Of a DNA stretch of 64,000 bases, positions 1-64,000 are shown in pieces (position 1 is the stretch's first letter; every line of letters begins with the position of its first letter). The position numbers and the translations under genes are program-made. Source of the stretch: Capnocytophaga periodontitidis. GTDB taxonomy: Bacteria > Bacteroidota > Bacteroidia > Flavobacteriales > Flavobacteriaceae. The notes beneath the pieces were generated by a model. It was not told the DNA's origin. It saw only the letters and a list, made by a program, of their open reading frames with translations, and made no database searches. Where the stretch lies: positions 248,001 through 312,000 of the forward strand of contig NZ_JAEFDB010000003.1 of the NCBI RefSeq assembly GCF_016126015.1, read 5' to 3'.

Positions 1-2
1 AA

Positions 3-227
3 AATGCCACTTTTGTATCAAACGGAATAGCTGATATAGAAGCATACGATTTGAAAATACAAGATGCTACTTTTGACAACTCATCAATACTAAAAGCTAA
101 ATTGTATATTAACGGCACTATACAAGGCAAATCTAATGGCTTTTTTGAATTGCGATACAAAGGGAATGCTATTAGCCGTATAGACCCCAGCCCAATGGTT
201 AAGATTATAAAAGAAGAAAAAGAATGA
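3..227 (+). CDS. C-terminal end of a DUF2807 (GIN domain) exported protein, partial
   Basis: An open frame enters from the left edge and encodes the last 74 residues of a protein. The alternation of short beta strands and small or polar residues (SNGIADIEAYDLKIQDATF, then KLYINGTIQGKSN, then LRYKGNAISRIDPSP) fits the head GIN domain (DUF2807), a beta-helical repeat found in many exported Bacteroidetes proteins. The YKGNA..I segment is typical of the last repeat. The stop TGA overlaps the next gene's ATG as ATGA, so the two are probably translationally coupled. The N-terminus and any signal peptide lie outside the window. Family call fairly good, function unknown. Confidence 0.6.
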   Translation, partial: NATFVSNGIADIEAYDLKIQDATFDNSSILKAKLYINGTIQGKSNGFFELRYKGNAISRIDPSPMVKIIKEEKE

Positions 228-1408
228 CACAAGAAAAAGACTTTCTAAAATACCAAGCTCCTACTTCGCCTTATCCGCGATTATTGGAAGTAGAGCGCGC
301 CGAAGGTAGCTATATCTACACTACCGACGGTAAGAAATATTTAGATTTTGTAGCAGGAGTATCGGCTTGTACCTTAGGGCATTGCCACCCTGCAGTAGTG
401 AAAGCTATACAAGAGCAATGCGCTACTTATATGCACGTAATGGTGTACGGCGAGTACATACAAAAGCCTGCGGTAGATTTCTGCAAGCTCCTTGCGGCAC
501 AACTACCCCCCGAACTCAACACTACCTATTTGGTAAATTCGGGTACGGAAGCCATTGAGGGGTCAGTAAAGTTGGCGAAGCGCGTAACAGGGCGCACCCA
601 ACTGATTGCTGCCAAAAATGCGTATCACGGCAACACGCAGGGTTCTATGAGCCTAATGGGCTATGAAGAGCGCAAGCGTCCGTTTCGTCCGCTCCTGCCC
701 GATGTAGATTTTATAGAGTTTAACAACGAGGCTGATATACTAAAAATAACTGAGCGCACTGCTGGGGTAGTATTAGAAAGCATACAAGGGGGCGCGGGCT
801 TTATAGAACCCCAAAACGATTACCTTATCAAGGTAAAACGCCGTTGCGAAGAGGTAGGTGCTCTCCTTATTATCGATGAAATACAACCAGGTTTCGGGCG
901 CACCGGTAAGCTCTTTGGTTTTCAGAATTATGGCATCACCCCCGATATTATCGCTATAGGCAAGGGTATGGCAAGCGGTATGCCGGTGGGGGCTTTCGTA
1001 TCGTCATACGAGCGTATGCAGCTATTGGCAAACAACCCTAAAATGGGGCACATTACCACCTTTGGCGGTAACCCTGTGATTGCAGCAGCCTCTTTGGCTA
1101 CCCTCAACCAGCTGCTCACCACCGACCTGATGGCTCAAACTTTGGAAAAAGAAAAACTCTTCCGCAAGTATTTGCAACATCCACTTATCGAAAGTATCAA
1201 TGGTCGCGGATTGATGTTGGCAGTCATTGTGAAAACTGCCGAAATCGCCGATTTTGTAGTGAATTACTGTCAGGATAAAGGATTGATAGTCTATTGGCTT
1301 TTGTTTGAACACCGTGCCGTACGACTTTCGCCTCCACTTACCCTCACCGATGAAGAAATTAAAGAAGGTTGCGATATCATTATTGAAGCGCTAAACCAAT
1401 TCAATTAA
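224..1408 (+). CDS. Class III PLP-dependent aminotransferase (acetylornithine/ornithine/GABA type)
   Basis: This 394-residue protein has the full fold-type I, class III layout. LLIIDEIQPGFGRTG holds the Asp (about residue 218) that pairs with the pyridine nitrogen of PLP, and GKGMASGMPVGAF holds the Schiff-base Lys (about residue 247). It would move an amino group between an amino acid or omega-amine and a 2-oxo acid in the cytoplasm. Length matches the acetylornithine/aspartate aminotransferase family; the exact substrate cannot be read from the sequence. The ATG overlaps the upstream DUF2807 stop. The end of the gene, including its TAA, lies inside a CAATTAA heptamer repeat. Confidence 0.85.
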   Translation: MTQEKDFLKYQAPTSPYPRLLEVERAEGSYIYTTDGKKYLDFVAGVSACTLGHCHPAVVKAIQEQCATYMHVMVYGEYIQKPAVDFCKLLAAQLPPELNTTYLVNSGTEAIEGSVKLAKRVTGRTQLIAAKNAYHGNTQGSMSLMGYEERKRPFRPLLPDVDFIEFNNEADILKITERTAGVVLESIQGGAGFIEPQNDYLIKVKRRCEEVGALLIIDEIQPGFGRTGKLFGFQNYGITPDIIAIGKGMASGMPVGAFVSSYERMQLLANNPKMGHITTFGGNPVIAAASLATLNQLLTTDLMAQTLEKEKLFRKYLQHPLIESINGRGLMLAVIVKTAEIADFVVNYCQDKGLIVYWLLFEHRAVRLSPPLTLTDEEIKEGCDIIIEALNQFN

Positions 1409-1415
1409 CAATTAA
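1402..1415. repeat. Heptamer repeat, 2 units (CAATTAA)
   Basis: Two head-to-tail CAATTAA units; the first contains the aminotransferase stop codon. It belongs to the set of 7-bp arrays found at several gene ends in this window. Confidence 0.6.
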
Positions 1416-1427
1416 AAATAAACAAAA

Positions 1428-2360
1428 ATGGAAAACGGAATTTATGCTAAAATAACTACTAATAAAGGCGTTATTTTACTGCGTCTTACTTACGACAAAA
1501 CTCCTGCTACGGTAGGTAATTTCGTGGCTCTTGCTGAAGGAAAAATGAAAAATTCACAAAAACCATTAGGCACTCCTTATTACAACGGACTCACCTTTCA
1601 CCGCGTGATTCCTAATTTTATGATACAAGGCGGCTGTCCGTTAGGTACAGGTACTGGTGACCCTGGTTATCGTTTTGATGATGAGTTCCACCCAGAATTG
1701 AAACACAACAAAGCAGGTGTCATTTCTATGGCAAATGCAGGTCCTGGCACTAATGGAAGTCAGTTTTTTATCACGCATTTAGCAACACCTTGGTTAGACA
1801 ATAAACACACTGTTTTTGGTGAAGTAGTAGAAGGACAAGATGTGGTAGATGCTATTGCACAAGGTGATAAAATTGAAAAAGTGGAAATTCTAAGAGTAGG
1901 AGCAGAGGCTGAAAAATGGGATGCTCTCAAGGCTTTTGAAGATTTCAAAGCTGCAAAAGCAGCTCGTTTAGCCGAAGAAAAACGCAAAGCCGAAGAAGCC
2001 TTAGCTAAAGAAGTAATAGGCTTTGATAAAACCGACAGCGGTTTGTACTACCAAATCACCCACAAAGGCAATGGCAAAAAAGCAGTAGCTGGACAAAAAG
2101 TAGCGGTGCACTATACCGGTATGTTGTTAGATAAAACGGTGTTCGATAGCTCTCATCGCCGTAGAGAACCTTTGCAATTTACCGTAGGTGTAGGGCAAGT
2201 GATACAAGGCTGGGACGAGGGTATTTTGCTCCTCAGCGAAGGTGACAAAGCCCGCTTGGTGATCCCTTCAGAGCTCGCTTATGGCAGCCGAGGTGCTGGT
2301 GGTGTTATCCCTCCCAATGCGCCTCTCATCTTTGATGTTGAATTAGTTTCAGTAGGATAA
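1428..2360 (+). CDS. Dual-domain peptidyl-prolyl isomerase: cyclophilin fused to FKBP
   Basis: A 310-residue protein with two unrelated prolyl isomerase domains. Residues about 5-165 are a cyclophilin: FHRVIPNFMIQGG, GTNGSQFFIT and WLDNKHTVFGEV are the conserved active-site segments. A charged Ala/Lys/Glu helix (about 165-195) links it to an FKBP domain (about 200-310): VAVHYTGMLLD, FTVGVGQVIQGWDEGI, YGSRGAGGVIPPNAPLIFDVEL. There is no signal peptide, so a cytoplasmic folding helper is likely. Single proteins carrying both immunophilin families have been described in a few bacteria and protists; both domains here keep their core residues. The gene ends at a strong hairpin terminator. Confidence 0.92.
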   Translation: MENGIYAKITTNKGVILLRLTYDKTPATVGNFVALAEGKMKNSQKPLGTPYYNGLTFHRVIPNFMIQGGCPLGTGTGDPGYRFDDEFHPELKHNKAGVISMANAGPGTNGSQFFITHLATPWLDNKHTVFGEVVEGQDVVDAIAQGDKIEKVEILRVGAEAEKWDALKAFEDFKAAKAARLAEEKRKAEEALAKEVIGFDKTDSGLYYQITHKGNGKKAVAGQKVAVHYTGMLLDKTVFDSSHRRREPLQFTVGVGQVIQGWDEGILLLSEGDKARLVIPSELAYGSRGAGGVIPPNAPLIFDVELVSVG

Positions 2361-2395
2361 AATAATAAAGCCAGCTTTTAGCTGGCTTTATTATT
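2361..2395. terminator. Intrinsic terminator between the PPIase and nhaD genes
   Basis: A perfect 15-bp inverted repeat (2361-2375 with 2381-2395) closes a 5-nt loop; the stem centre is AAAGCCAGC/GCTGGCTTT. It lies between convergent genes and can act in both directions. Confidence 0.85.
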
Positions 2396-2400
2396 GTCTG

Positions 2401-2421
2401 TTATTTGTTACTTGTTAATTA
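2401..2421. repeat. Heptamer repeat, 3 units (TTATTTG/TTACTTG/TTAATTA)
   Basis: Three consecutive 7-bp units of one degenerate consensus. The last unit holds the reverse-strand stop codon (TTA) of nhaD at 2419-2421. Confidence 0.65.
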
Positions 2422-3744
2422 TCCAAAGAAGTGTAGCGCTTCAAAACTTACCAAAGTGAGGTATCCTAAAATAAATCCTAAGAGCGCTATCCATAAGATA
2501 TTTTTTACGTACCAGAAGAAATTAATTTTCTCCATACCCATAGCTACAACTCCCGCCGCCGATCCGATGATAAGCAAGCTACCACCAGTACCTGCCGCAT
2601 AAGCGATGAAGTGCCAAATACCGTTGTCTATTTCCTCTTGGAACATACCCATACTAGCAGCTACCAATGGTACGTTGTCTATAATAGCTGAAGCAAAACC
2701 TAAGAGTAAGATTACTACGTTTTTGCTTGGGATAGTTTCGTTGAGTGTTTGTGCAAAATTGAAAAGTGTACCAATAGTTTGCAATGAAGCTACTGCCAAT
2801 AAAATACCTAAGAAGAACAAGATGCTCGAAAACTCGATACGACTCATCGCACGGTGAATACTGAATTTATCCTTATCAGTAAACGAAAGTTCGCTGATAG
2901 GTTTCAATTTTTCAGAAACAAACCACATTGTAGCCAAAGCAAAGAGCATTCCTATATAAGGAGGCAAATGAGTGATTGATTTGAAAATAGGAACAAAAAT
3001 AATAGCGATAAATCCTATAGAGAGTACGGGCATACTGCTTTTGTAAGTAACGCCTTCTTCACTGTTAGAAGTATCGATTTTTCCTTTGAACACAGGTAAA
3101 AATGATGCAATGAGCAAAGGTACTACTAAACATACTACTGCAGGGATAAATACATATTCCACTAATTTAGCAGCAGTTACTTTGCCTTTCACCCAAAGCA
3201 TTGTGGTAGTTACGTCGCCGATAGGTGACCAAGCACCTCCTGCATTGGCAGCAATTACAATCAGAGAAGCGTACCATATACGTTCTTTTTGGTCTGGGAT
3301 GAGTTTGCGCAGAATGGTGATGAGGATAATAGTAGTAGTAAGGTTATCGATAATTGCAGAGAGGAAGAAACCGATAATTCCTATAATCCATAGGAGTTTT
3401 ACCTTACTTTGGGTACGAATCAATCGTTTGATGATTTCAAACCCTCGGTGCATATCAATAATTTCTACAATGGTCATTGCACCGATTAAGAAGAAGAGAA
3501 TCTCAGCTGTTTCAGCTAAGTGATGTTGTAAAGCTTTGTCGATAGCAGTAGCGTTGTTGGTAGGGTCAGAGGGTACTAATATACCATTTGATACTTCCAT
3601 TACATCAATGTTAGAAACTTTTAAGAGCGTCCAACAGATAACAGCCATAGCTAAAGCCGAAATAGTTTTGTCCACCTTTATTTGGTGTTCTGTAGTAATA
3701 CAAAGATAGCCAATAATGAAAATGGCAATAATCCAAGGTTCCAT
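2419..3744 (-). CDS. nhaD: NhaD-type Na+/H+ antiporter
   Basis: A 441-residue, very hydrophobic protein with about 11-12 membrane segments. AANAGGAWSPIGDVTTTMLW and IIDNLTTTIILITILRK are typical of the NhaD branch of the ion transporter superfamily, and a second IIDNVPLVAASMGMF segment mirrors the first, as expected from its inverted-repeat architecture. It would exchange cytoplasmic Na+ (or Li+) for protons at the inner membrane. It is monocistronic, with its own TATATTTG promoter about 40 bp upstream, and faces the PPIase gene across a terminator. Length is normal for NhaD. Confidence 0.9.
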   Translation of the reverse strand: MEPWIIAIFIIGYLCITTEHQIKVDKTISALAMAVICWTLLKVSNIDVMEVSNGILVPSDPTNNATAIDKALQHHLAETAEILFFLIGAMTIVEIIDMHRGFEIIKRLIRTQSKVKLLWIIGIIGFFLSAIIDNLTTTIILITILRKLIPDQKERIWYASLIVIAANAGGAWSPIGDVTTTMLWVKGKVTAAKLVEYVFIPAVVCLVVPLLIASFLPVFKGKIDTSNSEEGVTYKSSMPVLSIGFIAIIFVPIFKSITHLPPYIGMLFALATMWFVSEKLKPISELSFTDKDKFSIHRAMSRIEFSSILFFLGILLAVASLQTIGTLFNFAQTLNETIPSKNVVILLLGFASAIIDNVPLVAASMGMFQEEIDNGIWHFIAYAAGTGGSLLIIGSAAGVVAMGMEKINFFWYVKNILWIALLGFILGYLTLVSFEALHFFG

Positions 3745-3779
3745 ACAATAAATTTTATTTAAAAAAGATTAATGTGGCG

Positions 3780-3787
3780 CAAATATA
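3780..3787 (-). promoter_or_regulatory. Promoter -7 box of nhaD
   Basis: On the minus strand the box reads TATATTTG (TAnnTTTG), with a TTTGG -33 element 20 nt further upstream. It lies 36 bp before the nhaD ATG. Confidence 0.65.
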
Positions 3788-3828
3788 CTAAATCTTTCTA
3801 TTATACGCCAAATCTTTTTGTTTAATTT

Positions 3829-6741
3829 TTATTGAGAAGTGATAGCTTGGTACACTACGTTTTGTATCTTTTGGCGCACTAATTTGTTAATCAGTAGTTT
3901 ATTATTTGAAGAGGGGTAGGTGCGGTTAGAGAGAAAAACGATTAAAATTTCATTTGTTGGGTCAGCCCAAGCAAAAGTGCCCGTAAAGCCTGTATGCCCA
4001 AAACTGTTCATAGGCACACAACCACAAGTTGGCCCTGAGCGGCCTAATTGAGGCTTGTCGAAACCTAAACCACGACGGTTGCCTTCGTTGCAGTAGTTGC
4101 AAGTGTTGAAAAGAGCGACGGCTTGAGGTTGCAGAAACCACGTGCCCCCATAATAACCTTTTTGGAGATACATTTGCATCACTTTGGCTACATCATCGGC
4201 AGAACCAAAAAGCCCTGCGTGTCCGCCTACTCCTCCTAGCATAGCCGCACCTTGGTCGTGTACATAACCGCGAAGCACTTGGTTGCGAAAGCCTTTTTCA
4301 TCTTCAGAAGGAGCAATATTTACAGGGGAAAACTTATGTAGAGGCAAGTAGGTGAGTTGGTAAGCTCCTAATCCTCTGTAAAAGTGTTTTTGTACCAACT
4401 CTTGTAAAGGCTTTTTTTCTTTCTTCTCTATGAATTTTTTGAAGTAGTAATATGGTAAATCACTGTATAAGTACTTTTTATCTTTGATGAGCTCACTCTC
4501 GTCTATACGTTTGTAAATCGTATCGGTATATCCTTCTATGAGGTACATATCTTTGGCTACTTCGGTGGGGAATTCATCGCTTTTCACAGTGCTGTAAAAC
4601 GCTGTACTCGGCTTTTGTACAGAGTCTAAGGTTCTTTTAAAAAAAGGAATCCAAGCCTGAAATTGTGCGTAATGAGAGAGCACATCTTTCATCGTCATTT
4701 CAGCTTTGTTAGTGTGCTTGAGTTTAGGCAGCAAGTCTTCAAAGGTGTCTACAGGTTTGAAATCACCTTTGGTGTATAGACGCATCAGTTCGGGGAGGGT
4801 TGCTAATATTTTGGTGAGTGAAGCAAGGTCGTAAATAGTGTTATCGGTAACCTTATTAGCAGGATTGTAATCCAAAGTACCAAAGTTTTTTCGGTATACT
4901 GTTTTGCCCTTTTTGGCGACTAATATTTGGATACCAGGGGTCATTTTTTGGTTGATAGCATCTAAGGCAATACTATCAATTTCTTTAAGTTTAGCCGAAT
5001 TGAGCCCTACACTTTCGGGTAATCCAAAAGCCAATCGCCCTATTTTTTGAGTACTGATGGAAGTACCTACAGGCAAATTGGGGTGAGCGGTTACGGGCAA
5101 TACACCTTTGCCTTCAATGGCGCCAAAGATGAGCTGAGCCGCTTTTTCTTGAGCTACTTTGTGGTTTTGGTAAGCAAATACGATTGCCTTGATATGTGCA
5201 ATATTCTTTACATTGAGCATTGCATACGGACGGGTGAAAATAGTTAATATCACTTTCTTCTTTTTGGCGATATGCTCTAACCATTTCAGTTCATTGTCAC
5301 TGAATTTATAATCGTCCCAAGGAGTTTTGTCGGGTTTGTGCAAACCGATGATAATCGTATCGAAATTCTCTATCGCGTTGTAGAGTTGAGTTTCGTTTTG
5401 AGGTTCTATAAGAGTAACTTCAGCGTATTTGCGCAAAGAAGAATAGAATGTCCAACCGCTGTCGTTGCCAAATTTCACGTAAGCAATTTTGCGTTTATCG
5501 AGGTCTTTTAAAGGGAGTATATTTTCCTTGTTTTGCCCTATTGTAAGAGCGTTTTCAAAGAGTTCTTCGGTGAGCAAATCATCTTCGAGGGTGTGCAAGC
5601 CTTCAGTGATTTTTGTTTCGTCTAAGGGGGTGAAAGTAGTGAGTCCTACTTTGTATTTAGCCATCAGTATTTTTTTTACTGAGTGAGCCAAACGTTCCTC
5701 ACTGATACGTTTGTTTTGGTAGGCTTTTTTCATAGCTTCAAAACCTTTGGCTACATTAGCAGGCATTAGCAAAATGTCGTTTCCAGCCAAGAAGGCTTCC
5801 ACTTCCACTTCGCCTACAGGCAGATATTCCGATACACCTTTCATACCCAGCGCATCGGTGAAGATGAGTCCTTCATAGCCCATTTTCTTTTTGAGCAAAT
5901 TGGTAATGATAACCGAAGAAAGAGAAGAAGGCAACCCCGCTTTAGGTTCTAAGGCAGGGACGTTTAGGTGGCCTATCATCACGCTGGCAACTTCTTTGGC
6001 AAGAACCTTAAATGGATAGAGTTCTACTTCATCCAATCGAGTGTTGGTAAATGAAATGGTAGGAAGGGTTTTGTGAGAATCTTTAGAAGTATCGCCGTGG
6101 CCAGGGAAGTGTTTGGCGCTGCCCAATACCCCCACTGATTGCATTCCGCGGGTAAAAGTGAGTCCTTTTTCGGCGACGTTTAGTTTATCTTCGCCAAAAG
6201 ATCGGTTACCGATAATAGGGTTGTCGGGGTTAGTGTTGATATCAATATCGGGTGCGAAATTGAACTGCATACCTAATTGTTTGCAGTGCATCCCGATGCG
6301 TTTGCCCGTACGCTCAATAAGTGCATTGTTTTTAATAGCGCCAAGGGTCATATTCCACGGATAGGCATAGGTAGAGTCGAGGCGCATAGCAAGTCCCCAC
6401 TCGGCATCCATTGCCATAAAAAGAGGTATTTTAGAGAGAGATTGGTACTCATTGGTGAGCTTTGCCTGACGTTTAGGGCCGCCTTTAGAGAAGATAATCC
6501 CACCGATGTAGTATTTTTTGATGAAGTCTTTAATTTCTTCAGCCCTTTTGGTGCCTATATGGCTTGAGTAGACTGATACCATAAAGAGTTGCCCTATTTT
6601 TTCGTCGAGAGACATCTGGTTGTAAGTATCGTTTACCCATTTTTCTTGGGCTTGAGCATCGGGAGAGCGCAACGGTGATTGAGCTACTGAAGTAAAGAAA
6701 GATACAATAAATAAAGATATAAAAATATAAGTTTTTTTCAT
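3829..6741 (-). CDS. GH3 beta-N-acetylhexosaminidase fused to a serine-hydrolase (class C beta-lactamase-like) domain
   Basis: A 970-residue exported protein (signal peptide about 1-20, ending SVAQ). Residues about 35-370 are a glycoside hydrolase family 3 barrel of NagZ type: KHFPGHGDT with the following DSH carries the His/Asp dyad, and FTDALGMKGV holds the nucleophile Asp. A GH3 C-terminal-like domain spans about 400-580. From about 600 on is a beta-lactamase/transpeptidase-like domain with SLTK (SxxK), YSD in place of YxN, and GHTGFTGT as the third motif. The likely role is trimming of muropeptides or other GlcNAc glycans in the periplasm. Its ATG overlaps the stop of the upstream broken gene as ATGA. 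Confidence 0.88.
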   Translation of the reverse strand: MKKTYIFISLFIVSFFTSVAQSPLRSPDAQAQEKWVNDTYNQMSLDEKIGQLFMVSVYSSHIGTKRAEEIKDFIKKYYIGGIIFSKGGPKRQAKLTNEYQSLSKIPLFMAMDAEWGLAMRLDSTYAYPWNMTLGAIKNNALIERTGKRIGMHCKQLGMQFNFAPDIDINTNPDNPIIGNRSFGEDKLNVAEKGLTFTRGMQSVGVLGSAKHFPGHGDTSKDSHKTLPTISFTNTRLDEVELYPFKVLAKEVASVMIGHLNVPALEPKAGLPSSLSSVIITNLLKKKMGYEGLIFTDALGMKGVSEYLPVGEVEVEAFLAGNDILLMPANVAKGFEAMKKAYQNKRISEERLAHSVKKILMAKYKVGLTTFTPLDETKITEGLHTLEDDLLTEELFENALTIGQNKENILPLKDLDKRKIAYVKFGNDSGWTFYSSLRKYAEVTLIEPQNETQLYNAIENFDTIIIGLHKPDKTPWDDYKFSDNELKWLEHIAKKKKVILTIFTRPYAMLNVKNIAHIKAIVFAYQNHKVAQEKAAQLIFGAIEGKGVLPVTAHPNLPVGTSISTQKIGRLAFGLPESVGLNSAKLKEIDSIALDAINQKMTPGIQILVAKKGKTVYRKNFGTLDYNPANKVTDNTIYDLASLTKILATLPELMRLYTKGDFKPVDTFEDLLPKLKHTNKAEMTMKDVLSHYAQFQAWIPFFKRTLDSVQKPSTAFYSTVKSDEFPTEVAKDMYLIEGYTDTIYKRIDESELIKDKKYLYSDLPYYYFKKFIEKKEKKPLQELVQKHFYRGLGAYQLTYLPLHKFSPVNIAPSEDEKGFRNQVLRGYVHDQGAAMLGGVGGHAGLFGSADDVAKVMQMYLQKGYYGGTWFLQPQAVALFNTCNYCNEGNRRGLGFDKPQLGRSGPTCGCVPMNSFGHTGFTGTFAWADPTNEILIVFLSNRTYPSSNNKLLINKLVRQKIQNVVYQAITSQ

Positions 6742-7189
6742 TTTTGGTATTCTTCTATTTCTTTGCTAAGAATATCAATATAATGTTGATGTTTGGGTTT
6801 ATAAATAAAATTAATATAGTGATTTCCTACTGTCTCATTGATGATTTCAGAAGTTTTTATCAATAAATCTTTAGGATTAGCTTTGATAAAAAGTGTATAA
6901 AAAAATGTTGGGGAGATAAAAATCGATTCTTACTATTTCTGTAATATATTTCTGCGTTATCACAATAATAGTATAAGATGACCTCTCTTTTTGAAAGATA
7001 TTCTTCTATTTCTTTGATGATATAATTGAAAACTTTCAGTGAGTTAGTGGAAGTTACTTGCTTTTTCAAAGCTAAACTTACCTCAACTACTGGGATAGAA
7101 ATATCAGAAAGAGGTTCATAAACAGAAAACACTAAAGCATACTGATTACCTTTTTCACTCTCAAAAGGTATGTTAATATTCAAGTTCAA
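6738..7189 (-). pseudogene. Frameshifted small gene upstream of the GH3 gene (unrecognised family)
   Basis: From a TTG start at 7189 the frame runs 109 codons and stops shortly after a run of seven A (6899-6905 on the plus strand). Adding one base to that run lets translation continue as HFFYTLFIKANPKDLL and so on to KEIEEYQK, ending in a TGA that forms ATGA with the GH3 start. The repaired product would be about 150 residues, acidic/aromatic and soluble. The intact downstream frame and the coupled stop suggest a recent frameshift, slippage at a homopolymer, or a sequencing error. I do not recognise the family; it may be a DUF6169-like protein, but that is weak. Confidence 0.7.
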
Positions 7190-7191
7190 AA

Positions 7192-7371
7192 CTAGATTCT
7201 TTTGTATTCCTTAAAATCCATTTGCATTATTTCTTCTTTTAGTTTTTTAGATCTTTCAGCTAATTTTTCTATAAAACTCAGAAGTTTCTGATTTGGATTT
7301 TTTATAGTTACTTGCGTAGCATTATGTGTTTTTCGTGTTACTACTACTACTTGTTTTTTTGCTGTTCTCAT
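7192..7371 (-). CDS. Small basic protein, 59 residues, unknown function
   Basis: An ATG-started frame of 59 codons beginning MRTAKKQVVVVTRKTHN and ending in a TAG 2 bp before the TTG start of the next gene. It is Lys/Arg-rich, with a beta-prone start (QVVVVTRK..ATQVTIKNP) and a helix (LLSFIEKLAERSKKLKEEI). The tight spacing to the frameshifted gene and to the GH3 gene suggests one transcription unit. I do not recognise it. A two-gene unit of a small basic protein plus a ~150-residue protein could be toxin-antitoxin-like, but nothing here proves it. Confidence 0.55.
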   Translation of the reverse strand: MRTAKKQVVVVTRKTHNATQVTIKNPNQKLLSFIEKLAERSKKLKEEIMQMDFKEYKRI

Positions 7372-7447
7372 ATTTTTATTAGGTTAAAAGAATAAGAAAT
7401 AAAAGGTAAGAGTAAGTTTTACTTCTTATCCCTTACCTCTTATCTAT

Positions 7448-8848
7448 CTAAAATTCATCGATATTGTAGGCTTTGAGTTTGTTGTAAAGAGTTTTACGTG
7501 TAAAGCCTAATAATTTAGCTGCTTCTGTTTTATTGTTATGGGTTTCGTGTAAAGCCCCAATGATAAGCTCACGTTCATTTTCTTTGGTAGAGAATGAGAA
7601 GCGTTCGGTAGGGAAATGGCGAGTTTCTACAATCACAGGTTCAGGCAATTCGTTTTCGGTGATGTAATCGCCTTGAGTGAGTAGGGCAGCGCGTTTCACG
7701 GTGTTTGATAGCTCACGCAAGTTACCGCTCCAAGTGTATAGAAGCATTTTTTGTACAGCTTTTTCAGTGAATCCTTGTACATTTTTGTGAAGTTTTTCAT
7801 TAGCTTTTTCCAAGAAATGTGAGGCGAATATCATCAAATCGTCTTTGCGTTCGTTAAGAGAAGGTACTTTTATAGAGAATTCGTTCAAACGGTGATAGAG
7901 GTCTTCGCGGAACTCGCCTTTGTTTACAGCAGCGAGTAAATCCTCATTGGTAGCTGCCAATACACGGATATCAACATCAATTTCTTTAGAGCTACCGATA
8001 GGTTTGATACGGCGTTCTTGGAGGGCGCGCAATAGCTGGATTTGGTTCTCGTAGCTGAGGTTACCTACCTCGTCGAGGAAGATAGTACCGCCATTGGCTT
8101 CTTCAAAGTGTCCTTTTTTATCACCAATAGCCCCTGTAAACGACCCTTTCACGTGACCGAAGAATTCACTTGAAGCGATTTCTTTAGGGATAGCGCCACA
8201 ATCGACAGCGATAAACGGTTTGTTTCGGCGTTCGCTTTTAAGGTGGATAGATTTAGCAACTACCTCTTTACCAGTACCACTTTCACCCATAATAAGCACC
8301 GACATATCGGTAGGGGCTACTAAGTTGATAAATTTACTCAAGCGTTTAGAGGCAGGGCTGATACCTTCGATGTAAGGATTGTTAGCATCGGTTTCAGGTG
8401 CTTTAGTCACCTTGGCAGGGGCGCTATTATCGGTAGCTGATGAGGGAGTACTTTTTTTCGCTACAGCGATGTCTTGTTGTACGGTGCGGGTGCTGCTTTG
8501 GGCATTTTTGATAACGTTGAGTACATCTTCTTGCTGGAATGGTTTAGATATATAATCGAAAGCTCCTAATTTCATTGCTTCTACCGCAGTAGAAACCTCG
8601 GCGTAGCTGGTCATTACCACTACAGGGAGGTTAGGGAAGCTTTCTTTTACAGATTTTAGGAAATTGATACCATCACCATCAGGAAGTCTTAAATCGGTGA
8701 AAACCATACTCAGCGATGCGTTTAGGTTTTTCTCCGCTTCTTCTAACGTATAACACCCTATTACATCATATCCATTGCGTTCTAAAAAACGGCTTAACAT
8801 TTTGGAAAATACTACATCATCTTCTACTAAAAGAATAGGATTCTTCAT
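7448..8848 (-). CDS. Sigma-54-dependent response regulator, NtrC family
   Basis: A 466-residue protein with a receiver domain (1-120; phospho-acceptor Asp about 52 in FTDLRLPDGDG, Lys in SKPFQ), a linker, an AAA+ domain (about 165-390; GESGTGKE Walker A, GSFTGA sigma-54 contact loop, GGTIFLDEV Walker B, R fingers in FREDLYHRL), and a Fis-type helix-turn-helix at 425-466 (NNKTEAAKLLGFTRKTLYNKL). Once phosphorylated it should activate sigma-54 promoters. No partner histidine kinase is adjacent, so the input is unknown. A TACATTTG promoter lies 76 bp upstream. Confidence 0.93.
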   Translation of the reverse strand: MKNPILLVEDDVVFSKMLSRFLERNGYDVIGCYTLEEAEKNLNASLSMVFTDLRLPDGDGINFLKSVKESFPNLPVVVMTSYAEVSTAVEAMKLGAFDYISKPFQQEDVLNVIKNAQSSTRTVQQDIAVAKKSTPSSATDNSAPAKVTKAPETDANNPYIEGISPASKRLSKFINLVAPTDMSVLIMGESGTGKEVVAKSIHLKSERRNKPFIAVDCGAIPKEIASSEFFGHVKGSFTGAIGDKKGHFEEANGGTIFLDEVGNLSYENQIQLLRALQERRIKPIGSSKEIDVDIRVLAATNEDLLAAVNKGEFREDLYHRLNEFSIKVPSLNERKDDLMIFASHFLEKANEKLHKNVQGFTEKAVQKMLLYTWSGNLRELSNTVKRAALLTQGDYITENELPEPVIVETRHFPTERFSFSTKENERELIIGALHETHNNKTEAAKLLGFTRKTLYNKLKAYNIDEF

Positions 8849-8923
8849 ATTCGTATGTCTTTAAAATATATAAAATTAATATTTGCTTTTGTTGTTTTTT
8901 TTCTTTTATACACAAAAAGCGTG

Positions 8924-8931
8924 CAAATGTA
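8924..8931 (-). promoter_or_regulatory. Promoter -7 box of the NtrC-family regulator
   Basis: The minus strand reads TACATTTG, matching TAnnTTTG, with transcription expected to start a few bases on, about 70 nt before the ATG. Confidence 0.6.
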
Positions 8932-8961
8932 CAAACTTTTTCCGAAATAATTGTAATTAGT

Positions 8962-8997
8962 CAAAAAAAAAAGACTTCCCTATTCAGGAAGTCTTTT
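8962..8997 (-). terminator. Minus-strand intrinsic terminator in the 8.9-9.5 kb intergenic region
   Basis: An 11-bp stem (AAAAGACTTCC, 8969-8979, with 8987-8997) encloses a 7-nt loop. On the minus strand it is followed by a run of about ten T, whereas on the plus strand only four T follow, so it mainly stops minus-strand transcription arriving from the right. Confidence 0.75.
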
Positions 8998-9533
8998 CCA
9001 ATGCATATAATATAAATACTACTACTACTAACTCCCAAATTTGTTAGTATTTTTAAACTGGCAAAGTCTCTTCGGCAGTTTAAAAGACTATTTTTTACAA
9101 TAGTTCAATAAATGATTTTGTTTAACAATTAAAATTTTAGCAATGTTTCTTTAAATGAATGTCGTTTCCCAACGATTTTAGTAAAATGAAATGAAATTTA
9201 ATTTTTTTACACAATTTTGTTTTAATGATTCTTATCTAACAATGTTTCTTTTAGCAATTTTTCTCAGTAATTTAATTTTTAACCAATTTTTGTACTTATG
9301 AACAAATCATTCATTATTTAATTATGTATGCATCATAAGTGATTTCTTTTATTCACTCACGCCTTTTCTATTGAAAATATCGTGCCAAACTTGAAAATTA
9401 TGTTTATAAACTCGTTAATTGCTTTTATTTCAGTGAAATATACTGTTGATAATCTGTTAATAACTATGTTGATACTTTGTTGAAAAACGTATAATTACAC
9501 AGTTAAAGTGTGTAATAAGTGTGTAATTCTTGT
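8998..9533. other. AT-rich gene-free region with helically phased repeats (candidate replication or protein-binding region)
   Basis: No coding frame is credible here. The right end holds four TGTTGATAA-like nonamers starting at 9444, 9455, 9467 and 9478, then two GTGTGTAAT copies at 9508 and 9519; spacing is 11-12 bp, one helical turn. TGTTGATAA is the complement of TTATCAACA, close to the DnaA box TTATCCACA. The rest is very AT-rich with imperfect repeats around AACAATGTTTCTTT. This fits an initiator-binding array beside an unwinding region, but no dnaA gene is near and the assignment is open. Confidence 0.4.
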
Positions 9534-10718
9534 TTACAGTTTTACAGTTTTTTGGATATTTCTCAGTACTAAAAGGTTGTATAATACCCCTAATATTAAT
9601 AAAATTGTGATGGCGGCTATAAATAGTATGCTTTGTTCGCTGTTGAACTCAAAAAGGGTGTTGAGTTTTTCAGTATAGAGTTTGCGTATGTATAGACTGA
9701 GTGCTATTGCTCCTGCAACGGCTATTACTGTAACTATGCTGATGACCCATTGATAGAATCGCGCAATTTGATGGGGTTGGTAGCCTATATAATATAGATT
9801 TACTATTTGTTCTTTGTGTTTTTGAATGATTAGATTTACGCTGAGCAAGATGAAAGCAACCGATAGTACTATGATAATCAGTGCGATGCCTACTACAAAG
9901 AGCAAGGCAGAATGGAAAAAGAAACTCATTTTGCTGAGTTCTAATTCGTCTTTATTAATGGAGAGATTGTGAGTGTTAAAATATTGCAACACGCGTTCAT
10001 CGGAGGGGTTTTCAAACTCTACTAACAATCGGCTGGTGTTACTCACTTCAGTTTTGCCATACTCTTTATTTGCCCAATCTAAAAAACTTTGGGGTACTAA
10101 TATAGAGTTGATTTTGTTAGAAAATCCTACAATTCTGCTGGCGTAGTTGTCGTTTTTACCATTGCCGCTCACTTCTAAATTGAAACGCACTTGCGAAATA
10201 GTATTTTTAGAAAATACGGGTAGTCCTTGGCTTTCGGCAAAGCCAAAGTTATAGAGGTTTAGATAGCTCTCAGGGATGATAATAGGCACAAACCTACTGC
10301 CTTCAGTCCATTGCCAATCATCGGGTTGAACATCGAGGTATTTATCGGGGATGCTTTCAAAAAAGAGATCGGTGTAGAAAAGGGGAATATTATCGTCTTT
10401 ATCAGTATAAGCACCTATTTTGAAAGTTGCAGGGGTAAAGTGTGAAACACTCTTTACAAACGGCTCTTGTTTGAGTTTTTCCATCTCGTTTTTATCGAAG
10501 TAAATACCTTCTTTATCAAGAGTCTTGAAAATGGAAATATTTTTGCTCACTACTGCGTATTTACTTGCAAATACATCGGTTTGATGCTGTAGTAACGGCT
10601 TTACATCAAAATATAACTGACAAACGGTGAGCAGTATACACACTCCTATACAAAGTGTGAGGGCATAACCTATGACTTGTGATTTAACAAGTGTGTTTTT
10701 TTGTAGTTTGTATAACAT
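9534..10718 (-). CDS. FtsX/MacB-type ABC transporter permease
   Basis: A 394-residue membrane protein with one N-terminal transmembrane helix (about 17-37), a large periplasmic domain (about 40-265), and three C-terminal helices (about 266-295, 318-343, 362-382). That is the MacB/FtsX/LolC topology. With the ATPase just upstream (25 bp) and the adaptor at the head of the operon it should form a MacAB-like mechanotransmission pump or extrusion complex. Its periplasmic domain has no motif that reveals the substrate. It is the last gene of the operon, and the stop abuts the phased repeats to the left. Confidence 0.85.
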   Translation of the reverse strand: MLYKLQKNTLVKSQVIGYALTLCIGVCILLTVCQLYFDVKPLLQHQTDVFASKYAVVSKNISIFKTLDKEGIYFDKNEMEKLKQEPFVKSVSHFTPATFKIGAYTDKDDNIPLFYTDLFFESIPDKYLDVQPDDWQWTEGSRFVPIIIPESYLNLYNFGFAESQGLPVFSKNTISQVRFNLEVSGNGKNDNYASRIVGFSNKINSILVPQSFLDWANKEYGKTEVSNTSRLLVEFENPSDERVLQYFNTHNLSINKDELELSKMSFFFHSALLFVVGIALIIIVLSVAFILLSVNLIIQKHKEQIVNLYYIGYQPHQIARFYQWVISIVTVIAVAGAIALSLYIRKLYTEKLNTLFEFNSEQSILFIAAITILLILGVLYNLLVLRNIQKTVKL

Positions 10719-10724
10719 TTTTTA

Positions 10725-10738
10725 CAATTAACAATTAA
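10725..10738. repeat. Heptamer repeat, 2 units (CAATTAA) between ATPase and permease genes
   Basis: Two CAATTAA copies fill most of the 25-bp space between the ATPase stop and the permease start. Confidence 0.55.
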
Positions 10739-10743
10739 CATAT

Positions 10744-11388
10744 TTAATTTCTAAAACCTAAATTGAGTTTTTTGTTATAGTGGAAAAAGTTGTTGTCTTC
10801 CAAAGAAGTGAGGAGTAGGCTGGCGTTGCGGGCTTGTAGTTCTTCCTCTATAATTTCTCTTAGAATAGCGGTGTTGCTATCGTCTAAATGACTAAAAGGC
10901 TCATCTAATAATAGTAACTCAAAAGGCTGACACAAGGCGCGCAAAAGGGCGATGCGCTGGCGTTGCCCTAAAGAAAGTGTTTGTACCAAAGTGTCGCGTT
11001 TGTGGGAGAGCCCTACACGCTCTATGAGGCTGTTTATTTGGTCTTCAGTTTTGTAGTGGGTGAGTTTGTTTTTCAAGATGATATTCTCAAAAGCGGTGAG
11101 GGTAGGGAAGAGCCTTAAATCCTGATATACATAACTCAGTTTATCAATGCGATAGCGAAGAACTTCTTTTTTGTTAAACACCTCGTTGTAAGTAATTTTG
11201 CCATCGTAACTAAAACTTGCACCATAGATGAAATTCAAAAGTGAGGTTTTGCCTTGCCCCGATTGTGCCCTGATGAGGTAACACTGACCCTGTTCAAAAA
11301 TTACTTCTGGCTGTAAATATATATCGGACGACGGTATTTCGTCGCCCGACATATAGGTGGGTTTTAAATGTTGTAGCTTAATTTTCAT
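10744..11388 (-). CDS. ABC transporter ATP-binding protein, MacB/LolD-like
   Basis: A 214-residue nucleotide-binding subunit. Walker A is AQSGQGKTS (about 41-49), where the usual first Gly is Ala. The Q-loop is YVYQD, the signature is LSLGQRQRIALLRA (about 136), and Walker B is LLLLDEPFSHLD. It would drive the FtsX-type permease downstream. The ATG overlaps the end of the DUF4836 gene by 11 bp, so the genes are co-translated. It is slightly shorter than typical LolD/MacB domains (about 220-230) but has all catalytic motifs except a clear switch His (LLTSLEDNN instead of a histidine). Confidence 0.85.
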   Translation of the reverse strand: MKIKLQHLKPTYMSGDEIPSSDIYLQPEVIFEQGQCYLIRAQSGQGKTSLLNFIYGASFSYDGKITYNEVFNKKEVLRYRIDKLSYVYQDLRLFPTLTAFENIILKNKLTHYKTEDQINSLIERVGLSHKRDTLVQTLSLGQRQRIALLRALCQPFELLLLDEPFSHLDDSNTAILREIIEEELQARNASLLLTSLEDNNFFHYNKKLNLGFRN

Positions 11389-13033
11389 AGTTTATTACTT
11401 TGTCTATCGACTTGAAGAAAGTATTCAAACTGTTCTTTTCAATCCCTTTAAGGTGATAAATAAATTCAGCTGAAGAGTTGTCGATGCGTTTGCACTCTAT
11501 GTTAGTGGAATGTTGGATAAATAAATCGAAAGCTAAACTGCCTTCACGGCTGTTTTTTTCTCTAATTATATCAACATACTCTTGTGGATAATCCTTAGGT
11601 TCTAAACTCATATAGAAATAGGCGAGATCTTTGCTTACGTGTTTGCCAAAATCGGACTTCACTGCGTTGTTGCTCACACCGCCTTTTAGGAATGCTTCTA
11701 CACCTTTAGGAGAATTACTGCCGTAGAAAGCCTTATTGTTATAAGCAAAATAAAGCGTGAGGTCTTTTTGAAGAGGGAGTTTGTAATAACCGTTTTCTAA
11801 CGCTAAGTGAGCAAGTGCTACCCCTTTGTCGAGGAGCGTTTTATCGCCTATATTGAATGAGAGTCCAAAAACAGGAAACATTCTTTCTTTTTCTACTTCT
11901 TTGTATTCATAACCATCTTCACTTTGCTCATCTTCTACCAAATCATAGCTGATATATTTTTGATTTTCAAAACCTTCAATAGCTAACACAAAGCTACCAC
12001 CAAAGAAGTTGAGCACATTGTCCTTAGTAAGCCCCTGAGTGTTGAGGAGTTTCACGAGGTCGTCCTCATTGAGTTCTTTGCCAAATTGAGCTTTTAAGAA
12101 CTCGTAGTAGTTTTTCACATTTACAGCGCCACCTATGGCTATAGGTAATTTTTCAGGGAAGTTTTTCAAGATATCTTTATCAAACGAGATATCGTACAAG
12201 TCGTATTTTTTTAAGAGTTTAGCTGTTTCTTGGTTGTAGATGCTATAAGTAGTGAGCTTGATATCATCTTTACCGAAATCTATAAAGCCATAGAAATAAG
12301 AGTCTTTTTGCATATTGAAGAGACTTTTGTATAAAGAAGCTGCAATTCCATTGAGGAACATACTGTCGTCTTGCATAAAGCCTCCAAAATTCAACCATAC
12401 ATTGATATCCTTCTGTCCGTCTAAGAAATCAGAAAAACCTTTGATATCAGTAATTTGCTCTGATTTACTTTGTTCATATAGTTTTTTAAGCACTACATCA
12501 ACTCTTGTACTATAGTTGTCGTTTACAAGGAAGAGCATTTTCTTGTTGTCCCAACTGAGGGATGCTCCTTCATTAAAATAAACAATGTTTAAAGCACCTT
12601 CTTTTTTGATGTCCAACTGAAGTTTTGTAGCTTGAGAGACTCTGTTTAGCAAGTCTTTAAATTTAGCGTCATCGCTTAGTACTGCAGTTACACCTATATA
12701 AGGGTTGCGGCTATCACCTCCGTATTTTTTACTGTCGCATACAAAAAAGAAAACATTCTTTTTAAAGTCAACTCCTGAAGACTTAGGGTCTTTTAGAATT
12801 TCATTGAAAATTTTACCCATTTCCTTGTTGTCGTTGCTGATTTCCTCTTTGAGTTTTTGGAAACTCTTGAGTTGTTGTAATTCCTCTACATCGGCTTTTT
12901 GGTAAAGCGATTGCAAGTCGAATGAAACGACTACCATAGCATCTTTAGGGATTACTTTTAAGTTCTCACTTTTCTTAGAACACGAAGTAAATCCTAAGGC
13001 TAATACACCTAATAATAAAATAAACTTTTTCAT
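11378..13033 (-). CDS. DUF4836 family lipoprotein in a MacAB-like operon
   Basis: A 551-residue exported protein; MKKFILLLGVLALGFTSC is a lipoprotein signal with the lipobox Cys at about 18, followed by SKKSEN. The start of the mature part (LKVIPKDAMVVVSFDLQSLYQKA) is characteristic of DUF4836, an uncharacterised Bacteroidetes family. The rest alternates beta strands and helices without enzymatic motifs. It lies between the adaptor gene (12 bp) and the ATPase gene (11-bp overlap), so it is probably a substrate, partner or regulator of the pump. Its function is unknown. Confidence 0.75.
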   Translation of the reverse strand: MKKFILLLGVLALGFTSCSKKSENLKVIPKDAMVVVSFDLQSLYQKADVEELQQLKSFQKLKEEISNDNKEMGKIFNEILKDPKSSGVDFKKNVFFFVCDSKKYGGDSRNPYIGVTAVLSDDAKFKDLLNRVSQATKLQLDIKKEGALNIVYFNEGASLSWDNKKMLFLVNDNYSTRVDVVLKKLYEQSKSEQITDIKGFSDFLDGQKDINVWLNFGGFMQDDSMFLNGIAASLYKSLFNMQKDSYFYGFIDFGKDDIKLTTYSIYNQETAKLLKKYDLYDISFDKDILKNFPEKLPIAIGGAVNVKNYYEFLKAQFGKELNEDDLVKLLNTQGLTKDNVLNFFGGSFVLAIEGFENQKYISYDLVEDEQSEDGYEYKEVEKERMFPVFGLSFNIGDKTLLDKGVALAHLALENGYYKLPLQKDLTLYFAYNNKAFYGSNSPKGVEAFLKGGVSNNAVKSDFGKHVSKDLAYFYMSLEPKDYPQEYVDIIREKNSREGSLAFDLFIQHSTNIECKRIDNSSAEFIYHLKGIEKNSLNTFFKSIDKVINYEN

Positions 13034-13044
13034 AGTATTAACTG

Positions 13045-13065
13045 TTATTTGTTATTTGTTAGTTG
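13045..13065. repeat. Heptamer repeat, 3 units (TTATTTG/TTATTTG/TTAGTTG)
   Basis: Three 7-bp units begin exactly at the reverse-strand stop of the adaptor gene and encode its last residues (LTNNK). Confidence 0.65.
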
Positions 13066-14292
13066 AACGGTATCTCCATTTTTTAAACTTTTACTCACAA
13101 CGTTATAAGGTCCTGTGATGATAATTTCGTCTTTGGCGACACCTGAAAGGATTTCGATATGCACATTGTCCTGAATGCCTGTATTTACAGCGCGAAGTTC
13201 GGCTTTACCGTTTTTGAACACGAATACCGCTTCTTGTTTTTTATCAGCGTCTTCTTTAGGCGTTTTAGGGTCGATTTCCGATTTTTTCTTTACAATAATA
13301 GCACTGATAGGAACTGCTACTATATCTTTTTTGGTTTTAGTGAGTATATCAACAGTAGCAGTCATTCCTGGGCGGAAAGGAGAATAGCCCGCGGGCTTGC
13401 CTTCTAAAAGGTCTTTGTAAGAAGTTTCTTCTATATGTATTTTTACTTTGAAGTTCGTTACTTGGTCTACACTGGTGGTAGTGTTGGCGGTGTTCGCAAT
13501 ATTGGTAACCCTACCTTTGAACACGCGCTTGAGGTAAGCATCGACTTCTACATTCACTGAGTCGCCTACGCTTATCTTCACGATATCATTCTCATTTACA
13601 TCTACTTCTACCTCCATATTGTGAAGGTTAGCCACGCGCATAATCTCAGTTCCCGTCATTTGCATCGTACCTACTACGCGCTCGCCTAACTCTACACTGA
13701 GTTTAGAAATAGTGCCATCAGTAGGTGAGTAGATAATTGTTTTTTTGAGGTTATCTTGGGCTTCCGATACACTTGCCATCGCACTTTGTACATTGAAACG
13801 AGCCGACTCGCGAGAGGCTTTGGCAACCTCATAGGCTGATACAGCTTTGTCCCAATCGGATTTAGAGATAACGCCCTTTTCGTACAATACTTTGTTGCGT
13901 TTGTAACTCTCTTCGGCTTCTTTGAGCGTTGCGGCTGATTGTTGTAAGCTCGCACGTACGGTTTCTAAACTCGCCGCACTGCGTTTTACTACTGATTGGT
14001 AAATATCAGGATTGATACGCACCAAAAGATCGCCTTTTTTGACCATTTGCCCTTCTTTTACAGGGAGTTCTATAATTTCTCCTGATACTTCTGAAGATAG
14101 TTTGATTTCTAATTCAGGCTGTATTTTTCCTGTAGCGGATACTTTTTGGACAATAGTTGTAGGGGTAATTTTTTCTGTTTCAACAGTTAAGACATCGCTG
14201 TTACCACCAAACCAGCCTGCTTTTTTTCCGACAATTAGTACGATTAAAAGCAAGACAACGGATAAAATAATGAGTATAGTTTTTCTTTTCAT
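13045..14292 (-). CDS. MacA/HlyD-type periplasmic adaptor protein
   Basis: A 415-residue membrane fusion protein. It has an N-terminal anchor (MKRKTILIILSVVLLLIVLIV), a biotinyl/lipoyl-like half motif (SGEIIELPVKEGQMVKKGDLL), a long alpha-helical hairpin (about 85-165, rich in Ala/Ser/Glu), a second lipoyl half (IYSPTDGTISKLSVELGE), and a beta-barrel domain. The start at 14292 is preferred over an upstream ATG at 14319 because the latter falls inside the TATCTTTG promoter box. It leads the operon adaptor-DUF4836-ATPase-permease and should link the pump to an outer membrane channel; no channel gene is in this cluster. Confidence 0.88.
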   Translation of the reverse strand: MKRKTILIILSVVLLLIVLIVGKKAGWFGGNSDVLTVETEKITPTTIVQKVSATGKIQPELEIKLSSEVSGEIIELPVKEGQMVKKGDLLVRINPDIYQSVVKRSAASLETVRASLQQSAATLKEAEESYKRNKVLYEKGVISKSDWDKAVSAYEVAKASRESARFNVQSAMASVSEAQDNLKKTIIYSPTDGTISKLSVELGERVVGTMQMTGTEIMRVANLHNMEVEVDVNENDIVKISVGDSVNVEVDAYLKRVFKGRVTNIANTANTTTSVDQVTNFKVKIHIEETSYKDLLEGKPAGYSPFRPGMTATVDILTKTKKDIVAVPISAIIVKKKSEIDPKTPKEDADKKQEAVFVFKNGKAELRAVNTGIQDNVHIEILSGVAKDEIIITGPYNVVSKSLKNGDTVQLTNNK

Positions 14293-14316
14293 AACAATCA
14301 AGTTGTTTTTCAAAGG

Positions 14317-14324
14317 CAAAGATA
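14317..14324 (-). promoter_or_regulatory. Promoter -7 box of the MacAB-like operon
   Basis: The minus strand reads TATCTTTG, 25 bp upstream of the chosen adaptor start; this rules out the longer 14319 start. Confidence 0.65.
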
Positions 14325-14406
14325 ATAAAAAAATACGAATTACGAATGATGGAAAATAGTTGTAATACTATTTTTAGTTCTTACCTCGTGATTCGTCCAT
14401 CGTGAT

Positions 14407-16668
14407 TTACCTAAAAAACGTCATTTTTCCATTCTCTCTAAACGCTTCAAAAGGAACTTCAAAACCTTCTATTTTCTTGCCGTTGAGCTGAACGTATTCT
14501 ACCAAGTTATCAGTACTGTTGCGAGCTACAGATTTAATTAAAAACTTTTTACCTTCAGGTAGTTGCAAAGTCACTGTTTTGAATAAAGGATTTCCTAAAA
14601 TATAAGTATCGTTAGCAGGAGTTACAGGGTAAAAACCTAAGGCTGAGAACACATACCAAGCCGAAGTTTGTCCGTTATCTTCATCGCCGCAATAACCATC
14701 GGGGGTAGGGGCGTAGAGTTTTTCCATTACCTCACGCAGTTTAGCTTGAGCTTTATGAGGTTTGCCAGCGTAGTTATATAGGTAGATAAGATGTTGGATA
14801 GGCTGGTTGCCGTGAGCGTAGTTACCCATATCCATAATTTGCATCTCGCGTATTTCGTGTATGGTAAATCCGTAGTACGAATCGTCAAACAATGGTGGCA
14901 TTTCAAACACTTCGTCTATCTTTTTCTCAAAAGCCTCTTTGCCCCCCATCAGTTGTATGAGTCCCTCAAAATCCTGAAATACCGACCAAGTGTAGTGCAA
15001 ACTATTTCCTTCAGTAAATGCATCGCCCCATTTTAGCGGATTGAAAGGCGATTGGAACTTGCCGTCCTTATTTTTGCCCCGCATCCACTTAGTTTCGGGG
15101 TCAAATACATTTTTATAGCGTTTGGACTGTTCGTAGTATTGTTTAGCTATATCGGCTTTGCCCATTTTTTCTGCCATACGCGCAATGCAATAATCGGCAT
15201 AAGCGTACTCAAGGGTGCGGGCTACATTTTCGTTAATCTTCACATCATAAGGTACATAGCCTAAACTATTATAGTAATCTACCCCTTCACGACCTACTGA
15301 TTTTACTGGTCTGCCATCGTTTTGGGTAGCATTCTTTAGCATTGCCTCTAAAAGAATTTCGGCATCAGCAGCCTCTATATTTCCTTTTAGGTAAGCATCG
15401 GCAATGATAGAAGCTGAGTTTGAGCCTATCATACAATCCCTATGTCCTGGGCTAGCCCACTCGGGTAGCCAGCCCGATTCTTTATAAGCATTCACCAATC
15501 CCTTCATCATCTGTTGGTTCATTTCAGGGTACAATAGGTTAAACAGCGGAAATACAGCGCGGAAAGTATCCCAAAAACCATTGTCGGTGAACATATAGCC
15601 TTTTTCTATCTTGCCGTTATACGGACTATAATGCACCATTTTGCCTTCTTTGTTGTATTCGTAGAAAGTGCGTGGGAAAAGCAGAGTGCGGTACAAACAA
15701 GAGTAGAAAGTGCGCAAATGGTCTATATTTTCGTCTTCCACTTGTATTTTGCTGAGTTCAGTTTCCCAAAGAGCGAGAGCCTTTTGTTTTGTTTGCTCAA
15801 AAGTATCGTTGCCTAATTCTGTTTGCAAATTCAACAAAGCTTGTTCAGGTGAAATGAACGACGAAGCTACTTTCACAGTTACCTGTTCGCCTCTTTTGGT
15901 GTGGAAACCTATCACAGCTCCTGTATGTTCACCCATACTTTCAGTGTTTTTTGATAGTTTAAAGCCGTTGCCCCACGTTTGTACGCTCTCAAAATCTTTG
16001 TCGAAAGTAAGCACAAAGTAATTGTGGAAGTTCTCGGGTACTCCCCCGCTGTTGTTGCGAGCGTAGCCTATAATCTTGCGCTCTTTGGGCAATACCTGTA
16101 CCATCGAACCTTTGAAATAAGCATCGAGAAGCAAATAAGCCTTATCGCTTTTGGGAAAAGTAATGCGAAACTGTGCAGCTCGTGAAGTAGGTGTAATCTC
16201 TACTGATGTATCATAATCAGCTAAATACACTTTATAGTAATGGGGTTGAGCTGTTTCTGCTTTGTGCGAAAACCACGAAGCTCGCTCTTCTTCTTTGATT
16301 TTCAAGTCACCTACTACAGGCATCAATGCAAAAGCCCCATAGTCGTTAATCCACGGACTTGGTTGGTGAGTTTGCTTAAAACCTACAAGTTTATCAGCGT
16401 GATATTGATATGCCCAGCCATCGCCCATTTTGTTCGTTTGGGGTGTCCAAAAATGCATACCCCAAGGCACAGCTATTGCGGGATAAGTATTGCCGTTAGA
16501 AAGACTAAATTTGGAATCGGTACCCATCAGAGGGTTTACGTACTGAGTATAAGAAGTTTCGGGTACAATAGGGATATCGTCTTGTTGTTGAGGTGGTTTG
16601 TTTTCTGAAGTAGGAGAGGAGCAAGCAAACAAACTCCCTAAAAAGATGGTTGAAAATAATCGTTTCAT
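14407..16668 (-). CDS. GH92 family alpha-mannosidase, lipoprotein
   Basis: A 753-residue lipoprotein (MKRLFSTIFLGSLFACSS, lipobox Cys about 16). Typical GH92 segments are YVNPLMGTDS near the N-terminus, DNGFWDTFRAVFPLFNLLYP and WLPEWASPGHRDCMIGSNSA in the middle, and CGDEDNGQTSAWYVFSALGF near the C-terminus, where catalytic acidic residues lie. GH92 enzymes are Ca2+-dependent exo-alpha-mannosidases that trim host N-glycans or yeast mannan, fitting a mucosal or oral commensal. The longer frame from 16719 overlaps the TACCTTTG promoter region, so the lipoprotein start is preferred. No susCD genes lie beside it. Confidence 0.93.
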   Translation of the reverse strand: MKRLFSTIFLGSLFACSSPTSENKPPQQQDDIPIVPETSYTQYVNPLMGTDSKFSLSNGNTYPAIAVPWGMHFWTPQTNKMGDGWAYQYHADKLVGFKQTHQPSPWINDYGAFALMPVVGDLKIKEEERASWFSHKAETAQPHYYKVYLADYDTSVEITPTSRAAQFRITFPKSDKAYLLLDAYFKGSMVQVLPKERKIIGYARNNSGGVPENFHNYFVLTFDKDFESVQTWGNGFKLSKNTESMGEHTGAVIGFHTKRGEQVTVKVASSFISPEQALLNLQTELGNDTFEQTKQKALALWETELSKIQVEDENIDHLRTFYSCLYRTLLFPRTFYEYNKEGKMVHYSPYNGKIEKGYMFTDNGFWDTFRAVFPLFNLLYPEMNQQMMKGLVNAYKESGWLPEWASPGHRDCMIGSNSASIIADAYLKGNIEAADAEILLEAMLKNATQNDGRPVKSVGREGVDYYNSLGYVPYDVKINENVARTLEYAYADYCIARMAEKMGKADIAKQYYEQSKRYKNVFDPETKWMRGKNKDGKFQSPFNPLKWGDAFTEGNSLHYTWSVFQDFEGLIQLMGGKEAFEKKIDEVFEMPPLFDDSYYGFTIHEIREMQIMDMGNYAHGNQPIQHLIYLYNYAGKPHKAQAKLREVMEKLYAPTPDGYCGDEDNGQTSAWYVFSALGFYPVTPANDTYILGNPLFKTVTLQLPEGKKFLIKSVARNSTDNLVEYVQLNGKKIEGFEVPFEAFRENGKMTFFR

Positions 16669-16689
16669 AAGGTGTTTTTTATTTGAAGG

Positions 16690-16697
16690 CAAAGGTA
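16690..16697 (-). promoter_or_regulatory. Promoter -7 box of the GH92 gene
   Basis: The minus strand reads TACCTTTG, 21 bp before the lipoprotein start codon. Confidence 0.65.
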
Positions 16698-16875
16698 ATA
16701 ATAAAATTTGAATAAACAAGTTTTATAACTTACTTAATCTCAATATTATTTCTTGTGTAAAACTGGCACATTAATTGCTAACTTTCTCAAAATTGAATCT
16801 AAACCCCTGATTATACATCACAAAATGTTAAACAAAGGCTTCATTTTTGAAGGTCAGGGTACTAAAAAGAAACTT

Positions 16876-17661
16876 ATGAAAAACAAATCTTTATTCATTG
16901 CTCTTTTCTCTTGTTTGCTGGCACCATTGTCGGCACAAACTTCAGATTTGCCTTTTAAAGGAGGCGAATGGTTGCGTTTTAAAGTAAAATATGGTGTTTT
17001 TAATGCGAGTATCGCTACAATGTCGGTCAAAGAAGAGATGTATGGAGGTGAAAAAGTGTATCACGCTACCGGAAAAGGGGCAACTACAGGTTTAGCACGT
17101 GTATTTTTTAAGGTAGATGATACTTATGAGAGTTATTTTGGTATCACCGATGGCAAACCACGTCTTTTTATCCGTAATATCTACGAAGGTGGCTATACTA
17201 AATATTTAAAAATGTACTTCAATCATACCGATAACAAAGTGAAAATCCACAATATGGAAAATGGTAAAGATACCGAAATTTCCTTCCAACCAGGGCTTCA
17301 CGATGTGATTTCGGCTTTCTACGCTCTTCGTCATCACCCAGATATTGAAAATATGAAAGTGGGGGGACAAATCTCTTTAGATATGATTTTCGATGACGAT
17401 GAAGTGTATAAATTCAAACTCAAACTCCTCGGTCGTGAGAAAGTAAAAACGCATTTTGGTACTGTAAATACGCTTAAATTCTGTCCGTTAGTACAAGATG
17501 GTCGCGTGTTTAAAGAAGAAGAAAGTATCACAATGTGGATTACTGACGACAAGAACAAAGTGCCCGTAAAACTGCGTGCCGCCTTACGTGTAGGCTCATT
17601 AGTAGCTGAACTCGACGGGTTTAACAATCTCAAAAATGAAACTGATTTGAAAAAAAAATAA
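16876..17661 (+). CDS. DUF3108 family exported protein
   Basis: A 261-residue protein with a signal peptide (MKNKSLFIALFSCLLAPLSAQ). The body is beta-rich and matches DUF3108: FKGGEWLRFKVKYGVFNASIA, then VYHATGKGATTGLARVFFKVDDTYESYF, then LHDVISAFYALR. It resembles LolA/LolB-like barrels in overall character and is probably periplasmic; function unknown. The long frame from 16753 adds 41 unlikely residues; the start at 16876 is chosen because it gives the signal peptide. It is followed by the Sel1 gene, which has its own promoter. Confidence 0.8.
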   Translation: MKNKSLFIALFSCLLAPLSAQTSDLPFKGGEWLRFKVKYGVFNASIATMSVKEEMYGGEKVYHATGKGATTGLARVFFKVDDTYESYFGITDGKPRLFIRNIYEGGYTKYLKMYFNHTDNKVKIHNMENGKDTEISFQPGLHDVISAFYALRHHPDIENMKVGGQISLDMIFDDDEVYKFKLKLLGREKVKTHFGTVNTLKFCPLVQDGRVFKEEESITMWITDDKNKVPVKLRAALRVGSLVAELDGFNNLKNETDLKKK

Positions 17662-17693
17662 GTGCATTGTATAGATAGTTTATTTTTTTTACG

Positions 17694-17701
17694 TATATTT
17701 G
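17694..17701 (+). promoter_or_regulatory. Promoter -7 box of the Sel1-repeat gene
   Basis: TATATTTG lies 43 bp upstream of the ATG at 17744, preceded by a T-rich stretch. Confidence 0.6.
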
Positions 17702-17743
17702 TGCCCTCAAACAATATAATCTCAAAAATAAACAAATTATACT

Positions 17744-20182
17744 ATGAAAAACTTGTTTTTAGCAGTCTCTGTTTTTCTTGCCTCTTTAGCGTATGGGCAA
17801 GATACAAGTGTGAAAAAACTGATGAAACTCGCCGAGAAAGGCGATGTGAAAGCCCAGTCGGAATTAGCCGAAGCTTATCTGAAAGGCAAAGGGGTAAAAC
17901 GCTCTTTTCAAGATGCTGCCTTATGGCTTGAAAAAGTAGCCGAAACAGGCGATGCACAAGCGCAATACCAGCTTGCCCACCTCCATCTCGATGGTAAAGG
18001 AATGCCTAAATCTGAAGAAAAAGGTACTGAATGGCTCGCTAAAGCAGCCGAAAATGGCAACCAAAAAGCCGAACAAGAACTCGCACTTTGTTATCGCGAT
18101 GGTCGCGGTGTTCCTCAGTCTACCGAAAAGTACTACGCTTGGATTGAAAAGAATGCCGATAATGAAAAAGCTGAAACTTTGCTCGACCTTGCTAAAGCGT
18201 ATTATGCGGGTGATGGTGTGACTAAAGATGTGAACAAAGCTAAATTTTGGGCTGACAAAGCTGCTAAAAAAGGAAATAAAGAAGCTGAACTTCTCCTCGC
18301 TACTTGGGTGTACGAAATCAACCCTTCTAACCCCGAAGCGATACAACGCTTGATGCAAGTAGCTGAAAAAGGTGATACTGAGGCACAAGCAATGATAGGT
18401 GAGTCTTACCTCAATGGCAAAGGGGTAGAACAATCTGAAAGTAAAGCGATAGAATGGTTTGAGAAGGCAGCAGCCAAAGGCAATGCTACAGCACTCTATC
18501 ACTTGGCTAATTTCTACTTCTATGGCAATAGTCCACTTATAGGTAAATTCCCTAAAAAAGCACTCGATTACTACACTCAAGCAGCTAATAAAGGCAATGT
18601 AGATGCTCAACGACAATTGGCAGTATGCCTCTATAATGGTATTGGAGGGGCTACTTCTCAACGCGATGCTTTCAACTGGATTCTCAAAGCGGTGAATGCC
18701 AACCCTTCTCCTATAACCGAAAACAACTTAGCTATATGTTATGCTACAGGCAATGGCACACGGCAATCAGTAGCTCAAGCAGTAGAACTCTTCCGAAAAG
18801 CTGCTGATGCAGGCGATGTAACTGCTCAATATAACTTAGGAACTCTCTTGCTTGAAGAACCACAACAAGATGTGAAAAAAGCCTTTGAATATCTCGAAAA
18901 AGCAGCCGCTCAAAACCACCTACTTGCGCTTAAAAAATTAGGTGATTTGAATTTCACAGGGAAATATACAAATCAATCTTACGCTCGTGCTTTTGAGTAT
19001 TACAATAAAGCTGCAAAACTTACTCCTACCCCTGAAAATCAAATGTTAGACTATTTCTATCAAGGGCAAGCTGATGCTTATGCCGATGTGCTTTTCACCC
19101 TCTCTCAATGCTATGCCGATGGTAAAGGTGTAAAAAAATCACCACGTGAAGCAGCTAAATGGGCGATGAAAGCTGCCGATTTGTCTCATAAAGGAGCTTT
19201 TGATTGGTTACTCAAAAAAGTAGAAGCAAACGATCCTAAAGAAAATCCTGATGTAATCCTCACTGTTGCCGATGGATATTTCTATGGTAAAGGAGTGAAA
19301 AAACAAAACGATAAGGCTTTTCCTTTATATGAAAGACTTGCTAAACAACAAGATAACACCCAAGCGCAAAAACGCTTGATTGAATACTATTTCGAGGCAA
19401 AAAACCCTCAAAAAGACGAAGAAAAAGCAGTGTATTGGAGCGAACGTGTTGCTAAAAAAGGCGATGCCGAAACACAATCTAACTTAGGTAAATACTATAT
19501 GACTTTTGTTCCTGATGTAGCTCCTGCACCTAAAGAAAAACCAGCACCTGCGCCTAAGACTCCCGATCCTGCTAAAGGTAAAACTACTACAGTAACTACA
19601 GCTGCGGCAACTACAACTGCTACACCTACAACACGTACCAGAGTGCGCCCTTCTGCACGCCCTACAATAACAGAAAATACTACTGTTAAGGCGCCAGCAG
19701 TGAACAACCGCACTGTTGCCCAACATAAAGTAACACACAATGCTCCTGCACCTAAAACACCAATGAAACGCCTCAACGAACACAAAGGGGTACTTTGGCT
19801 CTCTAAAGCTGCCGAACAAAACAATGTAGCGGCACTCACCGAACTCGGTACTTACTACGAAAGCAAACAAGATTTCGGTCAGGCGGTAACTCAATACCAA
19901 AAAGCTGCTCACCGCGAATACGCTGAAGGGCAATACAAATTAGGAAATTGTTATTACAATGGTAGTGGTTTAGAACGCTCTAACGAAAAAGCCGCCGACT
20001 ATTATAAACGCGCAGCCCGCCAAGGTTATGCACCTGCACAATTCCGCTTGGGTAATTGCTATTATCACGGCGAAGGTATCCAGCAATCCGATGCTCGTGC
20101 TATCGATTGGTTTGATCAAGCCTGCGATAGTGGAGAAAAACAAGCCTGCGATATGCTAAAAGTTGCAGTGGCTAAAAAATAA
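17744..20182 (+). CDS. Sel1-like repeat protein, exported
   Basis: An 812-residue protein with a signal peptide (MKNLFLAVSVFLASLAYGQ) and about 17 Sel1-type solenoid repeats of roughly 36 residues (for example AQYQLAHLHLDGKGMPKSEE, AQFRLGNCYYHGEGIQQSD). The array is interrupted at about residues 588-690 by a low-complexity Pro/Ala/Thr/Lys segment (KEKPAPAPKTPDPAKGKTT, then TTTATPTTRTR), after which four repeats resume. Sel1 proteins are scaffolds for protein-protein contacts. The disordered linker may act as a flexible hinge in the periplasm. A perfect hairpin terminator follows. Confidence 0.9.
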   Translation: MKNLFLAVSVFLASLAYGQDTSVKKLMKLAEKGDVKAQSELAEAYLKGKGVKRSFQDAALWLEKVAETGDAQAQYQLAHLHLDGKGMPKSEEKGTEWLAKAAENGNQKAEQELALCYRDGRGVPQSTEKYYAWIEKNADNEKAETLLDLAKAYYAGDGVTKDVNKAKFWADKAAKKGNKEAELLLATWVYEINPSNPEAIQRLMQVAEKGDTEAQAMIGESYLNGKGVEQSESKAIEWFEKAAAKGNATALYHLANFYFYGNSPLIGKFPKKALDYYTQAANKGNVDAQRQLAVCLYNGIGGATSQRDAFNWILKAVNANPSPITENNLAICYATGNGTRQSVAQAVELFRKAADAGDVTAQYNLGTLLLEEPQQDVKKAFEYLEKAAAQNHLLALKKLGDLNFTGKYTNQSYARAFEYYNKAAKLTPTPENQMLDYFYQGQADAYADVLFTLSQCYADGKGVKKSPREAAKWAMKAADLSHKGAFDWLLKKVEANDPKENPDVILTVADGYFYGKGVKKQNDKAFPLYERLAKQQDNTQAQKRLIEYYFEAKNPQKDEEKAVYWSERVAKKGDAETQSNLGKYYMTFVPDVAPAPKEKPAPAPKTPDPAKGKTTTVTTAAATTTATPTTRTRVRPSARPTITENTTVKAPAVNNRTVAQHKVTHNAPAPKTPMKRLNEHKGVLWLSKAAEQNNVAALTELGTYYESKQDFGQAVTQYQKAAHREYAEGQYKLGNCYYNGSGLERSNEKAADYYKRAARQGYAPAQFRLGNCYYHGEGIQQSDARAIDWFDQACDSGEKQACDMLKVAVAKK

Positions 20183-20202
20183 ATATTCACAACACTACAA
20201 AT

Positions 20203-20236
20203 AAAAAAAGCTGTCCAACTCTGGACAGCTTTTTTT
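20203..20236. terminator. Bidirectional terminator between Sel1 and LpxL-like genes
   Basis: A perfect 15-bp stem (AAAAAAAGCTGTCCA, 20203-20217, with 20222-20236) closes a 4-nt loop. A and T runs on both sides let it serve both convergent genes. Confidence 0.9.
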
Positions 20237-20254
20237 ATTATTATTCATCTTGTC

Positions 20255-21121
20255 TCATCTCATCCTTTTAAATCTATTGTGTGTCCACAAGTAGAACTCA
20301 GGACGGTCATAAATTTGTCGGGTTACATGTTCAAAGAACATATCTGTGATTTGAAAATCCACGTAATCGTTAGGTACTTCAGCTAAAACTTCAAAAGTTG
20401 TTTGGTAATACCCGCGTTTTAGTTTTTCTATTTTAGCAAACACAATCACCGTATTCAAAGCCTTACCCAAGCGTTCTGCCCCAGTGAAAACAGGTACATT
20501 CAAACCTAAAAACGGACGTAAATAGTTCTTTTTGTTGTTTGGAATCTGGTCGGAAGCAAATCCATAACAATATACATCGTGAGCATCTTTGTGTTTTTTC
20601 ATCTCGCGGTGAGCAGTGTAGCGCGGTAGCAAAAAGCTGTGATGTTTAGTGCGTATTTTCTGCAAAAGTTTGTCAAAATAAGGGTTGCTTAGCGGGGTAT
20701 AGAGAGCATACGATTTGTGTTTTAAGAAGTAAGCCAATGAAAGTAACCATTCGTAACTTGCGTAATGACTGCACATAAACAAGATGTTGCGTTCCTCATT
20801 TTCGTATTTCTTCAAAACTTCCAAGTTAGGAAAAACCATACGTTTTTTCATTTCTTTTTCACTCATTCCGTACGATTTTACCATTTCTAAAAGAGTATCA
20901 CAAAAGTGGTGGTAGAATTTGCGTTCGATGTCTAAAAGTTCAGTTTCAGTTTTAAAAGGGAAGGCTGTATGCAAGTTTTTGCGTACCACTTTTACTCTGT
21001 ATTTCAATAGAGTATATAGTATAAAGTATAAAAAATCCGATATGCCATAGAGCATCCAGAAAGGCATTCGCGAGAGTAGCCAAATAAGTGGGAAGGCAAT
21101 AATATAAATAAATAAATTCAT
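20255..21121 (-). CDS. LpxL/HtrB-family lipid A (lysophospholipid) acyltransferase
   Basis: A 288-residue inner-membrane acyltransferase with an N-terminal hydrophobic anchor (LFIYIIAFPLIWLLSRMPFW). The catalytic HxxxxE motif is in CSHYASYEW (about residue 117), and the second block is YGFASDQIPNN. It would transfer a secondary acyl chain to lipid A or a related lipid. The start at 21121 is chosen because the alternative at 21145 lies within the TACCTTTG promoter. Single-gene unit, convergent with the Sel1 gene and divergent from the ABC-F gene. Confidence 0.88.
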   Translation of the reverse strand: MNLFIYIIAFPLIWLLSRMPFWMLYGISDFLYFILYTLLKYRVKVVRKNLHTAFPFKTETELLDIERKFYHHFCDTLLEMVKSYGMSEKEMKKRMVFPNLEVLKKYENEERNILFMCSHYASYEWLLSLAYFLKHKSYALYTPLSNPYFDKLLQKIRTKHHSFLLPRYTAHREMKKHKDAHDVYCYGFASDQIPNNKKNYLRPFLGLNVPVFTGAERLGKALNTVIVFAKIEKLKRGYYQTTFEVLAEVPNDYVDFQITDMFFEHVTRQIYDRPEFYLWTHNRFKRMR

Positions 21122-21142
21122 TAGAGGTTCAGTTTCAAGCCG

Positions 21143-21150
21143 CAAAGGTA
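21143..21150 (-). promoter_or_regulatory. Promoter -7 box of the LpxL-like gene
   Basis: The minus strand reads TACCTTTG, 22 bp before the start at 21121. Confidence 0.65.
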
Positions 21151-21162
21151 AAAATAATTTGT

Positions 21163-21204
21163 CAAATAGCCAATTTGCTAATTTGCTAATTCACAAATTA
21201 TTCG
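21163..21204. repeat. Octamer array (CTAATTTG-type) between divergent promoters
   Basis: About five degenerate 8-bp units (CAATTTG, CTAATTTG, CTAATTCA, CAAATTAT) run into the ABC-F promoter, whose -33 TTTG at 21182-21185 is part of a unit. Confidence 0.65.
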
Positions 21205-21212
21205 TACTTTTG
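21182..21212 (+). promoter_or_regulatory. Promoter of the ABC-F gene, built from the octamer array
   Basis: The -33 TTTG (21182-21185) is separated by 19 nt from the -7 box TACTTTTG (21205-21212). Confidence 0.7.
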
Positions 21213-21229
21213 CCCCCGTTTTTAAATTA

Positions 21230-21271
21230 TTAATTGTCAGTAGTCAATTGTCAATTATCAATTGCTAATTA
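21230..21271. repeat. Heptamer array, 6 units, in the ABC-F leader
   Basis: Consecutive 7-bp units TTAATTG, TCAGTAG, TCAATTG, TCAATTA, TCAATTG, CTAATTA occupy the 5' untranslated region, ending 6 bp before the ATG. Confidence 0.7.
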
Positions 21272-21277
21272 TTCTCT

Positions 21278-23161
21278 ATGCTGAATGTTCACAATCTATC
21301 TGTTTCTTTTCAAGGTGAATACCTCTTCGAGGATGTCGCTTTTATGCTCAATGCAGGCGACCGAGTGGGGCTTATCGGTAAGAATGGAGCGGGTAAATCT
21401 ACAATGCTCAAACTGCTTTCACGCGAACTAAAACCCGATACTGGTGGAATTGCTACCGATAAAGATGTGCGCATCGGTTTCCTTAAACAGGATATCGATT
21501 TTGTAAAAGGGCGCACTATCTTAGAAGAAGCCTATCAGGCATTTACCGAAATCAAAGCATTAGAACGCCAGTTAGACAATATCCATCATCAAATAGAAAC
21601 TCGCACCGATTACGAGAGTCAAGAATACCACGATTTGCTCGATAAGCTAAGCGATTATACACATCGTTTCGATCTCATCGGGGGGTATCAGTACCAAGGT
21701 GAAACTGAAAAAGTATTACAAGGTCTTGGCTTCCAGCGTAGTGATTTTGATAAACTCACCGATAGCTTTTCAGGAGGTTGGCGTATGCGCATAGAGTTGG
21801 CAAAACTGCTCTTGCAAAACAACGATGTGTTGTTGCTGGACGAGCCTACGAACCACTTGGATATCGAGTCAATTATATGGTTGGAACAATTTCTCACAAC
21901 TTATAGTGGGGCAGTAGTGATTGTCTCTCACGATAGGATGTTTTTAGACAATGTTACCAACCGCACTATCGAGATTTCAGTAGGCAAAATATACGATTAC
22001 CCTAAACCTTACACCCAATTTTTGGCATTGCGCCAAGAAATACGCGAACAGCAACTCGCTTCACAAAAAAATCAAGAAAAGAAAATTCAACAAACTGAAA
22101 AGTTGATTGAAAAATTCCGTGCAAAAGCTACTAAGGCTTCTATGGCGCAATCGCTGATGAAAAAACTCGACAAGATAGAGCGCATAGAGGTAGATGAGGA
22201 AGATAATGCTGTGATGAATGTGCGTTTTCCCGTATCGGTAACTCCAGGGAAAGTGGTGCTCGAAATAGATGATGTATCTAAAAACTACGGTGAAAAACAA
22301 GTGCTTAGCCACGTGAGTTTACTCGTAGAACGCGGTAGTAAAGTGGCCTTTGTAGGACAAAATGGACAAGGAAAAACTACCCTCGCCAAGATGATTGTAA
22401 GCGAAATTCTGTACGATGGAACTATCAAGTTAGGTCACAATGTACAATTAGGGTATTTTGCCCAAAATCAAGCCGACTATTTGGATGGTGAACTTACCGT
22501 ACTCGATACGATGTTCAACGCTGCTAACGATAGCAATCGTATGAAAATCCGCGACATACTCGGCTCTTTCCTCTTCCGTGGCGATGAAGTAGATAAGAAA
22601 GTGAAAGTGCTTTCAGGAGGCGAACGCAACCGCTTGGCATTGGCTAAAATGTTGCTGTCAGATTTCAATGTCTTGGTAATGGACGAGCCTACGAACCACT
22701 TGGATATCAAGAGTAAAAACGTACTCAAAAAAGCACTTCAGCAATTCGAAGGAACGCTCATTATCGTGTCGCACGACCGCGATTTCTTGCAAGGACTCAC
22801 CGATAAAGTATACGAATTTAAAAACCAACACCTCAAAGAATATTTGGGCGATATTGATTTCTATTTAGAACAACGTGCTGCCGCCAATTTTCGCGAAATA
22901 GAACAACCTAAAGAAACTACTACTGCTAAAGCTGCTCAAACTCCTGAAAAACTCTCTTTCGAAGAACAAAAACAACAGAAAGCAGCTCAAAACAAACTCA
23001 ATAAAATAGAACGCAACATCACCGAGCTTGAACAGGAACTCAAAGCGATGAACGAGCAAATGGGGCAAGGCGTACAAACCGATGCGTTCTACAAACAGTA
23101 CGAACAGAAAAAACAACAATTGGAGGATTTAATGACCGAATGGGAATCTTTAATGAGTTAA
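21278..23161 (+). CDS. ABC-F family ATPase (Uup/YdiF-like translation factor)
   Basis: A 627-residue soluble protein with two ABC domains and no membrane segment. The first (about 1-250) has GLIGKNGAGKST, SFSGGWRMR and LLLDEPTNHLD; the linker (about 250-305) is the charged helical tRNA-interaction region; the second (about 320-535) has FVGQNGQGKTT, LSGGERNR and VMDEPTNHLD. A C-terminal coiled coil (about 560-627, rich in Glu/Gln/Lys) matches Uup-type members. ABC-F proteins act on stalled or assembling ribosomes; some give antibiotic protection, but nothing here points to that. It starts a run of three same-strand genes. Confidence 0.92.
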   Translation: MLNVHNLSVSFQGEYLFEDVAFMLNAGDRVGLIGKNGAGKSTMLKLLSRELKPDTGGIATDKDVRIGFLKQDIDFVKGRTILEEAYQAFTEIKALERQLDNIHHQIETRTDYESQEYHDLLDKLSDYTHRFDLIGGYQYQGETEKVLQGLGFQRSDFDKLTDSFSGGWRMRIELAKLLLQNNDVLLLDEPTNHLDIESIIWLEQFLTTYSGAVVIVSHDRMFLDNVTNRTIEISVGKIYDYPKPYTQFLALRQEIREQQLASQKNQEKKIQQTEKLIEKFRAKATKASMAQSLMKKLDKIERIEVDEEDNAVMNVRFPVSVTPGKVVLEIDDVSKNYGEKQVLSHVSLLVERGSKVAFVGQNGQGKTTLAKMIVSEILYDGTIKLGHNVQLGYFAQNQADYLDGELTVLDTMFNAANDSNRMKIRDILGSFLFRGDEVDKKVKVLSGGERNRLALAKMLLSDFNVLVMDEPTNHLDIKSKNVLKKALQQFEGTLIIVSHDRDFLQGLTDKVYEFKNQHLKEYLGDIDFYLEQRAAANFREIEQPKETTTAKAAQTPEKLSFEEQKQQKAAQNKLNKIERNITELEQELKAMNEQMGQGVQTDAFYKQYEQKKQQLEDLMTEWESLMS

Positions 23162-23164
23162 TCT

Positions 23165-24625
23165 ATGCAACCTAAGAAAATCTTACTCTTTATCGTGGGA
23201 CTACTCGCTGCCCTTTTTGCGATGACCTTTTTCAGTCGTTATCACACCACCGCCAACGGTATGGTGCGTGAAGGTATTGCCTTTGGTGATGCAATGTTAC
23301 GCTATCCTACCCCCGATATTTTAGGAGAACTCTTCAAAGCTGATGAAAAAGAAAACAACAAACTCGATGAGCTAATCAAAGAAACTTCGGGAAGTATCGT
23401 TGATGAAAAAACAAAAAATTTAACAACGAACGATACTATCGAAAAAGATTCTCTACACACTTTAGATACCAATGTAGAAGGTAAAATCTATTACCCTGGA
23501 AATAAAATTGACTATATCAAACGCCTCAAAGCTAAACTTCGTCAAGGCGTTTGCCAAATTGTACATTACGGCGACTCTCAAATAGAAGGCGACCGTATCA
23601 CTGCCTATATACGCAACCGCTTGCAACTCTCCTATGGTGGAGGCGGACCTGGTTTTGTTCCTATCAAGGTGGTCTATAGCCAAAATAGTGTAGAAATAGT
23701 CTCTTCACCTAACTGGATGCGCTATGCTTTCTTTGATCGCAAACAGCGCAAAACTTTGAAACACAATAGTTACGGACTTTATGCTACTTATTCGCGCTTT
23801 ACACCTTATGTGAAAGATACTGCTTTGTTGAAACCTACAAAGGCATCCTTTACAATCAAACCTTCTAAAAAATCCTACGCACGCCTGCAAAACTATACCA
23901 AATTTGGGTTGCACTATGGTAATGCTACCAGCCGAACTGCTATTAGGGTATACCAAGGAAAAAATGTAATTAAAATTGATACTCTCATCGCCGATGGTAA
24001 ATACCATAACTACCAACTGAATTTTGCAACTACCCCCGATGAGTTATATATAGAATTGGAAGCACGTGTAAGTCCTGATTTCTATGGAATTACCCTTGAT
24101 GCTGCTTCGGGAGTGCGCGCCGATAACGTGGCAATGCGCGGTGAAGCAGGACGTATTTTCACCCGTATGAACTATGAGAATTACCGCCAAATGTCTGCCG
24201 TTCGTAAACCCGACCTCTTTATTTTCGAGTTCGGTGGTAATACCATTCCTTATATGAAAACCGATCAACAGCTGAAAGACTATGTTGAAGGACTTATTTT
24301 CAATATGAAATGGGTGAAACGTGCCAACCCCAATGCAATGTTTATGCTCATAGGTAATGGCGATATGACCACCTCGCGCAACGGCAAGCGCATCACTTAT
24401 CCTTATGTGCCTAAACTCAACGATTTGATGAAAGAAGAGTGTATGAAAAACGATATCGCCTACTTCAGTATGTATGAGGCAATGGGTGGCGAAAACTCTA
24501 TGATTACGTGGGTAAAAGAAGGAATGGCAGCTGCCGATTATGTCCATTTTAGCCCTAAAGGAACTAAACTTATTTCAGAAGTGTTTTATCAGTGTTTACA
24601 CAACGACCTCACAGCGGTAGAATAA
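23165..24625 (+). CDS. SGNH/GDSL-type hydrolase or acyltransferase, membrane-anchored, partner of MBOAT
   Basis: A 486-residue protein with one N-terminal membrane anchor (about 5-24) and an extracytoplasmic body. HYGDSQIEGDR (about residue 136) carries the GDS nucleophile Ser, and AADYVHFSPKG near the C-terminus supplies the Asp and His of the SGNH triad; GGN (EFGGNTIPYM) is a plausible oxyanion block. It starts 3 bp after the ABC-F gene and 7 bp before an AlgI-like MBOAT gene, the arrangement of surface polysaccharide O-acetylation pairs where MBOAT moves the acyl group across the membrane and the SGNH protein transfers it. The glycan is unknown. Confidence 0.85.
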   Translation: MQPKKILLFIVGLLAALFAMTFFSRYHTTANGMVREGIAFGDAMLRYPTPDILGELFKADEKENNKLDELIKETSGSIVDEKTKNLTTNDTIEKDSLHTLDTNVEGKIYYPGNKIDYIKRLKAKLRQGVCQIVHYGDSQIEGDRITAYIRNRLQLSYGGGGPGFVPIKVVYSQNSVEIVSSPNWMRYAFFDRKQRKTLKHNSYGLYATYSRFTPYVKDTALLKPTKASFTIKPSKKSYARLQNYTKFGLHYGNATSRTAIRVYQGKNVIKIDTLIADGKYHNYQLNFATTPDELYIELEARVSPDFYGITLDAASGVRADNVAMRGEAGRIFTRMNYENYRQMSAVRKPDLFIFEFGGNTIPYMKTDQQLKDYVEGLIFNMKWVKRANPNAMFMLIGNGDMTTSRNGKRITYPYVPKLNDLMKEECMKNDIAYFSMYEAMGGENSMITWVKEGMAAADYVHFSPKGTKLISEVFYQCLHNDLTAVE

Positions 24626-24632
24626 CAGATTT

Positions 24633-26294
24633 ATGACAGACTTTTTCAACAATTTCTTTATGTTTAATCCTGAGCATCCGCTTACTTTTGTGCGGATAGA
24701 CTTCTGGATATTCTTTGTCTTGGTGTATGCTGTCTTTGCTCTGATTTACCGACGCCGACACCTGCGCAATCTGTTTTTGCTAATCGCTAGTTTCTATTTC
24801 TATTACAAGGCGAGCGGCCTTTTTGTGTTGCTGTTAGTATTCAGTACTGTTACCGATTTTTATCTGGGGCACTACATCTATCGGCAAGCCGAAGAACGCC
24901 GACGCAAAATAGCTGTAACCGTGAGTGTTTGTTTAAATTTATTAGTGTTAGCATATTTCAAGTATGCTTATTTCTTCACCGATACTTACAATGCATTCTT
25001 CCACACCCAGCACCAAACGTTTAACTATTTAGCCTATTGGGCAAATGGCTTTAGCAATCAAGGCTATTTCACAGTTGATAAAATTATTTTGCCTGTAGGG
25101 ATATCTTTCTATACATTTCAAACGATTAGCTACACAGTAGATGTATACCGTAACAAGGTAACTCCCCTGAACTCTATACTCGATTTTGGTTTCTATGTGA
25201 GTTTCTTTCCTCAACTCGTGGCAGGGCCTATCGTCCGCGCCGAAGAGTTTGTACCTCAAATTCTCAAGAAAACTGTTGTTTCTAAAGAAGAGTTCAATAA
25301 AGCGATATTCTTCATTCTCAAAGGGCTCATTAAAAAAATGATTTTTGCCGATTTTATTGCTTTGCACTTCTTAGACAAAATATTCGATGCCCCTTCTATG
25401 CACACAGGTTTTGCCAATATTCTGGCTCTCATAGGCTATTCGTTGCAAATCTATGGTGATTTCTCTGGTTATACCGATATTGCTATAGGGGTAGCACTGC
25501 TAATGGGTTTTCATTTGCCTGTAAACTTCAATTCGCCTTACAAAGCTTTGAATTGCGGTGATTTCTGGAAACGTTGGCATATCTCCCTTTCCACTTGGCT
25601 GAAAGATTATTTGTACATCCCATTAGGAGGTAACCGCAATAGTACCATAGGCACTTTCGTCTTCTCTTTGCTTTTTGTAGTGATTTTGGTAGTAGCGATC
25701 AACAATCTCGTTTTCACCCTCATCACAGGGCTACTGTTAATAGCAGGTTCTGCGGTTGCGTTCTTTTATAAACCCTTTGAACGCTACCTTACTACCAATA
25801 TTAATATTATGATTACAATGCTCATTGGAGGATTGTGGCACGGTGCATCGTGGAAGTTTGTTATCTGGGGCGGACTCAATGGTTTAGGAGTTGTGGCTTA
25901 TAAGTATTGGCGTAAGGTGAGCCCGTATGAGAACAGTAACTTGTGGGTAGTACGCGCTTGGAAAATAGCTTTTACTTTTGTTTTTATCACTTTCACACGT
26001 GTGTTTTTCCGAAGCAACGATATGGAAAGTATAAACCAATGGTTTGACCAAGTCGCTCATAATATGGACTGGGGTTCGGCTATGCAAGTGATGAAGTACA
26101 ACAATATTAGTTTAGGAATCATCCTCATAGGCTATATCACCCACTGGCTGCCCCAACGCTGGAAAGACTATACCGAGCACGTTTTTGCCGAAAGCCATTA
26201 CGTAGTAAAAGCTGCCATCGCCTTAGTGGTAGTATTGATATGTTATCAAGCCTATTCCACCGATATACAGCCATTTATCTATTTCCAGTTTTAA
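24633..26294 (+). CDS. MBOAT family O-acyltransferase (AlgI/DltB-like)
   Basis: A 553-residue polytopic membrane protein with about 11-12 helices. The MBOAT signature is seen in LVAGPIVRAEEFVPQIL, YGDFSGYTDIAIGVALLMGF, NFNSPYKALNCGDFWKRWHI and GGLWHGASWKFVIWGGLNG, where the His of WHG is the catalytic residue. The closest class is AlgI-type, which uses a cytoplasmic acyl donor for export of acyl groups to cell-surface glycans. It is the last gene of the ABC-F/SGNH/MBOAT run, followed by a structured intergenic region. Length is normal for AlgI-like proteins. Confidence 0.93.
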   Translation: MTDFFNNFFMFNPEHPLTFVRIDFWIFFVLVYAVFALIYRRRHLRNLFLLIASFYFYYKASGLFVLLLVFSTVTDFYLGHYIYRQAEERRRKIAVTVSVCLNLLVLAYFKYAYFFTDTYNAFFHTQHQTFNYLAYWANGFSNQGYFTVDKIILPVGISFYTFQTISYTVDVYRNKVTPLNSILDFGFYVSFFPQLVAGPIVRAEEFVPQILKKTVVSKEEFNKAIFFILKGLIKKMIFADFIALHFLDKIFDAPSMHTGFANILALIGYSLQIYGDFSGYTDIAIGVALLMGFHLPVNFNSPYKALNCGDFWKRWHISLSTWLKDYLYIPLGGNRNSTIGTFVFSLLFVVILVVAINNLVFTLITGLLLIAGSAVAFFYKPFERYLTTNINIMITMLIGGLWHGASWKFVIWGGLNGLGVVAYKYWRKVSPYENSNLWVVRAWKIAFTFVFITFTRVFFRSNDMESINQWFDQVAHNMDWGSAMQVMKYNNISLGIILIGYITHWLPQRWKDYTEHVFAESHYVVKAAIALVVVLICYQAYSTDIQPFIYFQF

Positions 26295-26352
26295 TCAAGA
26301 ATTAGGTTTTAGAAATCAATAATCAATCCTTTTTATCTGTCTACTTTTCCCC

Positions 26353-26391
26353 GAGACCCTCCAGAATCTTCCAAGATTCTTCGAGGTTCTC
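26353..26391. other. Two-tier hairpin after the MBOAT gene
   Basis: The outer stem is GAGACCCTC (26353-26361) with GAGGTTCTC (26383-26391), one mismatch. The inner stem is AGAATCTT (26363-26370) with AAGATTCT (26373-26380), a perfect 8 bp with a 2-nt loop. No U run follows on either strand, so it is not a standard terminator; it may be a structured RNA, a Rho-type stop or a protein site. Confidence 0.5.
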
Positions 26392-26416
26392 CCTATAATA
26401 TTCTCTCTACTTTTCT

Positions 26417-26456
26417 CTAATTTGCTAATTCACAAATTTGCTAATTTCTAAATTAT
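26417..26456. repeat. Octamer array, 5 units, upstream of the ricT promoter
   Basis: Units CTAATTTG, CTAATTCA, CAAATTTG, CTAATTTC, TAAATTAT run straight into the ricT -7 box; the third unit provides the -33 TTTG. Confidence 0.7.
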
Positions 26457-26467
26457 TCGTATTTTTG
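26437..26467 (+). promoter_or_regulatory. Promoter of the ricT-gldH region
   Basis: The -33 TTTG (26437-26440), a 19-nt spacer, and the -7 box TATTTTTG (26460-26467) lie 53 bp upstream of the ricT ATG. Confidence 0.7.
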
Positions 26468-26520
26468 CCGATTGAAAGGGCTCTTATACCCTCTCTATTA
26501 ATGTAATAATCCATAGAAAA

Positions 26521-27882
26521 ATGAGTTGCAATACTTGCACACACAATACGAACAATAGCTGTAATACAAACTGCGGAGCGCGAAGCTTTGGCACTGCCAA
26601 ATTATCAGTTTTTGATTGGCTGGCAAATACCCAACTCCTTGGCGGACAAGAGTATTTTGATTGCGTCGAGGTGCGCTTCAAAAACAGCCGCAAAGAGTAT
26701 TTCCGCAATGTCGATAAATTGCCCCTCCAAATGGGTGATGTAGTAGCCACCGAAGCCCCTTCAGGACACGATGTAGGAGTCGTAACCCTTACAGGTGAAT
26801 TGGTGCGCTCGCAAATGAAAAAACGCAAAGTCGATTGGGAAGGCGATATACCTCGAGTGTATCGCAAAGCTAATCAGCATGATATTGATGTATGGCAACA
26901 GTCGCGTGCCAAAGAAATAGAAGTCCAAAAACAATCGCGTGAATTAGCAATTGCCTTAGGTTTAGAGATGAAAATCTCCGATGTAGAATTCCAAGGCGAC
27001 GGCTCTAAAGCAACATTCTACTACACAGCCGAGGGGCGTGTAGATTTCCGCCAGCTCATCAAGGATATGGCAAAAGCCTTTTCTGTGCGTATAGAAATGC
27101 GACAAATAGGTTTCCGCCAAGAGGCAGCCCGCTTAGGTGGAATAGGTTCTTGCGGTCGTGAACTCTGCTGCTCTACTTGGCTTACCGATTTCAGAAGCGT
27201 TTCCACTTCAGCAGCACGATACCAGCAATTGTCACTCAACCCTCAAAAACTTGCAGGTCAGTGCGGTAAACTCAAATGCTGCTTGAACTTCGAACTCGAC
27301 ACCTATCTCGATGCTCTGCAAGATTTCCCCCGCACCGATGTAAAACTCCACACACAGCGCGGTATGGCATCGTGCCAAAAAATAGACATCTTCAAACGCC
27401 TAATGTGGTTCACTTACGACGAAAATCCTATCACTTGGCACAAACTCTCAGTAGATAGCGTAAAAGAAATTATCGAACTCAATAAAGAGGGAGAACCTAT
27501 TGAAGAGTTAGAAGAGTATGCCATCGTTACCGATTTGTCTTCACGTAAAAGCACTTCAGCTTATGAAGGTATTGAACTCGCTCCAGTAGAAGAAGATAGC
27601 ATCACCCGTTTCGATGCCCCTAAACGCAAAAAGAACAAGCATAACAACAAAAAAGCGAGCAATAATAACAGTAAGCCTCAGCGAGATAACAAAACCCAAC
27701 AAGCACAATCCCAACCCCAAGGGCAGTCTAACAAAAAGAAACAATCGCCCAAGCCTAAAAATAACGGCAATAATAACAATCCTAATGCTAATAACAACCC
27801 CAATACCGCTAAGAAAAAGCCCAATAATAAAAATAACAAACCCAACTCTAATGCCGATAAACCTAAAAATGAGAACGCTTAG
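26521..27882 (+). CDS. ricT: RicT-like PSP1-domain protein with an Asn/Lys-rich tail
   Basis: A 453-residue protein. The N-terminus is Cys-rich (CNTCTHNTNNSC..NC). The PSP1 core (about 45-290) includes KIEMRQIGFRQEAARLGGI, then SCGRELCCSTW, then GKLKCCLNFE. In Bacillus the related RicT/YaaT works with YlbF and YmcA, binding Fe-S clusters and affecting RNase Y and development; in Bacteroidetes its role is untested. Residues about 360-453 are a low-complexity Asn/Lys/Gln/Pro tail. The tail DNA also contains the start of gldH (14-bp overlap). Gene order ricT-gldH-PBP1A is one I recall from flavobacteria. Confidence 0.88.
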   Translation: MSCNTCTHNTNNSCNTNCGARSFGTAKLSVFDWLANTQLLGGQEYFDCVEVRFKNSRKEYFRNVDKLPLQMGDVVATEAPSGHDVGVVTLTGELVRSQMKKRKVDWEGDIPRVYRKANQHDIDVWQQSRAKEIEVQKQSRELAIALGLEMKISDVEFQGDGSKATFYYTAEGRVDFRQLIKDMAKAFSVRIEMRQIGFRQEAARLGGIGSCGRELCCSTWLTDFRSVSTSAARYQQLSLNPQKLAGQCGKLKCCLNFELDTYLDALQDFPRTDVKLHTQRGMASCQKIDIFKRLMWFTYDENPITWHKLSVDSVKEIIELNKEGEPIEELEEYAIVTDLSSRKSTSAYEGIELAPVEEDSITRFDAPKRKKNKHNNKKASNNNSKPQRDNKTQQAQSQPQGQSNKKKQSPKPKNNGNNNNPNANNNPNTAKKKPNNKNNKPNSNADKPKNENA

Positions 27883-28348
27883 TGTATTACTCCTATGGCT
27901 AACCCTCGTGTCTTGCCATAGTAATGTGGAATACAGCCAATATGTGTCTTTGCCTAATGGTTGGACTAAAAACGAACCTGTAACCTTTCTTTTAGAAGCA
28001 AACGATACGTTGGCTAAAAAAAACTTGTTCATAATGTTGCGTAACGATGAGCATTACGAGTTTAGCAATATCTATTTGATTGCCAAAATGGAAGTGCCCA
28101 ATAGCGATAAGGTAATTGTCGATACGTTGCAATACGAAATGGCAACCCCCGAAGGTAAATGGTTGGGAGATGGCTATTCAGCAGTGAAAGAAAGCAAATT
28201 GTGGTACAAAGAACAATTCGTTTTCCCTGCTAAAGGTAAGTACAACATCAAAATAGAACAAGCAATGCGCAAAATAGGTGATGATGAAGGAATACCAATA
28301 CTCAAAGGAATCACCGAAGTGGGGCTACGCGAAGAAACTAATAAATAA
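27869..28348 (+). CDS. gldH: Gliding motility lipoprotein GldH
   Basis: A 159-residue lipoprotein; MRTLSVLLLWLTLVSC gives a lipobox Cys at about 16. The body matches GldH: SNVEYSQYVSLPNGW, NLFIMLRNDEHYEFSNIYLIAKM, EGKWLGDGYSAVKESKLWYK, NIKIEQAMRKI. GldH is required for gliding in Flavobacterium johnsoniae and supports assembly of the type IX secretion/gliding machinery. The true ATG lies 14 bp inside the end of ricT; a longer frame starting at 27614 would cover the ricT tail and is rejected. This gene is the best evidence that the host is a flavobacterium. Confidence 0.9.
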   Translation: MRTLSVLLLWLTLVSCHSNVEYSQYVSLPNGWTKNEPVTFLLEANDTLAKKNLFIMLRNDEHYEFSNIYLIAKMEVPNSDKVIVDTLQYEMATPEGKWLGDGYSAVKESKLWYKEQFVFPAKGKYNIKIEQAMRKIGDDEGIPILKGITEVGLREETNK

Positions 28349-28381
28349 TTGCCTAACAAAAGAGTTTTATATAGTCTCAAT

Positions 28382-28407
28382 TTCGTGTAAATTCGTGAAA
28401 TTCGTAG
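28382..28407. repeat. TTCGTG short tandem repeat upstream of the PBP1A gene
   Basis: Three TTCGTG/TTCGTA cores (TTCGTGTAAA, TTCGTGAAA, TTCGTAGG) recur at 9-10 bp in the gldH-PBP1A spacer. Confidence 0.45.
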
Positions 28408-28429
28408 GAGACTTAAAAAATAATAAACT

Positions 28430-30751
28430 ATGAAAAAAGCAAACAGCACAAACAGTAACAACAGCAGCCGCAAACCTAAAAAAGGACTCAGCACAGTCGT
28501 GAGATGGTTTTGGTATATCTTTATAGCGGGCGTGGTAGGAGTGATATTACTCTTTACTTCGGCTTCTTTAGGCTTGTTGGGCGAAATGCCCGACTTCCAA
28601 CACTTGGAAAATCCCGAAACCAATTTGGCTACCGAAATCGTTACCGCCGATGGTAAATCGTTAGGAAAATTCTATTTAGATGAAAACCGTACGCCTATCC
28701 GCTTCAAAGATTTACCTAAACACTTAGTCGATGCCCTCGTCGCCACCGAAGACGAACGTTTCTATGAACACTCAGGAATCGACGTGCGTGGTACATTGCG
28801 GGCAATGGTCTATTTTGGTAGAAAAGGAGGTGCTTCCACCATCTCACAACAATTGGCAAAACAGCTTTTTCATAAAGAAAAAACCAGAGGTTTAGCACGT
28901 TATACTCAAAAAATAAAAGAATGGGTGATCGCTACACGCCTTGAAAAACAATATACTAAAGAAGAGATATTAGCAATGTACTTCAATATCTACGACTTCA
29001 ATAACAATGCCGATGGTATCCGTTCGGCTGCTAAAATCTACTTCGATAAAGAACCTAAAAACCTCAAAATAGAAGAAGGCGCAATGCTTGTAGGGATGTT
29101 TAAAAACTCTGCTCTCTACAATCCTGTGAAAAATAAAGAAGGAGTAACTAATCGTCGCAATGTAGTACTCGCCCAAATGGCTAAGAACAACTACATTACC
29201 CAAGAACAAAAAGATTCCTTGCAAAAGTTGCCATTGAAAATCAAGTTTACCCCCGAAAGTCATAACGACGGGATGGCAACCTACTTCCGTGAGTACCTGC
29301 GTTCTTATATGAAAACCTGGATAGACCAAAACCCTAAACCCGATGGTACTAAACACAACCTCTATCTCGACGGATTGAAAGTCTATACAACCATCGACTC
29401 TAAGATGCAGGCTTATGCCGAGGCTGCTGTGAAAGCTCATATGAAACAACTACAAAAAGCCTTCGACGCCGAGAATAACCCTAAGAAAAATGCTACCTAT
29501 CCTTTTGTGAAAGTCTCTAAAGAAGAGTATAAAAACCTAATGGAACGCGCAATGAAAAACTCTAATCGCTGGATACACCTTAAGTATTTAGGCTATTCCG
29601 AAAAGGAAATCCGCGAGTCGTTTGATAAAAAAGTAGAGATGCGTGTCTTCAGTTGGAAAGGTGAAAAAGATACCATTATGACCCCACGTGACTCTATATT
29701 GTATTATAAAGCTTATTTGCGTACAGGTATGATGTCTATGGAACCTCAAACAGGACACATAAAAGCGTGGGTAGGAGGCATCAACTACAAGCATTTCCAA
29801 TACGACCAAGTGATACAAGGAGCTCGCCAAACGGGCTCTACCTTCAAACCTTTTGTATATGCCACCGCTATCGACCAATTGCACTATTCTCCTTGTATGG
29901 AACTCCCTGATATCCCAACGTGTGTAGAAGCTCATAAGTACGGCAATGTGCAAGCGTGGTGCCCACGTAACTCTACAGGTAATTTCACAGGTAAAATGAT
30001 GACCCTCAAATACGCTTTGGCAAACTCAGTAAACTCTATTACTGTAAACCTGATGGATAAAGTAGGCCCTATACCCGTGATCAATTTGGTGAGAAAACTC
30101 GGCATCACTTCCAATATGCCCGAAATGCCTTCTATCGCCTTAGGTACTGCCGATGCAACTGTCTTCCAAATGGTAGGGGCTTATGGTACTTTCGCCAATG
30201 AAGGGGTATATGTAAAACCTGTGTTGGTAACGCGTATAGAAGATAAGAACGGTACAGTACTTTTTGAAAACACCCCTGAAACTCACGATGTAGTAAGTGC
30301 TGAAGTAGCTCGTGCTGTTGTAAACTTGATGGAAGGGGTTACACGCTATGGTTCAGGAGCGCGCTTGCGTACCAAAGGTGCAGAAACTTATAATACCATT
30401 TACAAAAATGTAATGACAGGATATCCTTATCAATTTACGAACCCTATTGCAGGTAAAACAGGAACCACTCAAAATAATAGCGATGGTTGGTTTATCGGTA
30501 TGGTGCCTAATCTTGTTACCGGTGTTTGGGTAGGAGGTGAAGACCGCGCGATACACTTCCGTACTACTGCCTACGGTCAAGGGGCTACAATGGCACTCCC
30601 CATATTCGGCTATTATATGAAAAAATGCTATGCCGATAAAGATTTGAGTGTTTCTAAAGGCGCTTTTCCTGCCCCTCAAAACAAAGAAATTCCTATAGAT
30701 TGCAATAAAGAAAAAGAAGGAGATACTGAAGACCCTGAAATCGATTTTTAA
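28430..30751 (+). CDS. Class A penicillin-binding protein (PBP1A-like)
   Basis: A 773-residue bifunctional peptidoglycan synthase. A short basic cytoplasmic tail rich in Asn/Lys/Ser is followed by one membrane helix (about 27-48). The GT51 glycosyltransferase domain (about 70-245) has ATEDERFYEHSGID and GGASTISQQLAKQLF. The transpeptidase domain (about 425-735) has the nucleophile motif STFK (GSTFKPFVYATAI), SVN (ANSVNSITVN) and KTGTTQNN. It polymerises and cross-links glycan in the periplasm. Length and motifs are normal. Confidence 0.94.
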   Translation: MKKANSTNSNNSSRKPKKGLSTVVRWFWYIFIAGVVGVILLFTSASLGLLGEMPDFQHLENPETNLATEIVTADGKSLGKFYLDENRTPIRFKDLPKHLVDALVATEDERFYEHSGIDVRGTLRAMVYFGRKGGASTISQQLAKQLFHKEKTRGLARYTQKIKEWVIATRLEKQYTKEEILAMYFNIYDFNNNADGIRSAAKIYFDKEPKNLKIEEGAMLVGMFKNSALYNPVKNKEGVTNRRNVVLAQMAKNNYITQEQKDSLQKLPLKIKFTPESHNDGMATYFREYLRSYMKTWIDQNPKPDGTKHNLYLDGLKVYTTIDSKMQAYAEAAVKAHMKQLQKAFDAENNPKKNATYPFVKVSKEEYKNLMERAMKNSNRWIHLKYLGYSEKEIRESFDKKVEMRVFSWKGEKDTIMTPRDSILYYKAYLRTGMMSMEPQTGHIKAWVGGINYKHFQYDQVIQGARQTGSTFKPFVYATAIDQLHYSPCMELPDIPTCVEAHKYGNVQAWCPRNSTGNFTGKMMTLKYALANSVNSITVNLMDKVGPIPVINLVRKLGITSNMPEMPSIALGTADATVFQMVGAYGTFANEGVYVKPVLVTRIEDKNGTVLFENTPETHDVVSAEVARAVVNLMEGVTRYGSGARLRTKGAETYNTIYKNVMTGYPYQFTNPIAGKTGTTQNNSDGWFIGMVPNLVTGVWVGGEDRAIHFRTTAYGQGATMALPIFGYYMKKCYADKDLSVSKGAFPAPQNKEIPIDCNKEKEGDTEDPEIDF

Positions 30752-30768
30752 AGTTTCTTGAGCGAATG

Positions 30769-30800
30769 TTTGTCTCTTTGTAATATTTTTAGTAGTTTTG
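30769..30800 (+). promoter_or_regulatory. Promoter of the MltD-like gene
   Basis: The -33 TTTG (30769-30772), a 20-nt spacer, and the -7 box TAGTTTTG (30793-30800) lie 48 bp before the ATG. Confidence 0.65.
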
Positions 30801-30848
30801 TCGCCCTTATTGTAATAAACTAAAAAACGCACTTACATTATTAAGAAT

Positions 30849-32159
30849 ATGAAATTTAAAAAATATACACTCACTACCCTCGCCTGTTTGCTCTTAGGTA
30901 GTATGCCAATGCAGGCGCAAAACTCTCAAAAAGACACAATAAATAGAAATCCTAAACGCGAAGGATTACACAAGTTTAACGATAATCCCAACATAAAAAA
31001 ATATGATGAAAAATGGCTGAAAGAACTGTCTAATTCCGATTTGTTCTTTCAAATGAGCGAAGATGTAGCCGCAACCCCTACTGATGTAGATTACAGTGAG
31101 TTGCCTACTGAAGTACTCAAAGAGCGCTTGCGTAAACTGAATGAAAAAACACCTTTCAACGTGGAGTATAACCCTATATTAGAACAGGTGATCAAATCGT
31201 TTTTGAAAAATCGCCGCTCTTCGTTAGAACGCCTGATGAGCCTCAGTGATTACTATTTTCCAATGTTCGAACAGGAAATGAGTAACCAAAAAATTCCTCT
31301 TGAAATGAAATACCTCGCCATTATTGAATCAGCCTTAAATCCTAAAGCCCGCTCTCGTGCTGGGGCTACAGGCTTATGGCAATTTATGTATGCTACAGGT
31401 AAAAGCTATGGCTTAGAGGTAAATAACTATGTCGATGAACGCAGCGACCCCGTTCGTTCTACTAAGGCCGCTGCAAAATACTTAAACGAACTCTACAAAA
31501 TATTTGGTGACTGGGATTTAGCTCTCGCTGCCTATAATTCAGGACCTGGCAATGTCACTAAAGCTATACGCCGATCTAACGGAAAGACTAACTATTGGAA
31601 TTTGCGCCCCTATCTTCCTCGTGAAACAGCGGGGTATGTGCCTGCTTTCTTGGCAACACTCTATATTTTTGAATATGCTAAAGAACACGGCTTCAAACCT
31701 CAAAAACGCGCCAATCATCTCTTCCAAACTGATACCATTCGTGTAAAACAAGCCATTCCTTTCAAGGATATAGCCGAAATTACAGGTATGGATGTACAAG
31801 ATATTCAGTTTTTTAACCCTTCTTACCAATTAGATGTAGTGCCTTATGTTGAAGGGCGCAACTATGCCGTGCGTTTGCCTATCTCCGAAATAGGTAAGTT
31901 CGTATCTAATGAACAAGCTATCTACAACTACCTAAACGAACAAAAAGCTCAACGTGAACAAGTTCTTCCTGAAGTAACCAAAGGCGAACAATACGCAGGA
32001 GGTAAATCTACTAAAAAAACAGTTTATACGGTGAAAAAAGGCGATAACTTAGGTAAAATTGCTAGTCGCCACGGCGTGACAATCAACAATATCAAACGCT
32101 GGAACCGAATGAAAAGTAATAAAGTACGCGTGGGACAACGACTTTCTATATACAAGTAA
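30849..32159 (+). CDS. MltD-like lytic transglycosylase with LysM domain
   Basis: A 436-residue exported protein (signal peptide MKFKKYTLTTLACLLLGSMPMQAQ). The SLT domain (about 140-265) contains MKYLAIIESALNPKARS, with the catalytic Glu, then GATGLWQFMYATGKSYGL and ALAAYNSGPGNVTKAI. A degenerate LysM-like stretch lies at about 300-345 (IRVKQAIPFKDIAEITGM) and a clear LysM at the end (about 393-436, YTVKKGDNLGKIASRHGV). It cleaves the glycan strand of peptidoglycan to give anhydromuropeptides. It sits next to PBP1A but has its own promoter. Confidence 0.92.
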   Translation: MKFKKYTLTTLACLLLGSMPMQAQNSQKDTINRNPKREGLHKFNDNPNIKKYDEKWLKELSNSDLFFQMSEDVAATPTDVDYSELPTEVLKERLRKLNEKTPFNVEYNPILEQVIKSFLKNRRSSLERLMSLSDYYFPMFEQEMSNQKIPLEMKYLAIIESALNPKARSRAGATGLWQFMYATGKSYGLEVNNYVDERSDPVRSTKAAAKYLNELYKIFGDWDLALAAYNSGPGNVTKAIRRSNGKTNYWNLRPYLPRETAGYVPAFLATLYIFEYAKEHGFKPQKRANHLFQTDTIRVKQAIPFKDIAEITGMDVQDIQFFNPSYQLDVVPYVEGRNYAVRLPISEIGKFVSNEQAIYNYLNEQKAQREQVLPEVTKGEQYAGGKSTKKTVYTVKKGDNLGKIASRHGVTINNIKRWNRMKSNKVRVGQRLSIYK

Positions 32160-32189
32160 TATAGAAGTTAGAAATAACAGTTAGATAGT

Positions 32190-33065
32190 ATGAAGAGAAG
32201 AGCTTTATTAAAATTATTGGGGCTTTTTTCGGTAGTTCGTGGCTACAATATTGCGATGGTTTGTGTAGCTCAGTACTTAGCCTCTATCTTCGTGCTCTCC
32301 AAACAACCTTGGCGTGAAGTCCTTGCCGATACACACTTGTTGATGCTCGTCATAGCAGGAGCTTTGGCTATCGCTGGAGGGTATATTATCAATGGTTTTT
32401 ACGACAAAGGTAAAGATTTGATTAATAAACCTACCCAAACGATGATCAACCACTTAGTGAGTCAGAATACCAAACTTACCCTCTATTTTTTGCTCAATTT
32501 TCTCTCAGTAATAGTAGCGAGCTATGTGTCGTTTAGAGCAGTGATTTTCTTTTCAGGTTATATCTTCACAATGTGGCTTTATTCACACCGTATCAAAAAG
32601 CTACTGCTTTGGGGCAACCTCACTTCAGCAAGTTTAGCTATTATCCCCTTTTTTGCAATATTTGTGTATTATCGCAATTTCGAAACCGTGATTTTCGCCC
32701 ATGCTATACTCATCTTTCTGTTAATGCTCACCAAAGAGTTTATCAAAGATTTGCAAAACATCAAAGGTGATCTCACTCACAACTATGCTACAATTCCCGT
32801 GGTCTATGGTGAGAGTTTTGCTAAAAAACTCATCACCTTGAACGTATTGCTCTGCTTTATGCCTATCTATTGGCTACTCCATAGTTTCCCCATATTCAAA
32901 CTGACGTACTTTCTCTACTTTACAATGCTTTATTTATTGTTTTTTGTAGCCTTTCTTTGGAAAAGCCAAACCCAACCTCAATACAGAGCCTTACACAATA
33001 TGCTTAGAGTGATTCTCGTAATGGGAGTCTTTAGTGTAATATTAGTAAAGCAAATCAATAGTTAA
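32190..33065 (+). CDS. UbiA family prenyltransferase
   Basis: A 291-residue protein with about eight membrane helices. The first Asp-rich motif is NGFYDKGKD (NxxxDxxxD, about residue 70), and the second, on the opposite side, is KDLQNIKGD (about residue 190). These bind prenyl diphosphate with Mg2+. Substrate options include digeranylgeranylglyceryl-phosphate-type lipids, 4-hydroxybenzoate or menaquinone precursors. MenA proteins are usually different in motif detail, so I leave the acceptor open. It starts 31 bp after the MltD-like gene and is likely co-transcribed. Confidence 0.82.
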   Translation: MKRRALLKLLGLFSVVRGYNIAMVCVAQYLASIFVLSKQPWREVLADTHLLMLVIAGALAIAGGYIINGFYDKGKDLINKPTQTMINHLVSQNTKLTLYFLLNFLSVIVASYVSFRAVIFFSGYIFTMWLYSHRIKKLLLWGNLTSASLAIIPFFAIFVYYRNFETVIFAHAILIFLLMLTKEFIKDLQNIKGDLTHNYATIPVVYGESFAKKLITLNVLLCFMPIYWLLHSFPIFKLTYFLYFTMLYLLFFVAFLWKSQTQPQYRALHNMLRVILVMGVFSVILVKQINS

Positions 33066-33371
33066 AAAAATACACCTCGTATTTTGCACTTTTCGTCGAT
33101 AAAATCAGCCTTTCTGTCGATATTATTTGCCTAAATCCTCTCTTCATCTTACCTTTGCACCATAAATTTTAAAACAGCGCATTGGTGTCTCATTTACTAA
33201 ACTTTAACAAAAGATTAACGCCATCCCACACTTGCCTATAACTATTTTTGAACTACTTTTGCCAATAACACTTACCCTCCAACCCCACCTAACCACCTCT
33301 ACCTCCCCCGACCGGTCAGCCCCGTCCGACTCGTCCTAAAACTAACACTAACAACTAATAATTAAAGTATT
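33066..33371. promoter_or_regulatory. Leader of the RND operon: two tandem promoters and a C-rich untranslated region
   Basis: There is no coding frame. Promoter 1 has -33 TTTG (33126-33129), a 20-nt spacer and -7 TACCTTTG (33150-33157). Promoter 2 has TTG (33232-33234), a 19-nt spacer and -7 TACTTTTG (33254-33261). A pyrimidine-rich stretch of CCCCACC and CCCGTCCGACTCGTC type (about 33270-33340) fills the leader and resembles one at 36916-36978 before the outer-membrane channel gene. No TetR or AraC regulator gene adjoins. Confidence 0.6.
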
Positions 33372-34478
33372 ATGAATAAAATCTTTTTAACAGCAACAAC
33401 CGCTATCGCATTGGTAGCTTGTAATAATGGAAATCAACAACAACAACAATCAAATGGACCTGAGGCTTATCCTGTGATTGTAGTAGGTGAACAAAATACG
33501 GTTTCTCAACTCTCTTATCCAGTAAATATTGAAGGCATTGTAAACAGCTCCGTGCAGGCCAAGATTTCTGGTTATATCACCAAAGTATTAGTAGACGAAG
33601 GTCAGGTAGTAACCCAAGGGCAACCGTTGTTTCAGCTGGAAACTCAAACCCTTAACCAGTCGGCAGCCTCAGCCAAAGCAGCGGTAGAGGTCGCCAAAGT
33701 AGAAGTAGATAAATTAGTGCCCTTGGTAGAAAAAAATATCGTGAGCCCCGTGCAATTAGCAACTGCCAAAGCCAACTTGCAACGCGCTCAAGCTGCCTAC
33801 AACGAGGTGGCCAGCAATATCGGTTTTGCGGTAGTAAAAGCACCTGTAAATGGAGTAGTAGGAGCAATCAACTTCCGAGAAGGTGCTTTAGTAACCGCCA
33901 ATAACACAGTACTCACTACTGTTTCTGATGTGAAAGAGGTATATGCTTATTTTTCAATGAACGAAAAAGAATACCTCGACTTTTTAGCTAACACCGAAGG
34001 CAAAACTACTACCGAAAAACTCAAAAACCTGCCTGAGGCTTCTTTGGTATTAGCTAACGGAAAAGAGTATGCTGAAAAAGGTAAAATTCAAGCGGTAACC
34101 GGACAAATTGACCCCTCTACAGGTAGCATACAGTTCCGCGCTACTTTCCCTAATCCTAACAAATTGCTCACTAATGGCAATAGTGGAACGATTAAAATAC
34201 CTCAAAATTTCAATAATTCACTTGTAATTCCTGAGGTAGCCACTTTTGAACAACAAGGAAAAGTATTTGTATACCGCGTAGCCGAAAAAGACACCTTGCG
34301 ACAAACCGTCATCACACTTAAAAACCGCGCTGATAATTATGCAGTTGTAGAAAGCGGACTCAAAAAAGGCGATCTCATCCTCGCTCAAGGTCTCAACAAG
34401 GTACGTACAGGTACCGTGATCAAACCCCAAACCATTTCAATGGACAGCCTCGTAAAGAAAATACAACCTATCTTTTAG
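33372..34478 (+). CDS. RND efflux periplasmic adaptor, MexA/AcrA-like lipoprotein
   Basis: A 368-residue membrane fusion protein; MNKIFLTATTAIALVAC is a lipoprotein signal (Cys about 17), followed by a Gln/Asn run. Lipoyl half motifs (AKISGYITKVLVDEGQVVTQGQPLF and VKAPVNGVVGAINFREGALV) flank a helical hairpin (about 95-150). The beta-barrel (about 180-265) includes TGQIDPSTGSIQFRATFPNP, typical of RND partners. It joins the inner-membrane pump at 38422 with the channel at 36987. Unusually, three unrelated small genes and a gene stub lie between it and the channel gene. Confidence 0.92.
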   Translation: MNKIFLTATTAIALVACNNGNQQQQQSNGPEAYPVIVVGEQNTVSQLSYPVNIEGIVNSSVQAKISGYITKVLVDEGQVVTQGQPLFQLETQTLNQSAASAKAAVEVAKVEVDKLVPLVEKNIVSPVQLATAKANLQRAQAAYNEVASNIGFAVVKAPVNGVVGAINFREGALVTANNTVLTTVSDVKEVYAYFSMNEKEYLDFLANTEGKTTTEKLKNLPEASLVLANGKEYAEKGKIQAVTGQIDPSTGSIQFRATFPNPNKLLTNGNSGTIKIPQNFNNSLVIPEVATFEQQGKVFVYRVAEKDTLRQTVITLKNRADNYAVVESGLKKGDLILAQGLNKVRTGTVIKPQTISMDSLVKKIQPIF

Positions 34479-34485
34479 TGAAAAG

Positions 34486-34572
34486 TTGCCCCTCGTCATT
34501 CGTAACTCGTAACTCGTCATTCGTAACTCGTCATTCGTAACTCGTCATTCGTAACTCGTCATTTGCCCCTCG
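34486..34572. repeat. Heptamer array TCATTCG/TAACTCG flanked by 10-bp direct repeats
   Basis: Alternating 7-bp units TCATTCG and TAACTCG run from 34496 to 34558, mostly as 14-bp pairs with one extra TAACTCG. They are bounded on both sides by TTGCCCCTCG (34486-34495 and 34563-34572). The array lies between the adaptor stop and the first cassette gene. A 10-bp flanking duplication could mark an insertion junction. Confidence 0.75.
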
Positions 34573-34577
34573 TTATT

Positions 34578-35405
34578 ATGAAATATTTGTTATTATTACT
34601 CTTTTCTCTGCCTCTCACAGCACAAGTTAAGGAATCCCAAGGCGGAGGTATAAAGGATATAGGGGAAATTTCTAACAAGACTCCACTTTACCTCATCGAT
34701 GGAAAGAAATTTAGCGAATGGAGTTTAAAGACTAAAAAACTACAACCCAAAGATATAGCCGAAATTTTGGTATTTTTTACAGAAGAAGCTAAAAATCTTT
34801 TTGGCAACAGTGCAAAATACGGAGCCGTATATATCATCACTAAGGAAACTTTTCAGAAAGCAGAAGCCCTTGTCAATAATCCTCCTAATAGGCAACTCAA
34901 CAGGAAAGAGCAACTTTATGCCGAGATTTGGGAAGTCTATCAAACGCGACGCTCTATAGTGGTTTCGGGGAAAGTTAGTAACAGAGAAGGCAAACCTCTG
35001 GCTAATATTAGGGTATATAACAAAGATAGCAATACCGAGGTTCTCACCGATAGCATAGGCAATTACACGATCCAAGCCCGTCGCTGGGAGGCGATACAAG
35101 CTGAAAATATAGAGGATTGTTATCTTGTTGTAAAAGAAGCAAAAGAGCAAAGTTATAACTTTGTACAACATCCTCCTATTGAAAGCAGAAGTAGCGACCC
35201 AAGAGCCTCTACACTTTCTGTATTTGGGTCGCCTTGCGACAAGTTGTTTGTTCTCGACGGAGTGCCTATGGAAAATAAAAAAAGTTTTCTTGCTAAAATA
35301 AGAAATAAGAAGATAGAGAAAATAATAGAATTAGATGAGCAACAAGCTTCGATGTATGGCTCTCTTGGAGCCTATGGAGTAATCATTGTAAACACTAAAA
35401 AATAA
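34578..35405 (+). CDS. Exported protein with two TonB-plug-like segments around a carboxypeptidase-regulatory-like domain (paralogue 1)
   Basis: A 275-residue protein with signal peptide MKYLLLLLFSLPLTAQ. Segment A (about 35-85; PLYLIDGKKF, then KDIAEILVFF, then KYGAVYIITKE) and segment C (about 220-275; KLFVLDGVPM, then KIEKIIELDEQQASMYGSLG, then YGVIIVNTKK) both follow the SusC/RagA plug pattern (VxDGxP...I..I.VLKDA.A.YG..GA.GV..I.TK). Between them is a carboxypeptidase-regulatory beta sandwich (SGKVSNREGKPLANIRVYNK). No outer-membrane barrel follows. Function unknown; perhaps a periplasmic or surface protein that mimics or binds TonB-dependent receptors. Repeat DNA lies upstream; the next paralogue starts 5 bp on. 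Confidence 0.75.
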   Translation: MKYLLLLLFSLPLTAQVKESQGGGIKDIGEISNKTPLYLIDGKKFSEWSLKTKKLQPKDIAEILVFFTEEAKNLFGNSAKYGAVYIITKETFQKAEALVNNPPNRQLNRKEQLYAEIWEVYQTRRSIVVSGKVSNREGKPLANIRVYNKDSNTEVLTDSIGNYTIQARRWEAIQAENIEDCYLVVKEAKEQSYNFVQHPPIESRSSDPRASTLSVFGSPCDKLFVLDGVPMENKKSFLAKIRNKKIEKIIELDEQQASMYGSLGAYGVIIVNTKK

Positions 35406-35410
35406 AAGCT

Positions 35411-36301
35411 ATGACCCGACTTACTATATTTTTATTCTTTTTTACGCTTTCGGTTATGGCGCAAGCTATTAAGGAGTCTATCGAAAAAACAAATAGTATA
35501 ACCCAGATAGCGACTGCTTTTAGAGCCTGTCATTCTATTGTAGAAAATACACCTCCTCTTATTATGCTGGATGATGAAAGCATTAGTGATAATCATAAAT
35601 TCCTTAACGAATGGGGAAATAGAGCAGATGAAATTGAAACAATTTATATATTAAGGAATGATATAGTAACAGCTTTATATGGATCACGAGCTATAAATGG
35701 CTTGATATATGTTACCACCAAAGTAGCTAAACAAAAAGCTGATAGCCTTGCAATGAGTCGTTGGACAAGAAGGAAGCTAAAGAAATATCAGAAATATCAA
35801 AAATATTGGAATATTTTAGGGTGGTATAACTATATGAATTCTTTTATTACTATAACGGGTAAAGTTACTGATAAAGAAGGTAAGCCTTTGGCTAATATTA
35901 GGGTATATAATAAAGATAGGAATACTGAGACATATACGGATAGTTTAGGCAATTACGCTATCCAAGCACGTCGTTGGGAGGCAATACAACCTGAAAATAT
36001 AGAGGATTGTTATCTTGTTGTAAAAGAAGCAAAAGAGCAAAGTTATAACTTTGTACAACATCCTCCTATTGAAAGAAGGAGTAGCGACCCAAGAGCCTCT
36101 ATACCTTCTATAAGTTTGAAAACTCCTTGCGACAAGTTGTTTGTTCTCGACGGAGTGCCTATAGAAAAAAAGGAAGAGTTTCTCAAAAAAATACGACGGA
36201 AGAAAATAGAGGAAATAATAGAAATAGATGGACAATCAGGAGTTCCATTATATGGCTCTCTTGGAGCCTATGGCGTAATCATTGTAAACACTAAAAAATA
36301 A
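35411..36301 (+). CDS. Exported plug-like protein (paralogue 2)
   Basis: A 296-residue paralogue of the previous gene (signal peptide MTRLTIFLFFFTLSVMAQ). The same order is seen: a first plug-like segment (PPLIMLDDESI ... IETIYILRNDIVTALYGSRA ... IYVTTK, about 48-110), a carboxypeptidase-regulatory-like domain (ITGKVTDKEGKPLANIRVYN, about 148-205), and a second plug-like segment (LFVLDGVPIEKK ... YGVIIVNTKK, about 238-296). An 85-bp stretch of its DNA (35991-36075) is identical to 35101-35185 in paralogue 1, which means recent duplication or gene conversion. It starts 5 bp after paralogue 1 and ends 5 bp before paralogue 3. Confidence 0.75.
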   Translation: MTRLTIFLFFFTLSVMAQAIKESIEKTNSITQIATAFRACHSIVENTPPLIMLDDESISDNHKFLNEWGNRADEIETIYILRNDIVTALYGSRAINGLIYVTTKVAKQKADSLAMSRWTRRKLKKYQKYQKYWNILGWYNYMNSFITITGKVTDKEGKPLANIRVYNKDRNTETYTDSLGNYAIQARRWEAIQPENIEDCYLVVKEAKEQSYNFVQHPPIERRSSDPRASIPSISLKTPCDKLFVLDGVPIEKKEEFLKKIRRKKIEEIIEIDGQSGVPLYGSLGAYGVIIVNTKK

Positions 36302-36306
36302 AAGTT

Positions 36307-36861
36307 ATGACCCGAATTACTATATTTCTATTCTTTTTTACGCTCTCGGCTATGGCGCAAATTACTATAACAGGGAAAGTTACCGATTATCAAGGGAAGC
36401 CTCTTGCCAATATTACCGTAAATACAGATGTAATTACTTATACAAACGAAGGGCATTACGCAGCTAATGAGGTAAAAACAGATGCCAATGGTATGTATAA
36501 GATACAAGCAAAACAGTGGGATACAATCCACTTTGACAATATGGGCTGTTATATTGTGTTTAAAGACACACCTCACCAAGTATATAACCATACTATGGAC
36601 AGACTCTATAGGAATAGTGATATTCATATAGAGTATGGTTATATTTGTGGAATCCTTTTTATACGTAATGATAAGATAGTTGAAGAAAAAGATAGAGAAG
36701 CATTCAAAAAAGAACTCCGAAGCGGACAGTTTTACAAGTATTCTGTAATGGAGAAGCAAGAGTTATTTGAGCAATATGGCTATCTCAGTCAATATGGATT
36801 AGTAGCTTATACCAAAGATTACTATAATGAGCATAAAAAGAATAAGAGTAAAAAGAAATAA
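36307..36861 (+). CDS. Exported plug-like protein (paralogue 3, shorter)
   Basis: A 184-residue member of the same cluster (signal peptide MTRITIFLFFFTLSAMAQ). It lacks the first plug-like segment: the mature protein begins directly with the carboxypeptidase-regulatory-like domain (ITITGKVTDYQGKPLANITVN). The end is a diverged plug-like segment (CGILFIRNDKIVEEK ... YGYLSQYGLVAYTKDYY) and a basic Lys-rich tail. The signal peptide is nearly identical to that of paralogue 2, and the start spacing is the same (5 bp after the previous stop). Function unknown. Confidence 0.7.
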   Translation: MTRITIFLFFFTLSAMAQITITGKVTDYQGKPLANITVNTDVITYTNEGHYAANEVKTDANGMYKIQAKQWDTIHFDNMGCYIVFKDTPHQVYNHTMDRLYRNSDIHIEYGYICGILFIRNDKIVEEKDREAFKKELRSGQFYKYSVMEKQELFEQYGYLSQYGLVAYTKDYYNEHKKNKSKKK

Positions 36862-36873
36862 AATATTTTTGAT

Positions 36874-36978
36874 ATGACCCAACTTACTATATTTTTATTC
36901 TCTTTTACACTTTCATCAGACCCGTCTGACTTGTCTGCCCCGTCTGAACCCCCTAACCCCCTAACCCCTAACCCCTAA
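36874..36978 (+). pseudogene. Stub of a fourth paralogue (signal peptide only)
   Basis: The frame begins MTQLTIFLFSFTLSS, clearly the same signal peptide as paralogues 2 and 3, but after 15 codons it runs into C-rich repeat sequence (DPSDLSAPSEPPNPLTPNP) and a stop 8 bp before the outer-membrane channel gene. The body of the gene has been lost or replaced by the CCCGTCTGA/CCCCCTAA repeats. Confidence 0.7.
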
Positions 36979-36986
36979 CAACTAAT

Positions 36987-38384
36987 ATGTATAAAATCAT
37001 TTATAAATCAGTTGCTATAGTAACTATAGCCCTTAGCCTTACCGCTTGTGCAGGTCGTAAATCTTATGAACGCCCACAAGTTATAAACGAAAAACTTTTC
37101 CGTACGGATAATATCCCTACGGATAGCCTTAGCAGTGCTAATGTATCTTGGCGTAACATCTTCACCGATGCCACTCTCCAACAACACATCAGCAAGGCGC
37201 TTGCCAATAACCTCGATGTGCGGGTAGCGATGCAAAGTGTAGTTTCAGCACAAGCCTACCTCAAACAAAGTAAGGCGGCTTTTATCCCTACCCTCTCAGT
37301 AGGAGCTAACTATACCCGTAGTACCAACTCTATCAATGCAACGGGAGGTATGGGCGAACGTACTTACAACAACCTATTTGATATTACGGGTAGTGCTTCG
37401 TGGGAAGCCGATATTTGGGGCAAACTCTCCGCCCAAAAACGCGCCTCCTATGCCTCTTATTTGGCAACTGTCGAAGCTCAAAAAGCAGTACAGTCCGAAG
37501 TGGTAGCAACTTTAGCAACAGCTTATTACCAATTGTTGATGCTTGACGAACAGAAAAAAGTACTCGAACAAACAATTGAGTTCCGCACCAAAAGTTTGGA
37601 AACTACCAAACAACTCAAAAATGCAGGTTCTACTACCGAAGTAGCGACCAAGCAAATCGAAGCACTTGTGTACAACGCACAAGCACAACTTATTACAATC
37701 AACAATAGCGTATGGGCATTGGAGAATACGATATGCGTACTCCTCGGTGAAGAACCTCATCACATAGAGCGAAGCACCCTTGCCGAGCAACAATTCCCTA
37801 CTGAATTTAAACAAGGATATGCTGTAAGTTTGCTCAAAAATCGTCCTGATGTGGCACGTGCCGAACTGAACTTGCGCAACGCTTTTGAACTCACCAATGT
37901 AGCCCGTGCTGCTTTCTATCCTACCCTCACTCTCAGTGCTCGTGGCGGTATCAGCAGTACTGAACTCGATACTTGGTTTTCAGCCAAATCGATGTTTGCT
38001 AACTTTATAGCGGGATTGGCGCAACCTATCCTCAATCGCCGACAAATACGCACCCAGTACGAAGTGCAAAAAGCTGCTCAAGAAACCGCTTTGCTCAACT
38101 TCAAAAAGGCAATTCTTTCAGCAGGCAAAGAAGTCTCTGATGCAATGCACCAATTCAACTCTCAAGACGAGTTTATCCAACTCAAAACTAAAGAAATGGA
38201 AGCCTATCAAAAGGCAACTGATTTCTCTAAACAACTCTTTGATAGTGGTATGGTGAATTATTTGGAGGTGATCACTGCCGAAGTAAACCGCCTCAACGCC
38301 GAGCTTAGTGTTGCCAACGCACAATTCACTCGTATGCAGTATGGTATCACCTTGTATAAAGCCCTCGGAGGAGGCTGGAAATAA
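36987..38384 (+). CDS. RND efflux outer-membrane channel lipoprotein (OprM/NodT family)
   Basis: A 465-residue TolC-type channel; MYKIIYKSVAIVTIALSLTAC is a lipoprotein signal (Cys about 21). It has the internal duplication of long helices typical of the family: VLLGEEPHHIERS ends the first half, LKNRPDVARAELNLRNAFEL begins the second, and LFDSGMVNYLEVITAEVNRL is the closing helical block. It forms the outer-membrane exit duct for the adaptor and AcrB-type pump. It is 37 bp upstream of the pump gene. Confidence 0.92.
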   Translation: MYKIIYKSVAIVTIALSLTACAGRKSYERPQVINEKLFRTDNIPTDSLSSANVSWRNIFTDATLQQHISKALANNLDVRVAMQSVVSAQAYLKQSKAAFIPTLSVGANYTRSTNSINATGGMGERTYNNLFDITGSASWEADIWGKLSAQKRASYASYLATVEAQKAVQSEVVATLATAYYQLLMLDEQKKVLEQTIEFRTKSLETTKQLKNAGSTTEVATKQIEALVYNAQAQLITINNSVWALENTICVLLGEEPHHIERSTLAEQQFPTEFKQGYAVSLLKNRPDVARAELNLRNAFELTNVARAAFYPTLTLSARGGISSTELDTWFSAKSMFANFIAGLAQPILNRRQIRTQYEVQKAAQETALLNFKKAILSAGKEVSDAMHQFNSQDEFIQLKTKEMEAYQKATDFSKQLFDSGMVNYLEVITAEVNRLNAELSVANAQFTRMQYGITLYKALGGGWK

Positions 38385-38421
38385 TTGGCAAATTAAAAAG
38401 AAGAATCTATAACTTAAACTT

Positions 38422-41400
38422 ATGATAAAAAGTTTTATAAACAGACCGGTACTATCAACGGTAATTTCTATTCTGATAGTAATTTTAGGGATTTTAGGGA
38501 TTATATCCTTACCTATTTCCCAATACCCCGACATTGCCCCTGTAACAGTACAGGTATCGGCTAACTATGCAGGTGCCAATGCCGAAACAGTGCTTAAAGC
38601 AGTGGTGATTCCCTTAGAAGAACAAATAAATGGGGTTGAAAATATGGATTATATTACCTCATCGGCTTCTAATAGTGGTTCAGCAAATATTACTGTGTAT
38701 TTCAAACAAGGCACCAATGGTGATATTGCAGCAGTAAACGTGCAAAATGCAGTGTCGCGTGCGAACTCTATTTTGCCATCGGAGGTAACCCAATCGGGGG
38801 TAACCGTGCGCAAGCAGAGTTCAGGTAACCTGATGTTCCTCACTTTCTTTTCTGAAAATAAAGAGTTAGACGATGTGTTCTTGCAAAACTACTTGAGCAT
38901 CAATGTGATTCCTGCAATCAAACGTATCAGTGGGGTAGGGGATGCCAGTGCTTTTGGAGGTAAAACCTATTCTATGCGTATTTGGTTAAATCCGCAAAAA
39001 CTCCAAGCCTATGGGCTCAACCCTACCGAGGTAACTGCTGCAATTTCAGCTCAGAGTAGAGAAGCAGCTGCGGGTACTTTGGGGCAAAACAGCGGTAGTA
39101 GCTATGAATATGTAATTAAATATAAAGGAAAATACACTCAAGTATCTGAATACGAGAATATAGTACTCAAAGCCTTAGATGGCGGACGTGTACTTCGCCT
39201 CAAAGATGTGGCTACTGTAGAACTCGATGCCTTGGGATATACAGGATTTTCTGAAAGTAAAGGTCGTCCTGCGGTGGCTATGGGTATTTCCCAAACCCCA
39301 GGCTCTAATGCTCACGAAATTATCCAAAATATCGAAAAACTCTTAGAGGAGCTAAAACCTTCTTTCCCCGAAGGGATTACTTATACTATCAACTACAACG
39401 CCAATACGTTCTTAGATGCTGCCATTTCTAAGGTGGTGTCTACCCTCTTAGAGGCTTTCCTTTTGGTGTTCTTGGTGGTGTATATCTTCTTGCAAGACTT
39501 CCGTTCTACACTCATCCCTGCTATTGCGGTACCAGTGTCTATCGTGGGTACTTTCTTCTTCTTGAACCTCTTTGGTTATTCTATCAATATGCTTACCCTC
39601 TTCGCCTTGGTGTTAGCCATCGGTATAGTGGTAGATGATGCGATAGTCGTCGTCGAGGCGGTGCACGCCAAAATGGAGCAAACTCACGAGAAAGCGAAAC
39701 CTGCTACCATTTCGGCTATGAACGAGATTACAGGGGCGATTATCTCTATCACTTTGGTAATGGCAGCAGTGTTCGTGCCGGTAACCTTTATGGGCGGTAC
39801 TACGGGGGTGTTCTACAAACAATTTGGGGTAACTCTGATTGTAGCGATTGTCATTTCAGCAATCAATGCGCTCACCCTCAGTCCGGTACTTTGCTCGCTC
39901 TTCCTCAAACCTCACGGCGATAAAGAATATGAAGAAAAATCGTGGTTTGGCAAGTTCTTCCACAAGTTTAATGTAGCTTTCAATGCAGCAACTTATAAAT
40001 ACGGACAAACTTTTACTTTCTTCCTTCGCCACAAATGGGTAACCTTAGTGCTTTTACTCTTGGCAGGAGGTGGTATCTATTTTACCAATAAAAGTATGAA
40101 ATCGGGGTTTGTGCCCAGTGAAGACCAAGGGTTTGTGATGATGGATGTATCTATGATTCCTGGTGCCTCTATGGAACGTGTTGCCAATATTATGCGTGAA
40201 GTAAACGAAAGTCTTTCCAATATCCCAGGGGTGGAAAATGTTACCTTTGTAACGGGTCGTGGTATGATTTCGGGCGAAGGTAGTAACAATGGTATGGGCT
40301 TCTTCAAGCTGAAACCTTTCGAACAGCGTTCTAAACTCCCTGGTCAAGACATTCAGTCAATTATCAATAATGCCTTTCGTGCAGTAGCTAATGTCAAAGA
40401 TGCCAATGTGATTTTCTTCCAACCGCCTTCAGTACCTGGTTTTGGTATAGGTGGTGGGGTGTCATTTGTGCTCTTGGATAAATCCGGAAGTGATATCAGT
40501 GAGGTGAACAAAAATGCACAGCAATTTTTAGGTGCTTTGATGCAACGCCCTGAAATAAAATTTGCTCAAACCTCTTTCAATGTAAATTATCCACAATACC
40601 AAATGGATATCAATGTAGAGCGCGCTATGCAATCGGGTATTACGGTGAGTACGATTCTTTCTACCTTGCAGAACTATATAGGTGGTTTTTACGCTACCGA
40701 CTTTACCCTCTACGGAAAGCAATACCGCGTAATGGTACAATCGTTGCCCGAAGCGCGTAAAGACCTCAATAGCCTGAACAACTTGTTCGTAAAAACAGGT
40801 AGTGGCACAATGGCGCCTATTACCGAGTTCGTAACGCTCACACGTACCTTTGGACCTCAATCGCTCAGCCGTTATAATTTATTTACTTCGGTATCTATTT
40901 CGGCTCAGAATAACCCTGCTTATAGTACGGGTGATGCCCTAAAAGCAGTACAAGAGGTAGCAGCCCAAACCCTTAATGCTAATTATAGTATCGATTATAC
41001 AGGTTTAACACGTGAAGAACAAACCGCAGGCTCACAAACCATACTCATTTTCTTGCTCAGCTTGGTGTTTACTTATTTTATCCTTTCAGCACAGTATGAG
41101 AGTTACTTATTGCCATTATCAGTGCTCTTCTCATTGCCTTTTGGTATCTTTGGAGCTTATTTAGGACAGTGGCTTTTTGGCTTGGAAAACAATATCTATT
41201 TCCAAATCTCTCTTATTATGCTAATGGGACTCTTGGCAAAGAATGCAATTCTAATTGTAGAATTTGCCGTACAACGCCGCCGTATGGGTGAGAGTCTCTC
41301 TAAAGCAGCCATCAATGCCGCTATGGCGCGTTTGCGTCCTATCTTGATGACCTCTTTTGCCTTTATCGTTGGTTTGATGCCATTGGTATTTGCCTCAGGA

Positions 41401-41583
41401 GTAGGTGCCGAAGGTAACCGTTCAGTAGCTACAGGGGCTGCGGTAGGGCAGTTGATAGGTACTTTCTTTGGATTGATAGTTATACCTGTGCTCTTTGTTG
41501 TTTTTCAAGACTTGCAAGAGCGCATTAGCGGTTACCGACACAAATCCGACGAAATATTCGTGACCCCAACGGATGAATATTAA
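38422..41583 (+). CDS. RND multidrug efflux pump, AcrB/MexB (HAE1) type
   Basis: A 1053-residue inner-membrane proton/drug antiporter with 12 helices and two large periplasmic loops. TM4 carries the paired Asp of the proton relay (IVVDDAIVVVEAV, about 408), and TM10 the matching Lys (MGLLAKNAILIVEFA, about 937). FINRPVLSTVISI and PISQYPDIAPVTVQV are standard N-terminal blocks. Substrates likely include detergents, dyes and antibiotics, but cannot be predicted. Last gene of the operon starting at 33372. Length is normal for the family. Confidence 0.95.
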   Translation: MIKSFINRPVLSTVISILIVILGILGIISLPISQYPDIAPVTVQVSANYAGANAETVLKAVVIPLEEQINGVENMDYITSSASNSGSANITVYFKQGTNGDIAAVNVQNAVSRANSILPSEVTQSGVTVRKQSSGNLMFLTFFSENKELDDVFLQNYLSINVIPAIKRISGVGDASAFGGKTYSMRIWLNPQKLQAYGLNPTEVTAAISAQSREAAAGTLGQNSGSSYEYVIKYKGKYTQVSEYENIVLKALDGGRVLRLKDVATVELDALGYTGFSESKGRPAVAMGISQTPGSNAHEIIQNIEKLLEELKPSFPEGITYTINYNANTFLDAAISKVVSTLLEAFLLVFLVVYIFLQDFRSTLIPAIAVPVSIVGTFFFLNLFGYSINMLTLFALVLAIGIVVDDAIVVVEAVHAKMEQTHEKAKPATISAMNEITGAIISITLVMAAVFVPVTFMGGTTGVFYKQFGVTLIVAIVISAINALTLSPVLCSLFLKPHGDKEYEEKSWFGKFFHKFNVAFNAATYKYGQTFTFFLRHKWVTLVLLLLAGGGIYFTNKSMKSGFVPSEDQGFVMMDVSMIPGASMERVANIMREVNESLSNIPGVENVTFVTGRGMISGEGSNNGMGFFKLKPFEQRSKLPGQDIQSIINNAFRAVANVKDANVIFFQPPSVPGFGIGGGVSFVLLDKSGSDISEVNKNAQQFLGALMQRPEIKFAQTSFNVNYPQYQMDINVERAMQSGITVSTILSTLQNYIGGFYATDFTLYGKQYRVMVQSLPEARKDLNSLNNLFVKTGSGTMAPITEFVTLTRTFGPQSLSRYNLFTSVSISAQNNPAYSTGDALKAVQEVAAQTLNANYSIDYTGLTREEQTAGSQTILIFLLSLVFTYFILSAQYESYLLPLSVLFSLPFGIFGAYLGQWLFGLENNIYFQISLIMLMGLLAKNAILIVEFAVQRRRMGESLSKAAINAAMARLRPILMTSFAFIVGLMPLVFASGVGAEGNRSVATGAAVGQLIGTFFGLIVIPVLFVVFQDLQERISGYRHKSDEIFVTPTDEY

Positions 41584-41712
41584 TTTAAAAAACATTTTAT
41601 TTTTTAACAGAACTATAAGATTTTTCCAAACAAAATGTAAAAGAAAAGTTAAAAAATGAGAGGATAGTGCGTTTTTGTAGCTCAAAAATGAGGTAGTTAT
41701 AAAAAATAGTTA

Positions 41713-41720
41713 TACATTTG
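41713..41720 (+). promoter_or_regulatory. Promoter -7 box of the OmpA-type gene
   Basis: TACATTTG is followed by CCCC and lies 44 bp before the ATG at 41764. The -33 TTG is not obvious. Confidence 0.55.
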
Positions 41721-41763
41721 CCCCGTATTAATCGTGAATAAGTTTTTTTTAAACGTTATTTTT

Positions 41764-42933
41764 ATGAAAAGAACTCTTTTAAGAGTTGCAGCTATCGTTG
41801 CAACTTTCGTAAGTGCTAACGCACAAGAAATGCTAAGTAAGAGCAAATTTTTTGACAACTGGCAAGTAGGTGTTAAAGGTGGTGGATTCTCTTGGACTAC
41901 CCGTGAAGCCTTTATCAAAAACACCCGTGCCACTTTTGGAGCCGAGATAGGTAAACAAATCTCTCCAGCGTTCCGTTTAGGCGTTGAAGGTATGGCGTAT
42001 GTACGTCCAGTAGATTTTGATGATGCTCCAGAGTATGGAAACTTTGTAGATATGTCAAACGTAAGTTTGGTAGGTACTGTAAACTTGAGCAACCTTTTTG
42101 CTGGTTACAAAGGAACTCCTCGTTTCTTTGAAGTTGAAGGTTTTGCTGGTTTAGGTTGGGCTCACAAATACCCACAAGGTGCTGACAACAGAAAAGCTCC
42201 TAATGTATTGAATGCTATGACAAGCCAATTTGGTTCTAACTTGTTATTCAACTTAGGTCAAAGCAAAGCTTGGGGTATCAAAATCAGCCCAGCACTTATC
42301 TACTTTGTTGATGGTGTAGAAAACCGTGCTGAATCTAACTCTCAAAATGAGTTGAACCTCAAAAACTCTTGGACTCAAGTAACTGCTGGTGTAGTTTACC
42401 GTTTCAAAGGCAGCAATGGTGCTCACCACTTCACTACAGCTGCTCAAGCGCCTGATAACAGCGGTGAGTTAGCAAGACTTCGTGATGAGTTGAACAGCAA
42501 AAACAAACAATTAGCTGATGACCAAAAACAAATCAAAAAATTGCAAGATGATTTAGAAGCTGCTCGCAACAAAAAACCTGAAGTAATTGAGAAAGTAGTT
42601 ACTAAAAACAAAAAAACTTTGGAATCTGTAGTTACTTTCCGTGTAGCTAAAAGTACTATCGATGCATCTCAATTGCCTAACGTAGAGCGTATCGCTTCTT
42701 ACCTTAACAAATATAGAAATGCTAAAGTTGTTATCAAAGGTTATGCTTCTCCTGAAGGTGACTTAGAGAAAAACAAAAAATTGGCTGCTGCTCGTGCTGA
42801 ATCTGTTAAAACTTTATTAGTAAATCGTTACAAAATCTCAGCTGATAGAATCCAAGCTGAAGGTAATGGTATCGGTGATATGTTTAGCGAGCCAGATTGG
42901 AACCGTGTAAGTATTGCTAATATTGTTGAGTAA
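41764..42933 (+). CDS. OmpA-family outer-membrane protein
   Basis: A 389-residue protein with signal peptide MKRTLLRVAAIVATFVSANAQ. The N-terminal half (about 30-225) is a beta-barrel of small and aromatic alternations (WQVGVKGGGFSWTTREAF, FRLGVEGMAYVRPVDFD). A coiled-coil hinge follows (ELARLRDELNSKNKQL, about 235-280). The C-terminal OmpA domain (about 295-389) binds peptidoglycan; RIASYLNKYRNAKVVIKGYA and AAARAESVKTLL are its characteristic blocks. It anchors the outer membrane to the cell wall and is likely abundant. The start at 41764 is used because the frame start at 41734 adds only ten residues ahead of the signal peptide. A strong terminator follows. Confidence 0.92.
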   Translation: MKRTLLRVAAIVATFVSANAQEMLSKSKFFDNWQVGVKGGGFSWTTREAFIKNTRATFGAEIGKQISPAFRLGVEGMAYVRPVDFDDAPEYGNFVDMSNVSLVGTVNLSNLFAGYKGTPRFFEVEGFAGLGWAHKYPQGADNRKAPNVLNAMTSQFGSNLLFNLGQSKAWGIKISPALIYFVDGVENRAESNSQNELNLKNSWTQVTAGVVYRFKGSNGAHHFTTAAQAPDNSGELARLRDELNSKNKQLADDQKQIKKLQDDLEAARNKKPEVIEKVVTKNKKTLESVVTFRVAKSTIDASQLPNVERIASYLNKYRNAKVVIKGYASPEGDLEKNKKLAAARAESVKTLLVNRYKISADRIQAEGNGIGDMFSEPDWNRVSIANIVE

Positions 42934-42971
42934 TTTATAGATAATTTGAGACTTAAAAATAAGAATTACTA

Positions 42972-43001
42972 AAAAAAGCGAGGTGAAAACCTCGCTTTTT
43001 T
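42972..43001. terminator. Terminator between the OmpA-type and VIT/vWA genes
   Basis: A 13-bp perfect stem (AAAAAAGCGAGGT, 42972-42984, with 42989-43001) and a GAAA loop; the T run makes it efficient for the plus strand, and the A run for the minus strand. Confidence 0.9.
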
Positions 43002-43002
43002 G

Positions 43003-43028
43003 TTATCTATTACTTGTTACCTGTTACC
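43003..43028. repeat. Heptamer repeat at the end of the VIT/vWA gene
   Basis: Units TTATCTA, TTACTTG, TTACCTG, TTACC begin just downstream of the terminator. They include the reverse-strand stop (TTA at 43010) and encode the C-terminal residues VTGNK. Confidence 0.65.
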
Positions 43029-46000
43029 AGAAAAGCTCCTACTTCAATCACTTCTTTAGCATTGCTCAAGCGTACAGTAGTTTCTTCTTGTTTTTGCTGT
43101 GGAGTACCAAAGTGTGTGTAGAAAGTAATGCGCAAACTCACGGGCATCAATTGCTTTTGTGAGTGAGTGCCAAAGTAATCTACTTGTACTTTGTATTGAC
43201 CTTTCATAGCTTTTTTAATCATAAACTCTTCAGGGCCATAACCTTCAGTTACGTCGTCTGATATTTTTCCACCGAGATAAGTGATTGTGTTTTGGTAATA
43301 ACATTTCTCGCCTTTAGGGTCGGTTACCCATAAGTCCATATCGCAATCATTGGTATCCCAAGAGAGTACTACACGCACATCTACGGGCTCTTTTTTGAGC
43401 AAACGCTTGTCGATATAGCTCGTTTTTACATTTTTATTACGCGCTACGATACTGTTGAGGTCGTTCAGGGTAATGAGCTTTACATCTTCAAATCGATCGT
43501 CGTTCCAATCTTCAGTAATTACTTTGTAAAGGTTCTTCACTGCTTCATTGTACTGGGTATCATCGGCTAAAGCTAAGCCTAAATCACGGAAAGATTGAGG
43601 CTCTTCTGGTCGTATAGTTGCTACTTTTTGAAATACTTGTACCGCTTCTTTTTTGGCATTGTAACGACTGAGTTTATAACCTAATACTCTGAGCAGTTGT
43701 GGGTCGTCTAAACCGAGTTCTGCCAAATTAGAAACCACTAAAATCGCTTGCTCGCGATTGCCTTTTTTGAAGAAGTAATCGGCTACATCGGCATAGAAAG
43801 CAGGTGTTGTGCCGTATTCTTTTTTCAGTTTGTAATAGGTTTCTACAGCTTTAGCTTCTTCAGTGTATTCCATTACCTTTAAATAAGGAGTATCGGGGTT
43901 GTAGGCATTGAGTTCTATATTTGCCATTGGGGTATTTTCAACTCTCACATCATTTATAGCTATAGCAGAAACAGAGCCTGTTAGACTTCTTTCCATCACA
44001 GGAGCGTAACCCCTTACTACTACCTCATTGAGTTCTGAGCGATCAGTATCTTCTGAAACAGAGCTTATCCCTCTCATACTGATTCCTCGCGCTTGAGCTT
44101 GAACTTCAGCTTGAGGTACAGACTCTTCCATTTTAGCTGTTTCAGCAGAAGCTATAACCTCATCTTTTATTTCAGCACGATTGTCGGTTATTTCATCTAC
44201 TACTACATTTAGCTGCTTTTTGTTTTTAGTTTTTTTATCTTTTAGAGGATATACGGTTTTCCACCATTCTGTTTGCTCGTTTGATTGCTCAATAAGGTTT
44301 TCTAAAATTTCCTTTTTCCTCTCTTTTTTCTCTTCTGCTTGAGAGTTTAGTCTCGCATAGTACTCTTTAGCCAATTCTTCAGGAGGTGTAATGCGGTAGC
44401 GCACATAATCTTCTACGGTTTCTAAAACGATAAGTGAGTTACCTTCAGTTACAATGCTGTATTCACGTCCTACGGCATCTATTTGCTTTTGTTCAGCGCT
44501 TTCGCGTTCTAATTGTGCAATTTGCTTTTCTGCCCATATACGGCGCAAAAGGTCAAACTCACTTCCCGAAGCATCGGGGTTAGCTGTAAAATGGATTTCT
44601 TTTTGTACGATTATATTTTTAGGGTATCCAAAGCTGAGTACTAAGGTTGCTTCTTTAGTTTGTAATTCGCCTGCAAGTGTAAAATTACCTTTGGTAATAG
44701 TAGTGCCTTTCTGTGGGAAAAATTTAGCTATTTTACCATTTTTCACTTCTATATCCAGCAGTTGGAAAGGTACAGTCTGCGCTACTTTTAGTGCCTGCTC
44801 GGTAGTGAGGGTGGTCAAATCTATAAAGCTACCCCCCGTAGCATTGGCGAGGTATTGTATTTTTGATGTATTGGCAACTGCCGACGCATTGACTACCGTT
44901 ATAGGGGTTTTGGCTTGTTTTACTACTTCGTTTACTGAAAAATCTTTACTGCCAAAGTTGAAAATACCATCGCTAAAGAGGAGTAATTCATCGGCTTTGA
45001 GACTGAAATTGATAGCGTTGCCATCGGTAGCACCATCATATTGCAAACTTTCTAAATGTGATTTCAGCGCTTGCCAATTGCCGTTTTTCACTTCAAAACT
45101 AAGGGGTTTATCAGTGCGAATATTGAAGCTGCTAAGAACGACTTTCATATTTTTGACTGCTTTGAAATAAGCGTCTAAGAAAGCAAATTCTTTTGCTCTA
45201 TCGCGATTGCTTGCCGAATGTGACGCATCCCATAAAATACCTATTTCTGTAGGGATAGGTTTGTTTTTGGATTGGGCAGTCGCCAAAGCGATATTGCCAT
45301 AGCAATAGGTTTTGTTGCCTTTAGTAGCACTAATGCTTTGTGGTTTCTCAATTTTAGGGAAAGTGAGCGCAATGTTCTGGTTGAGCGCAAAATTCTGTTG
45401 GCTCACCTCACTGATATAGCTGTTGCGCGCTTGCTTGAAGTCTAATTGCAAGCTGTTTTGAATATCAGCCTTTACAAAGCGCGATACTACTTCGGTGCGT
45501 ACTTTGAAGTTTTTAAGGGTTACATTAGCTGTGATGGGCAAGAAGTAATAATCCTGTCCATTGCGCTCGTGTAACTCTTGTTCAAAAGCGATAAGCACAC
45601 GGCGAGAGCCTTGGGCAGGCATAGGATACACGCGGGCTTTGAAGTTATTGCCCTCCGTCTTTTCTAACAAACCAGGGTCTACACCCCTGCGCACGATTTC
45701 CTCAAAGGCTTTGCGCCCTGAGGTCTTATCTACTACCACCCCTTCGCGCATTTTGCCGTTGATGTCCAAAGCAAAGCGTGACACCTGCTGACCGTCGGCA
45801 AGAGGAAACTGAAATTCGCCTTCCATTACGCGGCTGTTGGGGTTGTAGAAAGTCATTTCCATAGTGGTGACGGCTGTTTGCCCTATTACCAATATGTCTA
45901 TGGAGAGGTCTTGCAACACCATAGGGTTGGCATTGCGTTCATTCACTACCTTCACCTCGGGCACCACCGATTTCTGTGCGGTGATCACAAAGGAAAGCAG

Positions 46001-46036
46001 TAAAGCTACTGAAGATAAAAAATGTTTGATTTTCAT
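43010..46036 (-). CDS. VIT/vWA-domain protein with a SusC-like segment, TPR region and DUF2135
   Basis: A 1008-residue exported protein (signal peptide MKIKHFLSSVALLLSFVITAQ). The VIT domain (about 25-160) has FYNPNSRVMEGEFQFPL and RVYPMPAQGSRRVLIAFE. A vWA domain (about 245-420) has a MIDAS-like DASHS. After a charged helical stretch comes a short segment with the consensus of SusC receptors (NEVVVRGYAPVMERSLTG, about 668-685). TPR-like helices follow at about 730-850. DUF2135 at the C-terminus (about 880-1000) includes WDTNDCDMDLWVTDPKGE. It is probably a surface or periplasmic adhesion or sensing protein. It lies 57 bp downstream of the ABC exporter gene. Confidence 0.88.
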   Translation of the reverse strand: MKIKHFLSSVALLLSFVITAQKSVVPEVKVVNERNANPMVLQDLSIDILVIGQTAVTTMEMTFYNPNSRVMEGEFQFPLADGQQVSRFALDINGKMREGVVVDKTSGRKAFEEIVRRGVDPGLLEKTEGNNFKARVYPMPAQGSRRVLIAFEQELHERNGQDYYFLPITANVTLKNFKVRTEVVSRFVKADIQNSLQLDFKQARNSYISEVSQQNFALNQNIALTFPKIEKPQSISATKGNKTYCYGNIALATAQSKNKPIPTEIGILWDASHSASNRDRAKEFAFLDAYFKAVKNMKVVLSSFNIRTDKPLSFEVKNGNWQALKSHLESLQYDGATDGNAINFSLKADELLLFSDGIFNFGSKDFSVNEVVKQAKTPITVVNASAVANTSKIQYLANATGGSFIDLTTLTTEQALKVAQTVPFQLLDIEVKNGKIAKFFPQKGTTITKGNFTLAGELQTKEATLVLSFGYPKNIIVQKEIHFTANPDASGSEFDLLRRIWAEKQIAQLERESAEQKQIDAVGREYSIVTEGNSLIVLETVEDYVRYRITPPEELAKEYYARLNSQAEEKKERKKEILENLIEQSNEQTEWWKTVYPLKDKKTKNKKQLNVVVDEITDNRAEIKDEVIASAETAKMEESVPQAEVQAQARGISMRGISSVSEDTDRSELNEVVVRGYAPVMERSLTGSVSAIAINDVRVENTPMANIELNAYNPDTPYLKVMEYTEEAKAVETYYKLKKEYGTTPAFYADVADYFFKKGNREQAILVVSNLAELGLDDPQLLRVLGYKLSRYNAKKEAVQVFQKVATIRPEEPQSFRDLGLALADDTQYNEAVKNLYKVITEDWNDDRFEDVKLITLNDLNSIVARNKNVKTSYIDKRLLKKEPVDVRVVLSWDTNDCDMDLWVTDPKGEKCYYQNTITYLGGKISDDVTEGYGPEEFMIKKAMKGQYKVQVDYFGTHSQKQLMPVSLRITFYTHFGTPQQKQEETTVRLSNAKEVIEVGAFLVTGNK

Positions 46037-46093
46037 TACTAAACAATGTTTTGATGAAACTTATTAGCTGTAAATCAAACAATATACCAAAAA

Positions 46094-47845
46094 TTATTCG
46101 TCTAAAAACTGCACTTCGTACAAATTGCGGTAGTAACCGTTCTCTATTTGTAACAACTCCTCGTGAGTACCCGTTTCTACAATTCTTCCTTTGTCTAACA
46201 CGATAATTTTGTCGGCTTTTTTTACCGTTGTAAGGCGGTGGGCGATGATAATAGAAGTGCGCCCTTCAGTCATTTTATCGGTAGCCTTTTGTATAAGTTG
46301 TTCGGAATGAGAATCGACTGATGAAGTTGCTTCGTCTAAAATGAGTATCTGTGGTTTGTGTACATAAGCACGTAGGAAAGCAATAAGCTGGCGTTGTCCT
46401 GCCGAAAGCATTGTGCCGCGCTCTTTCACATTGTAGTGATAACCTTCAGGCAAGCTCATCAAGAAATCGTGAACGCCTATGCTCTTAGCTGCTGCAATCA
46501 CTTCCTCTTCACTGATGGCGGGATTTTTCAGGGTGATGTTGTTCAACACGCTGTCGGCAAACAAAAATACATCTTGCAATACAGTGGCGATGTGTTTTCG
46601 CAACGAACTGAGGGTGTATTCCTTAATATTTACTCCATCGATGTAAATCGCACCAGAGCTAAGGTCGTAAAAACGGTTCAGCAGATTGGTAATCGTAGTT
46701 TTCCCAGCGCCTGTCGCCCCTACAATAGCAATAGTCTCACCCTCTTTGACTTCAAAACTGATGCCGTGCAAAATTTCTTCGCCTGCTATATATTCAAAGT
46801 GAACATCTTTAAATTCTATAGCCCCTTTCACTTCGGTAAGTTCCTTGTGTCCTTCAGTTTCCGAGTCGTTTTTAGTTTCCAAAATAGCAAACACACGATC
46901 GGAAGCGATAATGCCCATCTGTAAGGTGTTGAACTTATCGGCGATATGCCTGATAGGACGGAAAAGCTGTTGGGAGAGTTGGATAAACAAGAAGATATTC
47001 CCTAAATCGTACACATTATCGCCTACGATTTGTCGTCCGCCAAACCACACGATAAGGGCAATAGTAATCGATACGCACAAGTCGCCAATAGGGAAGAAGA
47101 TAGAGTTATACCATATTGTTTTGAGCCACGCTTGCTTGTGTTTCTCGTTGATTTTCTTGAAGTTTTCTAATTCTTCGCGTTCTTGGGCAAAAAGCTGTAC
47201 TACTTTGATACCCGAAATGCGCTCCTGCACAAAGGCATTGAGGTTAGCTACTTCTTTGCGCACTTCTACAAAAGCGGCATTCATAGAACGCTGAAACCAA
47301 CGGGTGAAGTAGAGAATTAGCGGCATCGTAGCATAACTGATGAGTGCTAATTTCCAATCGATTACAAACATTACGATGGTGATAACTAACATTTTGAGCA
47401 CATCACTTGCCATCTCAAAAAGTCCTGAACTGAAAATCTCGCCAATGCGTTCCATATCGTTCACCGCACGGGTTACGAGCACACCAATTGACGATTTATC
47501 GAAATATCTCATCTTTAGGCGCAACAAGTGAGCAAAGAGTTTTTCGCGTATATCGCGTATAACGGTTTGTCCTAACCAGTTAGAATAATAAGAAAAGAGG
47601 AATTGCATCAACACTTCGGCGCAGAGCAAGGCTACTAATATATAGGTGATGCGCAACAGCCCTTCGTAGTTTTTAAGGGTGATATAATCGTCGATTGCTA
47701 CTTTTATGAGGTAAGGCTGAGCCGTTGAAAAAATAGAAGAAAGTATCGCAAAGAGCGCGACGGCTATAAATACGCCTCGATAAGGTTTTACAAAGCGCGA
47801 TAGCTGATGAAAAGTATGTTTAGTGCGTGATGTTTTTTCGGACAT
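46094..47845 (-). CDS. ABC exporter, fused permease-ATPase (MsbA/multidrug type)
   Basis: A 583-residue half-transporter with a six-helix type I ABC exporter domain (about 1-320) and an ATPase domain (about 340-583). Walker A is AIVGATGAGKTT, the signature is LSAGQRQLIAFLRA, Walker B is ILILDEATSSVD, and the switch His is in IIAHRL. It works as a homodimer or heterodimer exporting a lipid, drug or peptide; the family cannot be narrowed from the sequence. Its minus-strand promoter (TACTTTTG) is 19 bp upstream and sits beside an octamer array. It may be co-transcribed with the VIT/vWA gene. Confidence 0.92.
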   Translation of the reverse strand: MSEKTSRTKHTFHQLSRFVKPYRGVFIAVALFAILSSIFSTAQPYLIKVAIDDYITLKNYEGLLRITYILVALLCAEVLMQFLFSYYSNWLGQTVIRDIREKLFAHLLRLKMRYFDKSSIGVLVTRAVNDMERIGEIFSSGLFEMASDVLKMLVITIVMFVIDWKLALISYATMPLILYFTRWFQRSMNAAFVEVRKEVANLNAFVQERISGIKVVQLFAQEREELENFKKINEKHKQAWLKTIWYNSIFFPIGDLCVSITIALIVWFGGRQIVGDNVYDLGNIFLFIQLSQQLFRPIRHIADKFNTLQMGIIASDRVFAILETKNDSETEGHKELTEVKGAIEFKDVHFEYIAGEEILHGISFEVKEGETIAIVGATGAGKTTITNLLNRFYDLSSGAIYIDGVNIKEYTLSSLRKHIATVLQDVFLFADSVLNNITLKNPAISEEEVIAAAKSIGVHDFLMSLPEGYHYNVKERGTMLSAGQRQLIAFLRAYVHKPQILILDEATSSVDSHSEQLIQKATDKMTEGRTSIIIAHRLTTVKKADKIIVLDKGRIVETGTHEELLQIENGYYRNLYEVQFLDE

Positions 47846-47863
47846 TGTTTTCTTTTAAGGCTG

Positions 47864-47895
47864 CAAAAGTACAAAACAATTAGCAAATGAACAAA
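47864..47895 (-). promoter_or_regulatory. Promoter of the ABC exporter gene
   Basis: On the minus strand the -33 TTTG (47892-47895), a 20-nt spacer and the -7 box TACTTTTG (47864-47871) can be read; the -33 is part of the octamer array. Confidence 0.65.
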
Positions 47896-47940
47896 TTAGG
47901 AATTTAGCAAATTAGCAAATGAAGAAATTAGCAAATTACA
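47878..47940. repeat. Octamer array (AAATTAGC type), about 8 units
   Basis: Consecutive 8-bp units AATTAGC, AAATGAAC, AAATTAGG, AATTTAGC, AAATTAGC, AAATGAAG, AAATTAGC, AAATTACA. It is the longest such array here and the minus-strand exporter promoter is built into its left end. Confidence 0.75.
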
Positions 47941-48094
47941 TTTTAATAACTTTATGTTTAACTCCTATTTTTACACTATATATGTTAAAATTATAATAAA
48001 ATATAGCTGAAACAATAAAATAATAGCTAAAAAACTTGCATAGTATTCTCTATTTATAGACTTTTGTACGCGAATAATTAAAACAGTATGTACA

Positions 48095-48487
48095 ATGGAA
48101 GAAAAAGAATTTTTGGACAATGAGGAGATCTTCTCTAAAGTCCTAAGGGCGGGTAGGCGCACTTACTTCTTTGATGTGAGGGCTACACGCGCTAATGATT
48201 ATTACTTGACCATTACCGAAAGTAAGAAATTTACGCACGACGATGGGTCTGTACACTACAAAAAACACAAAATCTATCTCTATAAAGAAGATTTTGAATT
48301 GTTTAAAGACATTTTAAACGAAATGACAGCCTATGTTTTTGATGAAAGAGGTGAAGAAGTAATTTCTGAACGCCATCAAAAGGATTTTAAGAAAGAGCTA
48401 TATGCTGAACGATTGGAAAACGTAAGAGTTAATGGTAACGGTGTTACTAATGGCACTTATCGCAGCCTTGATTTTGAAGACCTCTAA
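48095..48487 (+). CDS. DUF3276 (PUR-alpha-like) nucleic-acid-binding protein
   Basis: A 130-residue soluble protein. The core (about 12-85; EIFSKVLRAGRRTYFFDVRA, then ANDYYLTITESKKF) is a Whirly-like beta-sheet fold shared with PUR proteins, which bind purine-rich single-stranded DNA or RNA. Bacterial members are known from Bacteroidetes and Borrelia, where related proteins act as regulators, but the targets here are unknown. The second half is charged and helical (RHQKDFKKELYAERLEN). No operon partners. Confidence 0.85.
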   Translation: MEEKEFLDNEEIFSKVLRAGRRTYFFDVRATRANDYYLTITESKKFTHDDGSVHYKKHKIYLYKEDFELFKDILNEMTAYVFDERGEEVISERHQKDFKKELYAERLENVRVNGNGVTNGTYRSLDFEDL

Positions 48488-48547
48488 CTAAAAAACGCTA
48501 ATAAGGTGGAGCTTCACTCATTGTATATAGAGTGATGACGTAATGGG

Positions 48548-49459
48548 CTATTGGGTAAAGCTCATCTTCTGGCGTGGGTGATACTTTATCAGTGCTTCTC
48601 GCAAATAACTCTTCTCTACGTGTACGTAAATTTCAGTAGTAGTAATATTCTCGTGCCCTAACATCATTTGTATAGCTCGCAAGTTGGCACCATTCTCCAA
48701 TAGGTGTGTGGCAAACGAATGCCTAAATGTATGCGGACTAATTGTCTTCTGTAACCCTATATTTTCCGCTACTTGTCTTACAATCGTGAAAATCATCGCT
48801 CGTGTGAGCTGTTTTCCCCTTCTGTTTAAGAATACAAAATCCTCGTGTCCTTTGGCTATTTTTAGCTGTCGGCGCTGGTTGTCTATATATTGCTTCACTT
48901 GCTTTTGGGTGTAAGCCTCAATAGGTACTAACCGCTGTTTGCTGCCTTTCCCCATCACCCTGATAAAATCTTCATCGAAAAACAAATCGGACAATCTGAG
49001 CGAAATAAGCTCCGATACGCGTAACCCGCAAGCGTAGAGCATCTCTATCATCGCCTTGTTGCGATGACCTTCATCGGTGCTTAAATCTATAGAAGCGAGC
49101 ATCGCGTCTATCTCTTGTAGTGAAAGTGTATCGGGGAGTTTTACGCCTATTTTGGGGCTTTCAATGAGACTCATCGGGAAGTCTTCACGCCCTTTTTCGT
49201 ACATCATAAATTTGAAAAAACTCTTCAATGCCGAAATGAGTCGCGCTTGCGAACGTGCATTCAAGTCTTTAGCTACTTCGTATACAAATTGCCGCAAAGT
49301 GTCTTCCTCGATGTTGCTAGGAGTTTCGGTGATGTTGTATTTTTCTAAATAGCAGATGAGTTTTTCGATATCCAAACCGTACGACACAGCTGTATTCTGC
49401 GACAAGCCTCGTTGCAGTCGCAGATAATGCTGAAAAGCTATATTTGTTTCACGCCACAC
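48548..49459 (-). CDS. xerD: Tyrosine recombinase XerD
   Basis: A 303-residue site-specific recombinase. The SAM-like N-terminal domain (about 5-90) is followed by the catalytic domain: Arg in GLRVSELISLR (about 145), Lys near VMGKGSKQRLVP, HxxR in SPHTFRHSFATHLL, and the Tyr nucleophile in TTTEIYVHVEKSYL (about 280). It resolves chromosome dimers at dif; no dif-like site was identified in the window. The start codon is GTG (49459), just left of the heptamer array that ends the DoxX-like gene, and no in-frame ATG lies close by. Neighbour order suggests a separate or read-through unit after the DoxX-like gene. Confidence 0.92.
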   Translation of the reverse strand: MWRETNIAFQHYLRLQRGLSQNTAVSYGLDIEKLICYLEKYNITETPSNIEEDTLRQFVYEVAKDLNARSQARLISALKSFFKFMMYEKGREDFPMSLIESPKIGVKLPDTLSLQEIDAMLASIDLSTDEGHRNKAMIEMLYACGLRVSELISLRLSDLFFDEDFIRVMGKGSKQRLVPIEAYTQKQVKQYIDNQRRQLKIAKGHEDFVFLNRRGKQLTRAMIFTIVRQVAENIGLQKTISPHTFRHSFATHLLENGANLRAIQMMLGHENITTTEIYVHVEKSYLREALIKYHPRQKMSFTQ

Positions 49460-49462
49460 CTG

Positions 49463-49490
49463 TTAATTGTTAATTATCAATTGATAATTT
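49463..49490. repeat. Heptamer array at the DoxX-like gene end
   Basis: TTAATTG, TTAATTA, TCAATTG, ATAATTT lie between xerD and the upstream gene; the second unit holds the DoxX-like stop, and the array encodes its last residues (LSIDN). Confidence 0.65.
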
Positions 49491-50552
49491 TTCACTGTCG
49501 TTGTAGTGTTTTTTATCGATGATGGTTCCTTTGGAGAGGGTAATAAGCCCTGGGTTAGAGCGAATCATCGTTTTTAGCGTGGTAGCATCGTTGTAGTAGA
49601 AGTTGAAGTTGAGTTCGTATTTCTTTACGATATAAGGCGCTTTTTCCATTTGTGAAGTGAGACCTATTACTGTATAACCGTTTTTCATTGCTTTATCGGT
49701 AACGGTTTTAATAGCTTTAAATGCCTCTTGGTTAGCGCGGTCAAGACGATAGGAAATCACCATCAAAAGTTTGTCTTTGTTGATGAATTCCTCTAAATAA
49801 TCGGTGGTTCTATCCTTATCCTGAATGTAGAAGTCGTGGATAGGAGGCATTTCGGTTTTAGAAGTAAGACTCACGTACTCACCCGCTATTTTAGGGAAGG
49901 AAGGGTCTTTAGTTTCAATCACTTTGTTTTGCCCATCTATTTTAAAAGTCCAATAGTAAGTAACAGCATTAGGAGGTAATTCCATACCTTTAGGGATGTT
50001 AGTACCTATTTTGTACACGCGGAAGTCCTTCACAGGCAAATGGTTGTACACATAATAAACGAAGATGATGCAAAAAAGCACTGATAAGCAAGTTACTACC
50101 AAAGGCAATTTGCCTTTAGTAAGCGGATGAATATATTTCTGACCGAAGAAAACAACCAAAGTGAGTGCTAAAAGCACTAAATCTTTAGTAAACGATTGCC
50201 AAGGAGTGAATTTAATAGCATCGCCAAAACAACCGCAATCGGTTACCTTGTTAAAATACGCCGAATAGAAGGTAAGGAAGCCGAAGAATACTAACATAGC
50301 GAGCAAAAGCCACAGTGTGAGTTTCTTTTTGTAGCCTACTAATAGAGTTACACCCAATACAACCTCAAAAATGCATACAAAGATAGCAAATGCTAAAGCA
50401 TAAGGCACGAGGAAAGACAAATTGAGTACACCAGGAGCGAAATAATCTTCTAATTTAAACGAAAATCCCATAGGGTCGTTAAGTTTTATCATCCCACTGA
50501 TGATGAAAGTAACACCTACTAATATACGGCAAAGTTGCACAAGATATTTCAT
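49470..50552 (-). CDS. BT_3928-like DoxX/MauE membrane protein with C-terminal thioredoxin-like domain
   Basis: A 360-residue protein with four to five N-terminal helices (about 5-200) of the DoxX/MauE type, including the conserved DCGCFGDAIKFTPWQSFTKD segment with a Cys-x-Cys. The C-terminal part (about 205-345) resembles a thioredoxin-like fold without an obvious CxxC. DoxX proteins affect redox or quinone chemistry at the membrane. It lies downstream of rplU-rpmA after a terminator and is followed by xerD. Exact function unknown. Confidence 0.75.
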   Translation of the reverse strand: MKYLVQLCRILVGVTFIISGMIKLNDPMGFSFKLEDYFAPGVLNLSFLVPYALAFAIFVCIFEVVLGVTLLVGYKKKLTLWLLLAMLVFFGFLTFYSAYFNKVTDCGCFGDAIKFTPWQSFTKDLVLLALTLVVFFGQKYIHPLTKGKLPLVVTCLSVLFCIIFVYYVYNHLPVKDFRVYKIGTNIPKGMELPPNAVTYYWTFKIDGQNKVIETKDPSFPKIAGEYVSLTSKTEMPPIHDFYIQDKDRTTDYLEEFINKDKLLMVISYRLDRANQEAFKAIKTVTDKAMKNGYTVIGLTSQMEKAPYIVKKYELNFNFYYNDATTLKTMIRSNPGLITLSKGTIIDKKHYNDSEKLSIDN

Positions 50553-50620
50553 ATTGCTATAATTGATTTTTTTGACTCGTTTTGCCTCAAAAACTTTGCC
50601 AAACTTCTTATCTTTTAGAC

Positions 50621-50657
50621 AAAAAAAGAAGAGTTACTCATAAAATGAATAACTCTT
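50621..50657 (-). terminator. Terminator of the rplU-rpmA operon
   Basis: A 13-bp stem with one mismatch (AAGAGTTACTCAT 50629-50641 with 50645-50657) and a 3-nt loop, followed on the minus strand by a T run reaching 50621. Confidence 0.75.
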
Positions 50658-50685
50658 ATTTTTTAATTAATTTAAAACTTTACAA

Positions 50686-50946
50686 TTATGCTTCTAATGG
50701 AATAACAGAAACATAAGATTTATCGTTTTTCTTTTTCTCGAATTTTACGATACCATCTATTTTAGCGTGCAAAGTATGGTCTTTACCAATGTACACGTTC
50801 TCGCCAGCATTGTGTTGAGTTCCACGTTGTCTAACGATAATGTTTCCAGCGATGGCAACTTGTCCACCGAAAATTTTAACGCCTAAGCGTTTAGAGTGTG
50901 ATTCTCTACCGTTCTTTGAACTACCGACACCTTTCTTGTGAGCCAT
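50686..50946 (-). CDS. rpmA: 50S ribosomal protein L27
   Basis: An 86-residue protein with all L27 features: [20 protein letters not shown] at the N-terminus, the conserved [21 protein letters not shown] core and [12 protein letters not shown]27 sits at the peptidyl transferase centre of the 50S subunit. It follows rplU by 25 bp on the same strand, the universal L21-L27 order, and ends before a hairpin terminator. Confidence 0.98.
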
Positions 50947-50971
50947 TTTCTTTAATTTTTAAGTTTAACAA

Positions 50972-51286
50972 TTATTTTACAACAATGTTCTCGATTACAA
51001 TTTGGGTGAGATACTGACGGTGTCCGTTCTTCACTTTGTAACCTTTACGTCTTTTCTTTTTGAATACGAGCACTTTGTCTCCTTTCAAATGTTTTAAAAC
51101 TTTAGCTTCTACTGAAGCTCCGTTTATAGCTGGGGCGCCTACAGTTACAGCTCCGTTGTTATCAATGAGAAGTACGTTAGAAAAAGTTACTTTTTCATCT
51201 TCTGCATTAGGCAAACGGTGCACGTAAACTTTTTGGTCTTTGCTTACTTTAAATTGTTGCCCTGCTATCTCTACAATTGCATACAT
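50972..51286 (-). CDS. rplU: 50S ribosomal protein L21
   Basis: A 104-residue protein; MYAIVEIAGQQFKVSKDQKV, VLKHLKGDKVLVFKKKRRKG and YKVKNGHRQYLTQIVIENI are the standard L21 blocks. L21 is a 23S rRNA-binding protein of the 50S subunit. It is the first gene of rplU-rpmA, transcribed from a TACTTTTG promoter 37 bp upstream. Confidence 0.97.
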   Translation of the reverse strand: MYAIVEIAGQQFKVSKDQKVYVHRLPNAEDEKVTFSNVLLIDNNGAVTVGAPAINGASVEAKVLKHLKGDKVLVFKKKRRKGYKVKNGHRQYLTQIVIENIVVK

Positions 51287-51322
51287 AGCTTTAACGTTTT
51301 TAATTATTGTTTAAATCGGCGG

Positions 51323-51353
51323 CAAAAGTACGAATTATTTTTTACGTGGCAAA
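51323..51353 (-). promoter_or_regulatory. Promoter of the rplU-rpmA operon
   Basis: On the minus strand the -33 TTTG (51350-51353), a 19-nt spacer and the -7 box TACTTTTG (51323-51330). Confidence 0.7.
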
Positions 51354-51392
51354 ATAAAATGAAAAATATTTGCTGCTTTTGTAGATATACTT

Positions 51393-51400
51393 TACCTTTG
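51393..51400 (+). promoter_or_regulatory. Promoter -7 box of fmt
   Basis: TACCTTTG lies 58 bp before the fmt ATG, with a TTTG (51369-51372 region) about 20 nt upstream. Confidence 0.6.
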
Positions 51401-51436
51401 CCAAAGTTTAACAACACTTTTAGTTGGACAAGATTG

Positions 51437-51457
51437 TTAATTATTAATTGTCAATTG
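51437..51457. repeat. Heptamer array just before the fmt start
   Basis: TTAATTA, TTAATTG, TCAATTG end one base before the fmt ATG at 51459, so the array occupies the position of a ribosome binding site. Confidence 0.65.
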
Positions 51458-51458
51458 T

Positions 51459-52385
51459 ATGAGAATTGTATTTATGGGAACGCCCGATTTTGCTTTAGCG
51501 TCCCTAAAAGCCTTAGTAGAAAATAATTATAACGTAGTAGGCGTGGTAACTGTTGCTGATAAACCTTCTGGTCGCGGACAAAAATTGCATCAGTCGCCCG
51601 TGAAAGTTTATGCCGAAAGCAAAGGCATACCTGTACTTCAACCTTTGAAACTCAAAGATGAGGATTTCCTCGCTGAACTTAAATCCCTTCAACCTGATTT
51701 ACAAATAGTTGTAGCTTTCCGTATGTTGCCTGAAGTGGTGTGGCGATTGCCTAAATACGGTACTTTCAACCTTCACGCTTCGCTCTTGCCTAATTATCGC
51801 GGGGCTGCTCCTATCAACTGGGCGATTATCAATGGTGAAAAACAAACGGGAGTGACGACATTTTTTATAGATGAAAAGATTGATACAGGTGCAATTATCG
51901 CTCAAGCTGTTACCCCTATCGATGCTCACGAAACAGCAGGTACACTCCACGATAAACTAATGTTACAAGGAGCTGATTTGGTACTCAAAACAGTAGATAG
52001 TATCGCTGCAGGTACTTGTACCACTCAGCCGCAAAACAAGGAGATTACTTTTGCCGAAGCACCTAAAATATATAAAGAGACCTGTAAAATCAATTGGGAA
52101 GAGGACGGGATGACTATCGAGCGCCTCATTAGAGGAATGAGTCCGTATCCTACTGCTTGGGCGGAGTTTCCTCACAAAGGGGAAATGCTTGCTACCAAGG
52201 TGTATGATGCTGTGTTTGAGCCTGCAACTCATAATGAACCCATCGGGAAACTTTTAGCAGAGAAGAAACAATTGCGCGTAGCGGTGAAAGATGGGTTTAT
52301 CCAGCTTTTAGAATTGCAGCTTCCCGCCAAAAAGCGTATGAAAACCGCCGATTTGCTCAATGGATTTTCTTTTAGTGAAGAGTAA
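51459..52385 (+). CDS. fmt: Methionyl-tRNA formyltransferase
   Basis: A 308-residue enzyme that formylates Met-tRNAfMet with 10-formyl-tetrahydrofolate. The N-terminal Rossmann domain begins MRIVFMGTPDFALASLKAL; the active-site region NLHASLLPNYRGAAPINWAI holds the catalytic His; TTFFIDEKIDTGAI is the family block. The C-terminal OB-like domain starts about residue 205 (IRGMSPYPTAWAEF). A heptamer array ends one base before the ATG, and a strong terminator follows. Length is normal for Fmt. Confidence 0.96.
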   Translation: MRIVFMGTPDFALASLKALVENNYNVVGVVTVADKPSGRGQKLHQSPVKVYAESKGIPVLQPLKLKDEDFLAELKSLQPDLQIVVAFRMLPEVVWRLPKYGTFNLHASLLPNYRGAAPINWAIINGEKQTGVTTFFIDEKIDTGAIIAQAVTPIDAHETAGTLHDKLMLQGADLVLKTVDSIAAGTCTTQPQNKEITFAEAPKIYKETCKINWEEDGMTIERLIRGMSPYPTAWAEFPHKGEMLATKVYDAVFEPATHNEPIGKLLAEKKQLRVAVKDGFIQLLELQLPAKKRMKTADLLNGFSFSEE

Positions 52386-52404
52386 AAAGTGAATAATAGG
52401 TTAT

Positions 52405-52447
52405 AAAAAAGACTTTGTAGAATTTTTGATGCTACAAAGTCTTTTTT
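52405..52447. terminator. Terminator between fmt and the LptF/G-like gene
   Basis: A perfect 16-bp stem (AAAAAAGACTTTGTAG 52405-52420 with 52432-52447) and an 11-nt loop; usable in both directions between convergent genes. Confidence 0.88.
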
Positions 52448-52468
52448 TGTTATTCTTTTACAATCGTT

Positions 52469-53995
52469 TTATTCATTATTCAGTTTAGTAGGTTGGGGAG
52501 ATTTAATTACTTTCTCCTTATTACCTTTCACTTTTTTAATTTTATCCTTCGTCCATACAATCAGCTTGTGAGTGAGAGGAAAGTGGAATACTTCTTTGTC
52601 GGTAGCGACTCTTCCGGTGAGATATACGCCCAAAGGCATTAATATCAAAGCGGGAATCCACGGGGCTAAAGCAGGATTGATAGTGTTGTTCTCGGCGATG
52701 TTCTTCATAAACATTCCTATAAAATAATAGGATAAGAACAATATCATCGCAAAAACTAAGGGTAAACCTATACCGCCTTTACGGATAAAAGCGCCTAAGG
52801 GAGCTGCTACAAAAAAGAGTACAAAGCAAGCTATGGTGAGCGCAAACTTATCACTGAGGTTCATTATGTGCAAGTTCATCAGTTTGTAGCGATATTCAAG
52901 GTCGCTCTGGCGAAACTCAACATTGTCTAACTGTGCTTGGTTGTTGTTCATTGCCATCTCAAGCACTCGTTGTTGCTCACCGTTGTTGAGCATTTTTAGC
53001 AATTGCGCCACCGATTTTACCTCTATAGGTGCTGCTGCTTTTTTCTTTTGTGGCAAACTATCAGTAGGTATCGGTGGGGGAGGAGGGGCAGTGCTAAAGC
53101 CCGTACGGCGAAACATATTATTTCCGTAATCGGTGATGTTTTGTTTGAAATCAGATTGAAGGGAGTCGATTGCGTAATTCAACTGGCCTACATTCATCAT
53201 TTTATAGGTAGTAGCATCGGTTTTTTCGTTAAAATCTACATTGTTTAGGTGAGAAAGGTCGAGATTGATTACGTATTTTTTGAAATGCACTTTGGCAAAA
53301 GGCATTTTTTGTTGTGTTTCGTAGGTATTGGTTTTGATATCTTCGTAATAAGTACCGTCTTCTAAGATGAGTTGTAGGAAGTTAGGATTAGATTTAGCAC
53401 TTTTCAATTCACCGCGTTTAGCATTGATAACCGTGCGGTTCACTCTATCGGGTGTTTTTTTGTGAATGAGCACACTCTCTAAAAATTGGTCGTTATCACC
53501 ACTTTTTTTACCTACTTTAATACTGATATCTTCTCCTATATTAGAGAATACCCCTTCGGCTATAGCCATTGCAGGTTTTACTTTAGCGATGTTCGACCTG
53601 AGGGTATACACCTCGCGATAGGCTACCGGAATCACATTGTTAGCCAAGAAGAAAGTGCCTATACACAACAATGCCATTAAGATAATCAGTGGTCGCATTA
53701 CACGCATCAGTGAAATACCTGAGGCTTTCATCGCAGCGAACTCATAACTTTCGGCAAAAGAACCAAAGGTCATAATTGAAGCAATTACTACTGCCAGCGG
53801 CATAATGATAGGGATGAGTTGTGGGATGAAATAGAAGAGGAATTTAAAGATAATCCAAAGTTCCAATCCACGTCCTGCCAGCTCATCGATGTATGTAAAA
53901 ATAGTGTGGAATACAAAGATGAGAATGAGGATAGAGAGTGCCCCGAGGAAATTTTTGAGGAACTGAGTAATGATATAGCGATCTATGATTTTCAT
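52469..53995 (-). CDS. LptF/LptG family lipopolysaccharide export permease
   Basis: A 508-residue protein with three N-terminal and three C-terminal helices around a large periplasmic domain, the YjgP/YjgQ topology. Blocks include KIIDRYIITQFLKNFLGAL, LIPIIMPLAVVIASIMTFG, SYEFAAMKASGISLMRVMRP and ACFVLFFVAAPLGAFIRKG. It is longer than E. coli LptF/G (about 360) because of an insert in the periplasmic domain, including a Pro-rich stretch (TAPPPPPIPTDSLPQ). It passes LPS from the inner membrane to the Lpt bridge. It follows lolA by 36 bp. Confidence 0.9.
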   Translation of the reverse strand: MKIIDRYIITQFLKNFLGALSILILIFVFHTIFTYIDELAGRGLELWIIFKFLFYFIPQLIPIIMPLAVVIASIMTFGSFAESYEFAAMKASGISLMRVMRPLIILMALLCIGTFFLANNVIPVAYREVYTLRSNIAKVKPAMAIAEGVFSNIGEDISIKVGKKSGDNDQFLESVLIHKKTPDRVNRTVINAKRGELKSAKSNPNFLQLILEDGTYYEDIKTNTYETQQKMPFAKVHFKKYVINLDLSHLNNVDFNEKTDATTYKMMNVGQLNYAIDSLQSDFKQNITDYGNNMFRRTGFSTAPPPPPIPTDSLPQKKKAAAPIEVKSVAQLLKMLNNGEQQRVLEMAMNNNQAQLDNVEFRQSDLEYRYKLMNLHIMNLSDKFALTIACFVLFFVAAPLGAFIRKGGIGLPLVFAMILFLSYYFIGMFMKNIAENNTINPALAPWIPALILMPLGVYLTGRVATDKEVFHFPLTHKLIVWTKDKIKKVKGNKEKVIKSPQPTKLNNE

Positions 53996-54031
53996 ACAAC
54001 TAAAGCTGACGACTAACGAACTAACGACTAA

Positions 54032-54673
54032 CTACATTTCGGTGATAGTGTAACCGTCTTTTTTATATTTTTCGCGGTCAAACTTGAAAATATTAGCTGA
54101 TAACGGCTGATTGGTTTTGAAAGTATTTACTGTAATAGTTGTTCTTGTGCCGTTTTTGCCTATTTCAATAAGGTTGTAGATGTGTTTGGTTTGAATATCA
54201 ATACCTAATAGGATTTGTTTTACCTCGCTATTAGCTTTTTGAGGTTTCAATTCTACGTATTGAATTTTGCGACCACGTACATTTTGTTGTATATCCCATT
54301 TGTACTTATAGCCTTTTTTGTAGAAGGTAAGCATTTTAGAAGGGGTAATGGTACTGTCGTCGGAGGCTTTTTTTTCTATGGTAATTTCTTCGTTTTCAGG
54401 AACAATAGTATAAGTTTTACTGCCGTCGTACATTTTAGTAGCTCCTAAATAGTTTAATACATACTTATCTTTGGCAATAGTTACATTACCTTTAGTTTCC
54501 TGATTGATATTTTCAGCAATATTATCGAGGTTGTATTTAAAATCTATATAGATATTGTTGTAAGCCACCATTTTAGCATATACTTCATCTAATAGTTTTT
54601 TAGCTTTATCAACCTGTTGGGCTTGTATGGTTACGCTGCACAGAGCGATAATAACCAATAGTATTCTTTTCAT
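54032..54673 (-). CDS. lolA: LolA-like outer-membrane lipoprotein carrier
   Basis: A 213-residue periplasmic protein (signal peptide MKRILLVIIALCSVTIQAQ). The body is a LolA/LppX-type half-barrel: AYNNIYIDFKYNLDNIAENI, then KGNVTIAKDKYVLNYLG, then KTYTIVPENEEITIEKK. It ferries lipoproteins between membranes or assists LPS export. The start at 54673 is chosen because it gives a signal peptide; an earlier ATG at 54742 lies near the cydB terminator. It lies upstream of lptF/G, an order I recall from flavobacteria. Confidence 0.85.
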   Translation of the reverse strand: MKRILLVIIALCSVTIQAQQVDKAKKLLDEVYAKMVAYNNIYIDFKYNLDNIAENINQETKGNVTIAKDKYVLNYLGATKMYDGSKTYTIVPENEEITIEKKASDDSTITPSKMLTFYKKGYKYKWDIQQNVRGRKIQYVELKPQKANSEVKQILLGIDIQTKHIYNLIEIGKNGTRTTITVNTFKTNQPLSANIFKFDREKYKKDGYTITEM

Positions 54674-54733
54674 TTTCAGTGTTTTTAATGATTTTAGTTC
54701 AAGATTACAAGCAATTTTCGTGCCAATCAAAGT

Positions 54734-54767
54734 AAAAGCCAAATAGCCTTTTTGCTATTTGGCTTTT
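54734..54767 (-). terminator. Terminator of the cydAB operon
   Basis: A perfect 14-bp stem (AAAAGCCAAATAGC 54734-54747 with 54754-54767) with a 6-nt T-rich loop, 25 bp after the cydB stop. Confidence 0.85.
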
Positions 54768-54791
54768 GTTGATTGTTTTATCAATTGTTAA

Positions 54792-55826
54792 TTAATAACT
54801 ATTTTCGTCAATCTCTACTTTGCCCCAGAATACTTTGTAAGCAAAATAAGTGTAGATAAGCAATAGAGGTGCGCCTATCGCTGTGATAGTGAGCATAATC
54901 TCTAATGATTTTTGAGAAGCAGCAGCGTTGTAAACCGTGATACTATTGCCTGTTTCTAAAGTAGTTCTCAAGAAAGTAGGGTGCAAGTTGAGTGCGGCTA
55001 CTACCATAAAGAAAGCGATGGTGAGTATTGTGCCTACAAAAGCCTTTTTATAGTCCTTTTTCTTCATAAAGAATGCTATGCTCAAGATGCTGAGGAGCAA
55101 TAGGGTAGGGAATACCTTTAGCGCGGTACTATTGGCGATGTTCTCAGCTAAATGCGGTGTGAGCATACTGTAAATCGCTACAGCTGTGAACACTACCACA
55201 AAAGCGAGATAAGCATAATTGATGCGTTTCTCGATGCGGTGGTGCATATCACCGTGAGTTTTGATGAGTAAATACAAACCTCCGTGTACCATAAAGAGCA
55301 ACAAAGTCATTACACCTACAAGCAGTGCATAAGGAGTAAGGAAAGTAAAGAGCGCTCCTCCGGTGTACTGAAAGTTCTCGTTTAACGGTAATCCTTGTAA
55401 TACGTTGGCAATCACCACGCCTAAGAGTACGGGTAATACAATGCTGCACACGCTATACACAGTATCCCAAGTATTGCGCCAACGGTCGCTGTCCTCTTTG
55501 CCACGTACTTCAATGGCTACTGCTCTAAAGATAATAAAAGTGAGAAATAGCATAAAAGGCGTATTCATAGCCGAAAACAATTCGGCATACATTAGTGGGA
55601 AACCAGCGAAAATACCAGCTCCTCCAATTACTAACCACGCCTCATTACCGTCCCATACAGGACCTATGGCATTCAGAGCTACGCGGCGTTCTTTTTTCTT
55701 GTCGAAACACAAATGCCACGCTCCAGCGCCGAAGTCGAAGCCGTCTAAAATAGCATAGCCTGTAATCAAAAATCCTATAATGATGAACCACCACGTAGGG
55801 TAGTCGATTCCTAAAAATGTTTCCAT
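54792..55826 (-). CDS. cydB: Cytochrome bd oxidase subunit II
   Basis: A 344-residue membrane protein with eight to nine helices. The N-terminal block TWWFIIIGFLITGYAILDGFDFGAGAWHLC and the following GPVWDGNEAWLVIGGAGIFAGFP are diagnostic for CydB. With CydA it forms the cytochrome bd quinol oxidase, which has high O2 affinity and suits microaerophilic growth. It starts 13 bp downstream of cydA. Confidence 0.96.
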   Translation of the reverse strand: METFLGIDYPTWWFIIIGFLITGYAILDGFDFGAGAWHLCFDKKKERRVALNAIGPVWDGNEAWLVIGGAGIFAGFPLMYAELFSAMNTPFMLFLTFIIFRAVAIEVRGKEDSDRWRNTWDTVYSVCSIVLPVLLGVVIANVLQGLPLNENFQYTGGALFTFLTPYALLVGVMTLLLFMVHGGLYLLIKTHGDMHHRIEKRINYAYLAFVVVFTAVAIYSMLTPHLAENIANSTALKVFPTLLLLSILSIAFFMKKKDYKKAFVGTILTIAFFMVVAALNLHPTFLRTTLETGNSITVYNAAASQKSLEIMLTITAIGAPLLLIYTYFAYKVFWGKVEIDENSY

Positions 55827-55838
55827 ATCTGTATAATG

Positions 55839-57185
55839 TTATGCTGTTTGTAATTGTTCTTGAGTTTCGTGTTCATCAATACCGTGAACAATTTTCTTGT
55901 TCATCAAGTAGATGAATAGAGCGAAGAGGATGATATAAATAACGGTAAATAAGATAATTGCGAAGAGTATTTGGTTCGCCGACACCGATTTAGATAACGC
56001 ATCGCTGGTGCGCAAGAGTTTGTACACTATCCAAGGCTGGCGACCCATTTCGGCTGCAAACCAACCTACTTGATTGCCTATTTGTGGCAACAATACACTC
56101 CATACAAAAATATGTAAAAGCCAGCGTTTGTTATACAATTTGCCTCTCCATAATAGGAAAGAAGCATAGAGGGTGAGTGCGATGAGGAACATACCAATAG
56201 CTACCATTATATGATAGAATTGGAATACAGCGTTCACCTGCCCAGGGCGGTCTTCCACAGGATATTGGTCAAGACCTGTTACAGGAGCATCGCCGTCAAA
56301 ATGCACCATATACGAAAGCCCTTTAGGAATACTCAACCCGTGAGTTTCTTCATTTTTCTTATCTACCCAACCAATAATGTAAGCATCACCAGGCCCTGTT
56401 TTGAAGTGCCCTTCCATAGCGGCTAATTTCTCGGGCTGGTTTTTAGCTACACCATCAGCTGAGCTGTGTCCTGAAACCAATTGCAACAAGCACACAACAG
56501 TAGCAATGATAAGGGTTACTTTAAAGGCTTTTTTAGAGATTTCAACGTGGCGACCTTTGAGTAAATACCAAGCGTGAACGCTCAATACCAAGAAGATACC
56601 AGCCAAGAAAGCTCCTTGCCACACGTGCCATATACGGTCTACGCTTGAGGGGTTGAACACCATCGCCCAAAAATCGGTAATGACAGCTTTAGCTTGCAAA
56701 CCTTCACCTGCAATTACATAACCTGCGGGGGTTTGTTGCCAGCTGTTGGCAATCACAATCCAAATAGCAGAACACATAGAGCCTAAGAACACCCCAAGGG
56801 TAGCCAAGAAATGCCATTTAGGTTTCACTTTGTTCCAGCCGAAAAGTACAATACCAAGACAGGTACTTTCAAGGGCGAAGGCAAAAACACCTTCAGCAGC
56901 CAAGGCACTACCAAAAATATCACCTACATAGCGCGAATAGGTAGCCCAGTTAGTGCCAAATTCAAATTCCATCACAATTCCTGTAGCGACTCCTAAGCCA
57001 AAGGTAAGTGAGAAGATGCGCGTCCAGAAGCGGGCGAGCCTGTCGTATTCTTTTTTACCAGTGCGCAAGTAGATGCCTTTAAAGACAACCATTAGCAGTC
57101 CAAGCCCTATACTTAAAGGCGGATAGATGTAATGGAACGCAATTGTGAGTGCAAACTGCACCCGTGCTAAAATTTCTGTTTCCAT
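55839..57185 (-). CDS. cydA: Cytochrome bd oxidase subunit I
   Basis: A 448-residue membrane protein. Haem ligands are expected in FALTIAFHYIYPPLSIGLGL (His about 18) and further helices; SGHSSADGVAKNQPEKLAAMEGHF and YGR-like downstream blocks mark the quinol site, and FVWSVLLPQIGNQVGWFAAEMGRQPW is the conserved end segment. It is about 70 residues shorter than E. coli CydA, mainly in the periplasmic Q-loop, as in the short-Q-loop subclass. A TATTTTTG promoter lies 32 bp upstream. Confidence 0.95.
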   Translation of the reverse strand: METEILARVQFALTIAFHYIYPPLSIGLGLLMVVFKGIYLRTGKKEYDRLARFWTRIFSLTFGLGVATGIVMEFEFGTNWATYSRYVGDIFGSALAAEGVFAFALESTCLGIVLFGWNKVKPKWHFLATLGVFLGSMCSAIWIVIANSWQQTPAGYVIAGEGLQAKAVITDFWAMVFNPSSVDRIWHVWQGAFLAGIFLVLSVHAWYLLKGRHVEISKKAFKVTLIIATVVCLLQLVSGHSSADGVAKNQPEKLAAMEGHFKTGPGDAYIIGWVDKKNEETHGLSIPKGLSYMVHFDGDAPVTGLDQYPVEDRPGQVNAVFQFYHIMVAIGMFLIALTLYASFLLWRGKLYNKRWLLHIFVWSVLLPQIGNQVGWFAAEMGRQPWIVYKLLRTSDALSKSVSANQILFAIILFTVIYIILFALFIYLMNKKIVHGIDEHETQEQLQTA

Positions 57186-57216
57186 GCGTGAGTAATTTAA
57201 TTAGTAAAATATGCGA

Positions 57217-57224
57217 CAAAAATA
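57217..57224 (-). promoter_or_regulatory. Promoter -7 box of cydAB
   Basis: The minus strand reads TATTTTTG, 32 bp before the cydA ATG. Confidence 0.6.
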
Positions 57225-57290
57225 CGCTAAGTGATTGAAATTCCCAAAGAAAAGTAAAAGAAATGACTTTAATTTATATTGTGTCTAATT

Positions 57291-57346
57291 AAATTAGTGA
57301 ATTTGCAAATTAGTAAATTACGAAATTTGCAAATTGATAAATTATT
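57291..57346. repeat. Octamer array (AAATTAGT/AAATTTGC type), 7 units
   Basis: AAATTAGT, GAATTTGC, AAATTAGT, AAATTACG, AAATTTGC, AAATTGAT, AAATTATT run into the promoter of the next gene; the -33 TTTG is part of the fifth unit. Confidence 0.75.
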
Positions 57347-57356
57347 TGTATCTTTG
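57326..57356 (+). promoter_or_regulatory. Promoter of the amidinotransferase-like gene
   Basis: -33 TTTG (57326-57329), a 19-nt spacer, and -7 TATCTTTG (57349-57356), 23 bp before the ATG at 57379; this rules out the frame start at 57334. Confidence 0.75.
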
Positions 57357-57378
57357 CCCAAAACAAGACAATATCAGT

Positions 57379-58293
57379 ATGATAAAATTACACATCACCA
57401 ACGAAACCAATAGGTTAGAAGCCGTAATTTTAGGCACGGCTACCAGCAATGGACCTACTCCTAAACTCGAAGAAGCCTACGACCCTAAGTCGGCAGAGCA
57501 CATCAAAGCAGGTACTTACCCTATAGAAAAGGATATGGTAGCTGAAATGGACGCTTTCAGTGCAGTACTTGAAAAATACAATGTAAAAGTATATCGTCCC
57601 AAAATTATCACCGATTGCAACCAAATATTTACCCGAGATATTGGTTTTGTGATTGAAGATACTTTTATCAAAGCGAATATTTTGCCTGATAGGCAAGATG
57701 AATTTCAGGCGATTGAGTACATTGTCGCTCAAATGCCTCCTGAAAAAGTGATTACACCTCCCGCCGATGTACATATTGAAGGGGGCGATGTAATGCCTTG
57801 GAACGACCATATTTTCATTGGTACTTATAAAGGCGCTGACTATAAAGAACAAGTAACTGCTCGTACCAATATGGCTGGTGTAGCCTTTATTCAACAGCTC
57901 TTCCCTCATAAAAAAGTAAAAGAGTTCGATTTGCTGAAATCAAAAACTGAAGCACGCGATAATGCTCTTCACCTTGATTGCTGCTTCCAACCCGTAGGTA
58001 AGAACAAAGGGATTATTTACAAAGGAGGCTTCCGAAGTGAGGCTGATTATCAGTATTTAGTAGACCTCTTTGGCAAGGAAAACCTCTTCCATATAGAGCG
58101 CGAAGAAATGTACAATATGTGCAGTAATATATTCTCTATCAGTCCAGAAGTGGTAGTTTCCGAAAAGAATTTCACCCGCCTAAACCAATGGTTGCGCTCA
58201 CAAGGCTTCACTGTTGAAGAAATCCCTTATGCCGAAATTGCCAAACAAGAAGGATTGTTGCGATGCTCTACACTACCTCTTTACCGAAATTAG
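57379..58293 (+). CDS. Guanidino-group-modifying enzyme (amidinotransferase / dimethylarginine hydrolase type)
   Basis: A 304-residue member of the pentein superfamily. Conserved blocks are IFTRDIGFVIEDTFI, DVHIEGGDVMPWNDHIF (the Glu-Asp pair), ALHLDCCFQPVG with the active-site His, and the C-terminal nucleophile Cys in LLRCSTLPLYR. Family members deiminate, hydrolyse or transfer amidino groups from arginine derivatives; the reaction here could be arginine-type deimination, but substrate is undetermined. The start at 57379 is set by the promoter. Its stop lies in the first unit of an octamer array, and a terminator follows. Confidence 0.8.
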   Translation: MIKLHITNETNRLEAVILGTATSNGPTPKLEEAYDPKSAEHIKAGTYPIEKDMVAEMDAFSAVLEKYNVKVYRPKIITDCNQIFTRDIGFVIEDTFIKANILPDRQDEFQAIEYIVAQMPPEKVITPPADVHIEGGDVMPWNDHIFIGTYKGADYKEQVTARTNMAGVAFIQQLFPHKKVKEFDLLKSKTEARDNALHLDCCFQPVGKNKGIIYKGGFRSEADYQYLVDLFGKENLFHIEREEMYNMCSNIFSISPEVVVSEKNFTRLNQWLRSQGFTVEEIPYAEIAKQEGLLRCSTLPLYRN

Positions 58294-58318
58294 CAAATTG
58301 GCAAATTAGCTAATTATT
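58287..58318. repeat. Octamer array after the amidinotransferase-like gene
   Basis: AAATTAGC, AAATTGGC, AAATTAGC, TAATTATT; the first unit contains the stop codon (58291-58293). Confidence 0.7.
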
Positions 58319-58353
58319 TAGACTGCTTATATATTTAGGTATTTTAATGATAA

Positions 58354-58389
58354 AAGTTCGCTGTATCTTGTGTTATTTACAGCGAACTT
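58354..58389 (+). terminator. Terminator of the amidinotransferase-like gene
   Basis: An 11-bp stem (AAGTTCGCTGT 58354-58364 with 58379-58389) and 14-nt loop, followed by a T-rich stretch that overlaps the hemA promoter. Confidence 0.65.
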
Positions 58390-58391
58390 CT

Positions 58392-58399
58392 TATTTTTG
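58392..58399 (+). promoter_or_regulatory. Promoter -7 box of hemA
   Basis: TATTTTTG followed by CCCC, 45 bp before the hemA ATG. Confidence 0.6.
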
Positions 58400-58444
58400 C
58401 CCCTGCAAAACACAACTATCAGTAGTATCAATCACTAACAAGCT

Positions 58445-59695
58445 ATGACACAACATTCTATATCTAAGAACAAATCTTTCTACTGCATTGGGCTTAGTTA
58501 TCAAAAAGCAGATGCAACTATACGTGGGATGTTTAGTCTTACCCCTGAAAATAAAGACCAATTACTCACTCAAGCTAAAGAAGAAGGCTTTGAGGAGTTT
58601 TTACTTATTTCTACTTGTAACCGCACAGAACTCTATGGATATGCCGAACACCCCTTTCAACTCATTCAATTATTATGTAAATATGCCAAAGGCTCGGTAG
58701 ACGATTTCCAAAAAGTAGGCTATGTAAACAAAAACAAAGAAGCAGTAGAACACCTTTTTAGAGTGGGTACAGGTTTAGATAGCCAAATATTAGGTGATTT
58801 TGAAATTATAGGGCAGATGAAACAAGCCTTTGCGCTCTCACGAGACAAAGGATTGGCAAATGCTTTCTTAGAGCGGTTGATGAACTGTGTGATCAATGCC
58901 AGCAAACGCATTAAAAATGAAACAGCCTTATCTTCGGGGGCAGCTTCAGTGTCGTTCACAGCGGTACAGTACATTATGCAAAATGTGCCTGAGGTATCAC
59001 AAAAAAATATTCTCCTCTTTGGAGTAGGTAAGATAGGGCGAAACACTTGCGAAAATCTTATTAAACATACTCAAAACAAGCATATTACCCTTATCAACCG
59101 CACACGTGAAAAAGCTGAGCAGGTAGCAGGAAAATTTAATGTAGTAGTGAGAGATTTTGCCGATTTGCAAACCGAAATTAGCAAAGCTGATGTACTTGTA
59201 GTTGCTACAGGAGCAGCTACCCCTACTGTACACAAAAAATTTATCAACCCCAATAAACCTATCCTCATTTTAGACCTTTCTATTCCTAAAAATGTAGCGG
59301 AAGAGGTTGCGCAACTTCCTAATGTAACCCTTTTGCATATGGATGAACTTTCTAAACGCAAAGATGAAGCCTTAGAACGCCGTAAAGAAGCTATTCCACA
59401 AGCTTTGGCAATTATAGAAGAGGTAAAAGGAGAGTTTTTTCAATGGGTAGACAATCGCAAATTTGCACCTACTATCAAAGCGTTGAAAACCAAACTCGAA
59501 AGTCTTAAAAATGCTGAAATGGACTTTCATCGCAAGAAGATTAGCGATTTCAACGAGGAACAAGCTGAACTCATTAGCAATCGCATTATTCAAAAAATTA
59601 CCACTCAGTTTGTAAATCACCTAAAGGACACATCGTCTATCGACGAAAGTATCACTTGGTTACAAGAAGTCTTCCAATTAGAAGTGAGTGCTTAA
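58445..59695 (+). CDS. hemA: Glutamyl-tRNA reductase
   Basis: A 416-residue enzyme of the C5 pathway that reduces Glu-tRNAGlu to glutamate-1-semialdehyde with NADPH for haem synthesis. The catalytic domain holds STCNRTELYGY (Cys about 58) and GLDSQILGDFEIIGQMKQAF; the Rossmann domain has ILLFGVGKIGRNTCENL; the C-terminal dimerisation helix region ends at about 416. This fits with haem demand from cytochrome bd nearby. It is flanked by its own promoter and terminator, thus monocistronic. Confidence 0.96.
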   Translation: MTQHSISKNKSFYCIGLSYQKADATIRGMFSLTPENKDQLLTQAKEEGFEEFLLISTCNRTELYGYAEHPFQLIQLLCKYAKGSVDDFQKVGYVNKNKEAVEHLFRVGTGLDSQILGDFEIIGQMKQAFALSRDKGLANAFLERLMNCVINASKRIKNETALSSGAASVSFTAVQYIMQNVPEVSQKNILLFGVGKIGRNTCENLIKHTQNKHITLINRTREKAEQVAGKFNVVVRDFADLQTEISKADVLVVATGAATPTVHKKFINPNKPILILDLSIPKNVAEEVAQLPNVTLLHMDELSKRKDEALERRKEAIPQALAIIEEVKGEFFQWVDNRKFAPTIKALKTKLESLKNAEMDFHRKKISDFNEEQAELISNRIIQKITTQFVNHLKDTSSIDESITWLQEVFQLEVSA

Positions 59696-59733
59696 TATAA
59701 TATTGAAAATATACATAATAGCGAATTATAAAC

Positions 59734-59767
59734 AAGAGAGGCTACCTATATTTAGGTAGCCTCTCTT
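59734..59767. terminator. Terminator between hemA and the L,D-transpeptidase gene
   Basis: A perfect 15-bp stem (AAGAGAGGCTACCTA 59734-59748 with 59753-59767) and a 4-nt loop, then T; between convergent genes. Confidence 0.9.
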
Positions 59768-59807
59768 TTTAGGTTCAAATGTTTTTTCAAAATTCATCTT
59801 TAAATTT

Positions 59808-60551
59808 TTAGAACACTGAGTCGTCTTCTATAAGTTTTAAAACATTTAAGTATTTAGAAGTTTTTAAGTATTTAGCGTCGTTGTAGTAAGCAAAAATCAT
59901 TGTTTTATCTTTAATGGTGTTAATTACTTGCTTGTAGATGTTAGGAGGCAACACAGGGCAACCCAAACTTCTACCCATACGTCCGTTGCGAGCGATATAG
60001 CTTTCGTTAGCATAATCGGCAGTGTGAATTACTACAGCGCGTTTTGCTAAATTGCTGTTGTAACCTTTTTCATCACCGTAGAGCATTAGGCTATAACCGT
60101 TGCTACCTTCATAAGTTTCTCCAGTGATATAAAAACCAATGCTACTTTTGTTAGATTCCTCTACATCAGAAAAAGAAGTAGCCAAGCGTTCTCCGCTTTT
60201 TTTGCCGTGTGCTACATAAGTGTAGTACACAATTTTCATTTTTTCTAAATCGATAGTATAAAAGCGTTTAGAATTACAATCTTTAGTGAAATCAATAATC
60301 GAGAAGAGTTCTTTATCGTTTAAGCGGTGTTGTTTTTTAAGTGATTGATAGCCTATATAAGCATAGCGAAAAGCTTCAAAACTGAGATCATATTGGGCAG
60401 CGTTGAGCTCGCTGTATAAATCCTTGATGTTTAGTTCTGCTTTCTTTAAAGCTAATTGGCGTTCTTTACTTAGGTATGTTTGTGCTTTAGCAAAGTACAA
60501 AAATGTACTCAAAACAAAGATAAGAAATAAAAAAAAGTACTTTTTGTTCAT
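59808..60551 (-). CDS. L,D-transpeptidase catalytic-domain (YkuD_2 type) protein
   Basis: A 247-residue exported protein (N-terminal hydrophobic segment FFLFLIFVLSTFLYFAKAQ). The catalytic core has VVIHTADYANESY with the His and RMGRSLGCPVLPP with the nucleophile Cys, the variant known from Bacteroidetes and related to YkuD. It likely forms or cleaves 3-3 peptidoglycan links or attaches proteins. A TACTTTTG promoter lies 53 bp upstream; the gene converges with hemA. Confidence 0.88.
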   Translation of the reverse strand: MNKKYFFLFLIFVLSTFLYFAKAQTYLSKERQLALKKAELNIKDLYSELNAAQYDLSFEAFRYAYIGYQSLKKQHRLNDKELFSIIDFTKDCNSKRFYTIDLEKMKIVYYTYVAHGKKSGERLATSFSDVEESNKSSIGFYITGETYEGSNGYSLMLYGDEKGYNSNLAKRAVVIHTADYANESYIARNGRMGRSLGCPVLPPNIYKQVINTIKDKTMIFAYYNDAKYLKTSKYLNVLKLIEDDSVF

Positions 60552-60603
60552 AGTGTTGTTAAGGGTGTTTTTTTAAATAATACTAAGAAATCATTGCTGG
60601 GCG

Positions 60604-60611
60604 CAAAAGTA
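60604..60611 (-). promoter_or_regulatory. Promoter -7 box of the L,D-transpeptidase gene
   Basis: The minus strand reads TACTTTTG, 53 bp before the ATG. Confidence 0.6.
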
Positions 60612-60744
60612 GTACATTTTTCTCATATTGTGTATATTTACACACAATTTTAACAATTATTTAACGTTGTAAGCTGGTTTGTGGTAGGTTTTACAAGCAT
60701 TTATAAGAGGAAGTTGTCTCTACGATGCAAGAATTATACCAATC

Positions 60745-60784
60745 TAATTAGCAAATTAGCAAATTGGTAAATTGGCAAATTATT
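60745..60784. repeat. Octamer array (AAATTAGC/AAATTGGC), 5 units
   Basis: TAATTAGC, AAATTAGC, AAATTGGT, AAATTGGC, AAATTATT run into the sensor kinase promoter. Confidence 0.75.
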
Positions 60785-60794
60785 ACTACTTTTG
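60764..60794 (+). promoter_or_regulatory. Promoter of the LytS-like/LytTR pair
   Basis: -33 TTGG (60764-60767), a 19-nt spacer and the -7 box TACTTTTG (60787-60794), 26 bp before the kinase ATG at 60820. Confidence 0.7.
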
Positions 60795-60819
60795 CTTTCT
60801 GATTGAAAATAACAACTTT

Positions 60820-62679
60820 ATGCGCATACTGCTTATCGCTCTTTTCTTCTTTTGTTTTAGCACTGCTTTAGCCCAAAAAGCAGATGCTGAAACAGTGCGC
60901 TTTATAATGTCGCTTGATACGGTGAAAGAAAACCAACAACCCACTACAATCAAACAATTTATAGCTGAAACATTTTCATCTCAGCAGCGGGGTAACTCTC
61001 CTGCTTATTGGCTTACCAAAGAACGCTTGCTAAAAGCCGAAAAGAAAAAAGATAGTATTGCTTATGCTTTAAATGCAGTACAACTGAAAGATAATCAATA
61101 CGAATTGGCAGTTTTGCACTTTGTGGAAAGCTTGCAGGCAAAAAACGAGTACAAATCGTTAGCGCCTCACCAAACAGTAAAAGCACTCTTGCAACAAACT
61201 CAAATAGCAGAACAACATCATTGCAGGAATGTATACAGATTATACGACGAGTTAGCTAAGTATGCTTACCTAAATGCACTGAGTTTTGGTAACTATACCG
61301 AAAGCAAAAAATACGTACAACAGTATATAGACCACCACCCTTACAAGCAGCACCCCCGCGTGCGACAACGGTATTACGATATCTGTTGTATGATTGCCCT
61401 CAGCGAGAAAAACATCAATGATTTTGAAAAATACTACGCATTAGCAGCTCCTTTAGCCAAAAAAATGAACGAGCCCGAAGCCCTCAATCGCTTGCGTCAG
61501 TTTGAAGCCGAATACTACAAACTCACAGGCAAAAACGCACAGTCGCTGGCGATAATGCAACAGAGTTTTCAAGTGGCAAAAAAACGCCATAACCTTTCCC
61601 CTCAGTTGCTTCTCAATATGTCGCGTACCTTTCTGCAAAACAAACAGTACGATTCGGCTATCTACTACTCGCGCGAGGCAATTGCAATGAATCGCGCTAT
61701 CGGTGCCGACCCCGCAAACAGTTTCAATTACTACCGCGCTCTCAACGAGGCATACAGAAAGAAAGGTGATTACCGCAATGCTTACTACGCACTCGATACT
61801 GTACTCACCCTATTTGCAGCTCGCGAAAAATCCATACAAGCCGATAAAAACAACGAATTGCTCACTCAGTTCCAAACCGAGAAAAAAGACCTGCAAATCA
61901 AAGCACTGAAAATGGATAATGAGCTGAGTGAAAAGAGAATTTCTCAACAGAAGTTCCTTATTATAGCTATTGTATTCTTTCTGGGGATAATTTTAGTGTT
62001 GTTCTACCTATTTTACAACCGTAGGCTGTTGAAAGCTAAAAACAAACAACTCCAAGCTGAAAACAAACAATTGCTCTTGGAGCAACAAACCCGACAATTA
62101 CAACTAAATCCGCATTTTATATACAACGCAATCGCTAACCTGCAAGGACTTATCGGCGACCAGCAAACTGAACGCGCCAATAGTTATCTCGTAGCTTTCT
62201 CTCAATTTATTAGAAAACAATTGGAGTTAAACCGCGAAGAGACTATCACCTTACAAGAGGAAATAGAAGCCATTGAAATTTATGTAAAACTTCAGCAAAT
62301 GCGATATGAGAACCGTTTTACTTTTCACGTGGAAACCGATTTGGATACCGAAGCCTACTTGCTCCCTCCTATGCTCATTCAGCCTTTTGTAGAAAATGCT
62401 ATTGAACACGGCTTTAAAAATATCAACTACCAAGGAATACTCACACTCACTATAGAAGAAAAAGATAACAAACTGCATCTTATCCTTATTGATAATGGCA
62501 ATGGCAAAGGGGTATCTAACCCTCATAAAAAATCGCTTTCTAAACTGATTACCCAAGAGCGTTTAGACCTTTTGTTTAACACCCAACAAAAAGGCAATGC
62601 TTATTTTGATGCTGCTCCCTTGTCCCCTCCCGAAATGGGATACCGAGTAATAATTGTAATCCCAGTAATACCCTCTTAA
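60820..62679 (+). CDS. LytS-like sensor histidine kinase with an N-terminal helical-repeat sensor
   Basis: A 619-residue protein: signal peptide (MRILLIALFFFCFSTALAQ), a periplasmic helical-repeat (TPR-like) region (about 25-370), one membrane helix (FLIIAIVFFLGIILVLFYLFY), a coiled coil, and a His_kinase domain with phospho-acceptor His in QLNPHFIYNAIANLQGLI, N box PFVENAIEHGFKN and a short C-terminal ATPase part. It signals to the LytTR regulator 5 bp downstream. Ligand unknown. Start at 60820 is fixed by promoter position and signal peptide. Confidence 0.9.
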   Translation: MRILLIALFFFCFSTALAQKADAETVRFIMSLDTVKENQQPTTIKQFIAETFSSQQRGNSPAYWLTKERLLKAEKKKDSIAYALNAVQLKDNQYELAVLHFVESLQAKNEYKSLAPHQTVKALLQQTQIAEQHHCRNVYRLYDELAKYAYLNALSFGNYTESKKYVQQYIDHHPYKQHPRVRQRYYDICCMIALSEKNINDFEKYYALAAPLAKKMNEPEALNRLRQFEAEYYKLTGKNAQSLAIMQQSFQVAKKRHNLSPQLLLNMSRTFLQNKQYDSAIYYSREAIAMNRAIGADPANSFNYYRALNEAYRKKGDYRNAYYALDTVLTLFAAREKSIQADKNNELLTQFQTEKKDLQIKALKMDNELSEKRISQQKFLIIAIVFFLGIILVLFYLFYNRRLLKAKNKQLQAENKQLLLEQQTRQLQLNPHFIYNAIANLQGLIGDQQTERANSYLVAFSQFIRKQLELNREETITLQEEIEAIEIYVKLQQMRYENRFTFHVETDLDTEAYLLPPMLIQPFVENAIEHGFKNINYQGILTLTIEEKDNKLHLILIDNGNGKGVSNPHKKSLSKLITQERLDLLFNTQQKGNAYFDAAPLSPPEMGYRVIIVIPVIPS

Positions 62680-62684
62680 CTGAT

Positions 62685-63422
62685 ATGAAAGTTTATATTT
62701 TAGAAGACGAAACTAATATTTTAAAGTACCTCATCTCCTTAGTTGAGGCACTTCCGTTTGTGCAAATTGTAGGCTATGCTTCCGAAATTGTTAAAGCTGA
62801 AAAAGAGATTCCTGTTTTGCAACCCGAGCTCATCCTTTCGGATATTCAGCTTGCCGATGGCAATAGTTTTACACTTTTTTCACGGATAAAAACTGATAGT
62901 TTGCAGATTATCTTTATCACCGCCTTCAATCAGTTTGCTATGGAAGCCCTAAATTTAGGCGCTTTTGCCTATCTGCTAAAACCCATAGACAAAACTACTT
63001 TAAACGATACCCTATTGCGCTGTTACCAAAAACAAGAGCAATATAAGTTCAATCAACATCAAATGCAATTGGCAATGCAGTATTACACCGAAAAGAAAGA
63101 AGTGACCAAACTCGCACTCAAAACAGCTGATTGCATACAAATAGTGCCCGTACAAGATATTGTGTATTGCCAAAGTGATAAAGGTTATACTACCTTCTAC
63201 CTTGCCGATAAACAGCAAATAGTAGTGAGTAAAGTGCTAAAAGAATACGAATCGCTGTTGCCCGAAACTCAATTTGTGCGTTGCCACCAGTCGTATTTAG
63301 TGAATAGCACCTATATAAAGAAGTACTACAAAGATGGACTCTTAGAACTTACTACCGGTCATACGCTCCCCGTATCCGACCGCAAACGCGAATACGTACA
63401 AGAATTTTTGTTGAAAAACTAA
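62685..63422 (+). CDS. LytTR-family response regulator
   Basis: A 245-residue protein with a receiver domain (1-120; Asp in ILSDIQLADGNSFT, Lys in YLLKPIDKTT) and a LytTR DNA-binding domain (about 145-245; VPVQDIVYCQSDKGYTTFYL, FVRCHQSYLVNSTYIKKYY). It is the partner of the adjacent kinase and should bind direct repeats upstream of target genes. It is followed after about 40 bp by an IS982-like element. Confidence 0.94.
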   Translation: MKVYILEDETNILKYLISLVEALPFVQIVGYASEIVKAEKEIPVLQPELILSDIQLADGNSFTLFSRIKTDSLQIIFITAFNQFAMEALNLGAFAYLLKPIDKTTLNDTLLRCYQKQEQYKFNQHQMQLAMQYYTEKKEVTKLALKTADCIQIVPVQDIVYCQSDKGYTTFYLADKQQIVVSKVLKEYESLLPETQFVRCHQSYLVNSTYIKKYYKDGLLELTTGHTLPVSDRKREYVQEFLLKN

Positions 63423-63458
63423 TTAATGTGAGTTCGACGTAAGAAAAGTTATTTTTTA

Positions 63459-63490
63459 TTTGCAAAAAAGGGATAGTTTTAGTAACTTTG
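63459..63490 (+). promoter_or_regulatory. Promoter within the IS982-like element
   Basis: -33 TTTG (63459-63462), a 20-nt spacer and the -7 box TAACTTTG (63483-63490). Confidence 0.6.
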
Positions 63491-63528
63491 TAGTTTGAAA
63501 ATCAAAAGTTTAACTAAAAGACTATCCC
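63470..63528 (+). other. Inverted repeat hairpin in the transposase leader
   Basis: GGGATAGTTTTAGT (63470-63483) pairs with ACTAAAAGACTATCCC (63513-63528), two bases apart in length; it spans the transcript start and ends at the first ATG. Such hairpins can block read-through translation of transposase from outside promoters. Confidence 0.5.
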
Positions 63529-63530
63529 TA

Positions 63531-64000
63531 TGTTATCATAGACACAAAGTTACGGAAATTTTCTTTATAATAGACGAATTTGACAAGAATTTTGAAAAAA
63601 TAGTCTCTGACCATAGCCTTGTGCAAAATACTGACTTAAAACAGAGAAATCGTAAATCAACTTTATCTGATAGTGAGGTTATGACTATTCTAATTCTCTT
63701 TCATTCAGGTCATTATAGAGATTTAAAACATTACTATATCAATCACATAAAGAAGCATATGAAAAGTGAATTCCCACAAACTGTATCCTACAATCGATTC
63801 GTTGAATTGCAAAAGAAAGTAGTTGTAAAATTAGCTATATTCTTGAAAATGTTTTGTTTAGGAAAATGTACTGTCATTTCGTATATTGATTCTACCCCCA
63901 TAAGATTTTGTCATATCAAACGTGAAAAACAACATAAAGTATTCAAAGGATTTGCCCAAAAAGAACAATGTTCTTTAGGCTGGTTCTATGGATTTAAGTT
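63531..64000 (+). pseudogene. IS982-family transposase, partial, start disrupted
   Basis: The reading frame encodes VTEIFFIIDEFDKNFEKIV, then LSDSEVMTILILFHSGHYRD, then SYIDSTPIRFCHIKR, where the Asp is the first DDE residue, as in IS982 transposases. The only nearby ATG (63530) is in another frame and hits a stop after three codons; the in-frame sequence before the conserved start (TGT TAT CAT AGA) has no Met. Either a base has been lost near 63533-63543, a non-ATG codon is used, or the sequence has an error. The protein is cut by the window edge after about 155 residues. Confidence 0.75.

Follow-up and report, generated by a model that had tools for sequence, protein, structure and literature searches.

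What might three small proteins built from pieces of a SusC-type receptor do in the gap that separates the adaptor gene of an efflux operon from its channel gene? In the window, the 64-kb stretch of Capnocytophaga DNA analysed here, this arrangement occupies positions 34578–36861 of the + strand, inside an RND operon.

Layout and domains of the array

The array consists of three ORFs on the same strand, here named P1 (34578–35405), P2 (35411–36301) and P3 (36307–36861), which encode 275, 296 and 184 aa and lie 5 nt apart. A TTG at 34563 is an alternative start for P1. The array is flanked by the genes for an HlyD-type adaptor (33372–34478, +; PF16576, PF13437) and an outer-membrane channel of the OEP family (36987–38384, +; PF02321), and the RND pump gene follows (38422–41583, +; PF00873). 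Between P3 and the channel gene is a leader-only remnant of a fourth copy (36874–36978, +), with its stop at 36976–36978. By eye, each of P1–P3 begins with a signal-peptide-like stretch ending in AQ, and no Cys adjoins that end as it would in a lipobox. The ORFs bear out an earlier note made from the sequence, which had described three paralogues with signal peptides and 5-bp spacing in the adaptor–channel gap.

P1 comprises a signal peptide and a carboxypeptidase-regulatory-like domain (CpReg) with a half-plug on either side, designated A and B. P2 has a P1-like layout, and P3 includes a signal peptide, CpReg and a degenerate half-plug B. The CpReg cores were located at 34962–35075 in P1 (PF13715, residues 129–166), 35849–35965 in P2 (PF13620, residues 147–185) and 36364–36507 in P3 (PF13620, residues 20–67), all on the + strand. 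The best E-values, 4.9e-5, 1.1e-6 and 3.9e-5, respectively, are all below the Pfam cut-off, and the motif is clear by eye; in P3, Big_1 (E 2.7e-5) is slightly ahead of CpReg. The structure of a SusC CpReg, 9hfj, gave weak profile matches (E 0.039 and 0.02). A PDB match to 8vd6, a design-study protein, involved short repeated stretches and was discarded as spurious.

Comparison with SusC models revealed which part of the plug is present. TIGR04057, a 31-residue SusC signature with a cut-off of 46.2 bits, matches two stretches of P2 at 45.8 bits (E 3.7e-12), just short of the cut-off, and one stretch of P1 at 27.4 bits (E 2.1e-6), below it; it returned no match in P3. The full-length SusC model TIGR04056, with a cut-off of 368.25 bits, matches three stretches in each of P1 (70.1 bits, E 1.3e-19) and P2 (88.9 bits, E 2.7e-25), both under the cut-off, and none in P3 at E 1. 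The Pfam Plug model was found only at the N-terminus of P2, where positions 57–106 of 107 are matched (E 0.0027). In P1, half-plug A (approximately 34680–34847, +) was placed by the family alignment, and PDB SusC homologues align to the family profile there, while half-plug B (35241–35402, +) corresponds to TIGR04056 at residues 222–275. In P2, half-plug A (35552–35722, +) is covered by Pfam Plug at residues 48–97 and TIGR04057 at residues 74–104, and half-plug B (36128–36298, +, start approximate) by the second TIGR04057 stretch and the family alignment. The degenerate half-plug B of P3 (approximately 36646–36816, +) was recognised by alignment to the profile of P1 and P2 types (hhalign 99.5%, E 2.3e-23). 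Each plug piece in P1 and P2 thus corresponds to the second half of the SusC plug alone, with one piece on either side of CpReg. The plug-like segments noted earlier on both sides of CpReg in two paralogues are therefore real, but they are second halves only, and P3 also retains a degenerate one.

P1 and P2 end right at half-plug B and P3 approximately 15 residues further on, so the C-terminal beta-barrel is absent, as had been claimed. The Ton-box and first half-plug region is also missing from all three. The CpReg motif and the C-terminal YG are separated by 103, 105 and 99 residues in P1, P2 and P3, compared with 157–185 residues in 17/17 receptor fragments from the same genome; an earlier FG/YG in P1 (at 59) and P3 (at 52) was taken as not the plug motif. 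This distance was used because a Ton-box regular expression was too insensitive: its loose form matched 10 of the 17 receptors and, in P1 and P2, only the C-terminal strand, while its strict form matched 5 of 23 sequences, among which some receptors were likely counted twice, and two of the five were P1 and P2.

A match to the Bacteroidota promoter motif lies upstream of the adaptor gene (33126–33157, +), and no further match was found on the + strand from 33157 to the end of the RND gene. P1–P3 are probably read together with the RND operon, consistent with the co-expression suggested previously. A sigma-70 promoter scan performed no better than on shuffled sequence, a terminator scan gave 10 versus 5.0 and none was used, and an Rfam search returned no match. 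All three of P1–P3 have a higher AT content than the pump genes; for P1, however, the argument is blunted, as its GC content (37.9%) is the same as that of the upstream UbiA gene.

Distribution, selection and exchange

When 20 Capnocytophaga genomes were compared, barrel-less relatives were found in the same slot in six, all as short ORFs, while a seventh, G008, has a distant one. The earlier note had reasoned that homologues with full barrels only would indicate degraded receptors; this is not the pattern found. The RND gene is present in 20/20 genomes, 13 of which lack the P1–P3 family, and it is 7–11 kb away in four of the six holders. SusC-type receptors are also present in all 20. Among the matches listed, relatives outside the RND slot were found in G008, which speaks against a family exclusive to that slot; further short-ORF matches occur in G003, G012, G014, G016 and G017. 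As the CpReg part alone of ordinary receptors reaches E 5.7e-15 in this search, only L115 (E 5.1e-29, among the matches listed) is clear by score in G008. The relatedness of the slot gene (E 8.5e-8) and of L116 9818–10405 (E 2.5e-14) rests on near-full-length alignment, and the least certain relative is L116 11750–12337 (E 6.9e-8), whose alignment is confined to the CpReg part. In G008, P3-like genes adjoin DUF4139/DUF4140 genes.

Remnants of the array were seen in G000, G011 and G018, and two close species, G000 and G018, have arrays of different size. On the RND tree, presence of the family required four changes, where shuffling gave a mean of 5.4 and 66/500 shuffles were as low; the patchy presence is within chance.

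The family is under purifying selection. dN/dS was 0.17–0.52 in 25/25 P pairs, compared with 0.03–0.09 for the adaptor and channel genes, where 18 of 30 pairs had a defined dS, and most copies have intact frames and signal peptides. Values below 1 indicate constraint and do not demonstrate an arms race. As the slot relatives are short in 6/6 holders and dN/dS is 0.17–0.52, we reject degraded receptors as the whole story, though decay is real for the remnants.

The P2–P6 types look to have been exchanged between species, judging from synonymous divergence. Their dS is under that of the channel gene in 10/10 species pairs; outside the close species G007–G012, six of the eight pairs are 5.3- to 14.4-fold lower and two are set against a saturated channel value. 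For P1 the signal is mixed and in part argues against a simple exchange, with a dS higher than that of the channel in 4/15 pairs (G000–G018, G000–G011, G007–G011 and G012–G011). P1 appears chimaeric, and a high dS is what chimaeras would give, without being proof of them. Maximum chi-squared (max-chi2) analysis detected mosaics in P2 of G000 versus P1 of G007 (identity 0.45 then 0.88), P1 of G000 versus P1 of G018 (0.85 then 0.46), P3 of G000 versus G007 and P2 versus P1 within G000, each with 0/300 shuffles, and none in the channel pair G000–G007 (40/300) or in P2 of G000 versus G013 (30/300). In 13/13 within-genome pairs of P2–P6 types, leader DNA is 0.83–1.00 identical versus 0.38–0.74 for the bodies. 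P1 types have a different leader from P2–P6 types. The tree built from CpReg plus half-plug B is indicative only, with long branches. Some neighbouring cargo in relatives is little diverged, including SUKH-1 and zeta-toxin-like genes in the channel–RND gap; the ORFs of the window include no cargo in its own channel–RND gap.

Half-plugs in other proteins and mobile elements

SusC/RagA receptors (TIGR04056, TIGR04057, PF07715, PF13715) share with P1–P3 the signal peptide, the half-plug signature LDG ... YGS.GA.GVI.V.TK and probably CpReg. P1–P3 differ in lacking the barrel, Ton-box and first half-plug region, in being 184–296 rather than approximately 1000 aa long, and, for P1 and P2, in carrying a half-plug on both sides of CpReg. 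A family-wide search, in which eight candidates per genome were scored, found matches at E 1e-10 in at least 7/299 genomes, including this one. The six other loci comprise, by Pfam, two M56 proteins together with single DUF4139 and vWA proteins and, by eye, a further vWA protein and a receptor. A search of genome contigs returned 33 loci, four of them Capnocytophaga holders. Among 18 of the remaining 29 that were inspected, 15 gave an ORF, all receptor-like by eye (858–1206 aa), and three gave none (L084, L086 and L089).

Barrel-less half-plugs are also found in other Flavobacteriaceae proteins, of the M56, vWA and DUF4139 kinds. The M56 BlaR1-like peptidases (L072, L076) resemble the family in having repeated C-terminal half-plugs and no barrel, but have their own peptidase domain and no CpReg match. 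In DUF4139/DUF4140 proteins the module is inside a larger protein, as CpReg plus half-plug (L071) or CpReg only (L116 12361–14265). YfbK-type vWA proteins (L075, and L073 by eye) contain CpReg and a plug region and no barrel, but, unlike P1–P3, have a long vWA part and, by eye, still something resembling a Ton box. Closest to home, L112 2773–3345 in the same genome encodes a signal peptide and two SusC half-plugs with no barrel, though it is a single gene elsewhere and is without CpReg. As these proteins have barrel-less half-plugs, what seems to be new is the shuffled half-plug/CpReg array and not its building block. The earlier note knew of no description of such an arrangement, and we likewise found none for the array in PMC papers with an open licence, searched as full text, though half-plugs themselves do occur elsewhere.

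An origin as phage or plasmid cargo was not supported. No relative of P3 or of the P1/P2 profile was found in viral contigs, none of P2 in plasmids and no match in PHROGs, and P2 gave two short weak matches (24% and 29% covered) in 50,697 phage records. P1–P3 also had no matches to PADLOC models at E 0.01 or to immunity families in Pfam and NCBIfam.

What the proteins may do

At a probability of approximately one in three, we favour P1–P3 being secreted, exchanged cassettes that most likely bind SusC-type receptors or their invaders. They represent a family of small, predictably exported proteins in Capnocytophaga that combine CpReg with one or two second-half SusC plugs; on this reading the members spread across species as accessory cassettes by recombination into the adaptor–channel gap. 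Transcribed by read-through from the operon promoter and located in the periplasm, they would bind SusC-type TonB-dependent receptors, or invaders using them, from the periplasmic side and might shield the cell from phages or bacteriocins, much as Llp of phage T5 jams the FhuA plug; as receptors or attackers change, shuffling would let the family follow. An inhibitor or decoy, as raised in the earlier note, is a possible role too. According to PMC9586334, T5 is blocked by Llp, which attaches to the plug of FhuA on its periplasmic side, and according to PMC7782687 the barrel of SusC has no plug within it in closed states in vitro. The likeness to Llp and Cor is in proposed working only, that of a small secreted protein on the periplasmic side of a TonB receptor: Llp is a phage-encoded lipoprotein (PMC9586334), whereas P1–P3 are host-encoded with no lipobox by eye, and their action is proposed by analogy. 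Doubtful to us is the narrower version, in which modular SusC-plug mimics traded among oral Capnocytophaga and co-expressed with the pump would jam or mask receptors against phages and bacteriocins as a bacterial counterpart of Llp.

The same tandem paralogues, divergent bodies and low between-species dS might be expected of periplasmic immunity proteins, each cassette neutralising a rival's toxin or bacteriocin in a pump operon that is a hotspot for other immunity genes too, such as the SUKH-1 and zeta-toxin-like genes of relatives. We think this improbable, as it leaves the SusC signature unexplained, no immunity family was matched and the window's own channel–RND gap is without cargo. Passengers of little host function, receptor-derived fragments that spread and decay by repeat-driven recombination at a tolerant site, would account for the remnants, the patchy presence, the relatively high dN/dS and the different array sizes of G000 and G018; the constraint in 25/25 pairs and the mostly intact frames and signal peptides make this explanation doubtful as well.

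Rather unlikely is a general helper role in the periplasm, in which the proteins would assist SusC-type receptors, say in their assembly or folding, and dock through their copies of plug and CpReg. According to PMC7782687, CpReg is the N-terminal extension of SusC, and its deletion is dominant-negative in B. theta. Other envelope proteins have half-plugs as well, and weak BamP matches were found in P1 (E 0.075) and P1 of G013 (E 0.012), but these are limited to the CpReg part and far below the cut-off, and the family is missing from 13 genomes that have SusC-type receptors. Position in the operon, 5-nt spacing, probable co-transcription and the same slot in 7/20 genomes could suggest accessory subunits of the pump or, as the earlier note proposed, an adaptor linking it to TonB. 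The link to the pump is weak: most RND-bearing genomes lack the family, the RND gene is distant in four of six holders and relatives lie away from the pump in G008. With the Ton-box region missing as well, the TonB adaptor is disfavoured, and we regard a pump role of either kind as very unlikely.

Plug domains have mostly been studied within receptors. A secreted family in which just half a plug is duplicated and shuffled, under selection and with signs of interspecies transfer, would mean that this half is a working protein module, and it would allow one to test directly if bacteria employ the half-plug in controlling or shielding TonB-dependent receptors. Here the efflux operon is a site for exchanged genes, so that pump partners can hardly be recognised by gene neighbourhood alone. 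With pieces that look to have been swapped and passed between species, the array may serve to protect the envelope, as a kit that changes fast, and not belong to the pump.

Partial TonB plugs in an RND operon

An ORF scan of the window bore out the earlier note's claim that three paralogous genes lie between the adaptor and channel genes of an RND operon. On the plus strand and spaced 5 nt apart, P1 (34578–35405), P2 (35411–36301) and P3 (36307–36861) follow a gene for an HlyD-type adaptor (33372–34478) and precede those for the outer-membrane channel (36987–38384) and then the RND pump (38422–41583), as assigned with Pfam. The remnant of a fourth copy, reduced to its leader, follows P3. A match to the Bacteroidota promoter motif lies at 33126–33157, and a scan with this motif found no further match on the plus strand from 33157 to the end of the RND gene, which suggests that P1–P3 are likely transcribed by read-through from the adaptor. 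Across the whole window, the same motif has 16 matches against 2.5 expected. The gap between the adaptor and P1 contains tandem repeats with a 14 bp step (34500–34565), and their 25-base pattern recurs in the genome (11 matches in total, with two mismatches or fewer). On the minus strand, downstream of an OmpA-like gene, 43010–46036 encodes a protein of 1008 aa that matches VIT and DUF2135.

P1 and P2 each comprise a signal peptide (identified by sequence), a copy of the second half of the SusC TonB plug (half-plug A), a linker, a carboxypeptidase-regulatory-like domain (CpReg) and a second half-plug (B); P3 comprises a signal peptide, CpReg and a degenerate half-plug B. The plug-like segments with the SusC pattern noted earlier were matched in P1 and P2, but only as the second half of the plug (positions 57–106 of 107 in Pfam Plug, in P2 only). 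The NCBIfam model TIGR04056 matched three stretches each in P1 (E 1.3e-19) and P2 (E 2.7e-25), far under its cut-off, and P2 scored 45.8 bits with the SusC signature TIGR04057, against a cut-off of 46.2. Run against the PDB, a profile built from nine proteins of P1/P2 type hit SusC homologues over that same half (8aa4, E 1.3e-9; 5t3r, E 2.7e-9), and profile comparison joined P3 types to the other types (99.5%, E 2.3e-23). The CpReg motif lies 99–105 residues from the C-terminal YG in P1–P3 versus 157–185 in 17/17 receptor fragments from the same genome; P1–P3 therefore lack 52–86 residues, the stretch that in receptors carries the Ton box and the first half-plug. In SusC, CpReg (Pfam 13715) forms the N-terminal extension, and deleting it has a dominant-negative effect in B. 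theta (PMC7782687).

Distribution and probable exchange among Capnocytophaga

When P2 was used to query 20 Capnocytophaga genomes, one per species, matches at E 1e-8 were found in seven. Six (G000, the genome studied here, and G007, G011, G012, G013 and G018) contain short ORFs, which in all six lie between adaptor and channel; the match in G015 is a 972-aa ORF. The same gap in G008 holds a distant homologue (hhalign 97.1%, E 5.4e-11, 157 columns). Among the matches listed, G008 also has relatives elsewhere, one without the leader (locus L115, 9597–10037) and others near DUF4139 genes (locus L116, 9818–10405 and, less surely, 11750–12337); the DUF4139/DUF4140 genes, with P3-like genes near them, lie in L116 7139–14265. 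In eight of the 13 non-holders (G001, G005, G006, G009, G010, G015, G016 and G019) the channel directly follows the adaptor, and the interval contains no ORF of 70 aa on the same strand. Gene order differs in three (G004, G014 and G017); in G002 the adaptor lies beyond the fetched stretch, and the G003 contig breaks off within the channel gene. Channel and RND pump gave one match each per genome at strict cut-offs (20/20). A tree built from 19 RND proteins, omitting the G003 fragment, requires four changes to place the six holders; as 66/500 shuffles were as low, their pattern is not beyond chance in either direction.

The small genes are under constraint, with dN/dS of 0.17–0.52 in all 25 pairs compared; adaptor and channel pairs gave 0.03–0.09 in the 18 of 30 with defined dS. 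All dS values are from NG86 and are rough near or above 1. Divergence between species is low for most types: dS of P2–P6 types was below that of the channel in 10/10 species pairs. The difference was small to three-fold in the two pairs from the close species G007 and G012; in the other eight, dS was 5.3- to 14.4-fold under the channel in six and set against a saturated channel value in two. For P3 of G000 and G007, dS was 0.22 versus 1.55 for the channel. P1 dS was under the channel, or set against a saturated value, in 11/15 pairs and above it in four (G000–G018, 0.71 versus 0.29; G000–G011; G007–G011; G012–G011), which is consistent with a chimaeric C-terminal half of P1. In G011 the P1 frame (L048 8931–9908) starts with codons that, in G007 and G012, begin an intact carbonic anhydrase gene, as after a deletion.

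Max-chi2 analysis revealed sharp mosaics in P2/P1 pairs (0/300 shuffles); the channel, run as a control, showed no mosaic (40/300). In 13/13 within-genome pairs of P2–P6 types, the 54 nt leader DNA was 0.83–1.00 identical versus 0.38–0.74 for the bodies; P1 types have a distinct leader. Across 20 genomes the leader pattern gave 19 matches, 17 of them inside these arrays, and a reversed control pattern gave seven. Such conserved leaders may provide homology for cassette exchange. GC content is 33.5–37.9% in P1–P3 versus 41.7–44.3% in the three pump genes; the upstream UbiA gene is likewise at 37.9%.

Cargo in the pump operon

The channel–RND gap is cargo-filled and 7.0–11.1 kb long in G007, G011, G012, G013 and G015. 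Genes tested from G007, G011 and G013 matched SUKH-1, zeta toxin, peptidase S51, DNA alkylation repair, flavodoxin and DUF6261 in Pfam. Three cargo families had dS of 0.16–0.34 among G007, G012 and G013, and channel and RND dS was 2.6–3.1 in pairs with G013. Low divergence was not uniform (0.33 to saturated for three further families, namely SDR, SUKH-1 and one of 245-aa tandem genes), and the 245-aa family also occurs at other sites in G001 and G018. In the gaps at L045, L066, L067, L068, L069 and L062, SUKH-1-like genes, zeta-toxin-like genes and uncharacterised 245-aa tandem paralogues form arrays, some little diverged across species. MarR-like and MFS-like genes (named by eye, as are all neighbours given without a domain search) adjoin the 5′ side of the adaptor in G007 (L046 11463–13125), G012 (L047 5093–6752) and G011 (L048 5793–7519) and are absent from the window.

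As some of the gap cargo is little diverged and the 245-aa family is found elsewhere, location in the pump operon need not by itself mean a role in the pump. We consider it very unlikely that P1–P3 are pump subunits.

Half-plugs outside receptors and a proposed action

Apart from P1–P3, Pfam detects half-plugs outside receptors in M56, vWA and DUF4139 proteins within the same taxonomic family. A 190-aa protein of G000 (L112 2773–3345, contig C44) is made up solely of a signal peptide and a pair of SusC half-plugs, and scored 43.5 bits with TIGR04057; its neighbours are, by eye, sucA-like and sucB-like genes. DUF4139/DUF4140 proteins vary, with CpReg and a half-plug inserted (L071 865–2931), CpReg alone or neither. 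Elsewhere in G000 (L113 2005–9876, contig C1), SusC-like ORFs of 606 and 646 aa flank one of 959 aa. The literature search, of openly licensed PMC full text, found no description of a CpReg-centred array or its exchange. Thus the half-plug as a unit outside receptors is not new, though the shuffled array appears to be.

That P1–P3 are immunity proteins is unlikely, as is, to the same degree, their being passengers, and a role as receptor helpers is a little more doubtful. Our tentative preference, at a probability of about one in three, is for periplasmic action on SusC-type receptors, by analogy with Llp of phage T5, a small periplasmic protein that binds the receptor plug and blocks phage adsorption (PMC9586334). 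In vitro, closed states of a SusC receptor have a barrel that does not contain the plug (PMC7782687). On this reading, P1–P3 would work in the periplasm and would contact the SusC-type receptors whose plug they copy in part.
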